A stretch of DNA of 61,619 bases. Origin: Acidobacteriota bacterium (GTDB lineage Bacteria > Acidobacteriota > Blastocatellia > Pyrinomonadales > Pyrinomonadaceae). Location: positions 1 to 61,619 of the forward strand of contig RFGC01000028.1 of assembly GCA_003697135.1 (NCBI GenBank), read 5' to 3'. Positions 1-61,619 of the stretch are shown here, one piece after another; within the stretch, counting starts at the first letter, position 1, and each line of letters opens with the position of its first letter. A model generated the notes under the pieces. The model was not told where the DNA came from. It made no database searches and saw only the letters and a program-made list of their open reading frames with translations. The position numbers were made by a program, and so were the translations under genes.

Positions 1-754
1 GAGAACTGAGCAGTTGGGTTACGGTGGTGATGCAGTGAGGCAGAAGTTTACAGGGTATGAGAGAGATAGTGAATCAGGATTAGACTTTGCTCAAGCAAGA
101 ATGTTCGCATACAATCACGGACGCTTTACAAGTCCAGACCCGTTAGCCGCAAGCGCAAACCCAATACGTCCGCAAAGTTGGAATCGTTATGTGTATGTCC
201 TTAATAGCCCATTGAGGTTAATCGATCCAACTGGAATGTTTGCTCTCGCTAAGGAAGCGGCTGAAATACCAAAAAGATCGTGGCTTGAGATATGCTGGCA
301 GCTTGGTATTTGCGGAAATCCGAACAGCGGAGGCAGTTTTGATGCAAAGGAATTTCTTAGCCGTAGCAGCGGTGTAAGTCAGCACGGTAGCATTGAAAAT
401 TTGCCAAAGATTTGTAACGAGTATTGCAACACGAGCTGCCTGAGAAAAGAAGAACAGGCTTGTGAAGAGGTGGCACGAAATTATTTCAATGATAATGTGA
501 TTAAGAATTTAATCAAGGACATATTTGGGCTGCCGGGCAGTATTGTTACTTTTAATTATCGGTATCTAAAAAGACTGCTAGGAACTGAACTATCGAGAAC
601 GATTTTGGTTGTAAGTTCCGTTGCAAATGCAGTATACTCTTTGTATGATACTACTCAACAAGCAGTTGCTATTGAAAACGAGTGTAGGAGACATATACCA
701 GACAAATGCGGTGCAGGTTGTAGCAAATATTTAACTAAGGTCGGAAGAGCATGA
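1..754 (+). CDS. RHS repeat-associated core protein, C-terminal part (gene starts outside window)
   Basis: The frame is already open at the left edge, so this is the 3' end of a longer RHS/YD-repeat gene. The visible part has the RHS-associated core: YERDSESGLDFAQARM, GRFTSPDP, NRYVYVLNSP and the closing DPTGM. About 170 residues follow with no match I recognise. They are rich in cysteine (CNEYCNTSC, CGAGC) and contain one hydrophobic stretch (TILVVSSVANAVYSLY). In polymorphic-toxin RHS proteins the shell ends at DPxGx and the segment after it is the released toxin, so a toxin role for this tail is an inference from position. The stop overlaps the next start by 4 bp (ATGA), which suggests a toxin-immunity pair. 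Confidence 0.85.
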   Translation, partial: RTEQLGYGGDAVRQKFTGYERDSESGLDFAQARMFAYNHGRFTSPDPLAASANPIRPQSWNRYVYVLNSPLRLIDPTGMFALAKEAAEIPKRSWLEICWQLGICGNPNSGGSFDAKEFLSRSSGVSQHGSIENLPKICNEYCNTSCLRKEEQACEEVARNYFNDNVIKNLIKDIFGLPGSIVTFNYRYLKRLLGTELSRTILVVSSVANAVYSLYDTTQQAVAIENECRRHIPDKCGAGCSKYLTKVGRA

Positions 755-1311
755 AACGGTTAAAGAACTTTTTATATGAGACAAGGCTAATTTGGGCTTA
801 TATCATCTTCGCTGGCTTTTTCTTTGGTGTGCCATTATTGCTTGAGCCAAAATCAGAAGAGCTACAAGCAAAGGAGTTTTACATCCGCATATTTGCAGTA
901 TTCTTTTTATCAGTACCAACATTTCTGGTTTTTCACCGATTAAGATATTGGGATTTTTGGGCGCTAGTTTTAACAGCATTAGCAATCTTCGGCACAGGCA
1001 TCGCCCCACCTGACCGAATTTTACTATATCCAGACAAATATTCGATTCTTGGTGCACTGTTAACCTTTGTGGCCGTTTTGATGTTTTTGCTTCTCGAAAA
1101 AATTGAAGCCAAATATATTATTCGCTTGGATTCAAGTGAAATTGATCCTTTTTTAGACGCAAATGAAATAATCACCTTGAACCTTAATGACAATGTCGAA
1201 ACATTAGATGAAGTAAAGAAAATCACAAACAAAGAAACTATCGAAACTTGCCAATTTGTTTACTCCGTGAATTCGTGTAGTCAAGACATACAGTCTTTGG
1301 GAAAGAGATAA
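751..1311 (+). CDS. Four-helix membrane protein, possible immunity partner of the RHS tail
   Basis: This 186-residue protein starts inside the stop codon of the RHS gene (ATGA overlap), so the two are probably translationally coupled. It has four hydrophobic segments (roughly residues 13-32, 43-62, 67-87 and 97-116), then a soluble, acidic C-terminal tail of about 65 residues. I do not recognise a family. A small membrane protein directly behind a toxin-type RHS C-terminus is a common arrangement for an immunity protein, which would protect the inner membrane or block a toxin there. The gene ends only 31 bp before the CRISPR-like repeats. A plain hypothetical membrane protein remains possible. 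Confidence 0.65.
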   Translation: MKRLKNFLYETRLIWAYIIFAGFFFGVPLLLEPKSEELQAKEFYIRIFAVFFLSVPTFLVFHRLRYWDFWALVLTALAIFGTGIAPPDRILLYPDKYSILGALLTFVAVLMFLLLEKIEAKYIIRLDSSEIDPFLDANEIITLNLNDNVETLDEVKKITNKETIETCQFVYSVNSCSQDIQSLGKR

Positions 1312-1342
1312 GCTTGAGCATTGGGAAAAGAACCCTAGCAAG

Positions 1343-1505
1343 GTTTTAACTCAACCAAATAATTTGAATCACGCTGATTACAACTTGTAGAGAATAAACG
1401 TCAAACTCGTTTTAACTCAACCAAATAATTTGAATCACCCTTGAGCCAACCACTCTCGACGCCGCATTCAGAACAGGTTTTAACTCAACAAATAATTTGA
1501 ATCAC
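1343..1505 (+). CRISPR. Orphan three-repeat CRISPR remnant (two spacers)
   Basis: Three copies of a 30-bp repeat lie at 1343-1372, 1409-1438 and 1477-1505. The repeat begins GTTTTAACTCAACC and ends TTTGAATCAC. Copies 1 and 2 are identical; copy 3 has lost one C (29 bp), as trailer-end repeats often do. The spacers are 36 bp (1373-1408) and 38 bp (1439-1476) and are unrelated to each other. Repeat length, the GTTTTAAC start and the TTGAA-type end resemble subtype I-B/III repeats. No cas gene is in the window, and only 31 bp separate repeat 1 from the preceding gene, so no full leader is visible. Confidence 0.75.
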
Positions 1506-1701
1506 TCACCTTACGCAGTCAATTGAGCAGGTTTAGAGCGTATGAAACGCAGTGCAAGCTAACACTCGGATAGCATGTAGGCACAGCCTAGTGCTGAAAG
1601 TCCCTTGCTATCGTTCGCCCGAAGGCGCCGATTAGATAATAGCTATACAAATCCGACAAATCACAGCGTTTCATGCATTCGCCTAAAACTGCGTAAGGTG
1701 A
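1506..1701. repeat. 196-bp foldback element with 14-bp perfect terminal inverted repeats
   Basis: The ends TCACCTTACGCAGT (1506-1519) and its exact reverse complement (1688-1701) bound a non-coding segment. Inside are further nested complementary blocks: ATGAAACGC near 1542 with GCGTTTCAT near 1668, and GATAGCA near 1568 with TGCTATC near 1607. There are also two local hairpins (TAGGC/GCCTA, and CGCC-CGAA-GGCG). The whole unit can fold as one long stem with side hairpins. It starts at the base right after the last CRISPR repeat. It may be a MITE-like element or a structured RNA. No transposase, reverse transcriptase or flanking target duplication was seen. Confidence 0.6.
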
Positions 1702-1739
1702 GTTTATTAAACTTTGGTCTGTTTATTAAACTTTGGTCT
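1702..1739. repeat. Tandem duplication of a 19-bp unit
   Basis: GTTTATTAAACTTTGGTCT occurs twice head to tail (1702-1720 and 1721-1739), directly after the right arm of the foldback element. The unit contains the palindrome GTTTATTAAAC. No function is apparent. It lies 28 bp from the end of the convergent fadN gene. Confidence 0.8.
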
Positions 1740-1766
1740 TGCGTAAGCACGCCACTCGCTAATGAA

Positions 1767-4172
1767 TCAATTGCGCAGTGGCTTACCGTTTTTGAGCATG
1801 AAGGCTATCCTTTCCTGCGTTTTTCTTTCACCACACAAAGAAAGAAATCCTTCTCTTTCAAGGTCTAAAAGATGCTGTTCGGAGACATAAGTTTGATGGT
1901 TCAGGTCGCCACCGCAAAGAATCTTTGCGATCTTCTGTCCGATAAGCTCATCGTGTTCCGAAATGTAGCCGCCGCGTTTCATCATGTGTAGAGCCACCTT
2001 GAATGCCGCAAGTCCAGCTTCTCCAAGAGCCAAAATATCCGTCCGCGGCTGTGGCTGAACGTAAGATTCAGCAAGATGCAAGACTTCTCTTTTCGCATCT
2101 GCGATGAGCCTATCAGAATTCATAGAGATTCCATCAGAATCACGCAAAAATCCCCAAGCCCTCGCCTCTTGCGCTGAAGTCGAAACCTTGCCCATGCCTA
2201 TTAGCTCGAAGATTCTCTTCAGAAACACCAGCGGATCGGCATCAGGCGTTTTTTTAGCTGTCTCCATTGCTCGGAGCGTCATTTCCTTCGTTCCACCGCC
2301 TGCTGGCAAAAGTCCAACGCCAACTTCAACAAGCCCCATGTAAGTTTCTGCCGCCGCTTGAACTTTATCAGCATGCAATGCAACTTCGCAACCACCGCCA
2401 AGTGTCAATCCGTAAGGTGCAACAACCACAGGCTTTGAAGAATATCTCAAGCGCATGTTTACTTGTTGAAAATTACGCACCATCAAATCAATCTCGTCCC
2501 ATTCGCCTTCTTGCGCCGCAAGAAGTAGCATCATCAGGTTAGCTCCGGCAGAAAAGTTACCGCCTTGATTACCTACAACCAGACCTACGAAGTTCTTTTC
2601 AACTTCCTCAACAGCAAATTTCATCATTTGAAGCGTATCGCCGCTGATTGCATTCATTTTTGAGTGAAACTCAAGACAAGCAACGCCATCGCCTAAATCA
2701 ATCAGACTTGCACCCGCTGTCTTCTTAATAACTCCTGTGCGGTCCTTGACAGATTTCAAAATGATAACGCCTTTTTGTTCAGGGATAAGCTTATATCCGC
2801 CGTTTACCAAATCATAAAAGTAAGTCTGCCCGTTTTCGTATTTGTAAAAGGTTTCTGCTCCCGATGAAAGCATTTTTTCAACATTTGAAGGCACAGGCTG
2901 ACCTTCTTTTTTCATTCTTTCAACCGATTCTTTCACACCTACAGCGTCCCACGTCTCGAAAACTCCGATTTCCCAGCCAAAGCCCCATTTCATCGCATTG
3001 TCAATTTCAACAATCGTATCGGCTATTTCTGGAATTCTATTCGCCGCATATCGAAACGTTCGAGACATCGTTCTCCACAAAAACTCACCGACCTTGTCAT
3101 CTCCCCAAATCAGCTTCTTGATTCGCTTTGGCAAATCTTCTATCTGTTTGGCTTCTTCTAGCGATGCAAATTTCGTTTTTTGTTGTGGCTTATACTCGAA
3201 GGTGTTAAGGTCGAGTTCGAGAATTTGTGTTTTTCCTTCCGCATCTTTTGTCTTTTTGTAAAATCCTCCGCCAGTTTTGTCACCGAGCAATTTCTTTTCG
3301 AGCATTTTCTCTATGATTTCAGGCATTATGAAGACGTCTCTTTCTTCATCTTCAGGCACTGCGGGATAAAGATTGCGATTGACATGCGCCAGAACATCCA
3401 GACCGACCAAATCCGACGTTCGGAATGTTGCGCTCTTCGCGTGTCCGATTGCCTTGCCCGTTATCTGATCAACTTCCGTTGGTGTCAATCCCATTTTTAT
3501 CATTTCATGAATCGTAACCATCATTCCGAAAGTGCCGATGCGATTTGCAATGAAGTTAGGACGGTCCTTGGCTGGCACAACTCCTTTTCCAAGCCTTTTA
3601 TCGAGAAATTCTGAAACCTTGCTAACTATCTCAGGATCGGTGTAAGGCGTTGGTATAACCTCAACTAGCTTCATGTAACGAGGCGGATTAAAGAAATGTA
3701 TTCCGAGAAAATGCTTCTTGAAATCTTCCGAAAAAGGTTCTGCGATTTTTGCGATCGGAATGCCGCTTGTGTTTGAAGCTATGACGGCATCGCTTCGGCG
3801 ATATTTTTCAACTTCGGCAAAAATTTTATGCTTGATTTCGAGATTTTCAACTACCGCTTCGATAACGATGTCACAATCTTTGATTTTTGGCATGTCGTCA
3901 TCGAAGTTTCCGAGCATGACAAGTCGGGCATTTTCTTCCAGCATCAAAGGCGCTGGTTTTAGCTTTTTGGCATTTTCAAACAAGGTTTTTACAATCCTGT
4001 TTCGGACTTCAGGAGATTCTAAAGTCAATCCCTTTGCCTTCTCTTCTTCAGTTAACTCCTTTGGGACAATATCCAACAGAAGCGTTGGAATCCCAGCATT
4101 TGCAAGATGAGCGGCAATCGCCGATCCCATCGTGCCTGCACCTAAAACAGCGGCTCTTTTAACTTGCAACAT
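1767..4172 (-). CDS. fadN: 3-hydroxyacyl-CoA dehydrogenase / enoyl-CoA hydratase fusion (FadN type)
   Basis: This 801-residue bifunctional beta-oxidation enzyme hydrates enoyl-CoA and oxidises the 3-hydroxyacyl-CoA with NAD. The N-terminus has the Rossmann motif GAGTMG (residues 11-16), followed by NAD-binding and C-terminal 3HCDH domains to about residue 400. A crotonase domain follows from about residue 480, with an oxyanion-type segment (FSAGANL) and the acidic residues in GGGCEVALHAD and VEVGVGLLPAGGG. Dehydrogenase first and hydratase last is the FadN order, opposite to E. coli FadB. The start is supported by AGGAG 9-10 nt upstream. A FadR-like operator lies 42 bp upstream. A thiolase that could complete the cycle is encoded at 14.3 kb. 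Confidence 0.92.
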   Translation of the reverse strand: MLQVKRAAVLGAGTMGSAIAAHLANAGIPTLLLDIVPKELTEEEKAKGLTLESPEVRNRIVKTLFENAKKLKPAPLMLEENARLVMLGNFDDDMPKIKDCDIVIEAVVENLEIKHKIFAEVEKYRRSDAVIASNTSGIPIAKIAEPFSEDFKKHFLGIHFFNPPRYMKLVEVIPTPYTDPEIVSKVSEFLDKRLGKGVVPAKDRPNFIANRIGTFGMMVTIHEMIKMGLTPTEVDQITGKAIGHAKSATFRTSDLVGLDVLAHVNRNLYPAVPEDEERDVFIMPEIIEKMLEKKLLGDKTGGGFYKKTKDAEGKTQILELDLNTFEYKPQQKTKFASLEEAKQIEDLPKRIKKLIWGDDKVGEFLWRTMSRTFRYAANRIPEIADTIVEIDNAMKWGFGWEIGVFETWDAVGVKESVERMKKEGQPVPSNVEKMLSSGAETFYKYENGQTYFYDLVNGGYKLIPEQKGVIILKSVKDRTGVIKKTAGASLIDLGDGVACLEFHSKMNAISGDTLQMMKFAVEEVEKNFVGLVVGNQGGNFSAGANLMMLLLAAQEGEWDEIDLMVRNFQQVNMRLRYSSKPVVVAPYGLTLGGGCEVALHADKVQAAAETYMGLVEVGVGLLPAGGGTKEMTLRAMETAKKTPDADPLVFLKRIFELIGMGKVSTSAQEARAWGFLRDSDGISMNSDRLIADAKREVLHLAESYVQPQPRTDILALGEAGLAAFKVALHMMKRGGYISEHDELIGQKIAKILCGGDLNHQTYVSEQHLLDLEREGFLSLCGERKTQERIAFMLKNGKPLRN

Positions 4173-4213
4173 TTTTCATCTTCTCCTTTCCTGAAACTTT
4201 GCGAAAATTATAT

Positions 4214-4233
4214 CTGAATGAACGCTCATTCAG
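4214..4233. promoter_or_regulatory. FadR/TetR-type operator upstream of fadN
   Basis: A perfect inverted repeat has arms CTGAATGA and TCATTCAG around ACGC, 42 bp upstream of the fadN start. The TGAATGA...TCATTCA pattern matches the published type of site bound by Bacillus FadR and related TetR-family regulators of fatty-acid degradation. No TetR gene lies in the window, so the regulator would be encoded elsewhere. The divergent MFS gene begins 193 bp away and could share the control. Confidence 0.65.
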
Positions 4234-4425
4234 CAAGTTAGGAAAAAGAGATTTTCGGTTGCAGGCGGATAATCAAATTTGAGATAAGGCTTTATAGAAA
4301 CTTGGTCCCTCAGTTTCTGCCTTTTGCTCGTTTGGGTTGGAAACAGGTTCAGAATCGGATTGAATTGGGAACAAGCTTAAAATCGGATTTGACGAATTGA
4401 TTGAAACCGACCTAAAGTTAAGGTG

Positions 4426-5727
4426 ATGAATCGGCTTGCAACCAGCAAGGAGTCGTTTGGTGCGGTTCGTCTTGGGCTAAGGAAAAATTGGGCGCAATTT
4501 TCCCTATTGGTGCTGGTTAACGCGTTTGTTGGTGGAATGGTAGGAGTCGAACGCACGGTGCTACCTTTGCTTGCTGATAGGGAATTCGAGCTAGCCTCAC
4601 GAGTTGCAATGCTCAATTTCATTGCGAGTTTTGGTCTGACAAAAGCGCTGACAAACTTGCTTGCTGGGCGAGTTAGTGATCGAATCGGACGAAAACGCGT
4701 TCTTCTTGCAGGTTGGCTTGCAGGCTTACCCGTGCCAATCATCATCATGCTTGCCCCTGAGTGGAGCTGGGTAGTTTTTGCAAATGTTTTGCTCGGCATC
4801 AACCAAGGCTTGTGCTGGTCAACTACGGTAATCATGAAAATTGATTTGGTAGGACCAAATCGTCGTGGTTTGGCTATGGGTCTTAACGAAGCGGCTGGCT
4901 ATCTAGCGGTTGCTCTAGCCGCTTTTGGAGCAGGTTATTTGGCGGCGACAACATCCTTGCGTCCACAACCCTTTCTGCTCGGTCTGTTTTTTGCATTTGC
5001 AGGTTTGTTGATTTCTGCTTTTTTCGTGCGCGAAACAAAAGATTTCACAAACATCGAGGCGAATCAGCTACAAAACCAAACTTCTGAACAGCCTACTTTC
5101 GCCGCAGTTTTTCTGCTGACAAGCTGGCGAAACAAAACCCTTTTTGCATCAAGCCAAGCTGGGATGATCAACAATCTCAACGATGGCATGGCTTGGGGGC
5201 TTTTTCCGCTCTTTTTCGCATCGGCAGGATTGTCGCTCGAAGAAATAAGCTTTCTAGTAGCCATCTATCCAGCAGTTTGGGGGCTGTTACAGCTCATAAC
5301 CGGCGCTATCTCTGATTACACGGGCCGAAAGTGGATGATTGCTAGTGGAATGCTGATTCAAGCAGTCGGTATCTGGCTAATTTTGTTGACCGATGGATTT
5401 TGGTCGTGGATCAATACAAGCATTTTGCTAGGCTTGGGAACAGCGATGGTTTATCCGACTTTGCTTGCAATAGTTGGCGACGTTACTCATCCTGCCTGGC
5501 GAGCTACCGCTGTGGGAGTATATCGCCTTTGGCGTGATTTTGGATATGTAGCTGGGGCGTTACTTTCAGGTGCAATAGCCGATATTTTCGGTCTGCGATG
5601 GGCAATCGGTGTAGTCGGCGTGCTAACTTTTGGATCAGGATTGCTATGCGCTTTGTTAATGAACGAACTCAAACAAAGACAAAAACTAAGAGAAAAGGAA
5701 AGTAATCCTTATTCTCACAGTTGTTAG
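4426..5727 (+). CDS. MFS transporter
   Basis: This is a 433-residue, 12-helix major facilitator protein. The motif A region GRVSDRIGRKRVLLAGW follows helix 2, and a second copy (GAISDYTGRKWMIASG) opens the C-terminal half, as expected for the duplicated MFS fold. The ATG at 4426 was chosen; a GTG one codon earlier is possible, and neither has a strong ribosome-binding site. Substrate cannot be read from sequence. It is divergent from fadN across 253 bp that holds the FadR-like operator and a repeated AATCGGATT string near 4354 and 4381. Confidence 0.85.
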   Translation: MNRLATSKESFGAVRLGLRKNWAQFSLLVLVNAFVGGMVGVERTVLPLLADREFELASRVAMLNFIASFGLTKALTNLLAGRVSDRIGRKRVLLAGWLAGLPVPIIIMLAPEWSWVVFANVLLGINQGLCWSTTVIMKIDLVGPNRRGLAMGLNEAAGYLAVALAAFGAGYLAATTSLRPQPFLLGLFFAFAGLLISAFFVRETKDFTNIEANQLQNQTSEQPTFAAVFLLTSWRNKTLFASSQAGMINNLNDGMAWGLFPLFFASAGLSLEEISFLVAIYPAVWGLLQLITGAISDYTGRKWMIASGMLIQAVGIWLILLTDGFWSWINTSILLGLGTAMVYPTLLAIVGDVTHPAWRATAVGVYRLWRDFGYVAGALLSGAIADIFGLRWAIGVVGVLTFGSGLLCALLMNELKQRQKLREKESNPYSHSC

Positions 5728-5871
5728 TCCTTCCTACATTTAAGACATCATCGAAGTTTTCTCAGTCCGAAATCATTAACGTTAAACATCAGCCTTTATC
5801 CTGAAGGAAATTTTCTAAAAGGGAATCTGCTGCCTACGAAAATCTTAGCAAAAATCATGCTGTAGTTACCG

Positions 5872-6306
5872 CTACTGAGAACCTCTTTTCAGCAACATAT
5901 AACCGATACTAAGGATCACCCCGTAGAGAATGTGTCCCATTAAACTTCCTAGTGCCACTGGAAGCATTGAAGACATCATCAAAGCGGCAAAAGGCGGCAT
6001 TCCAAGAAATAGCGGCATCAAAATCATAGCACCTAGAACCCACCAAGCAACACCATACAATATGCCAAAAAATACATTCGAGCCATAACCATTGATACGG
6101 TTATCTAAAAGCACAACAAAGATGATCCCAATAACTGCGCTATTGAACAAATGATATAGCCAACCAACAACCAAGCTTTCAGAACGAACTACCTGCGCTA
6201 CCATAGCCATCATAGGCTTTCCGTCTGGCGCGGCCATCATTTGCATCATCATACCAAATACTAAGCCAGCAATAATCCCGGCAATACCTCCCTTAACGAA
6301 ACGCAT
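5872..6306 (-). CDS. Small four-helix membrane protein (DUF6789-like)
   Basis: A 144-residue protein made almost entirely of four hydrophobic helices, Met- and Gly-rich (MMMQMMAA, ALMMSS). The start MRFVKGG at 6306 is preferred because GGAGG sits 7-9 nt upstream; a longer in-frame ATG at 6321 overlaps that ribosome-binding site. It reads like the DUF6789 type of inner-membrane protein, but that is a weak family guess. It follows the TlpA-like gene on the same strand by 15 bp, so it belongs to the same redox operon. Its methionines could bind metal such as copper, which is speculation. Confidence 0.7.
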   Translation of the reverse strand: MRFVKGGIAGIIAGLVFGMMMQMMAAPDGKPMMAMVAQVVRSESLVVGWLYHLFNSAVIGIIFVVLLDNRINGYGSNVFFGILYGVAWWVLGAMILMPLFLGMPPFAALMMSSMLPVALGSLMGHILYGVILSIGYMLLKRGSQ

Positions 6307-6321
6307 ACTCTTTTCCTCCAT

Positions 6322-6912
6322 TCAATTCTTTAAAGCTTCATCGAGAATCTCGGCGTAATTTTTCGGCAATTCGTTGCCGAAGTATCGCACAATTCCTCTT
6401 CTATCTAAAAAAACTACAGTAGGCGTGCCAATGACTTTATACCTTCTAGCAACCGAAGTGTCCTTGTCTTTAAGGACTGTGTATCGGATACCAAATTCTT
6501 TAATGCCCTGTGAAATCCGAGCATCGCCTTCACCTATGTTGATACCGACTATGTTTACTCCTTTCGGCTCAAACTCAGTAGCAAGTTTATTGACGTGTTT
6601 TGCTTCTTCCTTGCAGGAAGGACACCAAGCAGTCCAAAAAACCAGCACTGCGGGCTTACCTCGCAAATCACTTAAAGACACTTTACCACCACCTACTTTT
6701 TCTAGCTCAAAATCAGGTGCCATCTGTCCTATTTGTGTGCCACGCTCTCTCTCCCCTTGCTCGACTCCATCTTGTTCTCTAGAACTTGGATTCAGAGTAG
6801 ATGGTCCGTTTGAAATTCCACAGGAACCAATAAAATAGATCGCAATGAGTGCAAACAATAATGCTAATTTCGATAAAATACAAGGACTACACGAATATAA
6901 ATTGCACTTCAC
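6322..6912 (-). CDS. TlpA/ResA-like thioredoxin-fold lipoprotein
   Basis: A 196-residue envelope thiol-disulfide protein. An N-terminal hydrophobic segment ends in a lipobox IGSC (Cys31). The thioredoxin domain starts near residue 60 (IGQMAPDFEL), with the active site WCPSC (Cys97, Cys100) and the cis-Pro loop GTPTVVFLDRRG. TlpA/ResA proteins keep cysteines reduced for cytochrome c assembly or cope with redox and metal stress. The start is GTG at 6912, with GGAGG 7-8 nt upstream. It lies between the ccdA-like gene (21 bp upstream) and the small membrane protein. The pairing with CcdA fits electron delivery from the cytoplasm. Confidence 0.88.
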   Translation of the reverse strand: MKCNLYSCSPCILSKLALLFALIAIYFIGSCGISNGPSTLNPSSREQDGVEQGERERGTQIGQMAPDFELEKVGGGKVSLSDLRGKPAVLVFWTAWCPSCKEEAKHVNKLATEFEPKGVNIVGINIGEGDARISQGIKEFGIRYTVLKDKDTSVARRYKVIGTPTVVFLDRRGIVRYFGNELPKNYAEILDEALKN

Positions 6913-6933
6913 AGTTTATCCTCCCGTAAATCC

Positions 6934-7671
6934 TCACATAAACCTTTTTCCAGCCTGAATTAACAAATACTCAGCAATAGTTATCATCAAAATTCCGAGT
7001 ATGATTTTTATCTTCTGCATCCACTCGCCCGAACGCGGTAATAAATAAATCGCTCCTCCAACAGTGCCGAGAATAATCATCAAAGTTCCCATGCCAATCG
7101 CAAAAACAAATAATAAGATTCCTCCAAAGATAACATTTCCTTGCATTCCGACGTAAGCTAGAATTGCGCCTAAAGCCGGAGCTGTGCAAGGTCCAACGAT
7201 TAAACCAGAAGAAGCTCCGATTAGCAAAGCAGAAACATAGCTGGTGTTCTTTCCTTTAGGACTCCAACGCAATAAAAACTGCGGTGTTGGAACTGAAAAA
7301 ACTTCTAGCATCGAAAGTGCAAAGATCAAGATAATGTTAGCGACGATAAGATATGTCCAAGGACTTGATGCCCATACCCCAAAGAGCGTGCCAGTCAAAG
7401 CGGCAAAGGTTCCCAAAATGGCATAGACAATACTCATCCCTATAACGAAAAGAACTGACAACCAAAATCCACGAAGGTTGAATTTCTTTGAAGCCCCCCC
7501 AATCTCTTGACTTTTAATTGATTTTATACCGATAAATCCAAGCTGAATCGGGATAACCGGATATGTGCATGGTGTAAAGCTAACCAACACCCCAGCTAGA
7601 AATGCCACAGGCAACGCTAAAAGAGAGTCTTCTTTCAAGTAAAACTGTAGACTATTGGCGAACTGCTCCAT
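6934..7671 (-). CDS. ccdA: CcdA/DsbD-type transmembrane thiol electron carrier
   Basis: About 245 residues with six to seven membrane helices. The two redox cysteines typical of CcdA/DsbD-beta are visible in FTPCTYPVIP (Cys35) and GPCTAPALGAIL (Cys162). The protein passes reducing equivalents from cytoplasmic thioredoxin to periplasmic thioredoxin-fold partners. Here these are most likely the TlpA-like lipoprotein just downstream and the thioredoxin-like protein upstream. AGGAGG lies 7 nt before the ATG at 7671; ATG 7674 and TTG 7677 are also in frame but closer than usual. An intrinsic terminator separates it from the preceding gene, so it may be partly independent. Confidence 0.9.
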   Translation of the reverse strand: MEQFANSLQFYLKEDSLLALPVAFLAGVLVSFTPCTYPVIPIQLGFIGIKSIKSQEIGGASKKFNLRGFWLSVLFVIGMSIVYAILGTFAALTGTLFGVWASSPWTYLIVANIILIFALSMLEVFSVPTPQFLLRWSPKGKNTSYVSALLIGASSGLIVGPCTAPALGAILAYVGMQGNVIFGGILLFVFAIGMGTLMIILGTVGGAIYLLPRSGEWMQKIKIILGILMITIAEYLLIQAGKRFM

Positions 7672-7690
7672 CATCAAACCTCCTGTTTTG

Positions 7691-7721
7691 AAAAAGCTAG
7701 AAAGCTCCTAGACTTCCTAGC
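7691..7721 (-). terminator. Intrinsic terminator between thioredoxin-like gene and ccdA
   Basis: Read on the minus strand: GCTAGGAAG, an 8-nt loop, CTTTCTAGC (8 of 9 pairs Watson-Crick, one G-T), then TTTTTC. It follows the thioredoxin-like stop codon by about 28 nt and precedes the ccdA ribosome-binding site. It could end or attenuate transcription into the ccdA-tlpA part of the cluster. Confidence 0.55.
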
Positions 7722-7749
7722 CTTGGTTGTAGTCGGAAACTCACAAACC

Positions 7750-8208
7750 TCATGCCTTCGAGGTTTTGCTTTTTTGTCTGAGCGCCATGTTGAAAGCCAC
7801 AACATAGGCCTCGCGGTCAAAATTTTGAATTGTTTTGTAAATCATTTTTCTGCCTTTGAAAATGGCAACTGTCGAGGTCATCCCGGCATTTTGCTTAAAG
7901 AATTTGTAAAAACCTAAACTCCTAGCCATAGCAGCGGCTTGCTCGGTTTTCTCTTCGTTACTTACGTCGAGAACCACAAAGTTTAATTTCCCCTCATATT
8001 CTTTCATTAGCTGCATCATTATTGGTTCGAGCTTTTGGCAAGCTGTGCACCAATCAGCACGGATAATAACCACAGTCGGTTTGCTTTGCCTAACTGTTTG
8101 CTTTCCTTGAGCAAACGTGCCTTTTACGGAAAGCGCAAATGCACTGAATACTACGAAGGCAACTAAAATTTTTTTTGACAACAGAAATCTTAACGCTATC
8201 TCTTTCAT
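7750..8208 (-). CDS. Secreted thioredoxin-like protein
   Basis: A 152-residue protein with a signal peptide (hydrophobic residues about 14-29, cleavage probably near TFAQ at 31-34) and a thioredoxin fold with active site ADWCTACQKLEP (Cys54, Cys57). The start at 8208 is chosen because AAGGAGA lies 7 nt upstream; the frame runs open for another 130 codons upstream, but that part lacks a signal peptide and overlaps the divergent sigma gene. It is the first gene of the minus-strand thiol-redox cluster and is divergent from the ECF sigma factor across 176 bp. It probably exchanges electrons with the CcdA-like membrane protein. Confidence 0.85.
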   Translation of the reverse strand: MKEIALRFLLSKKILVAFVVFSAFALSVKGTFAQGKQTVRQSKPTVVIIRADWCTACQKLEPIMMQLMKEYEGKLNFVVLDVSNEEKTEQAAAMARSLGFYKFFKQNAGMTSTVAIFKGRKMIYKTIQNFDREAYVVAFNMALRQKSKTSKA

Positions 8209-8384
8209 ATTATTTCTCCTTATCGTGAAATTGCTGTTTATTGCGAAATTGCCCTTTGCGGGCTTCCAATGAGTAATACCTCTGCCTCCAAGATTTATTC
8301 CCAGTTTCACAAAAATTTTTCTGGAATAAGTGACCACCAAACTGGTATTTTTTAGTAGAGAGTGATCCTTTCGAGGTAGGTTTT

Positions 8385-8948
8385 TTGAAAGTGTTTGGAA
8401 AGAAATGTCTGGGAAGCAGAAAACAATGGGAAAGCTTTGAAGCAGAAATGATACCTTTGATGCCTGATTTGTACCGCGTCGCCGTCTGGTTGACAAAAAA
8501 CAAGACTGAAGCCGAAGACCTTGTTCAGGAAACTCTCTTTCAGGCGTTGAAGTCCTTTCATCGCTATAGGGTTGGGACAAATTCTTTTGCTTGGTTAACA
8601 AAGATTATGTATCACCTAAACTTGAAAAGATTGCGAAAATCAAGGCTCACAGAATCTTTAGATTATTTGGAAGAAAAAACCGTTGAAATTATGGTTTACG
8701 AATCTTCCATATATCATAAATTGACAGATAAAGAAATTATTGATGCTTTGAAAAAGTTGCCCGAGCCTTTTCTTCAAGTCGTTCTTTTGTCAGATGTAGA
8801 AGAACTTTCCTATAAGGAAATAGCTGAAATTTTGGATATTCCAATTGGGACAGTAATGTCACGGCTTGCACGCGGAAGAAAAATGTTAAGACAACAATTA
8901 GCTCATCTTAGTTCCGATGGAAGTCTAAAAAAAGTTACTCAGAGGTGA
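8385..8948 (+). CDS. ECF-family RNA polymerase sigma factor
   Basis: A sigma-70 family protein of 187 residues. Region 2 is visible as AEDLVQETLFQALKSFHRYR followed by FAWLTKIMYHLNLKRLRK. Region 4 has the helix-turn-helix LSYKEIAEILDIPIGTVMSRLARGRKML. Region 3 is absent, as in all ECF sigmas. The start is a TTG at 8385 with GAGGTAGG just upstream; a GTG two codons later is also possible, and no ATG occurs before residue 22. It is followed after 3 bp by a zinc-binding anti-sigma factor and is divergent from the thiol-redox genes, which are plausible targets. Confidence 0.9.
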   Translation: MKVFGKKCLGSRKQWESFEAEMIPLMPDLYRVAVWLTKNKTEAEDLVQETLFQALKSFHRYRVGTNSFAWLTKIMYHLNLKRLRKSRLTESLDYLEEKTVEIMVYESSIYHKLTDKEIIDALKKLPEPFLQVVLLSDVEELSYKEIAEILDIPIGTVMSRLARGRKMLRQQLAHLSSDGSLKKVTQR

Positions 8949-8951
8949 AAT

Positions 8952-9749
8952 ATGCAGTGCAAAGAAGTTCTTGAAATTTGCGATGTGTATCTAAGCGATG
9001 AACTTTTGGCAGAGGCAAATATGCAAGCTTTACAACATCTGAAAGAATGTCCGATGTGTCGCGTAGAATTCGAATCTAGACGCCTTTTACAGCAAAAACT
9101 TAAGAAGGCAGTAAAAGAGGCTCCAGAATTCCAGATTGATTCTGCCTTCGCATTACGTCTTGCCGCAAATCTTCGGGAAGCCGCACTATGCGAAAGTAGG
9201 CCGAAAACCTTCGGACTAAAACTCTTAGTGCCGATCATGGCGTCACTTCTTATTGGTTTTTCCATCTTTTTAGCCTTCAAATATGTAAACACAAAGCATA
9301 CACCTATAGCTTCCCAAAATAATGCCTTATCACAGCTTCTACCTATAGTGATTCATGAACATTTAGACTGTGCCATCGAAAAACTACAAATGTGGGAACA
9401 ACTTTCGAGACAAGACTATGCCGAAAAAGATATTTTCATGGCAAAAATTGTTACCCCTCTGAAAAAGAACTTCTCCAATGATCTCAACCTTTTGCACGTG
9501 CATGAGTGCGATTATGGAGAAAAAAAATGCAAGCACCTGATTATGCAAAAGGGAAACGATTGCGTTATTTCTATCTTTATCTATGAAACAGAAGGGTTGA
9601 CAAACAATGAGGTCGTGCTTACTCACAAAGAACAAGATAATCTCCAAGTAGCAAGTATCCAAAAAAAACCTCAAACCGTTTTTGTTGTCTCGAATCTGAC
9701 AACATCTGAAAGCTTGAGCCTTGCTCAAGCTCTTCTCGAGGCGCTTTAG
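8952..9749 (+). CDS. Membrane anti-sigma factor with zinc-finger N-terminus
   Basis: A 265-residue protein. The cytoplasmic N-terminus carries the zinc anti-sigma motif HLKECPMC (His29, Cys33, Cys36), with further cysteines at 3 and 10. A membrane helix spans about 89-110. The outer domain of about 150 residues has its own cysteine cluster (HECDYGEKKCKHL and NDCVIS), which could sense redox state or metal. It starts 3 bp after the sigma gene, the usual sigma/anti-sigma order. Signal-driven release of the sigma factor is family knowledge; a thiol or metal signal is an inference from the outer cysteines and the neighbouring redox genes. Confidence 0.85.
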   Translation: MQCKEVLEICDVYLSDELLAEANMQALQHLKECPMCRVEFESRRLLQQKLKKAVKEAPEFQIDSAFALRLAANLREAALCESRPKTFGLKLLVPIMASLLIGFSIFLAFKYVNTKHTPIASQNNALSQLLPIVIHEHLDCAIEKLQMWEQLSRQDYAEKDIFMAKIVTPLKKNFSNDLNLLHVHECDYGEKKCKHLIMQKGNDCVISIFIYETEGLTNNEVVLTHKEQDNLQVASIQKKPQTVFVVSNLTTSESLSLAQALLEAL

Positions 9750-9766
9750 CTCTCAATTTGATTTTG

Positions 9767-12700
9767 TCATAAATTAAAATATCTCGCCTCAGGGTGATGC
9801 ACGATTATTGCTGACGTTGATTGTTCAGGGTCTAGTTGAAATTCCTCTGTAAGCTCAACGCCTATTCTCTCAGGCTCGAGAAGTTCAAAGATTTTCTGTT
9901 GGTCTTCTAAGTTCGGACACGCAGGATAGCCGAAACTATAACGTGCGCCACGATAGCCTTGCTTGAAAAGCTTTTCTATTTCATCGGCGTCCATATCGGC
10001 GATTCCTAGCTCCTCGCGTATTCGCTTATGCCAATACTCTGCCAGCGCCTCCGTAGCTTCCACAGAAAGCCCATGAAACAAAAGATATTCCGTATATGCC
10101 CCAGAAGCGAATAGCTTCGCTGAATGCTCTGAAGCCTTGCGTCCCATCGTAACTAACTGAAAAGCCACAACGTCCATCTTGCCACTTTCTCGTGGCGCAA
10201 AATAATCTGCGATACAGAGATTCTGGCTTCCTCTCATTTCAGCAGGCTGACGCGGAAACGTAAACCTCAACCACTCCGTCTTTTCATCATCGCGATAAAT
10301 TATCAAATCGTTTCCTTCCGATTGACACGGAAAATAACCATATACGACTTTCGCCTCAAGTAGCTTCTCCCTGATTGCCTGTGCCTTTAGCTCTCTGAAC
10401 TTCGGATAAACTTCCCTTTGCAAAATCTCTTCATACTCTTCCTTTGAGCGCCTTCCCTGCTTGTATTGCCACTGCCCTTTGAAAAGCGCCGTTGTGTTGA
10501 TGTATTCAAAAACCTTATTCAAATCTTTGATTTCGACAATTTTTGAACCGTAGAAAGGCGGTTTCGGAATCGGCACGTCCATTGAAACGTTCGATCGCAA
10601 CGTATGCTCGGTTCCATCGGGCAAACGGAATTTAGCTGATAAATTCGCAGAGCGCGAGATCGTAGATTTTTTTATCTTTCCGCAACTACCGAAGCTTTCT
10701 TGCGCTCCGTTAGACGTCGAAATTTTCGCCTCACGTTCATCAGTTGTTTTATCCGCAGTTTGAGAAATTGCTTCCTCAATCTGTTTTTGCTCTGTTTGCT
10801 GTTCATTCTTCAAAGCATTCGACTCTGAATCATCGAGTTGCTCGGACTTTTCTGAACTTGCACCTGTTATCAAATCCATTGCGCGGAGTCCGTCGAAGGC
10901 ATCACGAGCATAAAAAAGCTTTCCCTTGTAAAGCGGGATAAGTTCTTCCTCAACATACTTTCTGTTCAAAGCGGCACCACCCAAAATAACCGGGACCGTG
11001 ATACCACGCTCATTCATGATTTCGAGATTATCGCGCATAATCAAGGTTGATTTAACCAAAAGCCCGCTCATGCCGATTGCATCAGCTTTGTGTTCTTCGT
11101 AGGCTTTGAGTATCTCTTCGATAGGCTGTTTGATTCCCAAGTTAATAACCTTGTAGCCGTTGTTTGTCAAAATAATGTCAACGAGATTTTTACCGATGTC
11201 ATGGACATCGCCTTTGACGGTTGCCAAAACCATAATACCTTTCTGCACGCCTTCAACTTTTTCCATGAAAGGCTCCAGAAACTTAACGGCCGCTTTCATC
11301 ACTTCTGCTGACTGAAGCACAAACGGAAGTTGCATCTTCCCTGCGCCGAAAAGATCGCCTACCGTTTTCATTCCGTCTAGCAGAATCTCGTTGATAATCT
11401 CCAGCGCCGAGTATTTCTCCAATGCCTTTTTCAGATTTTCTTCAAGCCCGATTTTCTCACCGTCAATTATGTGACGTTTTAGTTTTTCTTCTATCGTCAA
11501 TCCCGAAGTATCGGGCTTCATTGCCTTTGCCGTCTTGCCTTCAAAGAGCTTAGTAAATTCGGCAAGCGGATCGTAAACGCAGATTTCGCCTTCAAACTTG
11601 CGTCTGTCGTATATCAAATCGAGAGCAACTTCAATCTCATGCTCACTGAAACGGCTCAAAGGCAAGATTTTTGAAGCGTTAACGATGGCAGAATTCATTC
11701 CTGCTTGCACGCATTCATGAAGAAAAACAGAATTTAAGACGATGCGCGCCGCGGGACTCAAGCCAAAAGAAATGTTTGAAACGCCCAAAATTATATTCGC
11801 ATCAGGCATCTCGCCGTGGATTAGCCTTATCGCCTCGATTGTCTCTACCGCATTGCGTCGGTCTTCTTCAATTCCTGTAGAAATCGGCAAGGCTAGTGGA
11901 TCGAAAAAGATGTCGTGCGGTTTTATGCCGTATTCGACTGCCTGCTTGTAGGCACGACGAGCGATTTGCAACTTTTTATCTGCTGTTCGTGCCATGCCTT
12001 CTTCGTCAATCGTTCCGATTACGACAGCCGCACCATAAGTTTTCGCAAGCTCTAAAACCTTGAAAAATCTCGGCTCGCCGTCTTCATAATTCGTAGAATT
12101 CAAAATGCACTTCCCGCCCGCAAGTTTCAGACCTGCTTCCATCTTTTGCCAATCTGTTGAATCCAGCATCAGCGGGATTTTGACATTTGTAACTAGGCGC
12201 GAAACAAGCTCGCGCATATCTCGAACTCCATCACGCCCGACAAAATCAACGTTGACGTCGAGAACATGCGCACCTTCGCGCTCTTGCTCTTTTGCGAGTT
12301 GAACCAATCCGTCCCAGTTCTCTTCCTGCAAAAGCTCGCGCATCTTCTTCGAGCCTGAAGCATTCACTCTTTCCCCGACAATCAGAAATGAATTGTCTTG
12401 AACGTAAGGCTGTGAAATGTAGATTGAAGAAGCAGACGGCGTAAATTTGACAGTGCGCGGCTTTGGCGAAAGTCTCTGCATTTTCTCAACAACTAGCCTT
12501 AAGTGAGCAGGTGTCGTCCCACAACAACCGCCGACAATGTTAGCGCCGAAGTCGCGTGCGAAGTGTTCGATCTTACGGGCAAAATCTTCAGGAGTTTCAG
12601 GATAAAATTGCTTTCCGTCTTTCACTTCAGGAAGCCCTGCATTCGGCAAAACCGAAACCGGAAAAGGCGAATTTTCACACAGATACTTAATGTTTTCCGT

Positions 12701-13393
12701 CATCTGATCAGGACCGGTTCCGCAATTCATGCCGATAACATCAATCGGGAAAGGTTCAAGCGTGGTCAAAGCGGCGCTTATTTCTGTTCCATTCAGCATT
12801 GTGCCGAAAGGTTCTATTGTTACTTGCACGATTACAGGGATTCGCTTACGCTCCTGCTCGAAGAATTCAAATATAGCCGCTAGTGCCGCTTTTGTCTGAA
12901 GAATATCTTGGCAGGTTTCGACGATATACATATCAACTCCGCCATCAAAAAGCCCGCGCACCTGATCTCGATAGGCATTTTTCAAGTCGTCGTATGAAAT
13001 ATGCCCAAGTGTGGGAAGTTTCGTTCCCGGCCCAATCGAACCTGCCACAAAACGCGGGTGCGATTTAGTCGAAAAATCACTTGCAAGTCTCTTTGCAAGC
13101 TCTGCCGCTCTTTTGTTTATGTCGTAAGCTTTGTCTGCTATTCCGTATTCGCCCAAAACAACTCCGTTTGCGCCGAAAGTATTTGTTTCTATAACATCGC
13201 AACCAACTTCCAAAAATCCAAGATGGACTTTCTCGATGGCTTCAGGTTTCGTATAGATAAGATTTTCAGAGCAGTTCTCGAATTGCGCTCCGCCCCAATC
13301 TTCCAAAGAGAGATTTTGCGATTGGAGATTGCTTCCCATCGCACCATCGAAAACTACAATTTTTTCATTCAAAAGCTTTAGAAAGTCACTCAT
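9767..13393 (-). CDS. metH: Cobalamin-dependent methionine synthase
   Basis: A 1208-residue enzyme that transfers the methyl group of methyltetrahydrofolate to homocysteine. Domains in order: homocysteine-binding (1-310) with zinc cysteines Cys224 and GGCC (290-291); pterin-binding (about 330-600); cobalamin cap and Rossmann domain (about 630-840) with DVHDIG (His731 is the cobalt ligand); and the SAM-dependent reactivation domain (about 925-1208) with [14 protein letters not shown] low-complexity Glu/Gln/Ser-rich insert at about 846-915 joins the last two domains. The ATG at 13393 has only a weak ribosome-binding site. Its leader contains a SAM-II riboswitch and terminator, so expression should fall when SAM is plentiful. 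Confidence 0.97.
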
Positions 13394-13410
13394 CTTGGCA
13401 AAATCAAATT

Positions 13411-13436
13411 AAAAAAATTAGCGCCAAACAGGCGCT
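13411..13436 (-). terminator. Riboswitch-controlled intrinsic terminator in the metH leader
   Basis: Read on the minus strand: AGCGCC-TGTTT-GGCGCT, a perfect 6-bp GC-rich stem, followed by AATTTTTTT. It lies between the SAM-II aptamer and the metH start codon. The left stem and loop (GCGCCTGTTT, 13426-13435) can instead pair with AAACAGCCGC at the 3' edge of the aptamer (13457-13466; nine of ten pairs), which would form a competing antiterminator. Confidence 0.8.
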
Positions 13437-13461
13437 TTGCAGTTTTTAATGCTTTTGCGGC

Positions 13462-13510
13462 TGTTTAGCGACTTCTTTAACGTGGCTGCAAGTCGCCATA
13501 AATCACCACG
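13462..13510 (-). ncRNA. SAM-II riboswitch aptamer
   Basis: On the minus strand an H-type pseudoknot is readable. P1 is CGTGG (13506-13510) with CCACG (about 13482-13486). Loop 1 is TGATTTAT. P2 is GCGACTT with AAGTCGC (13468-13474). The conserved linker text TTGCAG and TTAAAG is present, and the 3' end is GCTAAACA. This order and the TGATTT, TTGCA and GCTAAA boxes match the SAM-II (SAM-alpha) riboswitch, which binds S-adenosylmethionine and usually sits before methionine genes. Here it precedes metH and is followed by a terminator about 25 nt downstream. Confidence 0.85.
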
Positions 13511-13518
13511 TATAAATA

Positions 13519-13548
13519 ATTGAATCATTCCCCGTCCAGCAATGTCAA
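13519..13548 (-). promoter_or_regulatory. Candidate metH promoter
   Basis: On the minus strand a consensus -35 TTGACA (13543-13548) is followed after 18 bp by TTCAAT (13519-13524), a weak -10. Transcription would begin within a few bases of the first stem of the SAM-II aptamer, which is what a minimal riboswitch leader needs. Confidence 0.5.
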
Positions 13549-13633
13549 CCTAAAAATGCTGTGTAAAACATAAACTTATACGGAAACTGCGACTGTTCTT
13601 GCAGGAAAATAGCTAGACGCTTGAACGAATTTC

Positions 13634-14047
13634 TCAATATTTCGGCATGCTCTTATCAACTTCATCCGCCCATGCGAGGATTCCGCCTTTGAGATTTACC
13701 AATCTGCCCTCGTAGCCGTGTTTTTTGAGTTCTTCTATAGCTTTGGCGCTTCTGCCACCACTTCTGCAATAGACAAAAGCAACTCTGAGAGGATCGAGTT
13801 CGTTCATTCGCTTCGTAATCTCCCCAAGCGGAATTAGCTTAGAATTCGGGATTCGAGCTATCTCGTATTCATAAGGTTCTCGAACATCAATTATTTGAAT
13901 TTCGGGATCGTATTGCATTAGCTGATTGAGCTCCGTAGCTGTAATTTCTTCCAAGGCTTTGTCCTCCTTTGCATCATCTTGTCTGAAACTACAAGTTCCC
14001 ATCGAAAGTAAGAATAACGCCAGCATCAGCAACAAACTTTTCTCCAT
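13634..14047 (-). CDS. Rhodanese-domain exported protein or lipoprotein
   Basis: A 137-residue single-domain rhodanese (sulfurtransferase). A hydrophobic N-terminus ends near Cys19 (SMGTC), which may be a lipobox although Thr before the Cys is unusual. The rhodanese core runs IDVREPYEYEIARIPNSKLIP to the active-site loop VYCRSGGRS (Cys94) and ends GGILAWADEV. A GGTGGAAG ribosome-binding site precedes the ATG. It probably carries persulfide sulfur in the periplasm. It stands alone, with metH downstream under its own promoter. Other rhodanese domains occur in the sulfide operon at 38-41 kb. Confidence 0.85.
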   Translation of the reverse strand: MEKSLLLMLALFLLSMGTCSFRQDDAKEDKALEEITATELNQLMQYDPEIQIIDVREPYEYEIARIPNSKLIPLGEITKRMNELDPLRVAFVYCRSGGRSAKAIEELKKHGYEGRLVNLKGGILAWADEVDKSMPKY

Positions 14048-14208
14048 AAAACTTCCACCAAAAGATCAAGTTTTGCTGAGAGTATTTTTGCATGAAAAAC
14101 ACCTGAAAAACAAACAGCAAGAACAAAACAAACGCTGAAGCGCTAGCTCTTTGCATTCAACTGTGCCTTCGTTCATCTTTTCAACGAACAAACATGAAGA
14201 ACACGGAT

Positions 14209-14238
14209 TTGAAATAATCGAGGCTTTCGTCATACAAT
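14209..14238 (+). promoter_or_regulatory. Candidate promoter for the thiolase gene
   Basis: TTGAAA (14209-14214) and TACAAT (14233-14238) are separated by 18 bp and lie 35 bp upstream of the thiolase ATG. This is a reasonable sigma-70-type match, but it has not been compared with other promoters of this organism. Confidence 0.4.
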
Positions 14239-14272
14239 TAGAAACTTAAACAAAACGAAATCAGGGAAAAGT

Positions 14273-15454
14273 ATGCGAGAAGCAGTAATTATAAGCGCAG
14301 TAAGAACGCCTACAGGTAAATTTCAAGGGTTATTGAAGCAATTTTCGGCAACTGATTTGGGAGCAATTGCCGTTAGGGAAGCGGTAAAACGTGCTAAAAT
14401 CAAACCCGAAGATGTAGACGAAGTCATAATGGGATGCGTCATTCAAGCTGGGCTAGGACAGGCACCGGCACGCCAAGCGGCACTCAAAGCAGGTTTACCG
14501 CCGGAAGTATCGGCTTTGACAGTTAACATGGTTTGCGGTTCTGGTTTGAGAGCAGTAGCTTTGGCGGCACAAGCCATAAGGCTCGGTGACGCTGATTTCG
14601 TAGTCGCAGGCGGAATGGAATCAATGTCCAACGCTCCTTATGCACTACCCGGCGCCAGAGATGGCTACAGAATGGGCAATCAAACAGCTATAGACTTGAT
14701 GATTCATGATGGCCTCTGGTGTCCGTTTGAAAATTGGCACATGGGAAACACCGCCGAAGTCGTTGCACAAAAATACGAAATCACGCGCCAAGAACAAGAC
14801 GAATACGCTTATCATTCGCACCGCAAGGCTTTTGAAGCACAGCAAGCGGGCCGATTCAAAGAAGAAATTGTCCCGATAGAGATTCCGCAGAAAAAAGGCG
14901 ACCCGATAGTGTTAGATTATGATGAGCCAGTTAGACCTGATACAACAATCGAAGCACTATCGAAACTCAAACCAGCATTCCAGAAGGACGGAACGGTAAC
15001 CGCTGGAAATGCTCCCGGCGTCAACGACGGGGCTTCCGCTGTTGTCGTCACTTCTCTTGAAAAAGCTAATGAACTCGGAATTGAGCCATTTGCGAGAATC
15101 GTAGCTTATGCGACTTCTGGAATAGAGCCGAAATACATAATGCTTGCGCCGATAGAAGGCGTTCGACGCGTCGTCGAAAAAGCAGGATGGAAGCTTTCCG
15201 AAGTAGAACTTTTTGAACTCAACGAAGCCTTTTCGGTTCAGGCTCTTGGAGTGATGAGAGAGCTTGGAATCAATCCAGAGATTGTCAACGTCAACGGTGG
15301 CGCTGTTGCGCTAGGGCATGCAATCGGAAGCTCCGGAAGTCGGATTCTTACGACCTTGCTTTATGAGATGAAAAGGCGTAACGTCAAAAAAGGTGTTGCA
15401 GGACTTTGCCTCGGAGGCGGTAATTCCGTTGCCATGGCAGTTGAAAGACTCTAA
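14273..15454 (+). CDS. Acetyl-CoA acetyltransferase / thiolase
   Basis: A 393-residue thiolase. All catalytic blocks are present: the acyl-accepting cysteine in [11 protein letters not shown] (Cys88), the [10 protein letters not shown] motif, NEAFSVQAL, the catalytic histidine in [17 protein letters not shown], and the second cysteine in [12 protein letters not shown]. The length is typical for the family. It condenses two acetyl-CoA or cleaves 3-ketoacyl-CoA. It may complete beta-oxidation together with the fadN product at 1.8-4.2 kb, but whether it is a short-chain or broad-range thiolase cannot be told here. sucC follows after 45 bp on the same strand. Confidence 0.95.
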
Positions 15455-15499
15455 TCAATCAGCATATCTTACCGAAACTTCTGAAACTTAAAGTGTCGT

Positions 15500-16675
15500 A
15501 TGAAAATACATGAATATCAAGCGAAAGAATTACTGAAAAATTTTGGTGTTACTGTGCCGCGTGGGATCGTGGCTAGAACCCCAGAAGAAGCTGAAAAAGC
15601 GGCAAGAGAATTGGGAACTGAAGTAGTTGTTGTAAAGGCGCAAATTCATGCAGGCGGTCGTGGGAAGGCAGGTGGTGTTAAACTCGCAAAATCGCCTGAA
15701 GAAGCTCGCGAAATTGCTTCTCAAATGCTCGGAATGCGGCTGGTAACACATCAAACAGGTCCTGAAGGGCGTGAAGTTAAAACTCTTCTCATCGAAGAAG
15801 GTCTTCCGATTGATCGTGAGTTTTATTTGGGAATAACGCTTGACCGCCAGCAAGGCAGAAATGTTTTCATGGCTTCAGCGGCAGGTGGAATGGACATAGA
15901 AGAAGTCGCCGCAAAAATGCCTGAAAAAATACTCAAAGAAACCATAAACCCTTCTGTTGGCTTTCGACCTTTTCAAGCTAGAAAACTCGCATTTGGACTC
16001 GGCATTCCCAACGATTTAATCAATCAAGCCGTTAATTTCATGCTCAAACTCTATGAAGCATACGAAAAAATGGATGCTTCGCTTGTCGAGATAAATCCAT
16101 TCCTCTTGACAAAAGACAATCGCTTGATTGCGCTCGATGCGAAGATAAACTTCGATGATAACGCTCTTTTCAGGCACAAAGAGTATTTGGAACTAAGAGA
16201 TTTCAACGAAGAAGAGCCGCTTGAAACCGAAGCATCGAAATATGACCTAAACTATATCAAGCTTGATGGTGACATCGGTTGCATGGTCAACGGTGCAGGT
16301 CTTGCAATGGCAACGATGGACATAATCAAACTCCATGGTGGCGAGCCTGCGAATTTTCTCGACGTCGGCGGTGGTGCATCTCAAGAAAGAGTCGAACAAG
16401 CCTTTCGCATACTTTTAGCAGATAAAAATGTCAAAGCGGTTTTGATAAACATTTTCGGCGGGATTGTCCGAACCGACATGGTTGCGCGCGGAGTGGTAGA
16501 AGCGGCTAAGAGACTTGACGTTAAAATTCCCGTCGTTGTTCGACTCGAAGGCACAAATGTAGAAGAAGGCAACAGAATCATTGCCGAATCGGGCTTGAAT
16601 TTCATCGTAGCAAACAGCATGAGCGATGCCGCTCAAAAAGTAGTTAACGCCGCTAAGGGCATTGCGGCCGTTTAG
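15500..16675 (+). CDS. sucC: Succinyl-CoA synthetase beta subunit
   Basis: A 391-residue ATP-grasp subunit of the TCA-cycle enzyme that converts succinyl-CoA to succinate with formation of ATP or GTP. The N-terminus [17 protein letters not shown], the [16 protein letters not shown] loop, the EINPF metal-binding motif and the C-terminal [13 protein letters not shown] with [11 protein letters not shown] are all standard. The alpha subunit gene sucD normally follows directly, but here the next gene encodes a beta-CASP nuclease. sucD must therefore lie elsewhere in the genome. Confidence 0.96.
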
Positions 16676-16737
16676 GGCTAAAGCTCTAAAATTCGTTCTT
16701 TCGTAGCTTAAAAACATCAGAAGGCAAAAGGCGTCCG

Positions 16738-18144
16738 ATGGCTCAAATTAGTTTTTATGGCGGTGTTGGCACCGTCACTGGCTCGAAGTATCTTCTAGAA
16801 TCAAACGGTAAAAAGGTGCTGATTGATTGCGGGCTTTTTCAAGGTGAAAAAGAACTAAGGGAGAGAAATTGGCAACCGCTTCCCTTCAATCCTTCAGAAA
16901 TAGACGCAGTCGTCTTAACACATGCACACATTGACCACAGCGGTTTCTTGCCAAGACTTGTGAAATTAGGCTATTCGGGCAAGGTTTTCACATCGAAAGC
17001 AACTGCCGATTTGCTGAAAATACTGCTTCCCGATTCGGCAAGGCTTCAGGAAGAAGAAGCCGACTACAGAAATCGTCATGGCTTAACTTCGCACAGTCCT
17101 GCTCTTCCGCTCTATGACGAATCCGATGCCAAAAAAGCGTTAAAACTTCTGGTTGGAGTTTCAAACGATGGCCAGCCAATTGAAATCTGCGAAGGCTTCA
17201 AAGCAAGTTTCAGAGTTGCAGGACACATTCTAGGTGCAAGTCTCGTGCTGATTGAAATGGAAAACGCTCGAAAGTCCGATTGGTCATCAATAAAATTTCT
17301 CTTTTCGGGCGATCTCGGACACTACGATCAACCAATCGTCAAAGACCCCGCACCGCCGCCTCCTTGCGATTATTTGATGGTGGAGTCAACTTATGGAAAT
17401 CGTCTTCATGGCGACATCTCGCCGAAAGACCAAATGACAAGAATAATCAACGAAGCCGCTAAAAGAGATGCTCCGATTTTAATACCTGCCTTTGCGATTG
17501 GAAGAACGCAAGAAGTTTTATATTTGATACGTGAGCTTGAAGACGAAAAAAGGATTCCTTCCTTGCCCGTAATTGTTGATTCACCTATGGCTCTGCAAGC
17601 CATTCAGGTTTACAATCGCTGGAGCGAAGAACACGATGAAGAATACGCCTCGATTTTGGCAAAGAAAATTCATCCATTGAAAACAGACTGGATGAGACTT
17701 GCTTCGACTCGTGAAGAGTCAAAGAAGGTAAATGAAATGAAAGGGGCAAGAATCATAATTTCGTCTTCTGGGATGCTCACAGGCGGAAGAGTGCTTCATC
17801 ATGCGATGCGGATTCTGCCGAATGAAAATGCGACTATTGTCTTTGTAGGCTATCAAGCGGCAGGAACGCGTGGGCGTCAGATAGTTGAAGGTGCGAAGGA
17901 AATCAAGATAATGAAGCAAGTGGTGCCTGTGAGATGCCGTGTTGAAATTGTTGAAGGTTTTTCTGCTCATGCTGATTGGAAAGGAGTTTTGCGTTGGCTT
18001 GATGGTCTTACTTCAACGCCGAAGTTAGTTTTTACAACTCATGGCGAGCCTGAAGCGGCATCAGCAATGGCAGAGAGAATAAAAGAAAAATTCGGTTGGA
18101 ACGTCCTGATACCTCAATACGGCCAAACGGTAAAACTCGAATAA
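16738..18144 (+). CDS. Metallo-beta-lactamase / beta-CASP RNA-processing nuclease
   Basis: A 468-residue protein of the CPSF73-like (YSH1) branch. The metal site THAHIDHSG (residues 61-69) gives the HxHxDH motif. FSGDLGHYDQPI and STYGNRLHG follow, then the beta-CASP insert with PAFAIGRTQEVL, the SSGMLTGGRVLHH stretch and the final EGFSAHADW and TTHGEPEAA motifs. Family members are single-strand RNA endo- or exonucleases. It starts 62 bp after sucC and is the last gene before the promoter of the accessory operon at 18.26 kb. Confidence 0.92.
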   Translation: MAQISFYGGVGTVTGSKYLLESNGKKVLIDCGLFQGEKELRERNWQPLPFNPSEIDAVVLTHAHIDHSGFLPRLVKLGYSGKVFTSKATADLLKILLPDSARLQEEEADYRNRHGLTSHSPALPLYDESDAKKALKLLVGVSNDGQPIEICEGFKASFRVAGHILGASLVLIEMENARKSDWSSIKFLFSGDLGHYDQPIVKDPAPPPPCDYLMVESTYGNRLHGDISPKDQMTRIINEAAKRDAPILIPAFAIGRTQEVLYLIRELEDEKRIPSLPVIVDSPMALQAIQVYNRWSEEHDEEYASILAKKIHPLKTDWMRLASTREESKKVNEMKGARIIISSSGMLTGGRVLHHAMRILPNENATIVFVGYQAAGTRGRQIVEGAKEIKIMKQVVPVRCRVEIVEGFSAHADWKGVLRWLDGLTSTPKLVFTTHGEPEAASAMAERIKEKFGWNVLIPQYGQTVKLE

Positions 18145-18259
18145 ACGCCTTTATCACTAAACCTGATCTTGGTCCCTCCCTCTACAGTAAAAAGCAAATC
18201 GCCTTCGGCAGCTAGCCATTTGGTTCAAATTTTTAAGTTTTTCTATCCTTAAAATTTTG

Positions 18260-18289
18260 TTGACAGTTTTTCTTCGCTTTTCGTATAAT
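18260..18289 (+). promoter_or_regulatory. Consensus promoter of the Clp-like accessory operon
   Basis: Perfect TTGACA (18260-18265) and perfect TATAAT (18284-18289) are separated by 18 bp. The start of transcription would be near 18296, only about 18 nt before the TTG start of the first gene. This is the best sigma-70 consensus promoter noticed in the window and implies strong constitutive or repressor-controlled transcription. Confidence 0.8.
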
Positions 18290-18313
18290 GGCGTCAAATA
18301 AGACGAGAGTAAC

Positions 18314-19108
18314 TTGAAAACTGATATGCTCGAAAATGATGAACTGAAACTTCTAACCCCAGGAGCACGAAGACTTGTAGAAACAGCCGAACAAAAACGG
18401 CGGCAAAGAAACCACTCATTGTTATGCGTTCATCACTGGTTACTGGCGCTCATCGAATGCCATGGTCCCATGGCTGAAGCGATGGCGCGAAATTTGAATG
18501 CATCATTGATACGAAATAAACTAAATCAACAACTAAGCCAAAACCATGCGGGCGAATCTCTGGACATAGAAACTGTTGTAAAACAAGCCTATGAACGAGC
18601 AACAAAAAGAGGTAAAACCCAGGCAACTGAGCGAGATTTAGCTTTTGTTATTCTCAAAGCGGCTGGCTATGAATTGCTAGAAGAATCTTCCTCAAATTTC
18701 CCGACAGATTCTCCTGAAACCCCAAAGGCGTCCAACGAGCAAGATTCAATTTTCACCTTTCTCGAATCATTACTTAAATCCTCTGAAGAATCTTCATCAA
18801 ACTTGCCGACAGATACTTCTGAAACTTCAAAGGTATCCCGCTATCCTACACGCGTCAAAAAACCAACGCCAACGTTAGAGCAATTCGGACGCAACTTGAC
18901 TCGTGAGGCGTATGAAGAAAAGCTCAGTCCCGTTGTGGGACGCGAAGAAGAGATCAGACTCGTCATTGAAACTCTTTGTCGTTCTACTAAACGGAATCCA
19001 GTTCTAGTCGGTCCTGCCGGTGTTGCTAAAACTGCTATTGTTGAAGGATTAGCCCAACTGATTGTTCAAGGAAAAGTCCCTGAGGTGCTGTGGGGGGGGC
19101 AGAAGTAA
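18314..19108 (+). CDS. Clp/Hsp100-like AAA+ protein, N-terminal part (interrupted by frameshift)
   Basis: This frame encodes a Clp N-domain (about residues 12-120, [18 protein letters not shown] onward), a Ser/Thr/Glu-rich linker containing a duplicated segment ([14 protein letters not shown] and [14 protein letters not shown]), and the beginning of AAA domain 1 ([31 protein letters not shown]). The Walker A is GPAGVAKT (233-240), in which the Gly before Lys is replaced by Ala. The frame stops four codons after entering a run of eight G at 19092-19099. The rest of the protein continues in the -1 frame. The start is TTG (ATG four codons later is possible). Joined, the two parts give about 761 residues, close to ClpA length. 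Confidence 0.85.
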
Positions 19109-20598
19109 TAGCTATTCAACCATCTGTTCTCACTGCCGATGCATCTAGTGTAGGTATTCTTGAAGAGCGAATGAAGGAATTATTGGGTGAAGCCAGCCAA
19201 GATGGCATTATTTTATTCATTGATGAAGTGCATTCCATAATCGGTGCGGGAAGGCGTGAAGGAACGACCGATATGGCTAGTCTGCTTAAACCTGCACTGG
19301 CACGTGGCGATATAGCTTGTATCGCAGCAACGACTGACAACGAATATCGTCGCTTCATAGAAAATGATCCCGCACTCGAAAGGCGCTTTCAGCCTGTTCG
19401 CGTGCAAGAGTTAACTGCTGAGCAAACGTTAAATGTTTTATTAGCGCTCCGTGACCGACTGGCAAAACAACGTAACGTTCAAGTAACTAATGAAGTGCTT
19501 CAATGGTTGGTAAAGTTTGCTCAACGTTTTCTTCGCAACCGCTACTTCCCAGACAAAGCAGTTGATTTGCTAGAACAGTGTGTCGCCTATGCACTCACAC
19601 AGGATAAGAAAATAGTAGATATTTCAGATGCCGAGACGGTTGCACAGCGAATGGTTGGGATGCCAATGGACCTAACCCAGAGGCTAACCTCGCTGAGAGA
19701 GAAACTAACAGAATTTCCGCTCTTGACACCTGAAGATACCGAGACATTACTCAATCGTCTAGAGGTAACCGTGCGTGGTTTGGATTTACGTCCGGCACGC
19801 CCCGATATAGTCTTGTTACTTATTGGTGAAGCGGCTACTATCAGTGCAAGACTAGCGGAAATAATCGCCGAAACTTTGTTCGGCGCAGCAGAGCGCATTG
19901 TCGCGATCGATCTAAGCCAATTTACTGACCCATCTGATAAAAACATGCTAATCGGTGCGCCACCGGGCTATACTGGCTACAGTGAATCCTTACCGATTCA
20001 TCAATTGTTACAAACTCCTTGGTGTGTAGTGCGTTTCGAGAATGTTCACGCCTGTCATCCGCAAGTGCGTAGACTTCTCGCTCAAGCTTTCTCCGACGGT
20101 TTCATAACCGACAGCCGAGGCAAAAAGATTTACCTAAGCGATACAGTCGTGATATTGACAGCAGACATACCTATTCGATCACAACGCACAGCAGGATTTC
20201 AACGAAATGATAATCAAACCGATAACACCGTCCGTCGCGCCGTTAAGGAAGTACTAGGTGAAGATTTCGCCAAGCAAATTGACATAATCTGCCATGTTTC
20301 GGCACCTTCCGACAAAATGCAGCAATGGATCGAAAATAAATTGCTTGCAGAGATTTCCAAACGATACCTCGAACAAGGAATGAACATAAACTGGGATAGA
20401 AGTGTTGTTGAGTGGCTTTTGTCACATAGCAATACTCTCAGTGATCAACATGAATTAGAAAAGTGGGCGGATGAAAATATCTGCCTTCTTCTAGTCCGCC
20501 AACTGAAAGATACCAAAACAAAGTTACCAGTGTCCTTGTTGATCAAATACGAAGAGGGCAGATTCCACTTTGAAATTTCTGAAAAAGGAGAGGAATAG
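19090..20598 (+). CDS. Clp/Hsp100-like AAA+ protein, remainder (AAA1 end and degenerate AAA2)
   Basis: This continues the preceding frame after the G8 run. AAA1 has an intact Walker B (ILFIDE, residues 41-46), sensor-type text [12 protein letters not shown] and arginine finger [11 protein letters not shown]. There is no long ClpB middle domain. AAA2 keeps the pore-loop text [11 protein letters not shown] but has lost Walker A (IGEAATIS replaces GPTGVGKT), its Walker B is VVRFENVH instead of a DE pair, and the arginine finger position reads QID instead of RID. AAA2 is therefore probably a non-hydrolysing pseudo-ATPase. A GTG at 19090 could start it independently. It ends 2 bp before the chaperone-like gene. 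Confidence 0.85.
19092..19099 (+). other. G8 homopolymer at the frameshift between the two Clp-like frames
   Basis: The sequence reads CTG TGG GGG GGG CAG in the upstream frame. The heptamer G GGG GGG has the classical X XXX XXX form for -1 slippage, and a -1 shift here joins the upstream frame exactly to the downstream frame ([12 protein letters not shown]). Alternatives are a sequencing or assembly error in the homopolymer, or phase variation by change of G-run length. Sequence alone cannot decide. Confidence 0.7.
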
Positions 20599-20600
20599 CT

Positions 20601-21080
20601 ATGGAATTCGCAACAACAGCTCAAAAGAATTGTTACGAAAAGATCGCTCCATGGCTGAAAGAGCTATTTGGAGAATTAGCCGTAGCGCACGATGACGCAC
20701 CTATATTCGGTGTGACAATCGGCTCCGCTATTGCAAATGTAATCGTTATGCCTTGGAGTCAAGATGATGCCACTATCACTGTAGTCTCAAATGTAGTCTC
20801 AGACGTTGAGTTGACGCCTGACTTGATGCAATACTTGCTTAACCAAAACGTCAATATGCGCTTTGGGGGATTTGGAGCAGACAATAATGGAAACATCTTT
20901 TTCCAACATACTATAGTTGGCTCAACATGTGACAAGGAAGAACTGAAAGCATCGGTAATTGCCGTAGCTATGACTGCCGACCAATATGATGACGAGATAG
21001 TCGCTCGCTGGGGCGGACGGCGTGCATTGGACGTTTTAAGAGACCTAAAAGAGATGATAGGCAGTTTGGACGTGCATTAG
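20601..21080 (+). CDS. YbjN / TY-Chap-like chaperone domain protein
   Basis: A 159-residue protein with the pattern of the YbjN and type III secretion chaperone-like (TY-Chap) superfamily: FGVTIGSAIANVIVMPW, VVSDVELTPDLMQYLLNQN, MRFGGFGADNNGNIFFQHTIVGST, then VAMTADQYDDEIVARWGGRRALD. Such domains are thought to bind peptides or partner proteins and occur in operons with AAA+ ATPases. AGGAG 8 nt before the ATG and a 2-bp gap show tight coupling to the Clp-like gene. It is probably an adaptor or substrate-binding subunit for that ATPase; this is inference. Confidence 0.8.
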   Translation: MEFATTAQKNCYEKIAPWLKELFGELAVAHDDAPIFGVTIGSAIANVIVMPWSQDDATITVVSNVVSDVELTPDLMQYLLNQNVNMRFGGFGADNNGNIFFQHTIVGSTCDKEELKASVIAVAMTADQYDDEIVARWGGRRALDVLRDLKEMIGSLDVH

Positions 21081-21122
21081 AGTGTTAATTCAAACTATGG
21101 TCATACGCTCTAGCGGGTAGTC

Positions 21123-21154
21123 GCTTCCTCTTTAGATAGAAATCTAGAGGGAGC
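21123..21154 (+). promoter_or_regulatory. Hairpin sequestering the ribosome-binding site of the small ORF
   Basis: GCTTCCTC (21123-21130) pairs with GAGGGAGC (21147-21154), and TAGAT (21133-21137) pairs with ATCTA (21142-21146) around the loop AGAA. This gives 13 base pairs with a 2-nt bulge. The right arm contains the only Shine-Dalgarno-like text for the ATG that begins at the very next base (21155). No U-run follows, so it is not an ordinary terminator. Confidence 0.55.
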
Positions 21155-21223
21155 ATGAATAGTTTACTTTTGAAACAAAAGCAAGGCATTACTGAAAAAC
21201 GCCGTTGTGGCTGTTGTTCTTGA
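21155..21223 (+). CDS. Putative 22-residue basic peptide with CGCC tail
   Basis: A short frame from ATG 21155 to TGA 21223 encodes a peptide that begins MNSLLLKQKQ and ends RRCGCCS. It lies in the 202-bp gap between the chaperone-like gene and the metallopeptidase-like gene, on the operon strand. GAGG at 21147-21150 is 4 nt from the ATG but is buried in the hairpin just upstream. It could be a leader peptide controlling the next gene, a small Cys-rich product, or chance. The basic residues followed by clustered cysteines are the only reason to take it seriously. Confidence 0.3.
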   Translation: MNSLLLKQKQGITEKRRCGCCS

Positions 21224-21282
21224 TTGTAAATATCAGTTGCTACAAAGCAAAAAACGTAACAAAAGACTGTAAGGAGGTAACA

Positions 21283-23067
21283 ATGGCAAACTTTGAAGAA
21301 CTTAAACAACTTAGCGATCCTGAACCGAAAAAACGAGAGGAAGCCGTAGAACGGCTTTCTATGTTGGGTAAAGAAGACATACAAAAAGCCATTGAGGCGC
21401 TCAAGGAGCGACTTGGGGTGGAGGATTACATTCATATCATAAAAGGGATCGTAAAAAAACTGAAAGAGTTTAAGGAGCCTGATAATAATATTATCCAGAT
21501 TCTCAAAAAAAGACTCGAAACAGACCCAAACTTTTGGGGCATCGTGGCAAGTGTGAACGAGTTAGCGACTTTTGGAATGACAGTCGAACAGATGAGCCGC
21601 ATCCTGGCCCGCAATCCAAACCTTGTAGGATGGCCACATCGCTACTGGCACCGCTTATGGCATGGCGGTGGGATGGTGAGACAGGTGGTGGAGCACGCCC
21701 TGCATCAGCAGTGGTGGCGGCTGCCGGCAGACTTCAGAAGGAATTTTGGTCCCCCTTGGTGGTTTCCGGACGAGCCGTGGCACCATCGCTGCCCTGAATG
21801 TCACGAGATGTGGTGGAAGTTGGCTCATTTGTTAGAACGACGTGAGGAAGCCGAGTGGCTGATCGCCACGATGGGACGCTGGTGGGGGAGCCCGAGGTGG
21901 CACTTTGCCCGCCATGACTTTGAAGGACTGATGTCGTTGCGGGTCGAGCAAAGCGTGATCTACGAGGAGCAAAACGTCCTGCGCTTTCGCTACCTGGATG
22001 CCTTCGCTACCGACCGCCAGGGCCGCCCGGTCTCCGAACAAGCCTCCGGGGAGCGCCGGCCCGACTGGGACGAACTCCTGCGCATAGAGGAGCAGTTTGA
22101 CCGTGTCCGCGATGAAGTTTCCGACCTCAAGCGCCGGCAGGAGGAAATCCTCCGGGAGGCGGAGCGTCGGCGTGAAGGGCGTCCTGTTGAACCGGGAGAA
22201 CCTTTGCCCCAGGACTTGCAAGGGCAATGGCACGAAATCGCCGAGCGCCTTGCGCGCCTGGAAGAAGAATTCCAAAAATCTCGCCATTTGCTGGAAGAAG
22301 CGACGGAAAAGTTCCTGCCCAAGTTGCGCGAACGGGGCGTGCGCTTCCGGGTGATAGAGATCGAAGGGGTACTGGGTGAATACAACTTCTACGAGCGAAA
22401 AATAACGCTCTATCCACCCATGATTGAATTGGTCGCTGATGAACTTGCAACACCCTTGCGGCGTTCCAAGAAAGACATCTACGAAGACCTCTACACCATC
22501 ACCGAGATGCACGAGACGGCGCACGCCACCGCGCATCTGGGCATCGACTCCAACGGCAACCTGTGGGAACATCCCGAGCAGGGGACTTCGGAACTCCACG
22601 AACTATTGGCCCAACTCTACACGATTCACCTGATTCGGCGATTACGAAATACCCACCTGGAAAAGGTCTTTCTTGAACTCAACAAGCGTCAACCTGAACG
22701 GTATCGCTACTGGAAGATACTACAGGATGTGCCATTAGAGATGATCCGCACCTTCTTGATAGCAAAACGCAGCAGCCGGATCAAAATCCGACCGAAATCG
22801 CTGCAGTATGCATCTGAAGAGGTTCGGAGAGCTCTTGATGAAATTGCGATGTCCCTAATCGGCACTATCTTAGAGAATCACACAAAGCTATTACTTGCAC
22901 ACCTTCTGGTAGCAGGACCACCATTAAATCAGCCTACACTCCGGATGTATACAATAGCAGACCTTATACCTAAGAGTACTACTCTTAAACGTCCTGCTAA
23001 TGATGATAGTGATAGTGATAGTGATAGTGATAATGATACAAGTTCAGAAACAGAGCGAAACGAATAA
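21283..23067 (+). CDS. HExxH metallopeptidase-like protein with Trp/His-rich and coiled-coil regions
   Basis: A 594-residue protein, starting at ATG 21283 with a near-perfect AAGGAGG 6 nt upstream. Residues 1-85 are helical and charged, HEAT-like. Residues about 115-215 are extraordinarily rich in Trp and His and contain CPEC (170-173). A charged coiled coil follows (about 260-350). Residues 405-450 hold HETAH (410-414), a HExxH zinc site, with Glu437 or Glu440 in TSELHELL as possible third ligand. The C-terminus ends in an Asp-Ser repeat (five GATAGT-like hexamers). DNA for about residues 100-450 is much richer in GC than both ends. No signal peptide. Proposed effector peptidase of the operon; family unknown. 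Confidence 0.7.
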   Translation: MANFEELKQLSDPEPKKREEAVERLSMLGKEDIQKAIEALKERLGVEDYIHIIKGIVKKLKEFKEPDNNIIQILKKRLETDPNFWGIVASVNELATFGMTVEQMSRILARNPNLVGWPHRYWHRLWHGGGMVRQVVEHALHQQWWRLPADFRRNFGPPWWFPDEPWHHRCPECHEMWWKLAHLLERREEAEWLIATMGRWWGSPRWHFARHDFEGLMSLRVEQSVIYEEQNVLRFRYLDAFATDRQGRPVSEQASGERRPDWDELLRIEEQFDRVRDEVSDLKRRQEEILREAERRREGRPVEPGEPLPQDLQGQWHEIAERLARLEEEFQKSRHLLEEATEKFLPKLRERGVRFRVIEIEGVLGEYNFYERKITLYPPMIELVADELATPLRRSKKDIYEDLYTITEMHETAHATAHLGIDSNGNLWEHPEQGTSELHELLAQLYTIHLIRRLRNTHLEKVFLELNKRQPERYRYWKILQDVPLEMIRTFLIAKRSSRIKIRPKSLQYASEEVRRALDEIAMSLIGTILENHTKLLLAHLLVAGPPLNQPTLRMYTIADLIPKSTTLKRPANDDSDSDSDSDNDTSSETERNE

Positions 23068-23153
23068 GCAAGATGGATTGCGTTCTACACTGATAATCCA
23101 TTTATGAGAAGAGCTAATTCCTATGTAACAGCATTCTTGGTAAGATAAAAGCA

Positions 23154-25064
23154 ATGACTAACAAACACATGGGTAAATTTTTATCATTAAAGCTTACTTT
23201 CTGCTTTAAAAAAGAATCCAAAGACACTCAACAAAATCAGGGAAACAGTTCGGGCACCGACGAAAAAAAAGACACTCAACAAAATCAGGAAAACAGTTCG
23301 GGCACCGACGAAAAAAAAGACACTCAACAAAATCAGGAAAACAGTTCGGGCACCGATGGAAAAAATGAATGCTGTTGTGACAAGATGTTCTCAGATACTC
23401 TTGTCAAAATATCATGCAAGTTGTCAGAAAAAATTGATGATGCATTAGCTTTTTATAATCAGACAAATTCAGATAAAAACGAATGTTGTTCTAGCAAATA
23501 TGGTTCTAGCAATCTGCTTATCTCTGGAGTAAGGACTTGGTTACTTACCCAGAAAGCTTATGAAAGCTTACTAAGTGAGAGTTTTTCTTGGTTCAAAGAT
23601 GACCCTTGGCCTATGAATCTTATCGGTTGGCTGATTCGATTAGTCTTGCAAACAACAAAACCACTTCTTCAAAAATTCCACCCCCGGTATAGATTGAATC
23701 AGCTAATTAATAAAGTTGAAGAATCTTTGATAGAAAATACTAAAGAACAACTAATAAACATTAAAAAACTGCTAACCAAAAATCGGCTAGATCAGCTAAA
23801 AGACCAACTGACAAATTTTATTAGGCGACTAGGCGAATTGTTATCTAAACTGAAAGATGAAGATATTAAGCGACTAAAAAAATTGATTAAGCGACTAAGA
23901 AAATTGTTATCGAAAGATGAAGATAGTGTTACACAACCAGAATCAAAATCGCCAAGTAAGCAATGCGAAGGACCAAAAGAAGAACTAAAAGAAGAACTAA
24001 GAAAAATAGAATCTACTCTGTCCAAATTTAATCAATCCGAAAAACTACCAGAAAATATCATCGAAGAACTAAAAAATATCATCGAAGACCTAATAGAATT
24101 TATTGAGTCACTAATAGAACCACTTGAACAAACGGCAGAAGGTGAGATAGGTTATCTGCGATTTATACAAACTAAAACCACTATTAAAGACTTGTTTGTA
24201 TTCCTCGTTCCCTTTACAGGTAAAGATATAGGGGATCTCAAGCCCTGCAAAAATGACAAAATAAAAAAGCTTCTGGAAGCTTTTGTGGTTTTGGAAATGC
24301 ATCGTCACAAGGCCGATTATTACCACTCCTTTGCCGAAGAATACAAAGAAAACACCAAGCAACTTATAAAAACCATCATTCCAACTGGAGATAACACAAT
24401 CAAAGGAACTTGTTCTTTTAGTAAGGCCCATTTGAAACGACTTGTGGCACTAGCTTTGAGAGACATTGACACAATGTTGGAGAATCTCAAAACATGTCTA
24501 ATTGCCTTTCGCAACGTAAGACAAGAAAGAATGCGAGATGCTGTGGACGGAAAATTATGGGATATGATTGAGAGACGCATTAGCGTAAAACAAGTAAACA
24601 TTCGACATTTCAAGAAAGAAACCAAAGACTTGCTGCTTCGCTTAAATTCTGAAGTTTTGAATGAGAAATTTACCCTAAGCACACAGAATCAGCATCTGAA
24701 GCAAGTCTACAGTGAACTTAACAAAAATCAAAATCCCATCGAGGTGCTAAAGAAGCTGAAAAATGAAAAAAGTCTAAACCAGGAACTAGAAAAAATTAAA
24801 GAAATCGCAGAAAAAGGGATCAAAGCTTGTGTCACCGCAGAAAAAGGGATCAAAGCTTGTGTCTTTTTTATTGATATTTATCTCAATAAAGTTGAAAATG
24901 ACGATGAAAGTATATTGTTAACAGCAGAAGATGCTGAAAACGTGATAGGTCTTTTCTCATGTGCTTTGGAGTTGTATAATTTGCATGAAAAAACAAAAAA
25001 TGCCTCCCATAACAAACCACCCGATTCTGTTGAAAGTCAAAATACCGCAGGAGAAGTTTTCTGA
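23154..25064 (+). CDS. Large coiled-coil protein with N-terminal tandem repeats, unknown function
   Basis: A 636-residue protein that I do not recognise. A 16-residue unit (KDTQQNQENSSGTDEK) is repeated three times at about 23-70, followed by Cys clusters (NECCCDKM, NECCSSK). A moderately hydrophobic stretch (PMNLIGWLIRLVLQ) lies near 160-175. Residues about 180-330 are Lys/Leu/Glu-rich heptad text typical of coiled coil. Near the C-terminus EKGIKACV is duplicated. There is no signal peptide and the ribosome-binding site is weak. It follows the metallopeptidase-like gene by 86 bp on the same strand and is probably the last gene of the operon. A structural, scaffold or substrate role is possible. 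Confidence 0.6.
   Translation: MTNKHMGKFLSLKLTFCFKKESKDTQQNQGNSSGTDEKKDTQQNQENSSGTDEKKDTQQNQENSSGTDGKNECCCDKMFSDTLVKISCKLSEKIDDALAFYNQTNSDKNECCSSKYGSSNLLISGVRTWLLTQKAYESLLSESFSWFKDDPWPMNLIGWLIRLVLQTTKPLLQKFHPRYRLNQLINKVEESLIENTKEQLINIKKLLTKNRLDQLKDQLTNFIRRLGELLSKLKDEDIKRLKKLIKRLRKLLSKDEDSVTQPESKSPSKQCEGPKEELKEELRKIESTLSKFNQSEKLPENIIEELKNIIEDLIEFIESLIEPLEQTAEGEIGYLRFIQTKTTIKDLFVFLVPFTGKDIGDLKPCKNDKIKKLLEAFVVLEMHRHKADYYHSFAEEYKENTKQLIKTIIPTGDNTIKGTCSFSKAHLKRLVALALRDIDTMLENLKTCLIAFRNVRQERMRDAVDGKLWDMIERRISVKQVNIRHFKKETKDLLLRLNSEVLNEKFTLSTQNQHLKQVYSELNKNQNPIEVLKKLKNEKSLNQELEKIKEIAEKGIKACVTAEKGIKACVFFIDIYLNKVENDDESILLTAEDAENVIGLFSCALELYNLHEKTKNASHNKPPDSVESQNTAGEVF
23220..23363 (+). repeat. Three tandem 48-bp coding repeats
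   Basis: Copies lie at 23220-23267, 23268-23315 and 23316-23363, nearly identical at the DNA level, and encode the 16-residue Gln/Asn/Ser-rich unit of the coiled-coil protein. Near identity suggests recent expansion; copy number may vary between strains. Confidence 0.9.
24807..24863 (+). repeat. 30-bp tandem duplication inside the coiled-coil gene
   Basis: A 27-bp identical segment starting GCAGAAAAAGGGATC at 24807 recurs at 24837, period 30 bp. It duplicates the peptide AEKGIKACV in frame. This is the second recent in-frame duplication in this gene. Confidence 0.85.
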
Positions 25065-25154
25065 GCTAAGTTTACCCTATCCTTATTACTGAGGTGCTTC
25101 ATCAATGTTTACTTCACCACCTATCTATGCTGTCTTGCCTGAGGATTTCGCCTA

Positions 25155-26234
25155 TCACAAGCCCGGCCCAATCTTTTGGCTGAAAATAAAACTCCTATAT
25201 GCCTTGAAAAGGACTCTTTCAACTGCTTCCATGACTTCTTTGACTTCGATTTCTAGAATGCATCGGGGCTTATCGAATTCTTTGCAGACATAACCCGGAC
25301 AAGGCTGGCAGGGCATATTTTTGTGGACTATCTCATGAGGTGCATTTGTCCATGGGCGCCAATGGTTGATATTTGAAGAACCAAAAATCACTACCAAAGG
25401 CGTCTGCATCGCCGCCGCAATGTGTGCTATCCCTGAATCGTTCCCAACAAATATAACAGCTTCTTTCGCTAAAGCTACGGTTTCAGGAAGTGTTAGCTCA
25501 GATGTAGTAATCAAAGGAATCCGACAAGCCTCACACAAGCGTTTGAGTAATTCTTCGTCTTCCCTCGACCCAACCGCTATCGGTTGTAAGCCGATTTCAT
25601 AAAGAAACTCCGCTAAACGTGCAAAGTTTCCAATGGGCCATTTTTTTGTCTCAAGCGTAGCCGACGGATGAATCAAGGCTATGTGCCTGCTGAAATCAAA
25701 AACTTTGGAAATCTTCTCAAAGAGTGTTTTTCTCGCTCCATCTTGCACTGCTAGTTGACTCAGCGGTCTATCTTCAACAGGCACACCCACAAATCCCAGC
25801 AAGGCAAGTTGCTGTTCGGCGGAATGAGTGCAGTCTCGGCCCCAAAAATCCGCGGCAGAAGAAAGCAAGTGATTGTATATGAAACTATACTGAAGTTCCT
25901 TGTAGCCAACTCGATGTTTCGCTCCAGATGCAGCGACAAAGAATGTAGCAGTAGTGCCGCCATGAAGATTAAATGCAACGTCGTAACCAACGCGCCTTAT
26001 CTTCAGTGCTACTCTCAGTTTGGAAGCAAGACTGTTGCCATTTACGGTGATAACTTCATTAACAAATTCAAAGCCTTGCAAAATCGGCGCTATCCGATCT
26101 TCGAGAAGAATATCAATTTTGGCATCGGGTAAAAAACGCCTCAAGACAATTAAAGAAGGTGTAGCCAAGACCGTATCGCCAATAGAGCGAAGTTTAACGA
26201 TAAGGATTTTTTGAACCTTTGACCAATCAATCAT
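25155..26234 (-). CDS. Glycosyltransferase family 9 (heptosyltransferase-like)
   Basis: A 359-residue GT9 protein. The N-terminal ILIVKLRSIGDTVLATPSL motif, HPSATLETKKWP in the middle and FVGNDSGIAHIAAAMQTPLVVIFG, the donor-binding motif, are typical for ADP-heptose:LPS heptosyltransferases. A cysteine-rich C-terminal stretch (MPCQPCPGYVCKEF) is also seen in many GT9 members. It likely adds a sugar to lipopolysaccharide or another surface glycan on the cytoplasmic face. The start overlaps the Trm112-like gene by 4 bp. It is convergent with the accessory operon across 90 bp. Confidence 0.92.
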   Translation of the reverse strand: MIDWSKVQKILIVKLRSIGDTVLATPSLIVLRRFLPDAKIDILLEDRIAPILQGFEFVNEVITVNGNSLASKLRVALKIRRVGYDVAFNLHGGTTATFFVAASGAKHRVGYKELQYSFIYNHLLSSAADFWGRDCTHSAEQQLALLGFVGVPVEDRPLSQLAVQDGARKTLFEKISKVFDFSRHIALIHPSATLETKKWPIGNFARLAEFLYEIGLQPIAVGSREDEELLKRLCEACRIPLITTSELTLPETVALAKEAVIFVGNDSGIAHIAAAMQTPLVVIFGSSNINHWRPWTNAPHEIVHKNMPCQPCPGYVCKEFDKPRCILEIEVKEVMEAVERVLFKAYRSFIFSQKIGPGL

Positions 26235-26407
26235 TCTTCAACCTTTGCTTCTTCTATCAGCATCACGGGAATACCGTCTTTGATCGGATAAACCAATCGG
26301 CATTCGGGATTCAAGCACTTCAAACCGCTACCATCGGACTTAAGCTCAACTTTCGATTTGCATTTCGGACATCTCAAAACTTCCAAAAGCTCAGGACTTA
26401 CGGGCAT
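26231..26407 (-). CDS. Trm112/YcaR-family zinc-binding protein
   Basis: A 58-residue protein. RCPKCKSKVEL and KCLNPECRLVYPIKDGIPVML form the Trm112p-like zinc fold, with the GIPVM ending. The ATG at 26407 is preferred because GGAGGAG lies 8-9 nt upstream; an in-frame ATG six codons earlier overlaps that ribosome-binding site. Small Trm112-like proteins serve as partners of methyltransferases or are found near LPS genes. Here it is coupled to the GT9 gene by an ATGA overlap. Confidence 0.9.
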   Translation of the reverse strand: MPVSPELLEVLRCPKCKSKVELKSDGSGLKCLNPECRLVYPIKDGIPVMLIEEAKVEE

Positions 26408-26538
26408 AAAATTTCTCTCCTCCATCAGGATTTACGTAGAAATGCAAATTTTAACATGAATCTTGTTTTTCTTCACTTCGGCCATTTGGATAAAAAACCT
26501 TGCAAAACGGGTCTTCCTGTCATAGACTTTTGTTTGCT

Positions 26539-27465
26539 ATGAAATTCTGCAAGTCTTGTGGCAATCAAAATCCCGACGAAATGAATTTTTGCCTTGAGTG
26601 CGGCACACCTTTGAGTTCTTCAGCTCAGTCCTTGCCCGGACCCACAATAAGCGAAAGCGCACCAGCTCAAGTAACTCAAGCAATAAGTTACCAAGCTATG
26701 CCTGCCCCGAAACCTAAATCAAAGATTCTTCACATATTGATCGGTATATTTGCCTTGTTATTCCTAACCGTGCTCGGAGGAGTTTTGATAGTTTACTTTG
26801 CTATTATGAGCCTTCCTGAGGAAAACAATTCAAACTCCAATGCAGAAACAGTCGAATTAAGCGACAGCAATACGAAAAGCCAAAACATTGATATTACAAA
26901 CACATCATCGCGTCTCTCTCCAACTCAAAGCCCAACACCTGTTGCTTCATTCACACCGCCGCTTGCACCTACTAAACTCGGCAAATTCACAGTTTACGCA
27001 GATAGCGGATGGCAACTTTCAGATATTGATGTAGTCGGCAACCAACAATACATGACAACGGTCAATGGACTCGTTGACTTAGCAGGCATTAAAAACGGTG
27101 TGTCTTACCTTGGGCTGAAAGATGAGAAAACAAAGCATCGCAGAATATATCCAGAATATCCAGCCGGTGCCTTGCTGATGCGAACCAGATATGCTGATGG
27201 TCGGGTTTCAAATATGCAACCAATTCCTACCTCTCCTGCATACTGGCAAAATTTCCCCGACGAAACCGGAAAGCTAGAATTTTGCATCAACGACAACTTA
27301 CCTGCCAATAACGGTGGACATTTCACAGTAACCGTGAAGCTGATAAGCGTCCCATCTTCAAAATCAAGCAACACTCCCAACCAAACTCCACGAAAAACCG
27401 AAAAGCCTCAAAAACCCCAAAGACGTTCCCAACAATACGATGACTCTGCTGGTGATATTTACTAA
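26539..27465 (+). CDS. Zinc-ribbon membrane protein with PA-IL-lectin-like outer domain
   Basis: A 308-residue protein from ATG 26539. It begins with a zinc ribbon (FCKSCGNQNPDEMNFCLECGTPL), then a membrane helix at about 68-92 and a Ser/Thr/Pro-rich linker. The outer domain of about 130 residues (FTVYADSGWQLSDIDVV, GALLMRTRYADG, LEFCINDNLPANNGGHFTVTV) resembles the PA-IL (LecA) galactose-lectin fold, with the Asn/Asp calcium-loop text INDNLPANNGG. Such zinc-ribbon plus helix plus sensor-like proteins are common and poorly characterised. Carbohydrate binding is an inference from the motif. It is divergent from the Trm112-GT9 pair. Confidence 0.65.
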   Translation: MKFCKSCGNQNPDEMNFCLECGTPLSSSAQSLPGPTISESAPAQVTQAISYQAMPAPKPKSKILHILIGIFALLFLTVLGGVLIVYFAIMSLPEENNSNSNAETVELSDSNTKSQNIDITNTSSRLSPTQSPTPVASFTPPLAPTKLGKFTVYADSGWQLSDIDVVGNQQYMTTVNGLVDLAGIKNGVSYLGLKDEKTKHRRIYPEYPAGALLMRTRYADGRVSNMQPIPTSPAYWQNFPDETGKLEFCINDNLPANNGGHFTVTVKLISVPSSKSSNTPNQTPRKTEKPQKPQRRSQQYDDSAGDIY

Positions 27466-27559
27466 TCTGCTACCGGCTGAAGAGAAGGTGATAAAAGTAG
27501 ATTTTGCCCGATGGAAAGGTTAGAATGTAATCAAACCACAAAATAGGAGGAAAATAGCT

Positions 27560-28207
27560 ATGAAGAAAATTTTGGGCTTTGTTTTCCTAATGATGCTTTC
27601 TGTTCTTTTATTCACCAAAGACTCTACAAAAGCCAAACCGGCGATAGAAAATGAGGGAATGCCAACTGCCGGAACATACGCTTTCGATAAAGCCCATAGC
27701 TTTATCGGCTTTCGCGTCAAACATCTTGGCTTGATTGATGTTTCCGGATACTTTCGAGATTTCACTGGAACGATTAACTACGACGAAAAGGATATAACCA
27801 AATCTTCCGTCGAATTTTCTGCCGCAGTTGCGAGCATTGATACAGGCGTCGCGGCCAGAGATAATCATCTTCGTAGTGCTGACTTTTTTGAAGTAGAAAA
27901 ATACCCACAGCTTACCTTCAAAAGCACAAAGGTAGAAAAGAAAGGCAACGGATACATAATCACTGGAGATTTGACAATAAAAGGCGTCACTAAACAAATT
28001 TCATTCCCGTTTGAGATTACAGGTTTCATAGCGAACGATCCGAGAAGTGGCGGTAGAATGGGAGTTGCTGCTGAAACCGTCATAAACCGCCGCGATTTCG
28101 GGATAAACTACGGCGGCAATTTACCAAACGGAACACCAATGATCGGAGATGAAGTGAAGGTTTCCTTGCAAATCGAGGCAATCAAGCCAAAAGCTGAACA
28201 GAAATGA
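27560..28207 (+). CDS. YceI-family periplasmic protein
   Basis: A 215-residue secreted lipocalin-like protein. A signal peptide covers about 1-26. The YceI pattern is clear: YAFDKAHSFIGFRVKHLGLIDVSGYF, the AAVASIDTGVAARDNHLRSADFF motif, FKSTKVEKKGNGYIITGDLTIKGVT and the C-terminal NRRDFGINYG. Family members bind polyisoprenoids or amphiphiles in the periplasm. AGGAGG lies 9 nt before the ATG. It appears to be a single gene, convergent with the NlpC/P60 gene (4-bp gap). Confidence 0.93.
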   Translation: MKKILGFVFLMMLSVLLFTKDSTKAKPAIENEGMPTAGTYAFDKAHSFIGFRVKHLGLIDVSGYFRDFTGTINYDEKDITKSSVEFSAAVASIDTGVAARDNHLRSADFFEVEKYPQLTFKSTKVEKKGNGYIITGDLTIKGVTKQISFPFEITGFIANDPRSGGRMGVAAETVINRRDFGINYGGNLPNGTPMIGDEVKVSLQIEAIKPKAEQK

Positions 28208-28211
28208 GTGT

Positions 28212-28976
28212 TCAGCGGATAATAATTTTGTTTTCCCTTAAAGTCTCTCTCTGAATCTCTCTGTTTGTGTTATCAAGTTGTGGTTTGGACGTTTGAAAAG
28301 TTTTCAAGCGTCTAAACCCAACTATTCTTTTTCTCCAGTAACTATCGAAGCGAGAATAAACTATTCCCTTTGATCTCGATGCATGATAAAAACCGTTCTC
28401 ATCAGCTACGATGCCCACATGACCGAGACGATTAAAAAATACTAAAGTTCCGAATTTGTATTTTTCGCTCTCAGGAACAGGCTCAGACATTTCCCACAGT
28501 GTTTTTGCGCTTGTTCTTTCAAAATCAATACCTGCATCTCGAAAAACACTCCAGATGAAACCTGAACAATCGTAGTAATTTGGGCCATCGGCTCCGTAGC
28601 GATATGGAATCCCCAATTTCGATCTTATGGAATTTAGAAGAAGCTGCGTTGTTTGGAGTCCATAAATTGAATTCTTCGGGAGAACTTCAACCGAACCCGC
28701 TTTCACCGAAGGGCTTACGCTCGATGTTTTTTGCACAAGTGGTTGAGTTTTTTGGTTTACAATTACTATATCTTGAAGAAAAGGCGGGCGATTTGATGTC
28801 CGATTTTCAGATGATTTTGCATCTTCACTGGGAGAATCTTGAGAAACTATAATAGAAGGTTTAACAGAAGGATTTTGAACTGGCACGATGCGCGGCCTCG
28901 TAAAAACCTGCCCAAAACTTAAACCAGTCAACCCAGCAAAACAAACTAAAAGAGTTAAACTTCCAAGAATCTTCAT
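28212..28976 (-). CDS. NlpC/P60 cell-wall peptidase
   Basis: A 254-residue secreted peptidase. The start MKILGSLT at 28976 has GGGAG about 10 nt upstream and gives a clean signal peptide ending near SFGQ; longer in-frame starts would bury it. After a Ser/Pro-rich linker the NlpC/P60 domain shows the catalytic cysteine in YYDCSGFIWSVF and the histidine in LGHVGIVADENGFYHASRSKG. It cleaves peptidoglycan stem peptides (gamma-D-Glu-DAP bonds in the family), in line with the DAP-type MurE encoded at 46 kb. Confidence 0.92.
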   Translation of the reverse strand: MKILGSLTLLVCFAGLTGLSFGQVFTRPRIVPVQNPSVKPSIIVSQDSPSEDAKSSENRTSNRPPFLQDIVIVNQKTQPLVQKTSSVSPSVKAGSVEVLPKNSIYGLQTTQLLLNSIRSKLGIPYRYGADGPNYYDCSGFIWSVFRDAGIDFERTSAKTLWEMSEPVPESEKYKFGTLVFFNRLGHVGIVADENGFYHASRSKGIVYSRFDSYWRKRIVGFRRLKTFQTSKPQLDNTNREIQRETLRENKIIIR

Positions 28977-29097
28977 CCATTCAACTCCCTGTAATTTCAG
29001 CTCAAAAATAGTGTTGTGAATTAACTTTTCGTCGAAGAAAAAACAAAAGACAGGTAATTTTTTAACCTTTTTTGAAGAAAAAAGCAAGTTCTAGTTT

Positions 29098-29113
29098 TCT
29101 GTAAATTTACAGA
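29098..29113. promoter_or_regulatory. 16-bp perfect palindrome upstream of the NlpC/P60 gene
   Basis: TCTGTAAATTTACAGA is a complete palindrome located 122 bp upstream of the NlpC/P60 start and 123 bp from the end of recX. It could be a repressor site; no cognate regulator is evident. Confidence 0.35.
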
Positions 29114-29235
29114 CTATTTGCAATCGCCTCGAAACTCCAACGTGACACCGTTTTTAGATTCAAACCACAAAAGACGCAGAGATTAGACGAAACCCTCAAA
29201 ATTTTCGGGAATTTCTCGAACGTTATCAGATTAAT

Positions 29236-29718
29236 TCAAAAATCTTGCTCGTAGTCTTCAAAAGACCTGGAAAGTTTGCGGATTGTTTCATAGACGAGTT
29301 CAGGATCGAAACCTTGACTTATCAAATAACTTTGAAGATTTCTCAACTCTTTGATAGTTTTAGGTTGTCCTTTTGCTCTCAATCTCTTTTGGAGAGACTT
29401 TTCGATAAGCTCCTTTTCATCAATTTCCTCAAGGACATTTTTTATTATGTCTTCAGCAACCTGCTTTTCCCGAAGATTTTGACGCAAAAGCCTTTTACCA
29501 ACAGGCTTAAGCCTTAACTTTGAACCAATAAACTCTTCAGCAAATTTTTCGTCATTCAAAAAACCTAATTCGATAAGCTTTTCAAGGACTTTGTTGACTG
29601 CATCCTTATCAGTCCAGTCCTTTTCCAGCAATTTTTGATGCATTTCTGCAATAGTATAGGCGCGCCGTGCGAGAAGTCGCAAAGAATACTTGAAGATTTG
29701 TTTCTCAATCTCACTCAT
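29236..29718 (-). CDS. recX: RecX-family regulatory protein
   Basis: A 160-residue RecX-type protein: repeated three-helix units, with ARRAYTIAEMHQKLLEKDW, LIELGFLNDEKFAEEFIGSKL and KRLLRQNLREKQV typical of the family. RecX binds RecA filaments and limits their activity. recA is not in the window, which is not unusual. It is divergent from truB. The start ATG at 29718 fits the family N-terminus. Confidence 0.88.
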   Translation of the reverse strand: MSEIEKQIFKYSLRLLARRAYTIAEMHQKLLEKDWTDKDAVNKVLEKLIELGFLNDEKFAEEFIGSKLRLKPVGKRLLRQNLREKQVAEDIIKNVLEEIDEKELIEKSLQKRLRAKGQPKTIKELRNLQSYLISQGFDPELVYETIRKLSRSFEDYEQDF

Positions 29719-29827
29719 TTCTCGAATCCGAAGACTAATTCTATCGGATCGAGCTGAAATTCTAGAAATTCCAAAATCCCTTCATCGGGTTTTGCAACCA
29801 ATTCATTTCACCTTAAACTCTGCTTTG

Positions 29828-30715
29828 ATGAACGGTGTTTTGGTCATAGATAAACCCGAAGATTGGACTTCGCATGATGTAGTCGCAAAGTGCAGAAAGA
29901 TACTGAAAACGCATAAAATCGGACACACAGGAACGCTTGACCCTTTCGCAACTGGAGTGTTGCTACTTCTTGTCGGGAAAGCTACACGTCTTGCACAGTT
30001 TTTGGGCAAATACGAAAAAGAATACGTCGCAGAAATTACATTCGGCTTTGAAACAGACACAGGCGATAAAACGGGCAAAATCAAAGAAAATACTCGATCC
30101 GATGGTTTCAGACTCGACGCAAAAAAAATTCAAAAAGTTTTGAGTGAATTCTTAGGCGAGATCGAACAAATCCCGCCAATGTTTTCGGCAAAAAAGATCA
30201 AGGGAAAGAAACTTTATGAACTTGCAAGAAAACAAATAGAAATCGAAAGAAAGCCCGTGAAGATTAAAATTTATGAGATAGAACTGCTGGAAATCAAAGA
30301 AAAAAGCATCGCCGTTAGAATAGTTTGTTCTTCTGGAACTTATGTAAGAACGCTTGCAGAAGATATTGGAAGGAAACTAGGTATCGGTGCTCATCTATCG
30401 GCATTAAGACGCATCAGAGTTGGCAAATTCGATTTGTCGCGGGCAGTCACGCTAGAAAAGCTAGAAGAAGCACTCAGTCAAAACCAACCGAATGACTTTT
30501 TGCTTCCTATGAATGAATGTCTTTCGGACTTTCCGCAAATCGTTCTAGATGATTTCGGCGTCAAAAGAGCTAAAAACGGAGCTATTTTGAAACTCAACAC
30601 AAAAGAAGACTTTGCCGATGGACAATTCGTCTGTATGCTGGATGCGCAAAAAAATCTAGTAGCAATCGGAGAGATTTCATCAGGCGTTATTCAACCAAAG
30701 ATTGTTTTGGGATAG
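29828..30715 (+). CDS. truB: tRNA pseudouridine(55) synthase
   Basis: A 295-residue enzyme that makes pseudouridine 55 in the T-loop of tRNA. MNGVLVIDKPEDWTSHDVV is the standard N-terminus, so the ATG at 29828 is chosen although the frame is open further upstream. The catalytic aspartate is in GHTGTLDPFATGVL, and VRIVCSSGTYVRTLAEDIG is also diagnostic. The C-terminal PUA-like part (FADGQFVCML) is short. The next gene begins 10 bp after the stop. Confidence 0.96.
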   Translation: MNGVLVIDKPEDWTSHDVVAKCRKILKTHKIGHTGTLDPFATGVLLLLVGKATRLAQFLGKYEKEYVAEITFGFETDTGDKTGKIKENTRSDGFRLDAKKIQKVLSEFLGEIEQIPPMFSAKKIKGKKLYELARKQIEIERKPVKIKIYEIELLEIKEKSIAVRIVCSSGTYVRTLAEDIGRKLGIGAHLSALRRIRVGKFDLSRAVTLEKLEEALSQNQPNDFLLPMNECLSDFPQIVLDDFGVKRAKNGAILKLNTKEDFADGQFVCMLDAQKNLVAIGEISSGVIQPKIVLG

Positions 30716-30725
30716 AATTTGTCGT

Positions 30726-31703
30726 ATGAAAAAAACGAAATTTTTGTGGCTCGGAGTTGGTGTTGGAGTTGGACTGATTGCATGGAAAATGCTTTCAAGA
30801 GAAGAAAGCATTGATTGGGAGAAAGTGCAAAAGTTTGTTCATCATCGGGAAAATTCAAATTTCGTAGAAGTTGACGGCATCAAAATTCACTATCAACAAT
30901 TTGGCGAAAATCACAGTCAAACCATTTTGCTAATTCATGGCTACGGTTCATCAACTCTTGTATGGAAAACAGTTGCGCCGATGCTCGCCGAAAAAGGTTT
31001 CAATGTCATCGCAATTGACATGGTTGGATTTGGTTTCTCAGAGAAGCCTTCATGGTTTGAATACACGATCGAGTCACAAGCGAGAATGATTGTTAGATTC
31101 ATGAACCGTCTGGGAATCGGAAAGGCAACAGTTGTAGGCAGTTCATACGGCGGCGCCGTTGCCGCTTCGCTTGCCTTGGACTATCCGGAAAGAGTCGAAA
31201 AACTGGTTTTAGTAGGAACAGTTTGCAACAATGAGCCGCTATCTCATCCGCTAATGAAAATAGCTCAAGTGCCTATGCTTGGCGAGATTGCTACCGCAAT
31301 CTTGCTCGATGCAAAGCCTTTTATCAAACACCGAATGCGAACATCTATCGCTCCTGCTAACCATGATTTGATCACCGCAGAGAGAGTTAACAGGATTAGA
31401 ATCCCGTTGAAATCAAAAGATGCACATACAGCAACACTTGCAACCGCTAGAAAATGGAATGCAGAAAGAATCCAGCAAGACGCTCATTTAATTCCTCATC
31501 CGACTTTGATAATTTGGGGCGAAGATGACAAAGTCGTCAATATCCGAAATGCCTATAAACTCTATGATTCCATCTTGCACTCAAAACTTGTCATATTCAA
31601 AAACTGCGGTCATATTCCTCAAGAAGAAAAACCCGTTGACTTTACTGAGGTTGTCGCGTCTTTTATAAAAAATAGTCGGCAACCTCGGCAAGTGCTAGAA
31701 TAA
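30726..31703 (+). CDS. Membrane-anchored alpha/beta hydrolase
   Basis: A 325-residue alpha/beta-hydrolase with an N-terminal membrane anchor (about residues 5-22). The oxyanion loop ILLIHGYGSS, the nucleophile elbow VVGSSYGGAVAA (catalytic Ser), the acid in IWGEDDKVV and the histidine in FKNCGHIPQEE are all present. The start MKKTKFLWLG at 30726 follows truB by 10 bp. The substrate is unknown; the family includes esterases, lipases and haloalkane-type hydrolases. Confidence 0.88.
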   Translation: MKKTKFLWLGVGVGVGLIAWKMLSREESIDWEKVQKFVHHRENSNFVEVDGIKIHYQQFGENHSQTILLIHGYGSSTLVWKTVAPMLAEKGFNVIAIDMVGFGFSEKPSWFEYTIESQARMIVRFMNRLGIGKATVVGSSYGGAVAASLALDYPERVEKLVLVGTVCNNEPLSHPLMKIAQVPMLGEIATAILLDAKPFIKHRMRTSIAPANHDLITAERVNRIRIPLKSKDAHTATLATARKWNAERIQQDAHLIPHPTLIIWGEDDKVVNIRNAYKLYDSILHSKLVIFKNCGHIPQEEKPVDFTEVVASFIKNSRQPRQVLE

Positions 31704-31749
31704 GGTAGAATAAGGATTGAAAAGTTTTGATTTCAAGGAGTGTTTGATT

Positions 31750-32334
31750 ATGTTTTGTCAAGCCTGTGGAGCCAAAAATGCGGACGGAGCTTTTTATTGC
31801 CAGAAGTGTGGCATGCTTTTGGAGAAAGAAGAAGAAACGATTGTTAAATCTCCACAAAGGGATATAGACGAAGAAAAACAAATTTTTTCGATTCGTCCGA
31901 CGATGATTTTTGTGAAGATAGGCTATGCTCTGGCAGTGGTTGGTGGTTTTTTGGTTGTTTTCTTGCTTTACTTTATCAGCCAATTCTTCGGATTCGATAT
32001 TCCGGCATTGATTTACGTTCTACTAGGTCTATCTTTGCTTTTGATTCCTGCATACTTCCACATCAAACGAAACTTGATCAAATACACCCTTACAGACTCA
32101 AAAATTGAGATTGACGAAGGCTTTTTCTTTCAACAGTCTCGAAACATTCCGCTACGTTCAATTCAAGATGTTTCAGTTTCCATGAACCTAATTCAAAGAA
32201 TTCTTGGCTACGGGGACATTACTATTGACAATGCAAGCGAAGATGCAGGGAAGATTGTGTTGAAAAATGTTGCTGAGCCAAAAAAATACGCCGATCTCTT
32301 ATTGAAACAACTCAGAAAAGTGGATAAGCAATAA
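31750..32334 (+). CDS. Zinc-ribbon protein with bacterial PH (YdbS/DUF304-like) domain
   Basis: A 194-residue protein. It begins with a zinc ribbon (MFCQACGAKNADGAFYCQKCG), continues with two hydrophobic helices (about 57-100) and ends in a bPH2-type domain (YTLTDSKIEIDEGFFFQQSRNIPLRSIQDVSV, GYGDITIDNAS). The ATG at 31750 has AAGGAG 9 nt upstream. Function is unknown for this family; membrane association is clear from the helices. It is followed after 13 bp by an AI-2E-type transporter gene. Confidence 0.82.
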   Translation: MFCQACGAKNADGAFYCQKCGMLLEKEEETIVKSPQRDIDEEKQIFSIRPTMIFVKIGYALAVVGGFLVVFLLYFISQFFGFDIPALIYVLLGLSLLLIPAYFHIKRNLIKYTLTDSKIEIDEGFFFQQSRNIPLRSIQDVSVSMNLIQRILGYGDITIDNASEDAGKIVLKNVAEPKKYADLLLKQLRKVDKQ

Positions 32335-32347
32335 TACCGAAGCCAAT

Positions 32348-33550
32348 ATGATCGAAAAAAAAGAACTAAAACACACCGCAAGAAGAATTTTTCTTGATCC
32401 TTCAACGCCTTCAAACCGTGCAATCGTTAGAATCGTTCTGGTTGTATTCGTTTCGTGGTATTTAGCAAGTTTTTTAGTAAATATCATTCTTTCGCTGCAA
32501 TCATTGTTTTTCTTGCTGATTCTCTCTGTTTTCTTTGCATACTTACTTCAGCCTTTGGTAAGCTACATAACCGACTTTTTTGAAAGCCGAAACTTAGGAA
32601 AATTCATGCCGAGAGTTTTGGCTATTGGAATTGTCTATGTTTTATTCTTTTCTGTTTTGACCATCGCAATTTCGTATCTTGCGCCTAGAGTAACAGAACA
32701 AGCTCGCATATTTGCATCACAAATTCCGTTTCATGCTAACTCTTTACGCGAAAGAATTGAAGAAATCAACGCTCGCTACGAAAGCTATGGCCTGCCGAGC
32801 GAAATTCAAATCGAAATCAGCAAGAAAATAAACGAGTTTGCATCAAGCTTAGCTCAGACAATTACAACCTCCGTAGGAAATATTGCAATAAACACCATCT
32901 CCTACCTGCCGTGGTTTGTTTTGGTTCCGATTTTTTCTTTCTTCTTTCTCAAAGACGCCGCAATGTTTAGGATATGGATTTTGCGCGCCTTTCCTTCAGG
33001 AAGATGGCGAAACAGAGTTGAGTTAATTCTGGAAGATATGAACCGAACTCTTTCGGCATATATTCGGGCACAGCTTGTTTCCTGCATATTCATCGGAATA
33101 GTTTGCACAATCGGGTTTTATGCCCTCGGATTAAACTATACCCTTCTGCTCGGCATCTTGGCTGGTATTTTGGAATTCATACCGCTGATAGGTCCTTTGA
33201 CAGTTGGCATTATAGCTACTCTTGTTGCAGGAATTACAATTTCAGGAAAAACCGCTTTTTCGGTCGCAATCTTCTTGATTATTCTCAGAATTCTACACGA
33301 TTACGTGACTTATCCAAAAATCGTGCGTGGCGGTATTCATTTGCATCCGATGGTGATTATTCTATCAATCTTAATCGGCGAAAAACTAGCAGGCATTCCG
33401 GGAGTTTTTTTATCAATACCCGTTGCGGCGCTTATAACAGTTTTCTACAGACACTATCTTGAATACAGCGGTCAAAAAGGCATCTTTGATGCTATCTTCC
33501 AAAAAGAAGTAGAAGAAAAAGCCGAGAAGATAGCAGAGACTAAAGGCTAG
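32348..33550 (+). CDS. AI-2E/PerM-family membrane transporter
   Basis: A 400-residue protein with about eight membrane helices and a soluble helical segment at about 118-170. The family signature is readable in FFFLKDAAMFR, FIPLIGPLTVGIIATLVA and VRGGIHLHPMVIILSILIGEKLAGIPGVFLSIPVAA. Members export small molecules, ions or act as Na+/H+ antiporters, and only some handle autoinducer-2, so no substrate is assigned. Confidence 0.88.
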   Translation: MIEKKELKHTARRIFLDPSTPSNRAIVRIVLVVFVSWYLASFLVNIILSLQSLFFLLILSVFFAYLLQPLVSYITDFFESRNLGKFMPRVLAIGIVYVLFFSVLTIAISYLAPRVTEQARIFASQIPFHANSLRERIEEINARYESYGLPSEIQIEISKKINEFASSLAQTITTSVGNIAINTISYLPWFVLVPIFSFFFLKDAAMFRIWILRAFPSGRWRNRVELILEDMNRTLSAYIRAQLVSCIFIGIVCTIGFYALGLNYTLLLGILAGILEFIPLIGPLTVGIIATLVAGITISGKTAFSVAIFLIILRILHDYVTYPKIVRGGIHLHPMVIILSILIGEKLAGIPGVFLSIPVAALITVFYRHYLEYSGQKGIFDAIFQKEVEEKAEKIAETKG

Positions 33551-33579
33551 AAAGAGCTGATAAAGCGTATCTTGCGCGC

Positions 33580-34476
33580 TCATCTTCCCCAACTTAATTT
33601 GTTACGCAAAACATCGAAGTAATTTCTGTTCATTGGTTGAATCAGATTAAAACCTATTTCGCTTTTGCGTATGTAAATCGTATCACCCGATTTAACCTGA
33701 TAACCAACTTGTCCATCTAACGTTAGGATTACATCTTTATCGGCATTCAGCAGACGAAGGCTGATTTCTGAGGTGTCGGGAATAACGATAGGGCGATTTG
33801 TCAAAGTAAAAGGGCATATCGGAGTCAAGATTATTGCGTGCATCGAAGGGTAAACTATTGGCCCACCAGCTGAAAGATTGTAAGCCGTCGAGCCAGTAGG
33901 CGTCGCAACTATCAAACCATCAGCCCGAAAATCGTTAACGAAAAACTCATCTAAGGAAACTTCTATTTCGATGATTCTGGCTAGGGCAGATTTATGAATA
34001 ACAACATCATTCAATACCCTGCCGATCACTACGGCTTCTTTTGTTTTCTGGATTTCAAAATCACCACTTTGGCTTTCACTCTTTCCAACCGAAACATCGA
34101 GCATCATGCGTCGGTCAATCTCATAATTTCCCGACAGAACCGCTTCTAAAGCCGAAAACATCTCTTCGATACGAAATTCTGTAAGATAACCTAAACTCCC
34201 GTAATTGATTCCAAGAACTGGGATCTCTCTACTACCAAGAATTCTCGCTGTCGAAAGGATAGTGCCATCACCGCCTAAAACAACTATCAAATCAGCATTT
34301 TCACGAATCTCTTGCGTTTCATCGGAACTGAAAGTTCTTACTTCGTCCCTTTGAAATGGCTCGCCAATTGGATTGATTTGATTCCCCTTGAGCCACTCTG
34401 AAAGCTTAAGAGCCGTTTGCAAAGCCTCTTCACTTCCCGGTTTTACAACTATTGCAACGTTTTCTATTTTTTTCAT
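33580..34476 (-). CDS. nadK: NAD kinase
   Basis: A 298-residue ATP-NAD kinase that makes NADP. LIVVLGGDGTILSTAR has the GGDG motif; GINYGSLGYLTEF, NDVVIHKSALARIIEIEV and ADGLIVATPTGSTAYNLSAGGPIVYP are the conserved blocks. The start at MKKIENVAIVVKPG (34476) gives the family N-terminus; the frame is open 30 codons further upstream, but those residues are not conserved-looking. It is divergent from glyS. Confidence 0.95.
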   Translation of the reverse strand: MKKIENVAIVVKPGSEEALQTALKLSEWLKGNQINPIGEPFQRDEVRTFSSDETQEIRENADLIVVLGGDGTILSTARILGSREIPVLGINYGSLGYLTEFRIEEMFSALEAVLSGNYEIDRRMMLDVSVGKSESQSGDFEIQKTKEAVVIGRVLNDVVIHKSALARIIEIEVSLDEFFVNDFRADGLIVATPTGSTAYNLSAGGPIVYPSMHAIILTPICPFTLTNRPIVIPDTSEISLRLLNADKDVILTLDGQVGYQVKSGDTIYIRKSEIGFNLIQPMNRNYFDVLRNKLSWGR

Positions 34477-34644
34477 TTTTAGCAAGCGACTAATGGCAAA
34501 TAGTAAAAGATGATTTTCCCTTACTTTATGCCTTCGTTCAAGATGAATTATGGTAGCCATTTGCATTGCGGTTCACTGAGATTTGTCGTTAGCTTTTTAC
34601 TCTCATTAGTTATGCAGGGATTTTTGTTGTAAAATCTAAACTTT

Positions 34645-36048
34645 ATGTCGGCACCTAGCATTGAAACGATTGTCAATTTGTCAAAACGCAGAGGATTTGT
34701 TTTTCCAGCATCGGAGATATATGGCGGATTAAGTAGCGCTTGGGACTTCGGTCCGCTCGGAGTTGAGCTTGCAAACAACATTAAAAACGCATGGTGGCGC
34801 TGGCTTGTTCATGAGCGTGATGACATCGAGGGAATAGACACCTGTATTATCCAAAATCGTCTCGTTTGGAAATACAGCGGGCACGAAGCAACGTTCAACG
34901 ATCCGCTCGTTGACTGCCGAACCTGTAAAGGCAGATTCCGATACGATAAACTCCACGAATACCATTGCCCTAGAGAAAGCTCAACCTGCGTTGGGAAAGG
35001 TAAAGAATGCGATCTCACGGAGCCAAGACAGTTCAACCTTATGTTCAAAACAACAGTTGGCGCAGTTTCCGCTGAAGACGATCCTTCAGCTCTTGTATAT
35101 CTTCGTCCAGAAACTGCGCAAGGAATTTTCATAAACTTCAAAAATGTTCTGGATACCACCAGAAGAAAACTTCCTTTCGGTATTGCTCAGATTGGTAAAT
35201 CATTCCGAAACGAAGTGACTCCCGGAAATTTCATTTTCCGAACCAGAGAGTTTGAGCAAATGGAAATGGAGTATTTCTGCCATCCAAAAGATGCCGCAAA
35301 GATACACCAAGAATGGATTGACGCTTTTCTTCAGTGGTTCAAAGATTTGGGAATCAGCGAAAAAAACCTGAAACTTCATGAGCAAACGCCAGATGAACTA
35401 GCGCATTACGCCGTCAGATGCGTTGATATTCTTTATCGCTTTTTCCCTGAACGTCCCGACGAGAAGGCGCAATTTGACGAACTCATGGGAATTGCAAATC
35501 GCACCGATTACGATCTCAGACAACACTCGAAAAAGGCAGTTGACGAACACGGAAACCGCATAAATCCTGATTCAACAGAAGATTTGTCATACTTCGATCC
35601 GGTGACACAAGAGAGATTTTATCCTTACTGCATTGAACCTGCGGCTGGCGTCAATCGAACGGTTTTGGCAGTGATGATGGATGCTTATTCTGAAAAGATG
35701 AGTGAAAGAGGCGAAAAAAGAGTCATACTGAAGCTGAAAGCTTCTCTTGCTCCGATAAAGGTTGCGGTTTTACCGCTTGCTAAAAACAAACCCGAAATTG
35801 TCTCGATGGCTAAAGCCATAAAGAAAGACTTGATGAAAGATTTTCGCACGGTCTATGACGATACAGCAGGCATCGGGAAACTTTATGCGCGACAGGACGA
35901 AATCGGCACGCCGTTTTGTGTTACCGTTGATCACCAATCGCTTGAAGATAATGCCGTAACCGTGCGCGACCGAGATACATGGGAGCAAGACAGAATCAAT
36001 GTCTCACAGCTTGGAGAATACTTGAGAAAACGTCTAAAAGAAAAATGA
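34645..36048 (+). CDS. glyS: Glycyl-tRNA synthetase (dimeric class II type)
   Basis: A 467-residue GlyRS of the alpha2 type. GFVFPASEIYGGLSSAWDFGPLG is the family N-terminus, a zinc-like Cys segment (CRTCKGRFRYDKLHEYHC) follows, then class II motifs (RPETAQGIFINF, QIGKSFRNEVTPGNFIFRTREFEQMEMEYF) and EPAAGVNRTVLAVM. The C-terminal anticodon domain starts near residue 370 (KVAVLPLAKNKPEIV). Its stop overlaps the start of cca by 4 bp. Confidence 0.96.
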   Translation: MSAPSIETIVNLSKRRGFVFPASEIYGGLSSAWDFGPLGVELANNIKNAWWRWLVHERDDIEGIDTCIIQNRLVWKYSGHEATFNDPLVDCRTCKGRFRYDKLHEYHCPRESSTCVGKGKECDLTEPRQFNLMFKTTVGAVSAEDDPSALVYLRPETAQGIFINFKNVLDTTRRKLPFGIAQIGKSFRNEVTPGNFIFRTREFEQMEMEYFCHPKDAAKIHQEWIDAFLQWFKDLGISEKNLKLHEQTPDELAHYAVRCVDILYRFFPERPDEKAQFDELMGIANRTDYDLRQHSKKAVDEHGNRINPDSTEDLSYFDPVTQERFYPYCIEPAAGVNRTVLAVMMDAYSEKMSERGEKRVILKLKASLAPIKVAVLPLAKNKPEIVSMAKAIKKDLMKDFRTVYDDTAGIGKLYARQDEIGTPFCVTVDHQSLEDNAVTVRDRDTWEQDRINVSQLGEYLRKRLKEK

Positions 36049-37493
36049 ATTACCCTGAAAAAATCATTCGCATCGCCGAGTTGATTCGTCAAGAAGGCGG
36101 ACGCGCCCTTTTGGTCGGCGGACGAGTGCGCGATGAAATAATCGCTTCTGTATTGGGCAAAAAAGAATTCGAGCAAAGAAAAGACTTCGATTTGGAAGTT
36201 TACGGGATAGATTCAGAGAGACTTTATCAGATTTTGAGAGAATTTTCTCAAGAAGTTCTGGGGATACAGGAAGTTTCAGCAGTTGGCAGAAGTTTTCAGG
36301 TTTACAAAGTCGGTGAAGACCTTGACGTAAGTTTGCCAAGACGCGAGCGCAAAGTGGCTAAAGGGCATCGTGGATTCTTGGTTGAAGGCGATCCTTTCAT
36401 GTCCTACGAGGAAGCCTGTAAAAGGCGAGATTTCACGATGAATGCAATCCTGAAAGACCCTTTAACGAGCGAAATAATTGACGTCGTCGGTGGAATTGAA
36501 AGCATAAAAAAGCGTCAAATTCGGCACATCAACGATGAAACTTTCGTTGAAGATTCACTAAGAGTTTTACGAGCTTGCCAATTTGCGGCGCGTTTTGAGT
36601 TTGAAATCGCTCCCGAAACCGCCGAACTTTGCAAGCAAATTGATCTTTCCGATCTACCCGCCGAAAGAATCTGGGGCGAGATGGAAAAACTCCTGCTTCT
36701 CGCCAAAAAACCTTCGATCGGCTTGGAATGGATGAGAAAGCTCGATGTTCTGAAAAAACTTTTTCCCGAATTAGAAGCACTTATCGGATGCCCACAAGAC
36801 CCTGAATGGCATCCAGAAGGAGACGTCTGGACTCATACGCTTTTGGTAATAGACGAAGCAAGAAAACTAATTGATGATTTGCCTTATCCGAAAAAAGTAA
36901 CCGTAATGCTCGCCGCCTTGTGTCATGATTTAGGAAAACCGCAAACCACTGAATTCATCGAAGGCAGATGGCGTTCTTATGGACACGATGAACTGGGAGC
37001 AAAGCTATCGGAAAAATTTTTAGACAAACTGAACATTCACACGCTCGAAGGTTTTCCCGTTCGTGAACAAGTGATTCAGCTTGTTCGTTATCACCTTAAG
37101 CCCGGCGAATTTCATAAGGTGCGAGATCGGCTAGGAGATGGCGCTTTCCGTCGTCTTGCAAGAAAAGTGGAAATGGATTTGCTTTACAGAGTTGCAAGAG
37201 CTGATTGCCTTGGTCGCAACCTTCCAAACGAACCACCAAAATTCACCGCAGAAGCTCAAGAATGGTTCATCCAAAAGGCTCAAGAACTCCAAGTTCGCGA
37301 CCAAGCACCTAAGCCTATCCTAATGGGCAGACACTTAATAGAACTCGGACTTAAACCATCTCCGACTTTTGGGAAAATACTCAATGCTGTTTATGAAAAA
37401 CAATTAGATGGCGAAATAACCACTCTCGAAGAAGCCCTGAATCTGGCTCGAAAACTAATAAGCCTTGAAACTCCAGAAGCAAATACAAACTAA
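36045..37493 (+). CDS. cca: CCA-adding tRNA nucleotidyltransferase with HD domain
   Basis: A 482-residue protein. The head domain has LLVGGRVRDEII and the metal-binding DFDLEVYG, then RRDFTMNAIL and the DSLRVLRACQFAARFEF neck. The C-terminal half contains an HD phosphohydrolase domain (WTHTLLVIDEA, LAALCHDLGKPQTT, YGHDELGA). It completes or repairs the CCA end of tRNA; the HD part may remove phosphates, as in E. coli Cca. The ATG at 36045 overlaps the glyS stop (ATGA), coupling two tRNA-charging functions. Confidence 0.94.
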   Translation: MNYPEKIIRIAELIRQEGGRALLVGGRVRDEIIASVLGKKEFEQRKDFDLEVYGIDSERLYQILREFSQEVLGIQEVSAVGRSFQVYKVGEDLDVSLPRRERKVAKGHRGFLVEGDPFMSYEEACKRRDFTMNAILKDPLTSEIIDVVGGIESIKKRQIRHINDETFVEDSLRVLRACQFAARFEFEIAPETAELCKQIDLSDLPAERIWGEMEKLLLLAKKPSIGLEWMRKLDVLKKLFPELEALIGCPQDPEWHPEGDVWTHTLLVIDEARKLIDDLPYPKKVTVMLAALCHDLGKPQTTEFIEGRWRSYGHDELGAKLSEKFLDKLNIHTLEGFPVREQVIQLVRYHLKPGEFHKVRDRLGDGAFRRLARKVEMDLLYRVARADCLGRNLPNEPPKFTAEAQEWFIQKAQELQVRDQAPKPILMGRHLIELGLKPSPTFGKILNAVYEKQLDGEITTLEEALNLARKLISLETPEANTN

Positions 37494-37527
37494 ACCCACG
37501 AGAGCGCAAATTAAAAACCTGAAGAAC

Positions 37528-37902
37528 TCACTTTAGAGGTTTAAGTTTCTCCAAAACACTCCGACGCATTTCTAGCTGTTTGACAAGATGCGAGCAAACC
37601 GCATCGCATAATTCAAAAATAGTCTCGTCCGATACGCGATAAAAACTATTCAAACCTTCTTTGCGACGCGAAACAACTCCAGCATTGAGCAATACGCTTA
37701 AGTGCTTCGATATATTCGCCTGTCCTGCACCCGTTGCTTTAACCAACTCCGTAACGCTCATCTCTTCATCGCCAAGCGTGTGAAGAATCCTTAAACGCAT
37801 CGGATCAGATAGCAGACGAAAACGATCAGCTATCATTTCCAACACTTCATCGCTCATCTCAACCTTTTTCTTCGCCTTCGCTTTTTTTTCACTTGACTTC
37901 AT
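37528..37902 (-). CDS. ArsR-family repressor of the sulfide operon
   Basis: A 124-residue winged-helix regulator. RFRLLSDPMRLRILHTL, the recognition helix region TGAGQANISKHLSVLLNAGVV and RRKEGLNSFYRV are typical ArsR. Cys99 and Cys103 (ELCDAVCSHL) sit in the C-terminal helix. The cysteine pair of SqrR/BigR-type sulfide sensors has one N-terminal partner, which is missing here, so sensing would differ. It is divergent from the rhodanese/SafE/PDO/SQR genes, and a palindrome covers its own start codon, which suggests autoregulation and control of the operon. Confidence 0.9.
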   Translation of the reverse strand: MKSSEKKAKAKKKVEMSDEVLEMIADRFRLLSDPMRLRILHTLGDEEMSVTELVKATGAGQANISKHLSVLLNAGVVSRRKEGLNSFYRVSDETIFELCDAVCSHLVKQLEMRRSVLEKLKPLK

Positions 37903-37924
37903 AACTATATTACTGTATAGTTAT
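37901..37924. promoter_or_regulatory. ArsR operator palindrome
   Basis: ATAACTATA and TATAGTTAT form a 9-6-9 inverted repeat around TTACTG. The left edge overlaps the first codon of the arsR gene, and the site lies 58 bp upstream of the first sulfide gene. AT-rich dyads of this type are the usual ArsR/BigR target. Its right half, TGTATAGT (37914-37921), recurs upstream of the sqr gene at 40771-40778. Confidence 0.7.
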
Positions 37925-37981
37925 ATTTGCATGAAAGCTACACTGTAATTCTAGCAAATTTTGTAAGAGAGGTAGAAACTC

Positions 37982-38551
37982 ATGATGGAGAGAACGAACT
38001 TAATCGAATGCGATGTGAAAGAATTAAAGGAATGTTTATCAAAAGGCGATGCGATTTTGATAGACGTGCGTGAATATGCAGAGTTCGCAGGTGGGCGCGT
38101 GCCGGGTGCGAAACTCGTTCCGCTCGGTGACATCGAGAAGCGCTACACTGAGATCCCACGCGACCGAAAGGTTTATGTGATTTGTCGGACAGGTAGACGC
38201 GCAGCGGAAGCACAAAAGAAGCTAATGGCACTTGGATTTTCCGACGTGCGAAATGTGCGCGGTGGTTTTGAAGCATGGAAAGCCGCAGGATTTGAAATCG
38301 AAAAAGACGCTAAAGCCGGCTGGTCTCTGGAAAGACAGGTGCGCTTTGTAGCTGGCTTTTTGGTGTTTGCGGGTGTAGTTTTGTCGCTACTTATTCACCC
38401 GTATTTCATTGGACTATCGGCGTTTGTCGGATTGGGTCTAATGTTTGCGGCGATAACGGACACCTGCGCAATGGGAATGCTACTTGCGAAAATGCCTTGG
38501 AACAAAACGAACAATGCAGTTTGTGTTATTGCAAACGGGCATAAATCTTAA
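37982..38551 (+). CDS. Rhodanese plus two-helix (DUF2892) membrane protein, YgaP type
   Basis: A 189-residue protein. The N-terminal rhodanese domain (about 8-105) has DVREYAEFAGGRVPGAKLVPLG and the active-site loop VICRTGRRAA. The C-terminal part has two hydrophobic helices (about 120-160) of the DUF2892 type. E. coli YgaP has the same layout and passes persulfide sulfur at the inner membrane. GAGGT lies about 8 nt before the first ATG; a second ATG follows at once. It is the first gene of the sulfide operon. Confidence 0.9.
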   Translation: MMERTNLIECDVKELKECLSKGDAILIDVREYAEFAGGRVPGAKLVPLGDIEKRYTEIPRDRKVYVICRTGRRAAEAQKKLMALGFSDVRNVRGGFEAWKAAGFEIEKDAKAGWSLERQVRFVAGFLVFAGVVLSLLIHPYFIGLSAFVGLGLMFAAITDTCAMGMLLAKMPWNKTNNAVCVIANGHKS

Positions 38552-38556
38552 GAATT

Positions 38557-39345
38557 ATGATCTCGCCTGTCGTCTTAGGCATGATTTTGAGTGGGCTAAT
38601 TGGCCTGTCGCTCGGTCTTATCGGTGGTGGCGGTTCGATTATTACCGTTCCTGTGTTGGTTTACGTGCTCGGCGTTGGCGTGCATGAGGCGGTAGGTATG
38701 TCGCTTGCAGTCGTTGGTTCAACAAGTTTCATAGGCTCAGTTTTGCATTACCAACGTGGAACGGTAAAACTGAAAACCGGTTTGATTTTCGGCGTGGCAG
38801 GCATGATCGGTGCGCTCATAGGTGCACCTTTGACTGTTCTTCTGTCACCCTCAGCCTTGATGGTAACCTTTGCGTTGCTAATGCTGCTGATCTCCTTGTT
38901 GATGCTTTATCGGAAACCAAATCCAAGCGTAGCGACCGACGAGGAAAAAGAGATTGCACCGCAAAAGATAAATCCTTGGAAGGCGTTTTTGGCAGGTTTT
39001 GGAGTCGGGATTTTAACAGGATTTTTAGGTGTTGGTGGCGGGTTCTTGATTGTCCCGGCTCTTGTAATGTTCGGTGGTCTTGGCATGAAAGAAGCGATAG
39101 GCACATCGCTTTTCGTTATCTTTCTAAACTGCATCGCTGGACTTTTAGGACATGCAAGCTATGGGGAATTCGCTTGGGGGTTAACGATTCTCGTTACACT
39201 ATCGGCAGTTATAGGAACGATTTTCGGAACACTGCTTTCGCATCGTATCGCCGCCAACAAACTACAAAAAGGATTTGCTATCTTCGTTTTGGGAGTTGGT
39301 ATTTTCATACTATTAAAAAATTACGAAGTTTTCTTCGGAAAATAA
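38557..39345 (+). CDS. TauE/SafE-family anion exporter
   Basis: A 262-residue membrane protein with about eight helices and the internal repeat of the family (GLIGLSLGLIGGGGSIITVPVLVYVLGV and GFGVGILTGFLGVGGGFLIVPALVMFGG). TauE/SafE proteins move sulfite or other sulfur oxyanions. It starts 5 bp after the rhodanese-DUF2892 gene and precedes the persulfide dioxygenase-like gene by 16 bp. Export of sulfite made by that enzyme is the natural reading; the direction is inferred from context. Confidence 0.9.
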   Translation: MISPVVLGMILSGLIGLSLGLIGGGGSIITVPVLVYVLGVGVHEAVGMSLAVVGSTSFIGSVLHYQRGTVKLKTGLIFGVAGMIGALIGAPLTVLLSPSALMVTFALLMLLISLLMLYRKPNPSVATDEEKEIAPQKINPWKAFLAGFGVGILTGFLGVGGGFLIVPALVMFGGLGMKEAIGTSLFVIFLNCIAGLLGHASYGEFAWGLTILVTLSAVIGTIFGTLLSHRIAANKLQKGFAIFVLGVGIFILLKNYEVFFGK

Positions 39346-39361
39346 AAGAGGAGGTAAGGTT

Positions 39362-40741
39362 ATGAACTTCAAACAGTTTTATCTTGGATGTCTGTCACAT
39401 GCTTCGTATTACATCGGTTCTGATGGCGAAGCAGCAGTCATTGACCCACAACGTGACGTTCAGCAATATCTGGACGAAGCAGAAGCGAATGGGCAAAAAA
39501 TAAAATACATCATCGAAACGCATTCACATGCGGACTTCGTTTCTGGGCACTTGGAGTTGGCAAAGAAAACAGGTGCGCAGATAGTTTATGGGTACCGTGC
39601 CGACGTAAAATTTCCAGCTTTGAAAGTAAAAGATGGCGATGAATTGATGGTCGGCAAAGTCAAGTTGAAATTCCTAGAAACGCCCGGACACACACCTGAA
39701 GCTATCACAGTTCTGGCACAAGATACGGAAAATCCCGATGCTCCGCTGAAAATGTTTACAGGGGATACGCTGTTTATCGGCGATGTTGGAAGACCAGATT
39801 TAGTCGGCTCAAAAGGTTACACGGCTGAGCAAATGGCTTCGATGCTTTATGATTCGCTTCACAACAAGATTCTTCAGCTTCCCGATGATACAGAAGTCTA
39901 TCCAGCACACGGTGCGGGAAGCCTTTGCGGAAAATCTCTTGCAAAGGAGACGTGGTCAACCTTGGGAGAGCAAAAGAAGGTTAATTATGCGCTCAAGCCG
40001 ATGACAAAAGAAGAATTCATCAAGCTGGTTACTGCCGATCAACCGGAAATACCAATGTATTTCCCGAAATCAGCCGCTAGGAATCTCGAAGGCGCTCCGT
40101 CACTCGAAGAATTGCCTAGACCGAAACAGATGGATACGGAAGAAGTCATGAAATTTGAAGGAGCTATCTTGGATGTTCGTTCAAATGCTGAATATGGCGA
40201 AGGACACATTTCAAACTCCATAAACATTGGTCTTGGCGGGCAATTCGCTTCATGGGCAGGGACATTGATACCGATAGGAACGCCAATAGTAATCGTGGCT
40301 AAAACCAAAGAGCAAGTTGATGAAGCTTTCATGAGACTTGCAAGAGTTGGACACGAATCAGCGGTCGGATACATTTTGATTGATGACTTCAAAGGTGAAA
40401 AGAAGAGTATTCCTCAAGTTTCTGTTCAGGAAGCAAAGGTTGCAACTGAAAATCCAGATGTTCAGCTTGTTGATGTTCGCCGTGTTCATGAGTATTTGAG
40501 CGGCCATGCGCCTAGAGCGATAAACATTCCGCTTCACGAACTTCCTGAGAAACTCGATCAGCTTGACAAGGAAAAGAAGACTTACGTTATTTGCGGAAGC
40601 GGTTACCGTTCAAGCATTGGAACAAGCATCCTTGAAAAAGCGGGCTTTAAGGAAGTCTTCAATGTCGCAGGTGGCACTACGGCTTGGATTCGTGCGGGTC
40701 TAGAAGTGGAAATCCCTAGCAATACGGCTTGTGTTAGTTGA
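39362..40741 (+). CDS. Persulfide dioxygenase-rhodanese fusion (CstB-like)
   Basis: A 459-residue protein. The N-terminal ETHE1-type metallo-beta-lactamase domain has THSHADFVSGH (iron-binding His54, His56, Asp58) and GDTLFIGDVGRPDL. Two rhodanese domains follow. The first (about 265-350) lacks the catalytic cysteine (IVIVAKTKEQ). The second (about 360-450) has VICGSGYRSS with Cys411. This is the CstB layout: oxidation of low-molecular-weight persulfide coupled to thiosulfate or sulfite formation. GAGG lies 7 nt upstream of the ATG. It probably consumes persulfide made by the downstream SQR. Confidence 0.93.
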   Translation: MNFKQFYLGCLSHASYYIGSDGEAAVIDPQRDVQQYLDEAEANGQKIKYIIETHSHADFVSGHLELAKKTGAQIVYGYRADVKFPALKVKDGDELMVGKVKLKFLETPGHTPEAITVLAQDTENPDAPLKMFTGDTLFIGDVGRPDLVGSKGYTAEQMASMLYDSLHNKILQLPDDTEVYPAHGAGSLCGKSLAKETWSTLGEQKKVNYALKPMTKEEFIKLVTADQPEIPMYFPKSAARNLEGAPSLEELPRPKQMDTEEVMKFEGAILDVRSNAEYGEGHISNSINIGLGGQFASWAGTLIPIGTPIVIVAKTKEQVDEAFMRLARVGHESAVGYILIDDFKGEKKSIPQVSVQEAKVATENPDVQLVDVRRVHEYLSGHAPRAINIPLHELPEKLDQLDKEKKTYVICGSGYRSSIGTSILEKAGFKEVFNVAGGTTAWIRAGLEVEIPSNTACVS

Positions 40742-40787
40742 TTGAGTAATCAATAGAGGCCATCATCTTTTGTATAGTGAACTCGGT

Positions 40788-40807
40788 GCATCTTGCCTTC
40801 AAGATGC
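40788..40807 (+). promoter_or_regulatory. Perfect 8-bp hairpin before sqr
   Basis: GCATCTTG-CCTT-CAAGATGC lies in the 110-bp gap between the CstB-like gene and sqr. No U-run follows. It may stabilise or process the mRNA or be a protein site. The arsR half-site TGTATAGT lies 9 bp before it. Confidence 0.5.
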
Positions 40808-40851
40808 GACGGGTCACACAATAACGAAGTTCAAAGAAAGGAGAATGAGTT

Positions 40852-42033
40852 ATGAAAACTAAAGTTGTCATAGTTGGCGGTGGAACTGCGGGCATCACAG
40901 TTGCCGCTCAACTTCGCAGAAAGAGTAAAGATTTAGACATAACGATCATAGAACCTTCTGAAAAGCACTACTACCAACCGCTTTGGACTCTGGTTGGTGG
41001 TGGCATCGTGCCGAAGGAAGAATCGCAGCGCGACGAAAAGGACTACATTCCGGAAGGAGTTACGTGGATCAAAGATGCTGTAGTAGAGTTTTTACCTGAG
41101 AAAAACTCGGTTGTAACAAAAGAAGGAAAGCATATTGGTTATGATTTTCTAGTCGTTGCACCGGGTATTCAAATTGATTGGCATAAAGTAAAGGGATTGC
41201 CTGAAGCAATTACGAAAGATGGCGTATGTAGCAATTACTCCTACGACACGGTTGACTCAACGTGGCGGTTTATAAGTAACTTCAGAGGCGGGAACGCAAT
41301 TTTTACACAGCCGAACACACCAGTTAAATGTGCCGGTGCACCACAGAAAATTTGCTATCTCGCCGAAGATTACTTTCGCAAAAAAGGCATTCGTAGCAAA
41401 GCCAAAGTTAAATTTATCAGCGGCATGCCTAAAATTTTCGGTGTGCCGAAGTATGCAGAAGCTTTGACAAAACATTGCCAAGAGAAAGAAATCGAAACGA
41501 TATTCAAATACAACCTCACAGAAATCCGCCCTGCATCCAAGGAAGCCATCTTTCATCATGTTGAAACTGGAGAAGAACTTATCGAACGTTACGATATGAT
41601 TCACGTAACACCGCCGATGTCTGCTCCTGATTTTCTTAAACAAAGCCCTCTCGGCAACAAAGATGGCTGGGTTGATGTTGATAAAGCAACCTTGCAACAC
41701 AACCGCTATGAAAACATTTTTGCTTTGGGAGATGCCAGTAGTTTGCCAACTTCAAAGACAGGAGCGGCGATTCGCAAACAAGCCCCGGTTCTCGTTGAAA
41801 ATTTACTAAGAGTAATAAAAGGCAACAAACCTTCGTCAAATTACAACGGCTATACGTCTTGCCCTTTGGTTACAGGTTACGGCAAGTTAATTTTGGCGGA
41901 ATTCGATTACGACTTGAACCCAATGGAAACATTTCCATTCGATCAAAGCAAAGAGCGATATTCGATGTATCTGCTTAAAAGATACATCTTGCCACAACTT
42001 TACTGGCATGGAATGCTAAAGGGCATAGCCTAG
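40852..42033 (+). CDS. sqr: Sulfide:quinone oxidoreductase
   Basis: A 393-residue flavoprotein. The FAD-binding N-terminus is VVIVGGGTAGITVAAQL. The two redox cysteines of type II (human-like) SQR correspond to Cys160 in KCAGAPQKICYLAED and Cys337 in YTSCPLVTGYGKLILAEFDY. The second FAD motif is NIFALGDASSLPTSKTGAAIRKQ. It oxidises sulfide to persulfide or polysulfide and reduces quinone at the membrane; here the quinone is probably menaquinone. AAGGAG precedes the ATG by about 10 nt. It is the last gene of the ArsR-linked set. Confidence 0.95.
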   Translation: MKTKVVIVGGGTAGITVAAQLRRKSKDLDITIIEPSEKHYYQPLWTLVGGGIVPKEESQRDEKDYIPEGVTWIKDAVVEFLPEKNSVVTKEGKHIGYDFLVVAPGIQIDWHKVKGLPEAITKDGVCSNYSYDTVDSTWRFISNFRGGNAIFTQPNTPVKCAGAPQKICYLAEDYFRKKGIRSKAKVKFISGMPKIFGVPKYAEALTKHCQEKEIETIFKYNLTEIRPASKEAIFHHVETGEELIERYDMIHVTPPMSAPDFLKQSPLGNKDGWVDVDKATLQHNRYENIFALGDASSLPTSKTGAAIRKQAPVLVENLLRVIKGNKPSSNYNGYTSCPLVTGYGKLILAEFDYDLNPMETFPFDQSKERYSMYLLKRYILPQLYWHGMLKGIA

Positions 42034-42105
42034 TAGTCGCTATAATTTATGCAAATTAGCCTAGCTTGAATCAGACTCTAAAATTCGCTTTACATGAGTT
42101 TTAAG

Positions 42106-42231
42106 TCATCTGTTGGCTGGGTAGGAATAAATTTGACCCAGTTTTGCCATTTTATGCAATGCTCTTAAATTATCACCTACCAAGTAATTAACTTCAAAAG
42201 CATTCCGATTTTCAATCAACATTCGTGGATT
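42106..42231 (-). pseudogene. Relic of a DNA methyltransferase N-terminus (Mod-like)
   Basis: An open stretch of about 42 codons reads NPRMLIENRNAF then NYLVGDNLRALHKMAKLGQIY. This recalls the LLIENRKSYG and LIxGDNLxALKAL text found just before the DPPY motif in type III-like adenine methyltransferases. The motif itself is missing, and stop codons close both ends. It is a fragment, part of the eroded minus-strand region 42.1-43.06 kb. Confidence 0.4.
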
Positions 42232-42270
42232 TACTAGCGCTTGTCATTCAAGTTTATTATGCTCTCCTTT

Positions 42271-42477
42271 CTATAAACCATGTTTGGTAAACTCCCTGTG
42301 TTTTTTGAGGTAGATAGCATAGTCATAGAAGTTCTTCCTGGCTTTAAGTTCATAGCTGTTTAGCTCATCTACATTTCCATAGAAGAGTGATTTTCCAGTT
42401 TTAATCACTTCAAACTGGAGTATGGGGTCCGCTACGTTGAGCCAAATTAGGTCAAGCCTGTCAGATTTTATCTTGCT
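42271..42477 (-). pseudogene. Relic of a MntA-type nucleotidyltransferase
   Basis: Sixty-eight open codons read DRLDLIWLNVADPILQFEVI, then LFYGNVDELNSYELKARKNFYDY and LKKHREF. This is the C-terminal part of MNT-domain nucleotidyltransferases, the antitoxin half of HepT/MntA modules. The catalytic N-terminus (GSxxxGxxxxxSDxD) is not readable upstream, where the frame is broken. No HepT gene is seen. It is therefore a decayed fragment. Confidence 0.6.
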
Positions 42478-42689
42478 CTATCCAGGTTTACTTTCTCTTT
42501 CGGGATATTTACGCACAATTATAATCCGACTTGCTATCCATAAAGGAAGGGTAAAATCCTAAAAGAACTCTGCTGTCTTTCGGTGGAAACATGCGCAAAG
42601 CACTGAATTTCGTCAGGGAATTAAAGTTCTTCTCTTAACAATCATCTTCTCGGACAATTGTTTGAAGAACGTCAAAGAGTATATCGGGC

Positions 42690-43055
42690 ATTTATACGTG
42701 TTTCACTCTCCGACCTTCTCCATCATAGTAATACCTTCCAACAAATTGATGCATCTTTTACCTCTACCTGTTTGTTCTCTCCATCGTAAATAAACCTCCT
42801 ACCTTGTGCATCTCTTGTGAGATTACCTGCCTCATCATACTCATACCCTCGCCCATCCATGAACCTGTTGTTCAAAGAATTAACCATAGGATTGCAAACC
42901 GCTCACTCACATCCAGCTATCGTCGTTGTCTCTCCTTCATCAAACCTTCGATTGCCATATCGGTCGTAAATAAAGGTTTGTTTCCACGTTTGATTTCCTG
43001 AAATCGTCTCCTTCACTCACTTCAGACGATTCATACGATCAACATCCACTCCTAA
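42690..43055 (-). pseudogene. Decayed RHS/YD-repeat gene fragment
   Basis: The minus strand reads, across a stop codon at about 43019 and another near 42904, NQTWKQTFIYDRYGNRRFDE, then NPMVNSLNNRFMDGRGYEY, DEAGNLTRDAQGRRFIYDGE and NKQVEVKDA. After a frameshift it continues VGRYYYDGEGRRVKHV and then stops. This is typical RHS/YD-repeat text with at least two nonsense changes and one frameshift. It probably shares ancestry with the RHS gene at the left edge of the window. The remaining 1.2 kb around it (42034-43242) holds no intact gene. Confidence 0.8.
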
Positions 43056-43242
43056 CCTGTGAAGCCCCTAAACGGCTATATTTGGAAATGTTTGTGGAAA
43101 AAAGAGAAAAATTCCAGCAGTTTGTTTGCTCAACAGTTTAATTTCCTACGTCGGGGTAGGCAATTACTTCAAAAACTTTTTATGTTTTTTGGTTAGTAAA
43201 AGATTCGGTTAAAATTCGACTATCAAAAATTTTGTAAAATTC

Positions 43243-44079
43243 ATGAAACTCAGTAGGCAAATTATAACCAGCGCATCGAACCCAAAAGTGAAATTTGCTC
43301 GAGCTGTTCGGGAAGGTTTAGAGAAAGATTGTGTTTTTGTCGAAGGTTTGAGACTTGCTGAAGAAGTTCTGAAGTCAAGGCTAGAAGTCGTAAATGTGTT
43401 TCTTACCGAGAAACTAGCTACTTCTGAACGCATCAAAAGCTTTTTGTTTGAGTTAGAAAATCGTAGGCTGGTGATTGTGTCTGAAAAAGTCATGAATCTA
43501 ATTGCTGATACGGAAACTCCGCAGGGAATTGTTGTAATTTGCAAAAGACCTGAGAGTGGCAAGGAGTTAATCGAAAACAGAATCTCACAAAAAATTAAGT
43601 CAAAAGTAACTCCTTTGGTTTTGATGCTTAATCGCATCAACAATCCTTCCAATCTTGGAGCTGTGTTGCGGACTGCCGAGGCGGTTGACGTGGAAGGCGT
43701 GATTTTAACAAAAGGTTCTGCGGATGCTTTTTCACCCAAAGCCATCAGAGGTTCTATGGGAGCTTGCTTGAGATTGCCGATATGGGAAAGGGTTGATTTT
43801 TTCGAGGCTGTGGCTTGGGCAAAAAAGAATGGACTTAGAGTTTCTTGTGCCGATGTCAAGGCAACGAAAAGCTATACACAAATTGATTGGAAAGTCCCGC
43901 GTCTTATTGTTTTCGGCTCGGAAGCAGAAGGCATGAGCAAAGAAGAACTTGAAGAGATTCAGGAAATCTTCAAAATCCCTATGAGAAACAATGTCCAAAG
44001 CCTAAATGTCGCTGTAGCTTGTGGAATCATTCTTTACGAGGCAATCAAATACTGTTGTGATTCTTCAGCAGCAGATTAG
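43243..44079 (+). CDS. TrmH/SpoU-family RNA methyltransferase
   Basis: A 278-residue 2'-O-ribose methyltransferase of the RlmB/TrmH type. The N-terminal substrate-binding domain reads SNPKVKFARAVREGLEKDCVFVEGLRL. The SPOUT domain has motif 1 NRINNPSNLGAVLRTAEA, motif 2 IVFGSEAEGMS and motif 3 IPMRNNVQSLNVAVACGIILYEA, which forms the knot. The target (rRNA or tRNA) cannot be fixed from sequence. It starts at the right border of the eroded region. Confidence 0.93.
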   Translation: MKLSRQIITSASNPKVKFARAVREGLEKDCVFVEGLRLAEEVLKSRLEVVNVFLTEKLATSERIKSFLFELENRRLVIVSEKVMNLIADTETPQGIVVICKRPESGKELIENRISQKIKSKVTPLVLMLNRINNPSNLGAVLRTAEAVDVEGVILTKGSADAFSPKAIRGSMGACLRLPIWERVDFFEAVAWAKKNGLRVSCADVKATKSYTQIDWKVPRLIVFGSEAEGMSKEELEEIQEIFKIPMRNNVQSLNVAVACGIILYEAIKYCCDSSAAD

Positions 44080-44138
44080 CTAGTTCCGCAATTTTCATGG
44101 TATAAAATCCTAGAAGAAAGCAGATCGAAGAGGCACGT

Positions 44139-46268
44139 ATGAGAAAGCTCTTGATTATTTTTGCGATTTTGGGTGTTGGGTTTATGAGTTCTAGTGAAAG
44201 AATCTCGGCATTTCTTGAGGAAAAGAATCCACTTCTGGAGGAATGGAAAGGAAATTACGGTGGAGTGCCACCTTTCGACAAGGTCAAGGTTGAACACTTC
44301 AAGCCAGCAATCGAAAAGGCAATGACAGATGCTTTGCGGAGAATCGAGGAAGTTGCTAACTCCGCAGAGCCGCCAACATTTGAAAACACGATTGCAGAGC
44401 TTGAAAGGGTTGATCGCAGATTGAATGATGTTTTGGCTGTTTATTTCGTATGGTCGAGCACAATGAGTTCACCCGAATTCCAGAAAGTAGAAAGCGAAAT
44501 GCAGCCAAAACTCGCTGAATTCTCAGACAAAATCTACCAGAATGAAGCTTTGTTTAAGAGGATTGAGGCGATCTACAACTCGCCTGAAAAATCAAAGTTG
44601 ACGCCAGAACAGCAGCGCTTGGTTTGGCTTTACTACACAAATTTCGTGCGTGCTGGAGCGAAACTAAATAGCGAGCAGAAAAAGAGACTTTCAGAAATCA
44701 ACCAAGAACTGGCAAGGCTTTATACAAAATTCAGCCAGAATCTTTTGGCAGATGAAACGGAAAAGTTTCTTGTGTTGAAAGATGAATCAGAGTTAGCTGG
44801 TTTGCCGCAATCATTTCGAGATGCAGCGGCACAAGCCGCAATTGCAAAGGGTTTGAAGGGTTCTTGGGTAATTCTGAACACGCGTTCTTCAATCGAGCCT
44901 TTTTTGACTTACTCTGAAAGGCGCGATCTCAGAGAAAAGGCTTGGCGAATGTTCGTCAATCGCGGCGATAATGGCGATAAGAACGACAACAATGCAATAA
45001 TCACAGAAATTTTGAGGCTTCGCGCTGAGCGTGCAAAACTTTTGGGTTACAAAAGCCATGCTCATTGGCAACTCGAAAACTCGATGGCTAAAACACCTGA
45101 ACGAGCGATGGAATTGATGGAAGCGGTTTGGAAGCCCGCGGTTGCACGCGTCAAGCAAGAAGTCGCTGATATGCAAGCAATAGCCGACAAAGAAGGTGCA
45201 GGAATAAAAATCGAGCCTTGGGATTATCGTTACTATGCCGAGAAGGTTCGTAAAGCCAAGTATGACCTAGACGAGAACGAGATCAAGCCGTATCTTCAAC
45301 TTGAAAAACTGCGCGAAGGCATGTTTTGGGTGGCTGAACAGCTTTTCGGACTGAAATTCAAGCCCGTAAACGATGTGCCGGTTTATCATCCGGACGTTAA
45401 GGTTTGGGAAGTCGTGGATGCAAAAACCGGAAAGCACATAGGGCTTTGGTATTTTGATCCTTACGCACGTGAAGGCAAGCGTTCAGGTGCGTGGATGAAC
45501 GCATACAGAAATCAAGAGAAAATGGATAGACCTATTACGACGATAGTTTCAAACAATTCCAATTTCGTTAAAGGCAATCCGAACGAGCCTATTTTGATTT
45601 CTTGGGACGATGCGAAAACGCTTTTTCATGAATTCGGACATGCCTTGCATGGGCTTTGCTCAAATGTAACTTATCCTTCGCTTTCAGGAACGAATGTGCC
45701 AAGAGATTACGTTGAGTTTCCGTCTCAACTTCTCGAACACTGGCTTTTGACTCCAGAAGTTTTGCAGAGATTTGCCGTTCATTACAAAACTGGTAAGCCA
45801 ATTCCGAAGGAATTAGTGGAAAAAATAAAGCGTGCTTCTACATTCAATCAAGGCTTTGCGACGGTTGAATATCTTGCAGGTGCGCTGGTTGACATGAAAA
45901 TCCATCTTGCGGCGAGCGAAAATGAAAAGATTGATCCTGACAAATTTGAACGTGAGGCACTCGAACAACTAGGAATGCCGCGTGAAATCGTGATGCGTCA
46001 TCGCTTGCCGCAATTTGCTCATATTTTTTCAGGTGACGGTTATTCGGCAGGCTATTACAGCTATCTTTGGTCGGATGTTATAACTGCTGATGCCTACGAA
46101 GCTTTCACCGAAGCAGGCGGACCTTACGATAAAAAGGTTGCTGAAAAGCTCATAAAATATGTGTTTTCCGTAGGAAACACGATCGATCCTGCCGAAGGTT
46201 ACCGTCTCTTTCGTGGACGCGATCCAAAAATAGAGGCTTTGATGAGAAAGCGCGGTTTCTCAAACTAG
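44139..46268 (+). CDS. M3-family peptidyl-dipeptidase, exported
   Basis: A 709-residue oligopeptidase of the Dcp/PrlC group. A signal peptide is likely (residues 1-24, MRKLLIIFAILGVGFMSSS). The zinc site is FHEFGHALHGL, with the third ligand Glu expected in YVEFPSQLLEHW. The C-terminal Tyr/His/Gly motif is GDGYSAGYYSYLWSDVI. It hydrolyses short peptides, probably in the periplasm given the signal sequence. It starts 59 bp after the methyltransferase gene, with a TATAAA box between. Confidence 0.93.
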   Translation: MRKLLIIFAILGVGFMSSSERISAFLEEKNPLLEEWKGNYGGVPPFDKVKVEHFKPAIEKAMTDALRRIEEVANSAEPPTFENTIAELERVDRRLNDVLAVYFVWSSTMSSPEFQKVESEMQPKLAEFSDKIYQNEALFKRIEAIYNSPEKSKLTPEQQRLVWLYYTNFVRAGAKLNSEQKKRLSEINQELARLYTKFSQNLLADETEKFLVLKDESELAGLPQSFRDAAAQAAIAKGLKGSWVILNTRSSIEPFLTYSERRDLREKAWRMFVNRGDNGDKNDNNAIITEILRLRAERAKLLGYKSHAHWQLENSMAKTPERAMELMEAVWKPAVARVKQEVADMQAIADKEGAGIKIEPWDYRYYAEKVRKAKYDLDENEIKPYLQLEKLREGMFWVAEQLFGLKFKPVNDVPVYHPDVKVWEVVDAKTGKHIGLWYFDPYAREGKRSGAWMNAYRNQEKMDRPITTIVSNNSNFVKGNPNEPILISWDDAKTLFHEFGHALHGLCSNVTYPSLSGTNVPRDYVEFPSQLLEHWLLTPEVLQRFAVHYKTGKPIPKELVEKIKRASTFNQGFATVEYLAGALVDMKIHLAASENEKIDPDKFEREALEQLGMPREIVMRHRLPQFAHIFSGDGYSAGYYSYLWSDVITADAYEAFTEAGGPYDKKVAEKLIKYVFSVGNTIDPAEGYRLFRGRDPKIEALMRKRGFSN

Positions 46269-46324
46269 GTGTCTTAGTAGCTTTTGCATAGTTTTGATCG
46301 AATTTTGGTTGGAAGTTTTCAAAG

Positions 46325-47812
46325 ATGAGCAAACCGGTCGGGGAAATAGCAGAAAAAATAGGTGCAATACTGGAAGGCGATGCGAGCATCTTGGTTGATG
46401 ATGTAACGCACGACTCGCGCCAGGCAAAGCAGGGAAGTTTATTTGTCGCAATTCGCGGTTTAACGATGGATGGAAATCGCTTCGTTGGAGACGTGATGCG
46501 ACGTGGTGCGGTCGGAGTGATTTCCGAGATTGAAAAACCTTCCGATTTCAAAGGTGTGTGGCTACGAGTCCAAAATGCCCGCATCGCTCTTGCAAAAGCG
46601 GCAGATGTGGTTTACGGAAGTCCTTCAAAAAGCCTAAAACTTATTGGTGTCACGGGGACAAACGGTAAAACAACTACGGTTTATTTGAGTTTTGCTTTAG
46701 CTGAAGCAAATGGCGATAAAGCGGCGATGCTAACGACGGTTGAATATAGAATCGGCAATGAAACCGTTCCTGCTGTCAGAACAACTCCTGAAGCTTCTGA
46801 TACTCAAAGGTTTCTCAAGAAAGCGCTTGAGAAAGGATGCAAAGCGGTTGCGATGGAAGCATCTTCTCAGGCTCTTCATCTTCATCGTTGCGATGAACTG
46901 GATTTTGACGCCGCAATTTTTACAAATCTCACGCGTGACCATCTTGACTATCACGGCACAATGGAAAATTACTTCGATGCAAAGAAGATGCTTTTTGACG
47001 GGCGTTTAGGAAAACCGCCAGATTACTCAATCATAAACATAGACGATGAATGGGGAAGAAAACTAATCAGCGAACTTAGCCACAAGCAAAACGTAATAAC
47101 CTTCGGTTTGAATTCAGCTACAGCAGATTTTTCGGCAGTAGAGATTAGGGTTTCGCTTTTTGAAGGAACGGCTTTTGTAATGAAAACTCCTCAAGGTGAG
47201 AGGTATGTAAAATCACCTTTGATTGGGAAGCCGCATGTTTACAACATTTTGGGAGCGACAGCAGCGGCTTTGGCAGTTGGCTATGACTTAGACTTGTGCA
47301 TAAAGGGCATAGAGAAGTGCGTCGGAGCACCGGGTAGATTTGAAAGAGTGCCACATGATGGAGATTTCGCAGTTATTGTTGATTATGCCCACACGGACGA
47401 CGCACTTTTGAACACTTTGAAAACAGCAAAGGAACTCGCAAAAGGTCGTATAATCACGGTTTTTGGTTGTGGTGGCGATAGAGACCGAACAAAGCGAATT
47501 CCGATGGGGGAAGTTGCAGGCAAAAATAGCGATCTTGTAATCATTACTTCTGATAATCCCAGAAATGAAGACCCTTTGAAAATAATTTCAGAAATTGAAG
47601 AAGGCGTTATCTCGACAAACTGTCCGTATCTGAAAATCCCCGACCGTAGAGAAGCCATACACACTGCAATTCAGAAAGCAAAACCCAACGACGTTATCAT
47701 CATAGCGCGCAAAGGACACGAAACTTATCAAATCATAGGCAATGAAAAATATCACTTCGACGATCGCGAGGTTGCACTAGAAGCACTGGAAAATATGAAG
47801 GAGAGGGTTTAA
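46325..47812 (+). CDS. murE: UDP-MurNAc-tripeptide ligase adding meso-diaminopimelate
   Basis: A 495-residue Mur ligase. The ATP site is GVTGTNGKTTT, the central domain has TNLTRDHLDYHGTMENYF, and the C-terminal domain shows SDNPRNEDPLKI, the DNPR motif that marks meso-DAP specificity (lysine enzymes differ here). It adds the third residue of the peptidoglycan stem in the cytoplasm. Other mur genes are not adjacent, so it lies outside a classical dcw cluster. Confidence 0.96.
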   Translation: MSKPVGEIAEKIGAILEGDASILVDDVTHDSRQAKQGSLFVAIRGLTMDGNRFVGDVMRRGAVGVISEIEKPSDFKGVWLRVQNARIALAKAADVVYGSPSKSLKLIGVTGTNGKTTTVYLSFALAEANGDKAAMLTTVEYRIGNETVPAVRTTPEASDTQRFLKKALEKGCKAVAMEASSQALHLHRCDELDFDAAIFTNLTRDHLDYHGTMENYFDAKKMLFDGRLGKPPDYSIINIDDEWGRKLISELSHKQNVITFGLNSATADFSAVEIRVSLFEGTAFVMKTPQGERYVKSPLIGKPHVYNILGATAAALAVGYDLDLCIKGIEKCVGAPGRFERVPHDGDFAVIVDYAHTDDALLNTLKTAKELAKGRIITVFGCGGDRDRTKRIPMGEVAGKNSDLVIITSDNPRNEDPLKIISEIEEGVISTNCPYLKIPDRREAIHTAIQKAKPNDVIIIARKGHETYQIIGNEKYHFDDREVALEALENMKERV

Positions 47813-47867
47813 GCACTCTTGGTAGTTCTAAGACCAAGACTACAACATGACTTAGAAAAGTGCTTGA

Positions 47868-49577
47868 TCAGTCAAATTGGCTGATGCGCCACGTAGCAGT
47901 AGCGATTTTGGCAAGTTCTCGTTGCCATGCGTCCAAACGCTCTGGAGTCCAATTTTCATTTTCTTCAGCTAATTTGCGGGTTAAAAGAACTTTACTTTTT
48001 TGCAGTGTCAAACGTTTTTCTTCGTAAGACTTGTTTGAGATTTCCCTATTGAGGCTTGTTTCAAGTAGCGTCATGTTGCCCAGACGATAGATGAAATTTT
48101 CCAAGTCTCTGTCGGGAAATGCTTCCCATCCCTCATCAGGAGATTGAGGTAGGATGTGTTCAAGGCTGTAAGTTGCGGAGTCTATATCAATATCGGCACC
48201 GCCCAATTGCTTTTCCAGTTTGGCAAGGATGTATTTGGCAATTCTAGCATTGCGACTTCTAGTTGTTTTCATACTCTTAGTTGAAAAATCTGAGCGGAAT
48301 TGTTCATCGTTGGGATATAAGGGCTTTAAGGCTGTTAGTATTTCTTCTATGCTCGTGATTTTCCTTTCGTGAATTTTAAGAGCAACAGAGTTATAGATAC
48401 GTTCTTGCTCGTTTGGATTCTTTGAGCCAATGATGTTGTAGCGCAAGGAAATTATCAGAATTGCATTCAGTAGCTTTTTGAAGTCTTCATCACCTAGACA
48501 TCGTCTTGCAGTTATTAGCAGAGAGTAAGGTTGCTGCACAGAAAACATGCGTAGGATTTGAGCATTTTGCTTAAACTCCGTAGACCAGTGCGAGGCTTCT
48601 GGTTGAGTGAGTGCAAGGTAAGTGTCAATATCTTCATCCATCCCATCTAGTAGAGTGAAAACGTCTTTTGGGGTTTTTACGTTAGGCCGAATAATTTTGA
48701 ACAACTCGGATTGTCTCGCAAAACCATAGCGACTATTCCAGTGTGTTCGCAAGAATTCAGGCAACTTTTCATCTCCTAAGCGTCCCACTATGAGTTCCCA
48801 GCGGCGTTCTAATTCCTTGATTCCTACTTCCTCTTGACGTGCTAGGATAGAGAATAAGTAGTTTTTCAATAGATCGGTAGCCGAAAGCCGTACGCCACGA
48901 GCATTGAGAGTCTCAAAGACTCTGTAAGCATTGAGTTCATCTGAAACTGTAATCACAGTGAAGAAAAGTTTGTCACTCATTGTTTCAATAAACTGTGCCA
49001 ACGCTTTGCCGGGGTCTGTCTCTTCTTTGATATGGTTAGATAGCCGATTCTCGAACCATTCAAAAGCTCTGCGCATAGTGAGAGTCGAAGCAGAGAAACC
49101 CCGTTGAGGAAGTTCTTCCTTTAGAGTTACGAGGTAGTTTCGATAATAATCATCGTTGTTACGATTAAGAGAGAGTTTATTGCTTGCCGTCAGTGTTACT
49201 GGGTCTAAGTAACCTATGTAACTTGCACGCAGTTGATCTATGCGCTTTTGGTTGTCTTCAGCTTGCTTATTTTCCTTAACGAGACGTTGAAGCAATCGCA
49301 TAGCGGCTAGCACGATGAGGCTTAAGGTCGTTAGCCGCTGTTGTCCATCAACTATTTCAAAGTTGCGGTTATCCTCGGTTTGAAGAACGAGGTAGCCCAT
49401 GTAATGGGCAGGTTCACCATTGGGGAGTAAAACGCTTTGAATATCATTCCATAAATCTTCCCATTCTTCATCACTCCAAGAGTAATCACGCTGAAAAGGC
49501 GGAACTCGGTAAGTTAGACCGTTTCCGAGCAGTTGGCGGTAGGTTCGGTTTTCTGTGTTGAAGCTAGTGGCTACCAT
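47868..49577 (-). CDS. DUF262/DUF1524 protein (GmrSD-like restriction or nuclease candidate)
   Basis: A 569-residue protein. The N-terminal DUF262 (ParB-like fold) has VPPFQRDYSWSDEEW and VDGQQRLTTL. The C-terminal DUF1524 domain has the HNH-type text YSLEHILPQSPDEGW and RLGNMTLLETSLNREISN. This fused layout occurs in GmrSD-type IV restriction enzymes that cut modified phage DNA, and in related defence proteins. It stands alone between murE and nagA, convergent with murE. Defence is the probable role; a target is not evident. Confidence 0.88.
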   Translation of the reverse strand: MVATSFNTENRTYRQLLGNGLTYRVPPFQRDYSWSDEEWEDLWNDIQSVLLPNGEPAHYMGYLVLQTEDNRNFEIVDGQQRLTTLSLIVLAAMRLLQRLVKENKQAEDNQKRIDQLRASYIGYLDPVTLTASNKLSLNRNNDDYYRNYLVTLKEELPQRGFSASTLTMRRAFEWFENRLSNHIKEETDPGKALAQFIETMSDKLFFTVITVSDELNAYRVFETLNARGVRLSATDLLKNYLFSILARQEEVGIKELERRWELIVGRLGDEKLPEFLRTHWNSRYGFARQSELFKIIRPNVKTPKDVFTLLDGMDEDIDTYLALTQPEASHWSTEFKQNAQILRMFSVQQPYSLLITARRCLGDEDFKKLLNAILIISLRYNIIGSKNPNEQERIYNSVALKIHERKITSIEEILTALKPLYPNDEQFRSDFSTKSMKTTRSRNARIAKYILAKLEKQLGGADIDIDSATYSLEHILPQSPDEGWEAFPDRDLENFIYRLGNMTLLETSLNREISNKSYEEKRLTLQKSKVLLTRKLAEENENWTPERLDAWQRELAKIATATWRISQFD

Positions 49578-49812
49578 TTTGCTTTCCGTTTTCTAAGAGT
49601 TAACGAATTATTCTAACCCATGTAATGGTGCTCTGATAACGGTCGTTGTGTGCTTCTGAGTTGAAGATTCATATTTTGCTGGTTCTTAAGCTCGATAATA
49701 ATGAAACACTAAGCCTTTTTTCTCTGTTAACCCAAAATTTGGTCAAGCAGGAGCATCTTATAAGTGGCTTTTTGTTCTTGATTGTGCGCAGTATTGAGCT
49801 GAAAATGTTTTT

Positions 49813-50955
49813 ATGCCTAGCTTGGTGTTGAAGAATGCTTATTTCGTATTACCCGATAGAGTAACAACAGACCTTGACGTATTGATTGAAAACGGAAGGA
49901 TTGCGGATATAGGAAGTAACCTAACAGCTTCTAAGCAACTCGATTGCAAAGGTTTGACGATTCTCCCCGGATTTATTGATATTCACAATCACGGTGCTAT
50001 AGGGATTGATGTCAATGAAGCTGATGTGGCAGGGTTATACAACATTGGTAGATTCCTAGCTTCGCAAGGTGTAACTTCATGGCTTCCTACAATCGTGCCT
50101 GATCGAGATGAAGTTTATCAAAGGATTATCGCATCAATTGATGAGTTAATGAGCTTTCAAGAGGGCGAGCCTATAGCGAAAATCGTAGGCGTCCACTACG
50201 AAGGAATTTTTGCAAATAAGCAAATGTGTGGAGCCTTGAGACCTGAGTTTTTCAGAGCATTCAGCGGAAACGAGTTAGAAAGCTTACCAAGACTCAAGAA
50301 CGGAATACATTTGATGACATTGGCTCCAGAGATTCAAGGTGGAATAGATTTGACAAGAAAACTTCGGCAGTCGGGTTGGATCCCGTTGATAGGCCACACG
50401 AAAGCCGATTCAAAAACTCTCGACGCCGCTTTTGAGGCGGGAGCGAGGCATCTGACACATTTTTTCAATGCAATGACGGGACTTCACCACAGAGAACTTG
50501 GCGTTGTTGGTTGGGGATTAACAAAAGATGAAGTAACATTCGACATAATAGCCGATGGCGTTCATGTAGCACCACAAATTTTGCACCTAGCTTGCAGAAC
50601 GAAAACACCTGAAAAGGTTTTACTTATCAGCGATTCGGTCGCACCTACGGGACTTGGCGATGGCACTTTTCAACTTTGGGGTGGGAAAATTTCGGTCGAG
50701 AACAAAAGAACCAAAAACGAGCAAGGTAACATAGCGGGAAGTGTAATAACCATGCACGATGCTTTCAAAAATGTTGTTTCTTTGGGATTTTCGCTTGTAG
50801 AAGCATCTATTATGGCTAGCGCCAACCCTGCGAAATTGCTAGGCTTGCAAGATGAAATAGGCGCAATAAAGATAGGTAGTAAAGCCGATCTAATTGCGCT
50901 TAATAAAAGAGGAGAACGCACCTTTACGATGCTTGATGGCAAGATTTTTTGGTAG
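49813..50955 (+). CDS. nagA: N-acetylglucosamine-6-phosphate deacetylase
   Basis: A 380-residue amidohydrolase-superfamily enzyme. GFIDIHNHGAIGIDVNEAD is the beta-1 metal strand. The metal Glu is in VGVHYEGIFANK (usual text HLEGPF, so the flanks are unusual). His ligands are in LIGHTKAD and HLTHFFNAM, and the catalytic Asp is in LISDSVAPTG. It deacetylates GlcNAc-6-P in cell-wall recycling. The ATG at 49813 is the family start, MPSLVLKNAYFV. No nagB or nagE is next to it. Confidence 0.92.
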   Translation: MPSLVLKNAYFVLPDRVTTDLDVLIENGRIADIGSNLTASKQLDCKGLTILPGFIDIHNHGAIGIDVNEADVAGLYNIGRFLASQGVTSWLPTIVPDRDEVYQRIIASIDELMSFQEGEPIAKIVGVHYEGIFANKQMCGALRPEFFRAFSGNELESLPRLKNGIHLMTLAPEIQGGIDLTRKLRQSGWIPLIGHTKADSKTLDAAFEAGARHLTHFFNAMTGLHHRELGVVGWGLTKDEVTFDIIADGVHVAPQILHLACRTKTPEKVLLISDSVAPTGLGDGTFQLWGGKISVENKRTKNEQGNIAGSVITMHDAFKNVVSLGFSLVEASIMASANPAKLLGLQDEIGAIKIGSKADLIALNKRGERTFTMLDGKIFW

Positions 50956-50974
50956 TTTGATTTGGTGGAAGTTT

Positions 50975-51601
50975 CTAGGTGTTTTGTGTATCTTGCTTAT
51001 CTTTGTTTCTTTTTATGTATTCATCCCAAAGATGCGTCACTTTCATTCTGTATTCGACAAGATCGCGACTGACGCGGAAATGTTGCGCGATTTCTTTGGA
51101 GGTTTTGCCTTGATGAATCATCTTGCGCAAAGCAGTATATGGCACTAAAGCGGCGGCTCCTACCGAGTAGGCTTCCTCTTCTACTTTTGGATTGTATTCA
51201 CGCGCTTTCATTTCTTTGTCCGAAATGATGAGTTTTGAAGGTTTATGGCCAAGGAAAACATGGCAAATTTCTTCCATTAAAGTTGCGTTTTGCCGATTTT
51301 CTCCGTGCGTAGGATTCAGAATTATCAATTTCCTGCCATCTGGCAAAGGCTTTAGACAAACGCCGCCAGACCAAGAATTTTTCGCTTCTTCTAAGAGAAT
51401 TCGTTTGGTTTCTTCGCTAAGAAACGGCAGAATTTCATCAAATGAGGCAACTAGTAATTTTGCGTAGTTAGCAAGTGCAAAAGGATTCAAAGGTTCATCG
51501 TCACTTTCAAGACCCGCGAAGTCCCTTATTGCTTGGGCTTTTAGTTCGTAAGTTCGGGCTTTTTGAGTTGGCGGAAGTTCATTTTGCAGTAGCTTTCTCA
51601 T
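50975..51601 (-). CDS. ImmA/IrrE-family metallopeptidase-like protein
   Basis: A 208-residue protein. The zincin helix reads LMEEICHVFLGH, where the first His of HExxH is replaced by Glu, a variant also met in some members of the family. VEEEAYSVGAAALVPYTAL supplies the usual downstream Glu, and a C-terminal helix-turn-helix-like segment (TSKEIAQHFRVSRDLVEYRM) follows. ImmA/IrrE peptidases cleave repressors or partner regulators. It follows mltG by 3 bp on the same strand and converges with nagA. Confidence 0.82.
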   Translation of the reverse strand: MRKLLQNELPPTQKARTYELKAQAIRDFAGLESDDEPLNPFALANYAKLLVASFDEILPFLSEETKRILLEEAKNSWSGGVCLKPLPDGRKLIILNPTHGENRQNATLMEEICHVFLGHKPSKLIISDKEMKAREYNPKVEEEAYSVGAAALVPYTALRKMIHQGKTSKEIAQHFRVSRDLVEYRMKVTHLWDEYIKRNKDKQDTQNT

Positions 51602-51604
51602 ATT

Positions 51605-52648
51605 TCATCTTTGTTGCCTGAGCCATTGTTGATAAATTTGCTTGTCTTTTTCAAAGGTTTCAGCAGAGACATGGAAATTATGCGAGCCATCGTTTTTCTG
51701 AACATTTAGGACATAGTAAAGATAATCGGTTTCAGCAGGATTCAACGCTGCTTCGATTGAGCTTTTCGATGGTGAAGCAATCGGGCCAGGCGGTAAGCCA
51801 GGAAATTTTCTAGTGTTGTAAGGTGAATTTGACTCAAGATCGCTTACGTTGATGTGTTTATCCCAACGCCCTTCCATTTTAGCGATGTAAACAACTGTTT
51901 GATCAATACCTAGCGGAATGCCCTTTCTCAGACGGTTGTATATCACGGAAGCAACTAAAGGTTTTTCTTCTTCGAGTTTGGTTTCGGTTTCTACCAGAGA
52001 TGCGATGATTACGATTTCTCGCGGGGTTCTTCCGAGTTGTCTGGCTTTTTCGGTCCATTCTGGTTGCCAAACTTTGCGAAATTGCTCGACCATTATTTTT
52101 ATGGCTTCTTGGGGGGTGGCATTTGGCGGTAGGTGATAGGTGCTTGGATACAGATAGCCTTCCAAATTCGTTGCCAATGGATCGAAATCTTTGATAAGGC
52201 TTGTATCGTTCATTAAAGCCAAAATCTCTTTTTCACTCATCGGTGGGTTTGTCGGGAGTTTCTCTGCAAGTCTTTTGGCAATATCGAATCGCGTCCAGCC
52301 TTCTGGGATTGTGAGTTTTACAAATCTTTCTTGTCCTTTCTCAAGTTCTTGTATGACCTGAAGCGGAGTTATTGGTGAATCAAATTGATAATCACCTGCT
52401 TTGATTTTGCTTGCATCAGTGAAAAAACGCAGGTAAATTAGCGTTGGATACGGACTTGATAAAATTTGTTCATCTGTGAGGATTTTTACAACTTCTGCGG
52501 ATGAAGAACCTTTTGGTATTTGAATAAACTGATTCGATTTGTCATGAAAATGCGGTCTATTCAGTTCTTTATAAACCCAAAGTCCAAATAGCCCGGCGAG
52601 GATCAAGAAGAGGAGTAAAAGGATGGATGCAAGTTTTACTAATCTCAT
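51605..52648 (-). CDS. mltG: Endolytic murein transglycosylase
   Basis: A 347-residue inner-membrane protein. A single N-terminal helix (about 6-26) is followed by the YceG domain with FIQIPKGSSSAEVVKIL, TIPEGWTRFDIA, the catalytic Glu in IIASLVETETK, and FPGLPPGPIASPSKSSIEAALNPAETDYLYYV. It cuts nascent glycan strands and limits their length. ATG 52648 is preferred over longer upstream starts, because it places the membrane helix at the N-terminus. It is operonic with the ImmA/IrrE-like gene. Confidence 0.95.
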   Translation of the reverse strand: MRLVKLASILLLLFLILAGLFGLWVYKELNRPHFHDKSNQFIQIPKGSSSAEVVKILTDEQILSSPYPTLIYLRFFTDASKIKAGDYQFDSPITPLQVIQELEKGQERFVKLTIPEGWTRFDIAKRLAEKLPTNPPMSEKEILALMNDTSLIKDFDPLATNLEGYLYPSTYHLPPNATPQEAIKIMVEQFRKVWQPEWTEKARQLGRTPREIVIIASLVETETKLEEEKPLVASVIYNRLRKGIPLGIDQTVVYIAKMEGRWDKHINVSDLESNSPYNTRKFPGLPPGPIASPSKSSIEAALNPAETDYLYYVLNVQKNDGSHNFHVSAETFEKDKQIYQQWLRQQR

Positions 52649-52755
52649 CAAAAAAAGTTTATCAAAAAGAGTCTTAGATGTCCTGAAATCTGCAAAATTT
52701 GAGCACAAAAAAACGACAAAGAGATATAATTCTTTATGCGTTGGTTTCAGCCATA

Positions 52756-53356
52756 ATGTTTCGGAAATCTATTGTGAAGAAGCGAATTTTTATCGCTATT
52801 GATGTTTCTAATGAGGTTAAAAGCGAAGTTGCTGACTACATAAATCTTTTAATGCGAGAATTTCCCAATTTGAAAGTTAATTGGGAAAAGGCGGAAAAAC
52901 TTCATTTAACGCTCAAGTTTCTGGGTGATACTGAAAAAAAACTTAATTGATGAGCTGGAGCGAAAAGTAGGGGAGAACGCCGAAAAAATTGAGAGATTTT
53001 CGCTGAAAATAAGCGGAAGTGGCGTTTTCCCCAACGCTTTGAATCCTAGAGTGCTTTGGCTTGGAGTTGAAGAAAAATCAGGCAGGCTTTTTAGACTACA
53101 AAACCTGATAGAAAAAAGCTGTTTTGAGCTTGGTTTTGAAGCTGAAAGGCGCGATTTTAAGCCGCATTTGACCATCGCAAGGATTCGTCAGCCGAAAGAA
53201 GCACGGGATTTAGCGAGATTTCATTTGCAGGCAAACAACGAGGAAAAAAGTTTTGAAGTTGCAGAGGTTGTCATATATGAAAGCGTGCTTTTCCCAAGTG
53301 GTTCGGTTTACAAGGTTATATCGAAACATCCACTAGCTAGTTTTCATTCTTCCTGA
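52756..53356 (+). pseudogene. thpR: RNA 2',3'-cyclic phosphodiesterase ThpR, split by a frameshift
   Basis: The first frame (52756-52950) has RIFIAIDVSNEV and the first HxT motif, HLTLKFLGDTE. The second (about 52925-53356) continues NLIDELERKVGENAEKI and holds the second motif, HLTIARI. Together they make one LigT/2H phosphoesterase of normal length. The break lies in a run of eight A (52934-52941); seven A would restore the frame. This may be a sequencing error, a recent null mutation or slippage. The end overlaps the convergent STAS gene by 13 bp. Confidence 0.85.
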
Positions 53357-53649
53357 ATCTCATTTGAGTTTCTGCTTTCGACTTCGGAAACAGCGTTTTG
53401 CAAGAATAGTTCTAGTCCTTCAAGCTCAAAACCATGTTCTTTTTCGAGTTTCCTAAGAATCGAGGCACTTTCGCTATCCAGAAAATCTATGTCTGCAAGA
53501 TCGAGCGTCAGATTCTTCTGCATTTGGCTGCGGATTTCGAGGGCTATCTTTTCAAGTAGAAGCGCATCATCTAGCGTTAAAGAGCCTTCAATGCGAAGCA
53601 ACGTTTTCCCGCGTTCATTATCTTCAACCTGCGTGATTTTCGTTGGCAT
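53344..53649 (-). CDS. STAS-domain protein
   Basis: A 101-residue STAS domain: LLRIEGSLTLDDALLLEK at the start and LTLDLADIDFLDSESASILRKLEKEHG around the position that is phosphorylated in anti-anti-sigma factors (the Ser in DSES). It may act in a partner-switching or signalling pathway, but no kinase or phosphatase gene is adjacent. It converges on thpR, with a 13-bp overlap at the 3' ends. Confidence 0.78.
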   Translation of the reverse strand: MPTKITQVEDNERGKTLLRIEGSLTLDDALLLEKIALEIRSQMQKNLTLDLADIDFLDSESASILRKLEKEHGFELEGLELFLQNAVSEVESRNSNEIQEE

Positions 53650-53808
53650 AAGCTAACAATCTCTTCAGAAGTGTAGAAAACGAAAAAAGTTGCTTATTTG
53701 CATGTCTGCCAAACAGTGATAGAAGAAAACAAGCTACGATTAGCAAATGGGCAAACGGCTGGGGAGAAATTTTTGCTGTTTTTCCAGCATCAGCCGTTTA
53801 CCTTGTAG

Positions 53809-55110
53809 CTATTTCCATGAGTTTGAGTAGTCGAAAACCAGATGGCAGAAGGCTTTGATCCCAACGTCAAGGCGTGAATCGTCAATGTAAAAATCAGGTG
53901 TATGATGTGGAGGTGCTTTTTTCGGGTCCTGACCTTTCGGCATTCCGCCGATGAAGAAGAAAAATGCCGGTGCTTTCGTGCCATAGAAAGAGAAATCTTC
54001 AGCTCCAGTCGTCCATTCTGTTTCTATGAGGTTTTCCTTTCCAACTGCCTTTTGCAATGAAGGCAAAACCTTTTGAACAAGGTCAGGAGGATTGTATGTG
54101 ACGAGGGTTTTCGTATCAATCGAAACTTCCGCCGAGGCTCCGAAGCTTTCAGCTATCTTTGTTGTTACAAGTTTGATTTTTTCGTGAACGTCCTTTTGCA
54201 TTTGAGAGTCGAGCGTGCGAATAGTGCCTGACATTGTTAGTTCTTCAGGTATTATGTTTTCTCGAACGCCTGCATTGATTTTCCCAACGGTTATAACAAC
54301 AGGTGCTTTCGTAAGTTCTGATTGACGAGAAACGATCATTTGAAGTCCATTTATTATCTGCGATGCGATGGCTATTGGATCAATTCCATTCCAAGGTTGT
54401 GAACCATGAGTTTGTTTGCCTTTGACTTTGATTGAGAACCAATCCGAGGAAGCCATGACTGCGCCTGCTTTGTATTTGATTTTACCGATTTCAGTTTGCG
54501 AGTTTATGTGAAGCCCGAAGATTACATCAATTTTCGGGTTGTCCATGACACCTTCTTTAATCATCAAAGCTGCGCCGCCTTCTTCACCTGCTGGTGGTCC
54601 TTCTTCGGCTGGTTGGAATATAAAAACGACTGTTCCCTTGAGTTTGTCTTTCATGCTTGCCAAAACTTCAGCAGTTCCCATCAAAATTGCAACGTGAGCA
54701 TCGTGACCGCAAGCGTGCATTACTGGGACAATCTGTCCGTTGTATTCGGCAGTTTCTCTAGACGCAAAAGGCAGGTCAACTCTTTCTTTAACCGGCAAAG
54801 CGTCCATATCTGCACGTAGTCCGATAACCGGTCCCGGCTGAGAGCCACGCAAGATACCTACAACACCAGTTTTTGCAATGCCAGTTCTGACCTCTAGCCC
54901 TAAATTCCTTAAGTGATCTTCGACGTATTTTGCGGTTTTGAATTCCCGATTTGAAAGCTCCGGATATTGATGTATATGCCGCCGCCATTTAATAACTTTA
55001 GGCATCACCTTCTCGGTTGCTGCGTTGATTTCTTCAGTTAAATCAATCGCAAACACGCTTCCTTTGAGAACCATCAAGAACAACACAAACGCTGAGACAG
55101 CCCTTTTCAT
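53809..55110 (-). CDS. M20-family amidohydrolase, secreted
   Basis: A 433-residue peptidase/amidohydrolase of the M20D group. A signal peptide covers about 1-22. The metal and catalytic blocks are visible: HIHQYPELSNREFKTAKYV, GLRADMDALPV, MHACGHDAHVAILMGTAE, FIFQPAEEGPP and the C-terminal TTGAEDFSFYG. The dimerisation domain lies at about 200-310. It removes acyl groups from N-acyl amino acids or cleaves related amides. GGAGG lies about 10 nt upstream of the ATG. Confidence 0.93.
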   Translation of the reverse strand: MKRAVSAFVLFLMVLKGSVFAIDLTEEINAATEKVMPKVIKWRRHIHQYPELSNREFKTAKYVEDHLRNLGLEVRTGIAKTGVVGILRGSQPGPVIGLRADMDALPVKERVDLPFASRETAEYNGQIVPVMHACGHDAHVAILMGTAEVLASMKDKLKGTVVFIFQPAEEGPPAGEEGGAALMIKEGVMDNPKIDVIFGLHINSQTEIGKIKYKAGAVMASSDWFSIKVKGKQTHGSQPWNGIDPIAIASQIINGLQMIVSRQSELTKAPVVITVGKINAGVRENIIPEELTMSGTIRTLDSQMQKDVHEKIKLVTTKIAESFGASAEVSIDTKTLVTYNPPDLVQKVLPSLQKAVGKENLIETEWTTGAEDFSFYGTKAPAFFFFIGGMPKGQDPKKAPPHHTPDFYIDDSRLDVGIKAFCHLVFDYSNSWK

Positions 55111-55157
55111 CTTTCAAAACCTCCAAATACTCAGGTTTTACAATAATTTTAGTTTCT

Positions 55158-56903
55158 TCAAGGTTTCTGAAGCAATCTTTCACGTCCGGCAAGTGCTTCT
55201 TGATAAGCCTGTTTATCGGCTTGACCTAGCTTTATGGCGGCTTCATACTCACGCAAAGCCGCTTCTATTTGATCGTTAAACTCCAGAATCCTTGCTAAAC
55301 TCACGTGAGCGCGTTGTATTAATGCGGGATCGGTATCGGCAGTAGCTTGAAGAATAGCATTCCGGTAATTTGCCGCGGCTTTTCCTAAAAGTTGGTCTCG
55401 GATTGCTTCATCAGTTGCTTGTTCAGCAGAAAGACTTGAAACGCGCCCTTTAGCATAAAAGATACGCGGATCGCCCGGATATTCTTGCATCAATGCAGAA
55501 AGTTCTTCGTCAGCTTTTTCAAATTCTTCTTTTCTTATCATCGCTTCGATTTGTGAAAGTTTCTCTATCAAGAATTTGTCACGAGCTACAGTTTCAGTTC
55601 TTTGCGATTTTCGCTGCTGCTTTCTTTCGTTATATCTTTTCCTGGCTTCAGCAAATTGCTGAAGTCTTTGCTTTTCTTTTTCTAGATCGACCGAGAGAAT
55701 CATATTGCGAAATGCGGCGGAAATATCAAAACCGGACTCCTCTATGCCCTTGAGTTGTTCGGCAAAGTGGAATGCAAGAACTGCACCCTTTTCGTATGCT
55801 TCTGAAAGCAAAGCGGCAGACTCATCGGCTAACTCTGCTTTCAGACGAGAAAGCTCTGCCGAAATGTTTTTCTTTTCATCATCGCTTCTAGCGGTTTCTA
55901 TTCGTCTTCTGGCATCAGCGGTTGCGTTCCTGATTTTGGAAAATTCAGCTTGTTTTATATCAACCGCCGCAGACACTGATCGCAATACGGCTAGGAAAAT
56001 ATCGGTCGGGATTTCGCGGTTTTCTTTTCTTCTTTCTTCGAGCAAACTCCTGATACCGTCGCGAAGGTCATTTATTTCCTTTGCATTCTGCAAAATAAGC
56101 GGGTCTAGCACGAACCGCAAGAAGGCTTGTCGGGCTTCTGATGAACTCAGGTCGGTTTCAGGCGGCACGATAACGAAATAGTCATCGCCAACGTTGAGAA
56201 AATTCACAGTGCCAGATGGCGACAACATATCAGGCACTATAAAGAATCGTCGCTCCCTTTCTCTAGTTTCGATTTTTTGCAGTTTCTTTTTATTTTTTGC
56301 ATCCGTGGTTTCCACCTTTATTTTTTCAATGTAAGTTGTCTGAGGTCGTGTGTGTAAATAATCCAAAAGTTCCAAAACCATCTTGGAAGCCGATGTCCGC
56401 ATTTTGTCGCCTTCTGCTTGATAAAGTTTGTAATACTCGTCGAGGTTAGCAGAGATGCCAGATTGACGATAAAACTCTCGCACTAGTGGTGCAAAGTCAA
56501 GGACTTCCAGCAGATCAGCCGGTAAATCAATCGTTCTTTCTGGGTCTTGAAGATCGGGAACTGGTGAAAGAGCGAAGGCTAACGAAACATAGGCGGCGAG
56601 CATTTGTTCAGGTGTTCTGTCTGGATGAAGTCTTCTGTATTGTGACAAAAATATCTGCAATCTCTGCCGTGTATTTGGATTTAAGGAAGCCAAATCATTC
56701 TGAAGTCTCTTTCTGAAGGTTTCGCCTTGTTTGCTGAGAGGTTTTTTCAATTCACCTGCCGCTTCTAAAGAAGCCATGACAACGATCAATCTTTTGTCAG
56801 GCTCAATTCTGACACCATATTTGCTGAGATCAGACGATTGTTGATTTTGAGCTTTGGAGCTTACAAAACTCAAAAAGATGATGCTCAAAACGACAAAAAG
56901 CAT
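55158..56903 (-). CDS. Exported TPR-containing protein of unknown function
   Basis: About 581 residues from ATG 56903. The start gives a signal peptide (MLFVVLSIIFLSFVSSKAQ). The middle is helical and charged, with no family I recognise (for example VIVPPETDLSSSEARQAFLRFV). Residues about 480-575 form TPR-like helices (EEFEKADEELSALMQEYPGDPRIFYAKGRV, HVSLARILEFNDQIEAALREYEAAIKLGQ). The frame continues 40 codons upstream, but that would overlap the STAS gene. The chosen start codon lies inside the 3' arm of a strong hairpin, which is unusual and may mean a different true start. Confidence 0.72.
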   Translation of the reverse strand: MLFVVLSIIFLSFVSSKAQNQQSSDLSKYGVRIEPDKRLIVVMASLEAAGELKKPLSKQGETFRKRLQNDLASLNPNTRQRLQIFLSQYRRLHPDRTPEQMLAAYVSLAFALSPVPDLQDPERTIDLPADLLEVLDFAPLVREFYRQSGISANLDEYYKLYQAEGDKMRTSASKMVLELLDYLHTRPQTTYIEKIKVETTDAKNKKKLQKIETRERERRFFIVPDMLSPSGTVNFLNVGDDYFVIVPPETDLSSSEARQAFLRFVLDPLILQNAKEINDLRDGIRSLLEERRKENREIPTDIFLAVLRSVSAAVDIKQAEFSKIRNATADARRRIETARSDDEKKNISAELSRLKAELADESAALLSEAYEKGAVLAFHFAEQLKGIEESGFDISAAFRNMILSVDLEKEKQRLQQFAEARKRYNERKQQRKSQRTETVARDKFLIEKLSQIEAMIRKEEFEKADEELSALMQEYPGDPRIFYAKGRVSSLSAEQATDEAIRDQLLGKAAANYRNAILQATADTDPALIQRAHVSLARILEFNDQIEAALREYEAAIKLGQADKQAYQEALAGRERLLQKP

Positions 56904-56933
56904 CGGAGCAAATTTCGCTCCCGATGCTTTTTC
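56895..56933 (-). terminator. Strong hairpin/terminator between the STAS gene and the TPR gene
   Basis: On the minus strand AAAAAGCATCGGGAGC, a short AAATTT-centred loop, and GCTCCGATGCTTTTT form a near-perfect stem of about 15 bp ending in T. It would terminate transcription of the upstream STAS gene (stop at 56980), and because it is nearly symmetric it could work in both directions. Its 3' arm contains the ATG of the TPR gene. Confidence 0.65.
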
Positions 56934-56979
56934 AAAAAATTGATTAGTAAAAATCTGATTCTTGTTGGTTTTGTCGTTC

Positions 56980-57324
56980 TTAAAAACTTGCCAGTGCCTC
57001 ATCTTCGTTCTCATAAACATCAAAAACGGTAAGTAGTTTGGTGATTGCCAAAAGGTCTTGAACCTTTTGCGTTAGATTCAAAAGTTTCAGGCTTCCGCCT
57101 TCTTTCTTTACGGTTGTAAAACTTGAGACAAGCTCACCAATTCCGCTTGAATCAATGTAGCTAACACCACCAAGATTCAAAAGGATATTTTTCTTGCCTT
57201 CACTAAGCAAACGCCTGATTGCTGTTCTAAGAGCAACACTGCCTTCACCTATGGTGATTCTACCTGTCAAATCCAAAATGGTTACATCACCTGCTTGCCT
57301 TTCTGAGATGTTTAATTCAGCCAT
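56980..57324 (-). CDS. Anti-sigma factor antagonist (STAS, SpoIIAA-like)
   Basis: A 114-residue STAS protein. [20 protein letters not shown] opens the fold, and [22 protein letters not shown] carries the conserved DSSG phospho-serine site. The end [24 protein letters not shown] is typical. In the RsbV/SpoIIAA pathway, the unphosphorylated form binds an anti-sigma kinase. [10 protein letters not shown] at 57324 is preferred over a start 13 codons upstream, since AGAAGAG lies about 8 nt before it. The 601-bp gap upstream contains the 13-bp repeats. Confidence 0.9.
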
Positions 57325-57492
57325 TTTCGTTTTCTCTTCTTGTAATTTTTGTTGATAAACCAAAATTTTAAGCTAAAAATCGCAAAACTGAAAACATGGC
57401 GAGTAAAAATCCAAATCGAAAGCCATAAAAAATTGCAAAAGGTAAATGCCTTGACCTTGCAATAAAAATTTGGTGATGACAGTCTACTTTTT

Positions 57493-57816
57493 GCGTCTGA
57501 TAACGCTGAAGAGACGTTAGAAAATTGCTTTGATGTTTTTCAATTAGTGAGTAAAAGTTGCACGCTCGTAACATCTTTGATTGGCTACTTTGTCAACTTG
57601 AATTTTTACGCGTCTGATAACGTTAAAATATTAAAGTGTTTTGCGTCTGATAACGTAATGATGGAGACCAAAGACAGTTTTCGAGGATTTGGTATTTACA
57701 GACTACTTGAGACCCAAAAAGTTTCCTTAATGTTCAGTGCGATTGGTTTGTTGGAGTTCTCACGCGTCTGATAACGTTTAGGATTTATCCGAATGACTTT
57801 TATGCGTCTGATAACG
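57493..57816. repeat. Cluster of five 13-bp direct repeats in a gene-free gap
   Basis: GCGTCTGATAACG occurs exactly, in the same orientation, at 57493, 57610, 57643, 57764 and 57804. The distances alternate (117, 33, 121, 40 bp). The ends GCGT and ACGC form a short dyad; the last copy extends to TGCG...CGCA. A 12-base relative, GCTCTGATAACG, lies at 49630 in another intergenic gap. The 601-bp region 57325-57925 has no convincing gene. It might be iteron-like protein sites, a multi-site operator, or an element family. Confidence 0.85.
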
Positions 57817-57925
57817 CATGATTTGGCACATTTGGTTTTTGTGTAGCTTTTGGACTAGCAGAACAGGAGTTTAGAGCGAGAAAAGGGGAAAGTCGGCTCA
57901 AACTTTTTTGATGGCTGCTAGCGTG

Positions 57926-59461
57926 TTACTTCTTTCTCTTCAATTCCAGTTCGTAGAACCAAAAATCATCATTGGGTTGATCAATCTTTAGTTCGTCTGG
58001 TGTTCCGTTTTTGTCAATTACGAATGTCACCCACCCGCGTGGAAAGTTGTAGTTTACTGAACTTCGCCATTTAATCAAGAAAGTGTCGTAGTGCCAATGT
58101 TCAAGGTCGGCAACAAAATTAGGTGCGGGAAGAAAGCGCATAACTAGTTTTCCGTTCTCTTGGGTTATTTGCACATCGCCATACATTTGGCTTGAGTAAA
58201 TGCCTGCGTATTTCTCTAGCGGTAACGTCGGCTTTGTGTTCGGAATTCGTGAAGCATCGGCTTTTTTGTCTTCTTCTGCCTTGCGTTCGCGCTGCTGCAT
58301 GGCTTGTTTCAAGTATTCTTTGCTCCAATCTCTTGCAGGTGCGTTCAAAAATACATCGAGAATTTTGTTTCTGATTGCCAAGCTGGCTCTGGTTTCGCTG
58401 TTTGTAAGCACAACAAGTGCAAGGTCTTCTGCGGGCATTATGGCAGTTTGAGAAATCATTCCATCAAGTCCGCCACTGTGCGATATGAGTTTTTTGCCGC
58501 GATAATCGCTGATGAACCAACCTAGCCCGTATCCTGAAAAAATTTGTGTTGGAGCTTCTTTTGGCGGAAACGGATTTACTCCGATTATCATGCATGGAGA
58601 CCACATTTCACCAGCTCTTTGTTCAGAGTAGATTCTCTTTTCGCCGAATTTTCCTCTGCCAAGCTGAAGAAGTAGCCATTTGGTCATATCTGCAACCGAC
58701 GAGTTAAGCCCTGCTGCGCCGATTGCATTATCTATGTTTCCAAGCGGAAGCGGTCTGAGTTTCCCACCACCGGATTCATTATGCGGAGAAGCGTAATTTT
58801 CCTTTATGTCACGAACAGTTGTCGTGGTTCTGTTTATTCCAAGCGGAAGTAGTATTCTTTCTTTGATAAATTCTCCCCAGCTTTTGCCAGAAACTTTTTC
58901 TATGATTCTCCCTGCGGCAATATACATCAGATTTTGGTATCCGTATTTTGAACGAAAGCTAGAAACAGGCTTCAAATAGCGAACGCGGCGCAGTATTTCA
59001 TCAGGAGTGTAGGTTGTTTCATACCAAAGCAAGTCTCCGCTAAAAGTATCAAGACCACTGCGATGACAGACTAAATCCCTGATTGTTAGTTCGCGTGTTG
59101 CGTATGGATCGAATAGCTGAAATTCAGGCAAGTAGGTTGAGACCTTTTCGTCCCAGCCTGAAATTTTGCCTTCATCAATCAAAATTGCCAAGGCGGCAGT
59201 CGTGAAGGCTTTGGAATTTGAAGCTATAGCGAAAAGCGTGTTTTCGTCAACCTTTTCTGGTTTTCCTAATTCCCGCACTCCATAGCCTTTCGCAAAAATC
59301 GTCTTTCCGTCTTTGACGATTGCTACTGCAATGCCGGGAACGTTCCAATCTGCTTGGGTTTGCTGAATGTAATTGTCTATCTCGGCCAATTTTGAATCAT
59401 ATTGAGCCGATACAAGAACCGAAAAAGCGAGAATTAGAATCAGAAAAAGAAATCTTCTCAT
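57926..59461 (-). CDS. Class C beta-lactamase-family serine hydrolase
   Basis: A 511-residue secreted protein. A signal peptide covers about 1-19. The SxxK nucleophile motif is SNSKAF, the Y-x-N motif is YGYQN, and a HSGG motif (KLISHSGGLDG) stands at the KTG position. The C-terminal 120 residues (DUF3471-like, YAGIYSSQMYGDVQI) form an added beta domain. Members hydrolyse D-amino-acid peptides or esters rather than antibiotics in most cases. The start overlaps the mqnC stop by 4 bp (ATGA), so it is co-translated with a menaquinone gene for no clear reason. Confidence 0.92.
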   Translation of the reverse strand: MRRFLFLILILAFSVLVSAQYDSKLAEIDNYIQQTQADWNVPGIAVAIVKDGKTIFAKGYGVRELGKPEKVDENTLFAIASNSKAFTTAALAILIDEGKISGWDEKVSTYLPEFQLFDPYATRELTIRDLVCHRSGLDTFSGDLLWYETTYTPDEILRRVRYLKPVSSFRSKYGYQNLMYIAAGRIIEKVSGKSWGEFIKERILLPLGINRTTTTVRDIKENYASPHNESGGGKLRPLPLGNIDNAIGAAGLNSSVADMTKWLLLQLGRGKFGEKRIYSEQRAGEMWSPCMIIGVNPFPPKEAPTQIFSGYGLGWFISDYRGKKLISHSGGLDGMISQTAIMPAEDLALVVLTNSETRASLAIRNKILDVFLNAPARDWSKEYLKQAMQQRERKAEEDKKADASRIPNTKPTLPLEKYAGIYSSQMYGDVQITQENGKLVMRFLPAPNFVADLEHWHYDTFLIKWRSSVNYNFPRGWVTFVIDKNGTPDELKIDQPNDDFWFYELELKRKK

Positions 59462-60606
59462 TTAGCCACCACGTTTTTTGAGTTTTCTAAATTTACGAAT
59501 GAAACTTTTGATTCAATTTCACGGCTTGTCCCATTGCGATAAACGTAGTTGTAGAGAATATCGCGTTGCTGTGGTTTGAAACCTGCTTGCTGAATTTGAT
59601 AGCGCAATTCTTCTTCGTTGGCTTTGGTGTTGGCGCCTGCTGCTGATATGACGTTTTCTTCAATCATAATCGAACCCATGTCATCAGCACCGAAGTGCAG
59701 AGCCGCTTGTCCAAGTCTTATGCCTTGTGTAAGCCATGATGCCTGAATGTGTTGAATGTTATCCAAAAACAGCCGAGAAACAGCGAGCATCCTTAAGAAC
59801 TCAACCCCGGTTGGCTCGCGTTTGATTTTTCTTCCAAGAGCTGTGTTCTCACGTTGAAAAGTCCACGGAATGAATGCCGTGAATCCACCGGTTTCGTCTT
59901 GCAAGTCTCGAATTCTTTGAAGATGACGAACCTGATGCTCGACCTTATCGCCTATTCCGAACATCATCGTAGCGGTTGAGCGAAGGCCGACTTTGTGAGC
60001 GGCTCGCATTACGGCAAGCCATTGATCGGTTGTGCATTTTGTCGAAACGCGTTTGCGAACTTCGTCATCGAGTATTTCAGCACCGCCGCCGGGTAGTGAA
60101 TTCAGACCTGCATCTTTGAGTCTTCTTAAAATGGTTTCATAATCAAGACCTGAAATCAGGTGGATATTGTGAATTTCCGGCGGCGAAAAACAATGAAGTT
60201 GAAAATTCGGATATTTTTCATGTAGTCTCGAAAGCAAATCTTCATACCATTCAATTCCCAAATCAGGATGCAGGCCACCTTGCATCAAGATTCCAGTTCC
60301 GCCTAAAGCTATGGTTTCATCAATTTTTTTGCAGATTTCCTCGAAAGAAAGTAGGTAGGTGTCGGGTTTCCCTGGACGACGATAAAAAGCGCAAAAGGTG
60401 CAGACGACATTGCAAACGTTCGTGTAGTTGATGTTGCGATCAATTATGTAAGTGACTACTTCAGGATTGTTTTTCCTGAGCCTGATTTCATGAGCCGCAA
60501 GCCCAATTCTGGTAATTTCGTAACTCTCTAAAAGAGTCTTACACTCCTCGGCAGTCATTCTTTTGCCGTTTAGAACCTTGTCTAGAATTCTCTGAACTTC
60601 ACTCAT
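59458..60606 (-). CDS. mqnC: Cyclic dehypoxanthinyl futalosine synthase
   Basis: A 382-residue radical SAM enzyme of the futalosine menaquinone pathway. The iron-sulfur motif CNVVCTFC lies in NYTNVCNVVCTFCAFYRRPG. LMQGGLHPDLGIEWYEDLL, LPGGGAEILDDEVR and FIPWTFQRENTALGR are standard. It closes the ring of dehypoxanthinyl futalosine. The ATG at 60606 is chosen over the upstream TTG. mqnA lies 173 bp upstream on the same strand, which supports the assignment. Confidence 0.95.
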   Translation of the reverse strand: MSEVQRILDKVLNGKRMTAEECKTLLESYEITRIGLAAHEIRLRKNNPEVVTYIIDRNINYTNVCNVVCTFCAFYRRPGKPDTYLLSFEEICKKIDETIALGGTGILMQGGLHPDLGIEWYEDLLSRLHEKYPNFQLHCFSPPEIHNIHLISGLDYETILRRLKDAGLNSLPGGGAEILDDEVRKRVSTKCTTDQWLAVMRAAHKVGLRSTATMMFGIGDKVEHQVRHLQRIRDLQDETGGFTAFIPWTFQRENTALGRKIKREPTGVEFLRMLAVSRLFLDNIQHIQASWLTQGIRLGQAALHFGADDMGSIMIEENVISAAGANTKANEEELRYQIQQAGFKPQQRDILYNYVYRNGTSREIESKVSFVNLENSKNVVAK

Positions 60607-60779
60607 AAACAAAATTAACTTATCAAAATCTTATTCTTTTGCGAAAAGGTTATTTGAAATCTTGGCATTTTGCAAAGCAATGCTAAGCAAAACCGCCTAT
60701 TTCGCTACTTCGATTATGTCATAAACAATTTTCGTGCCGTTCGTTTTTCTCGAATCAAAATGGCTTTAATCCTGCATTG

Positions 60780-61577
60780 CTATTTCGGAGAATCGCAAAA
60801 TTCCAAGGGCTTGTTTTTTTCTATGAGTTTGTGTTTTTTTGCCAATTCAAAGTAAAGCTGAAGCCCTTTTTGCATTGAGTCGTCAATCGAATAAGCAATG
60901 TTCTCCGAGAGATATTTGCGAAATTCTTCTACTGACAAGGGAATTTCGGCAATGTAATTAGAGATTATTTCATCTAGATGCGCAAGTCCTTCGTCACGCG
61001 CTTTTGCGAAGTCAATTTCGCAAGTTTTGTGCTTGGTCATCCACATTGCAAAAATAAAGCCTGTTTCTGTGAATTTATGCCAGATTTCGGCAAGATCAAA
61101 TTTCCTGAATTTATTTTCATCTGTTGTCAAAGCTGGGTCTCCGATTATCAAGGCACAATCGGACTCGTAAAGCATCTTTTCGGGTTGTGGCTCGGCAGTT
61201 TCCCATTCAGGCTCGAAGCCAAGAAATTCACGAAAAATTATTTTTGTCAAAGTGACGGAAGTTTTTGAAGACACATCCAGCGAGACTTTTTTGACGTTTT
61301 GGAGATCTGCGCCTTTCGTCACCAGACACACGCTTCGGACTCTTTCCTTCGAGCCAATGCACACTTGCGGAATCAGTCTTGCTCCTTCAATCTGCTGGAA
61401 AGCAATTATCGGCACTAATGCCACCTCAACTTTGTTTTCAGAAAGGAGTTGAGCTGAACGAGAAGGAGCTGTGTCAAGAATGACTTCATATTTACCACGA
61501 TTCTGACCATAAAGAAATGACCATATCAAAGGAGCCGTGTTGGAGTAACTAGAAGCCGATATTCGTTTTATCTTCAT
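60780..61577 (-). CDS. mqnA: Chorismate dehydratase
   Basis: A 265-residue MqnA/MqnD-family protein: ISASSYSNTAPLIWSFL at the start, LLSENKVEVALVPIIAFQQI, SLDVSSKTSVTLTKIIFREFL and CALIIGDPALTT. MqnA converts chorismate to 3-enolpyruvylbenzoate, the first step of futalosine menaquinone synthesis. It is followed by mqnC on the same strand, so both belong to one pathway cluster. The start at 61577 lies 42 bp from the right edge of the window. Confidence 0.93.
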   Translation of the reverse strand: MKIKRISASSYSNTAPLIWSFLYGQNRGKYEVILDTAPSRSAQLLSENKVEVALVPIIAFQQIEGARLIPQVCIGSKERVRSVCLVTKGADLQNVKKVSLDVSSKTSVTLTKIIFREFLGFEPEWETAEPQPEKMLYESDCALIIGDPALTTDENKFRKFDLAEIWHKFTETGFIFAMWMTKHKTCEIDFAKARDEGLAHLDEIISNYIAEIPLSVEEFRKYLSENIAYSIDDSMQKGLQLYFELAKKHKLIEKNKPLEFCDSPK

Positions 61578-61619
61578 TTTCTAACGGACAAAAGAGGAAA
61601 TGAAACTGAAAAATCGTAA

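What the first reader, a model, noticed from the sequence alone, without database searches (positions are those of the whole stretch)
13411..13548. SAM-II riboswitch with terminator and antiterminator controlling metH
The leader holds a full SAM-II pseudoknot, and 25 nt later a perfect terminator. AAACAGCCGC at the aptamer 3' edge can pair with GCGCCTGTTT of the terminator in nine of ten positions, giving a simple model: SAM bound, terminator forms, metH off. SAM-II is best known from Alphaproteobacteria and is often described as acting with little expression platform, so a clean transcriptional platform in this lineage deserves attention.
Basis: partly seen in the sequence, partly recalled or inferred. 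Interest (0 to 1): 0.7.

Follow-up and report, generated by a model that had tools for sequence, protein, structure and literature searches.

The report
SAM-II riboswitch terminator controlling metH
The stretch before the methionine synthase gene of this acidobacterium is a genuine SAM-II riboswitch that most likely shuts the gene off by forming a transcription terminator when the methyl donor SAM is plentiful; this is a known kind of switch, here with unusually clean comparative support in a phylum where we found no description of it.

Summary
The minus strand at 13519-13445 scores 53.6 bits with Rfam SAM-II (gathering 36, E 2.9e-9). The downstream gene is a complete metH. An intrinsic terminator lies at 13436-13420, followed by seven U. 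The antiterminator is longer than reported: GCUAAACAGCCGC (13469-13457) pairs with GCGCCUGUUUGGC (13435-13423) at 12 of 13 positions. It takes over almost the whole 3' strand of the SAM-II P2 pseudoknot, so aptamer and antiterminator exclude each other. A TTGACA-18-TTCAAT promoter sits just upstream.

The genome is an acidobacterium near Pyrinomonadaceae. Among 84 acidobacterial SAM-II leaders, 94% carry a strong terminator (15% of shuffles) and 64% carry a strong antiterminator duplex (4% of unrelated terminators). Leaders with a changed aptamer edge tend to carry matching changes in the terminator (p about 0.002, not corrected for kinship).

This is a new member of a known kind. What is added is that the tail is shared by P2 and antiterminator with compensatory changes, across a phylum for which our literature search found no SAM-II description. 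SAM binding and SAM-dependent termination are inferred, not shown.

The parts
13543..13548 (-). -35 box TTGACA of the leader promoter
   Evidence: Perfect hexamer. TTGACA with a 16-19 nt spacer and a -10-like box scores at least 10 of 12 in 67% of 89 SAM-II leaders against 0.9% of shuffles
13519..13524 (-). -10-like box TTCAAT, 18 nt from the -35; start site predicted at about 13513-13511
   Evidence: TTCAAT recurs at the same place before many metH-linked aptamers of relatives; TATAAG before HMT-domain genes. Start site inferred
13506..13511 (-). P1 5' strand ACGUGG
   Evidence: Rfam RF00521 alignment; coordinates
13480..13485 (-). P1 3' strand CCACGU
13488..13497 (-). P2 loop strand GGCGACUUGC
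   Evidence: Pairs 23-42, 22-43, 21-45, 20-46 are canonical in 83-84 of 84 acidobacterial leaders; 16-50 in 79 and 15-51 in 77
13459..13469 (-). P2 3' strand GCUAAACAGCC, shared with the antiterminator
13445..13519 (-). SAM-II aptamer, Rfam RF00521 SAM_alpha
   Evidence: 53.6 bits, E 2.9e-9
13457..13469 (-). antiterminator 5' strand GCUAAACAGCCGC
   Evidence: 12 of 13 pairs with 13435-13423, duplex -17.8 kcal/mol
13423..13435 (-). antiterminator 3' strand GCGCCUGUUUGGC, inside the terminator hairpin
13420..13436 (-). terminator hairpin AGCGCC-UGUUU-GGCGCU
   Evidence: 6 bp, 5 of them G-C; 4 of 500 shuffles as stable; equivalent hairpin in relatives
13411..13417 (-). U7 tract of the terminator
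   Evidence: sequence
9767..13393 (-). metH, cobalamin-dependent methionine synthase, 1208 aa, all four modules
   Evidence: NCBIfam TIGR02082 1409.9 bits (cut-off 1010.85); Pfam S-methyl_trans, Pterin_bind, B12-binding, Met_synt_B12

Best explanation
A SAM-II riboswitch that represses metH by transcription attenuation. RNA polymerase starts just before P1. When SAM is low, the tail GCUAAACAGCCGC, the 3' strand of P2, is free when the terminator's 5' arm and loop emerge and pairs with GCGCCUGUUUGGC. This antiterminator blocks the terminator stem and metH is read through. When SAM is high, SAM locks P1/P2, the tail is buried in P2, the hairpin AGCGCC-UGUUU-GGCGCU forms and transcription stops at the U tract before the metH start codon. 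Shown here: aptamer, terminator, mutually exclusive pairing, conservation and compensatory change in relatives, gene identity. Inferred: SAM binding, order of folding, SAM-dependent termination.
For: Rfam hit far above gathering. P2 pairs kept in 77-84 of 84 acidobacterial leaders. Terminator hairpin of -15 kcal/mol or better in 94% of leaders against 15% of shuffles. Antiterminator duplex of -12 or better in 64% of leaders against 4% for unrelated terminators, window in effect 0 of 691. Matched changes where the aptamer edge differs: AAAGAGC with GCUCUUU (L140), GCUAAAGAG with CUCUUUGGC (L171), GCUAAAGCGG with CCGUUUUGGC (L155); permutation p 5e-5 over all leaders, p 0.002 for the 17 with a variant edge. 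With P1 formed, the antiterminator state of the window RNA (-31.2) beats the terminator state (-24.4) by 6.8 kcal/mol, so without P2/SAM readthrough is favoured. In a nascent state with about 62% of the hairpin made, 63 of 77 acidobacterial leaders put at least 7 antiterminator pairs in the P1-constrained best fold; after completion only 13 do, consistent with a cotranscriptional decision. Downstream genes are methionine-related: metH 33, homocysteine methyltransferase-domain genes 33, also PLP sulfhydrylase-like genes, metK and threonine synthase.
Against: No ligand-binding or transcription data. ViennaRNA cannot score pseudoknots, so the SAM-bound state has no computed energy. A nested alternative fold that breaks P1 and contains the terminator is 0.3 kcal/mol better than the antiterminator fold (-31.5 against -31.2), helped by a genus-specific 7 bp helix, so equilibrium folding alone does not force readthrough without SAM. 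About a third of relatives' leaders have weaker antiterminator duplexes, and some variant leaders (L129, L139, L160, L172) show no better match to their own terminator than to others. The leaders are related, so the permutation values are optimistic.
Confidence: 0.88

Rival explanations
1. SAM-II acting on translation by direct occlusion: SAM binding buries the ribosome-binding site in P2, as in the Sargasso Sea metX riboswitch.
For: The best-studied SAM-II RNA works this way (PMC10907184; PMC5352136).
Against: The P2 tail here is AAACAGCCGC, with no purine-rich SD, and the metH AUG (13393) lies 66 nt beyond position 13459, after the terminator. In S. meliloti an SD inside the riboswitch can act 74 nt away, but there a GAGG is present.
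Confidence: 0.04
2. The aptamer is real but the terminator is a constitutive attenuator, not coupled to SAM, as suggested for S. meliloti metA.
For: In S. meliloti metA a terminator downstream of SAM-II was not predicted to depend on SAM. In the window the terminator fold can also form in a nested alternative structure.
Against: The terminator's 5' arm and loop are complementary to the P2 strand in a way not seen in unrelated terminators and change together with it in relatives.
Confidence: 0.07
3. A degenerate SAM-II remnant that no longer binds SAM.
For: This genome is smaller than most of its relatives' and its second homocysteine methyltransferase gene (G000 C19) has no SAM-II motif upstream, unlike in relatives, so the regulon has shrunk.
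Against: Highest SAM-II score of all leaders found in relatives (53.6 bits), all core P2 pairs intact, promoter and platform intact.
Confidence: 0.01

Closest known systems
SAM-II (metA, SAM_alpha, RF00521) riboswitches with intrinsic terminators, Alphaproteobacteria (Corbino 2005, PMC1273637)
   Same: Promoter a few nt before P1, P1 plus P2 pseudoknot, terminator between P2 and the ORF, methionine-pathway gene downstream, predicted OFF switch
   Different: Phylum Acidobacteriota; tail CAGC in place of the consensus gAGG; G-C rather than C-G at P2 pair 15-51; metH as target
S. meliloti metZ SAM-II riboswitch (PMC9373788)
   Same: Transcriptional platform: SAM-bound state predicted to form a Rho-independent terminator; terminated RNA of about 100 nt observed
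   Different: Different gene and lineage; no in vitro termination result was found in the passages read; no antiterminator covariation reported there
Sargasso Sea metX SAM-II aptamer (PDB 2QWY)
   Same: Same aptamer fold; P2 3' strand GCUAAA plus tail is the sequestered element
   Different: There the tail carries the Shine-Dalgarno sequence (translation); here the tail is the antiterminator strand (transcription)
Tandem SAM-II riboswitches (PMC9481103)
   Same: Other families of this class carry two SAM-II aptamer-terminator units in a row (G038, G041, G042)
   Different: The window has a single unit

Membership tests
SAM-II riboswitch (RF00521) | Covariance-model score above the curated gathering score | tested here: met
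   53.6 bits against 36, E 2.9e-9, full model length
SAM-II riboswitch (RF00521) | P1 stem | tested here: met
   ACGUGG 13511-13506 with CCACGU 13485-13480, 6 bp
SAM-II riboswitch (RF00521) | H-type pseudoknot P2 between the P1 loop and the 3' tail | tested here: met
   Window pairs 23-42, 22-43, 21-45, 20-46, 16-50, 15-51, 14-52 all Watson-Crick; conserved in relatives
SAM-II riboswitch (RF00521) | Conserved core letters GUGAUUU, CUUGC, UUAAA, GCUAAA | tested here: met
   All present in the Rfam alignment
SAM-II riboswitch (RF00521) | Located before a methionine/SAM pathway gene | tested here: met
   Complete metH, TIGR02082 1409.9 bits
SAM-II riboswitch (RF00521) | Binds SAM and discriminates against SAH | not testable with these tools
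   Needs in-line probing or equilibrium dialysis
Transcription-terminating riboswitch platform | Intrinsic terminator between aptamer and ORF | tested here: met
   13436-13420 plus U7; 4 of 500 shuffles as stable
Transcription-terminating riboswitch platform | Antiterminator that excludes both the terminator and the ligand-bound aptamer | tested here: met
   12 of 13 pairs; uses the P2 3' strand and the terminator's 5' arm, loop and first 3 nt of the 3' arm
Transcription-terminating riboswitch platform | Ligand-dependent termination | not testable with these tools
   Needs single-round transcription with and without SAM
Translational (direct-occlusion) SAM-II | Shine-Dalgarno sequence inside the P2 tail, next to the start codon | tested here: not met
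   Tail AAACAGCCGC has no SD; AUG is 66 nt beyond position 13459

The most novel reading that the evidence does not exclude
Acidobacterial SAM-II RNAs form a lineage-wide transcriptional variant in which the P2 3' strand (GCUAAACAGC) doubles as the antiterminator strand under a two-partner constraint, so the aptamer's own tail, including the change from gAGG to CAGC, is shaped by pairing with the terminator. In the window's genus an extra helix (GCGACUU/AAGUCGC) adds a third competing state.
Probability: 0.3. Interest if true: 0.4.

Novelty: new member of a known kind. Interest (0 to 1): 0.27.

Why it matters
The mechanism is a known kind. The value is as a clean model: SAM-II is structurally one of the best-studied riboswitches but almost always as a translational switch, while terminator-linked SAM-II, though predicted to be common, has little direct biochemistry. 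Here the same 10-13 nt are contested by ligand pseudoknot and antiterminator, with compensatory changes in relatives, so the mechanism can be tested with point mutants. It also adds Acidobacteriota (49 of 60 near relatives, 16 of 119 genomes sampled across the phylum) to the distribution of SAM-II as far as the held literature shows.

Tried and rejected
Translational occlusion: no SD in the tail, start codon far downstream. The obvious 7 bp helix GCGACUU/AAGUCGC as P2: complete only in this genus (2 of 89 leaders), so not the conserved pseudoknot. My first terminator finder, which weighted U runs, picked wrong hairpins in several relatives and was replaced by energy-based ones; a few mis-set aptamer edges were corrected by hand. 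One relative hit (L173) was dropped: no conserved edge, and its surroundings read like coding sequence. Five alphaproteobacterial leaders are too few to test the antiterminator there: one shows it clearly (L181, AAAGGCC with GGCCUUU), the others weakly.

Full report
Identity. The window's minus strand at 13519-13445 matches Rfam RF00521 (SAM-II) at 53.6 bits, E 2.9e-9, gathering 36, over the full model. It is the only Rfam match in the window and the only SAM-II in the genome. The gene that follows, 9767-13393 on the minus strand, is metH: TIGR02082 1409.9 bits, with all catalytic and activation modules in Pfam. MetH relatives are Pyrinomonadaceae and other Acidobacteriota (up to 79% identity; Pyrinomonas methylaliphatogenes 67%), so the genome is an acidobacterium near Pyrinomonadaceae; its exact name is not given.

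Anatomy. Promoter TTGACA (13548-13543), 18 nt, TTCAAT (13524-13519); P1 13511-13506/13485-13480; P2 loop strand GGCGACUUGC 13497-13488 and 3' strand GCUAAACAGCC 13469-13459; antiterminator strands 13469-13457 and 13435-13423; terminator 13436-13420; U7 13417-13411; AUG 13393.

Is it more than chance? Terminator: 4 of 500 shuffles of the window leader give as stable a hairpin-plus-U-tract; the generic consensus scan alone would not be convincing (1 found, 0.6 expected). Antiterminator: against 693 unrelated terminator-like hairpins only two pair as strongly with the window's tail, and inspection shows both are antisense strands of SAM-II leaders, one of them the window's own. Promoter: 67% of 89 leaders score at least 10 of 12 against 0.9% of shuffles.

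Comparative evidence. SAM-II was found in 49 of 60 near relatives and 16 of 119 genomes sampled over the phylum. From these I extracted 84 acidobacterial leaders plus 5 alphaproteobacterial ones. A terminator of -15 kcal/mol or better follows the aptamer in 94%, against 15% of shuffles. The best duplex between the aptamer tail and the terminator is -12 or better in 64%, against 4% with unrelated terminators. The commonest form is GCUAAACAGC with GUUGUUUAGC or GUUGUUUGGC, 10 of 10 pairs. Where the tail differs, the terminator often differs to match: AAAGAGC with GCUCUUU (L140), GCUAAAGAG with CUCUUUGGC (L171, in Pyrinomonas, whose other two leaders have CAGC tails), GCUAAAGCGG with CCGUUUUGGC (L155, another class). 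Permuting terminators among leaders gives p 5e-5 overall and p 0.002 among the 17 leaders with a variant tail. These values ignore kinship and are therefore optimistic, and several variant leaders do not show the effect.

P2. Numbering by the 2QWY crystal RNA (from my knowledge of that sequence; searches confirm that P2 holds the 3' tail and that C16 lies in P2a), the pairs 23-42, 22-43, 21-45, 20-46 are canonical in 83-84 of 84 leaders, 16-50 in 79 and 15-51 in 77. The tail used by P2 is the tail used by the antiterminator. This strand sharing is the core of the switch.

Energetics. With P1 formed, the window's antiterminator fold is -31.2 and the terminator fold -24.4 kcal/mol at 37 C; the order is kept at 50 and 65 C. 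P2 plus SAM would have to supply about 7 kcal/mol; pseudoknot and ligand energies were not computed. An alternative nested fold that opens P1 and contains the terminator is about equal (-31.5), owing to the genus-specific helix 13496-13490/13474-13468. In relatives the complete terminator is usually more stable than the antiterminator, but in a nascent RNA with about 62% of the hairpin made, 63 of 77 P1-constrained folds contain at least 7 antiterminator pairs, against 13 of 77 at full length. This fits a decision made during transcription.

Comparison with what is known. [quoted passage not shown] The S. meliloti metZ SAM-II is predicted to work this way, with a roughly 100-nt terminated RNA seen. 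Tandem SAM-II/SAM-V and tandem SAM-II arrays with terminators are described. So the kind is known. SAM-II in Acidobacteriota did not come up in the held literature; this is an absence in an open-access library, not proof of novelty.

Verdict. Observation confirmed; interpretation right in mechanism, too generous in novelty. New member of a known kind.

Noticed in passing
L146/L157/L168 (G038), L148/L161/L169 (G042), L140 (G041), possibly L139 (G049): Tandem SAM-II aptamers, each followed by its own terminator-like hairpin, in other families of the class. In G038 and G042 (and probably G049) a threonine synthase-like gene (CRECG N-terminus) follows; the family name was tested on the single-unit homologue L147 (thrC TIGR00260, just over cut-off). 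Threonine synthase is a branch-point enzyme and not an obvious SAM-repressed target.
   Followed up: partly
window 13496-13490 with 13474-13468 (minus strand): A 7 bp helix GCGACUU/AAGUCGC, complete only in this genome and its genus mate (G001). It competes with canonical P2 and could create a third folding state.
   Followed up: partly
G000 C19:14784-15602 (L186, L187): The genome's second homocysteine methyltransferase-domain gene has no SAM-II motif upstream, whereas about 33 relatives' leaders with SAM-II precede such a gene; apparently the riboswitch was lost here.
   Followed up: partly
SAM-II leaders of relatives (table): The -10 box tends to be TTCAAT before metH-linked aptamers and TATAAG before HMT-domain-linked ones, both 17-18 nt from TTGACA: two paralogous promoter-riboswitch units kept apart across the family.
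   Followed up: partly
L152 (G102): In another acidobacterial class, SAM-II precedes a metK-like gene (SAM synthetase), with what looks like a second aptamer (AACAACTTGCGGGGCG...CCGCTAAAGCG) between the first terminator and the gene.
   Followed up: no
window 13634-14047 (minus strand): The gene upstream of the metH leader encodes a 137-aa single rhodanese-domain protein with a lipoprotein-like N-terminus, same strand, separated by the leader promoter.
   Followed up: partly
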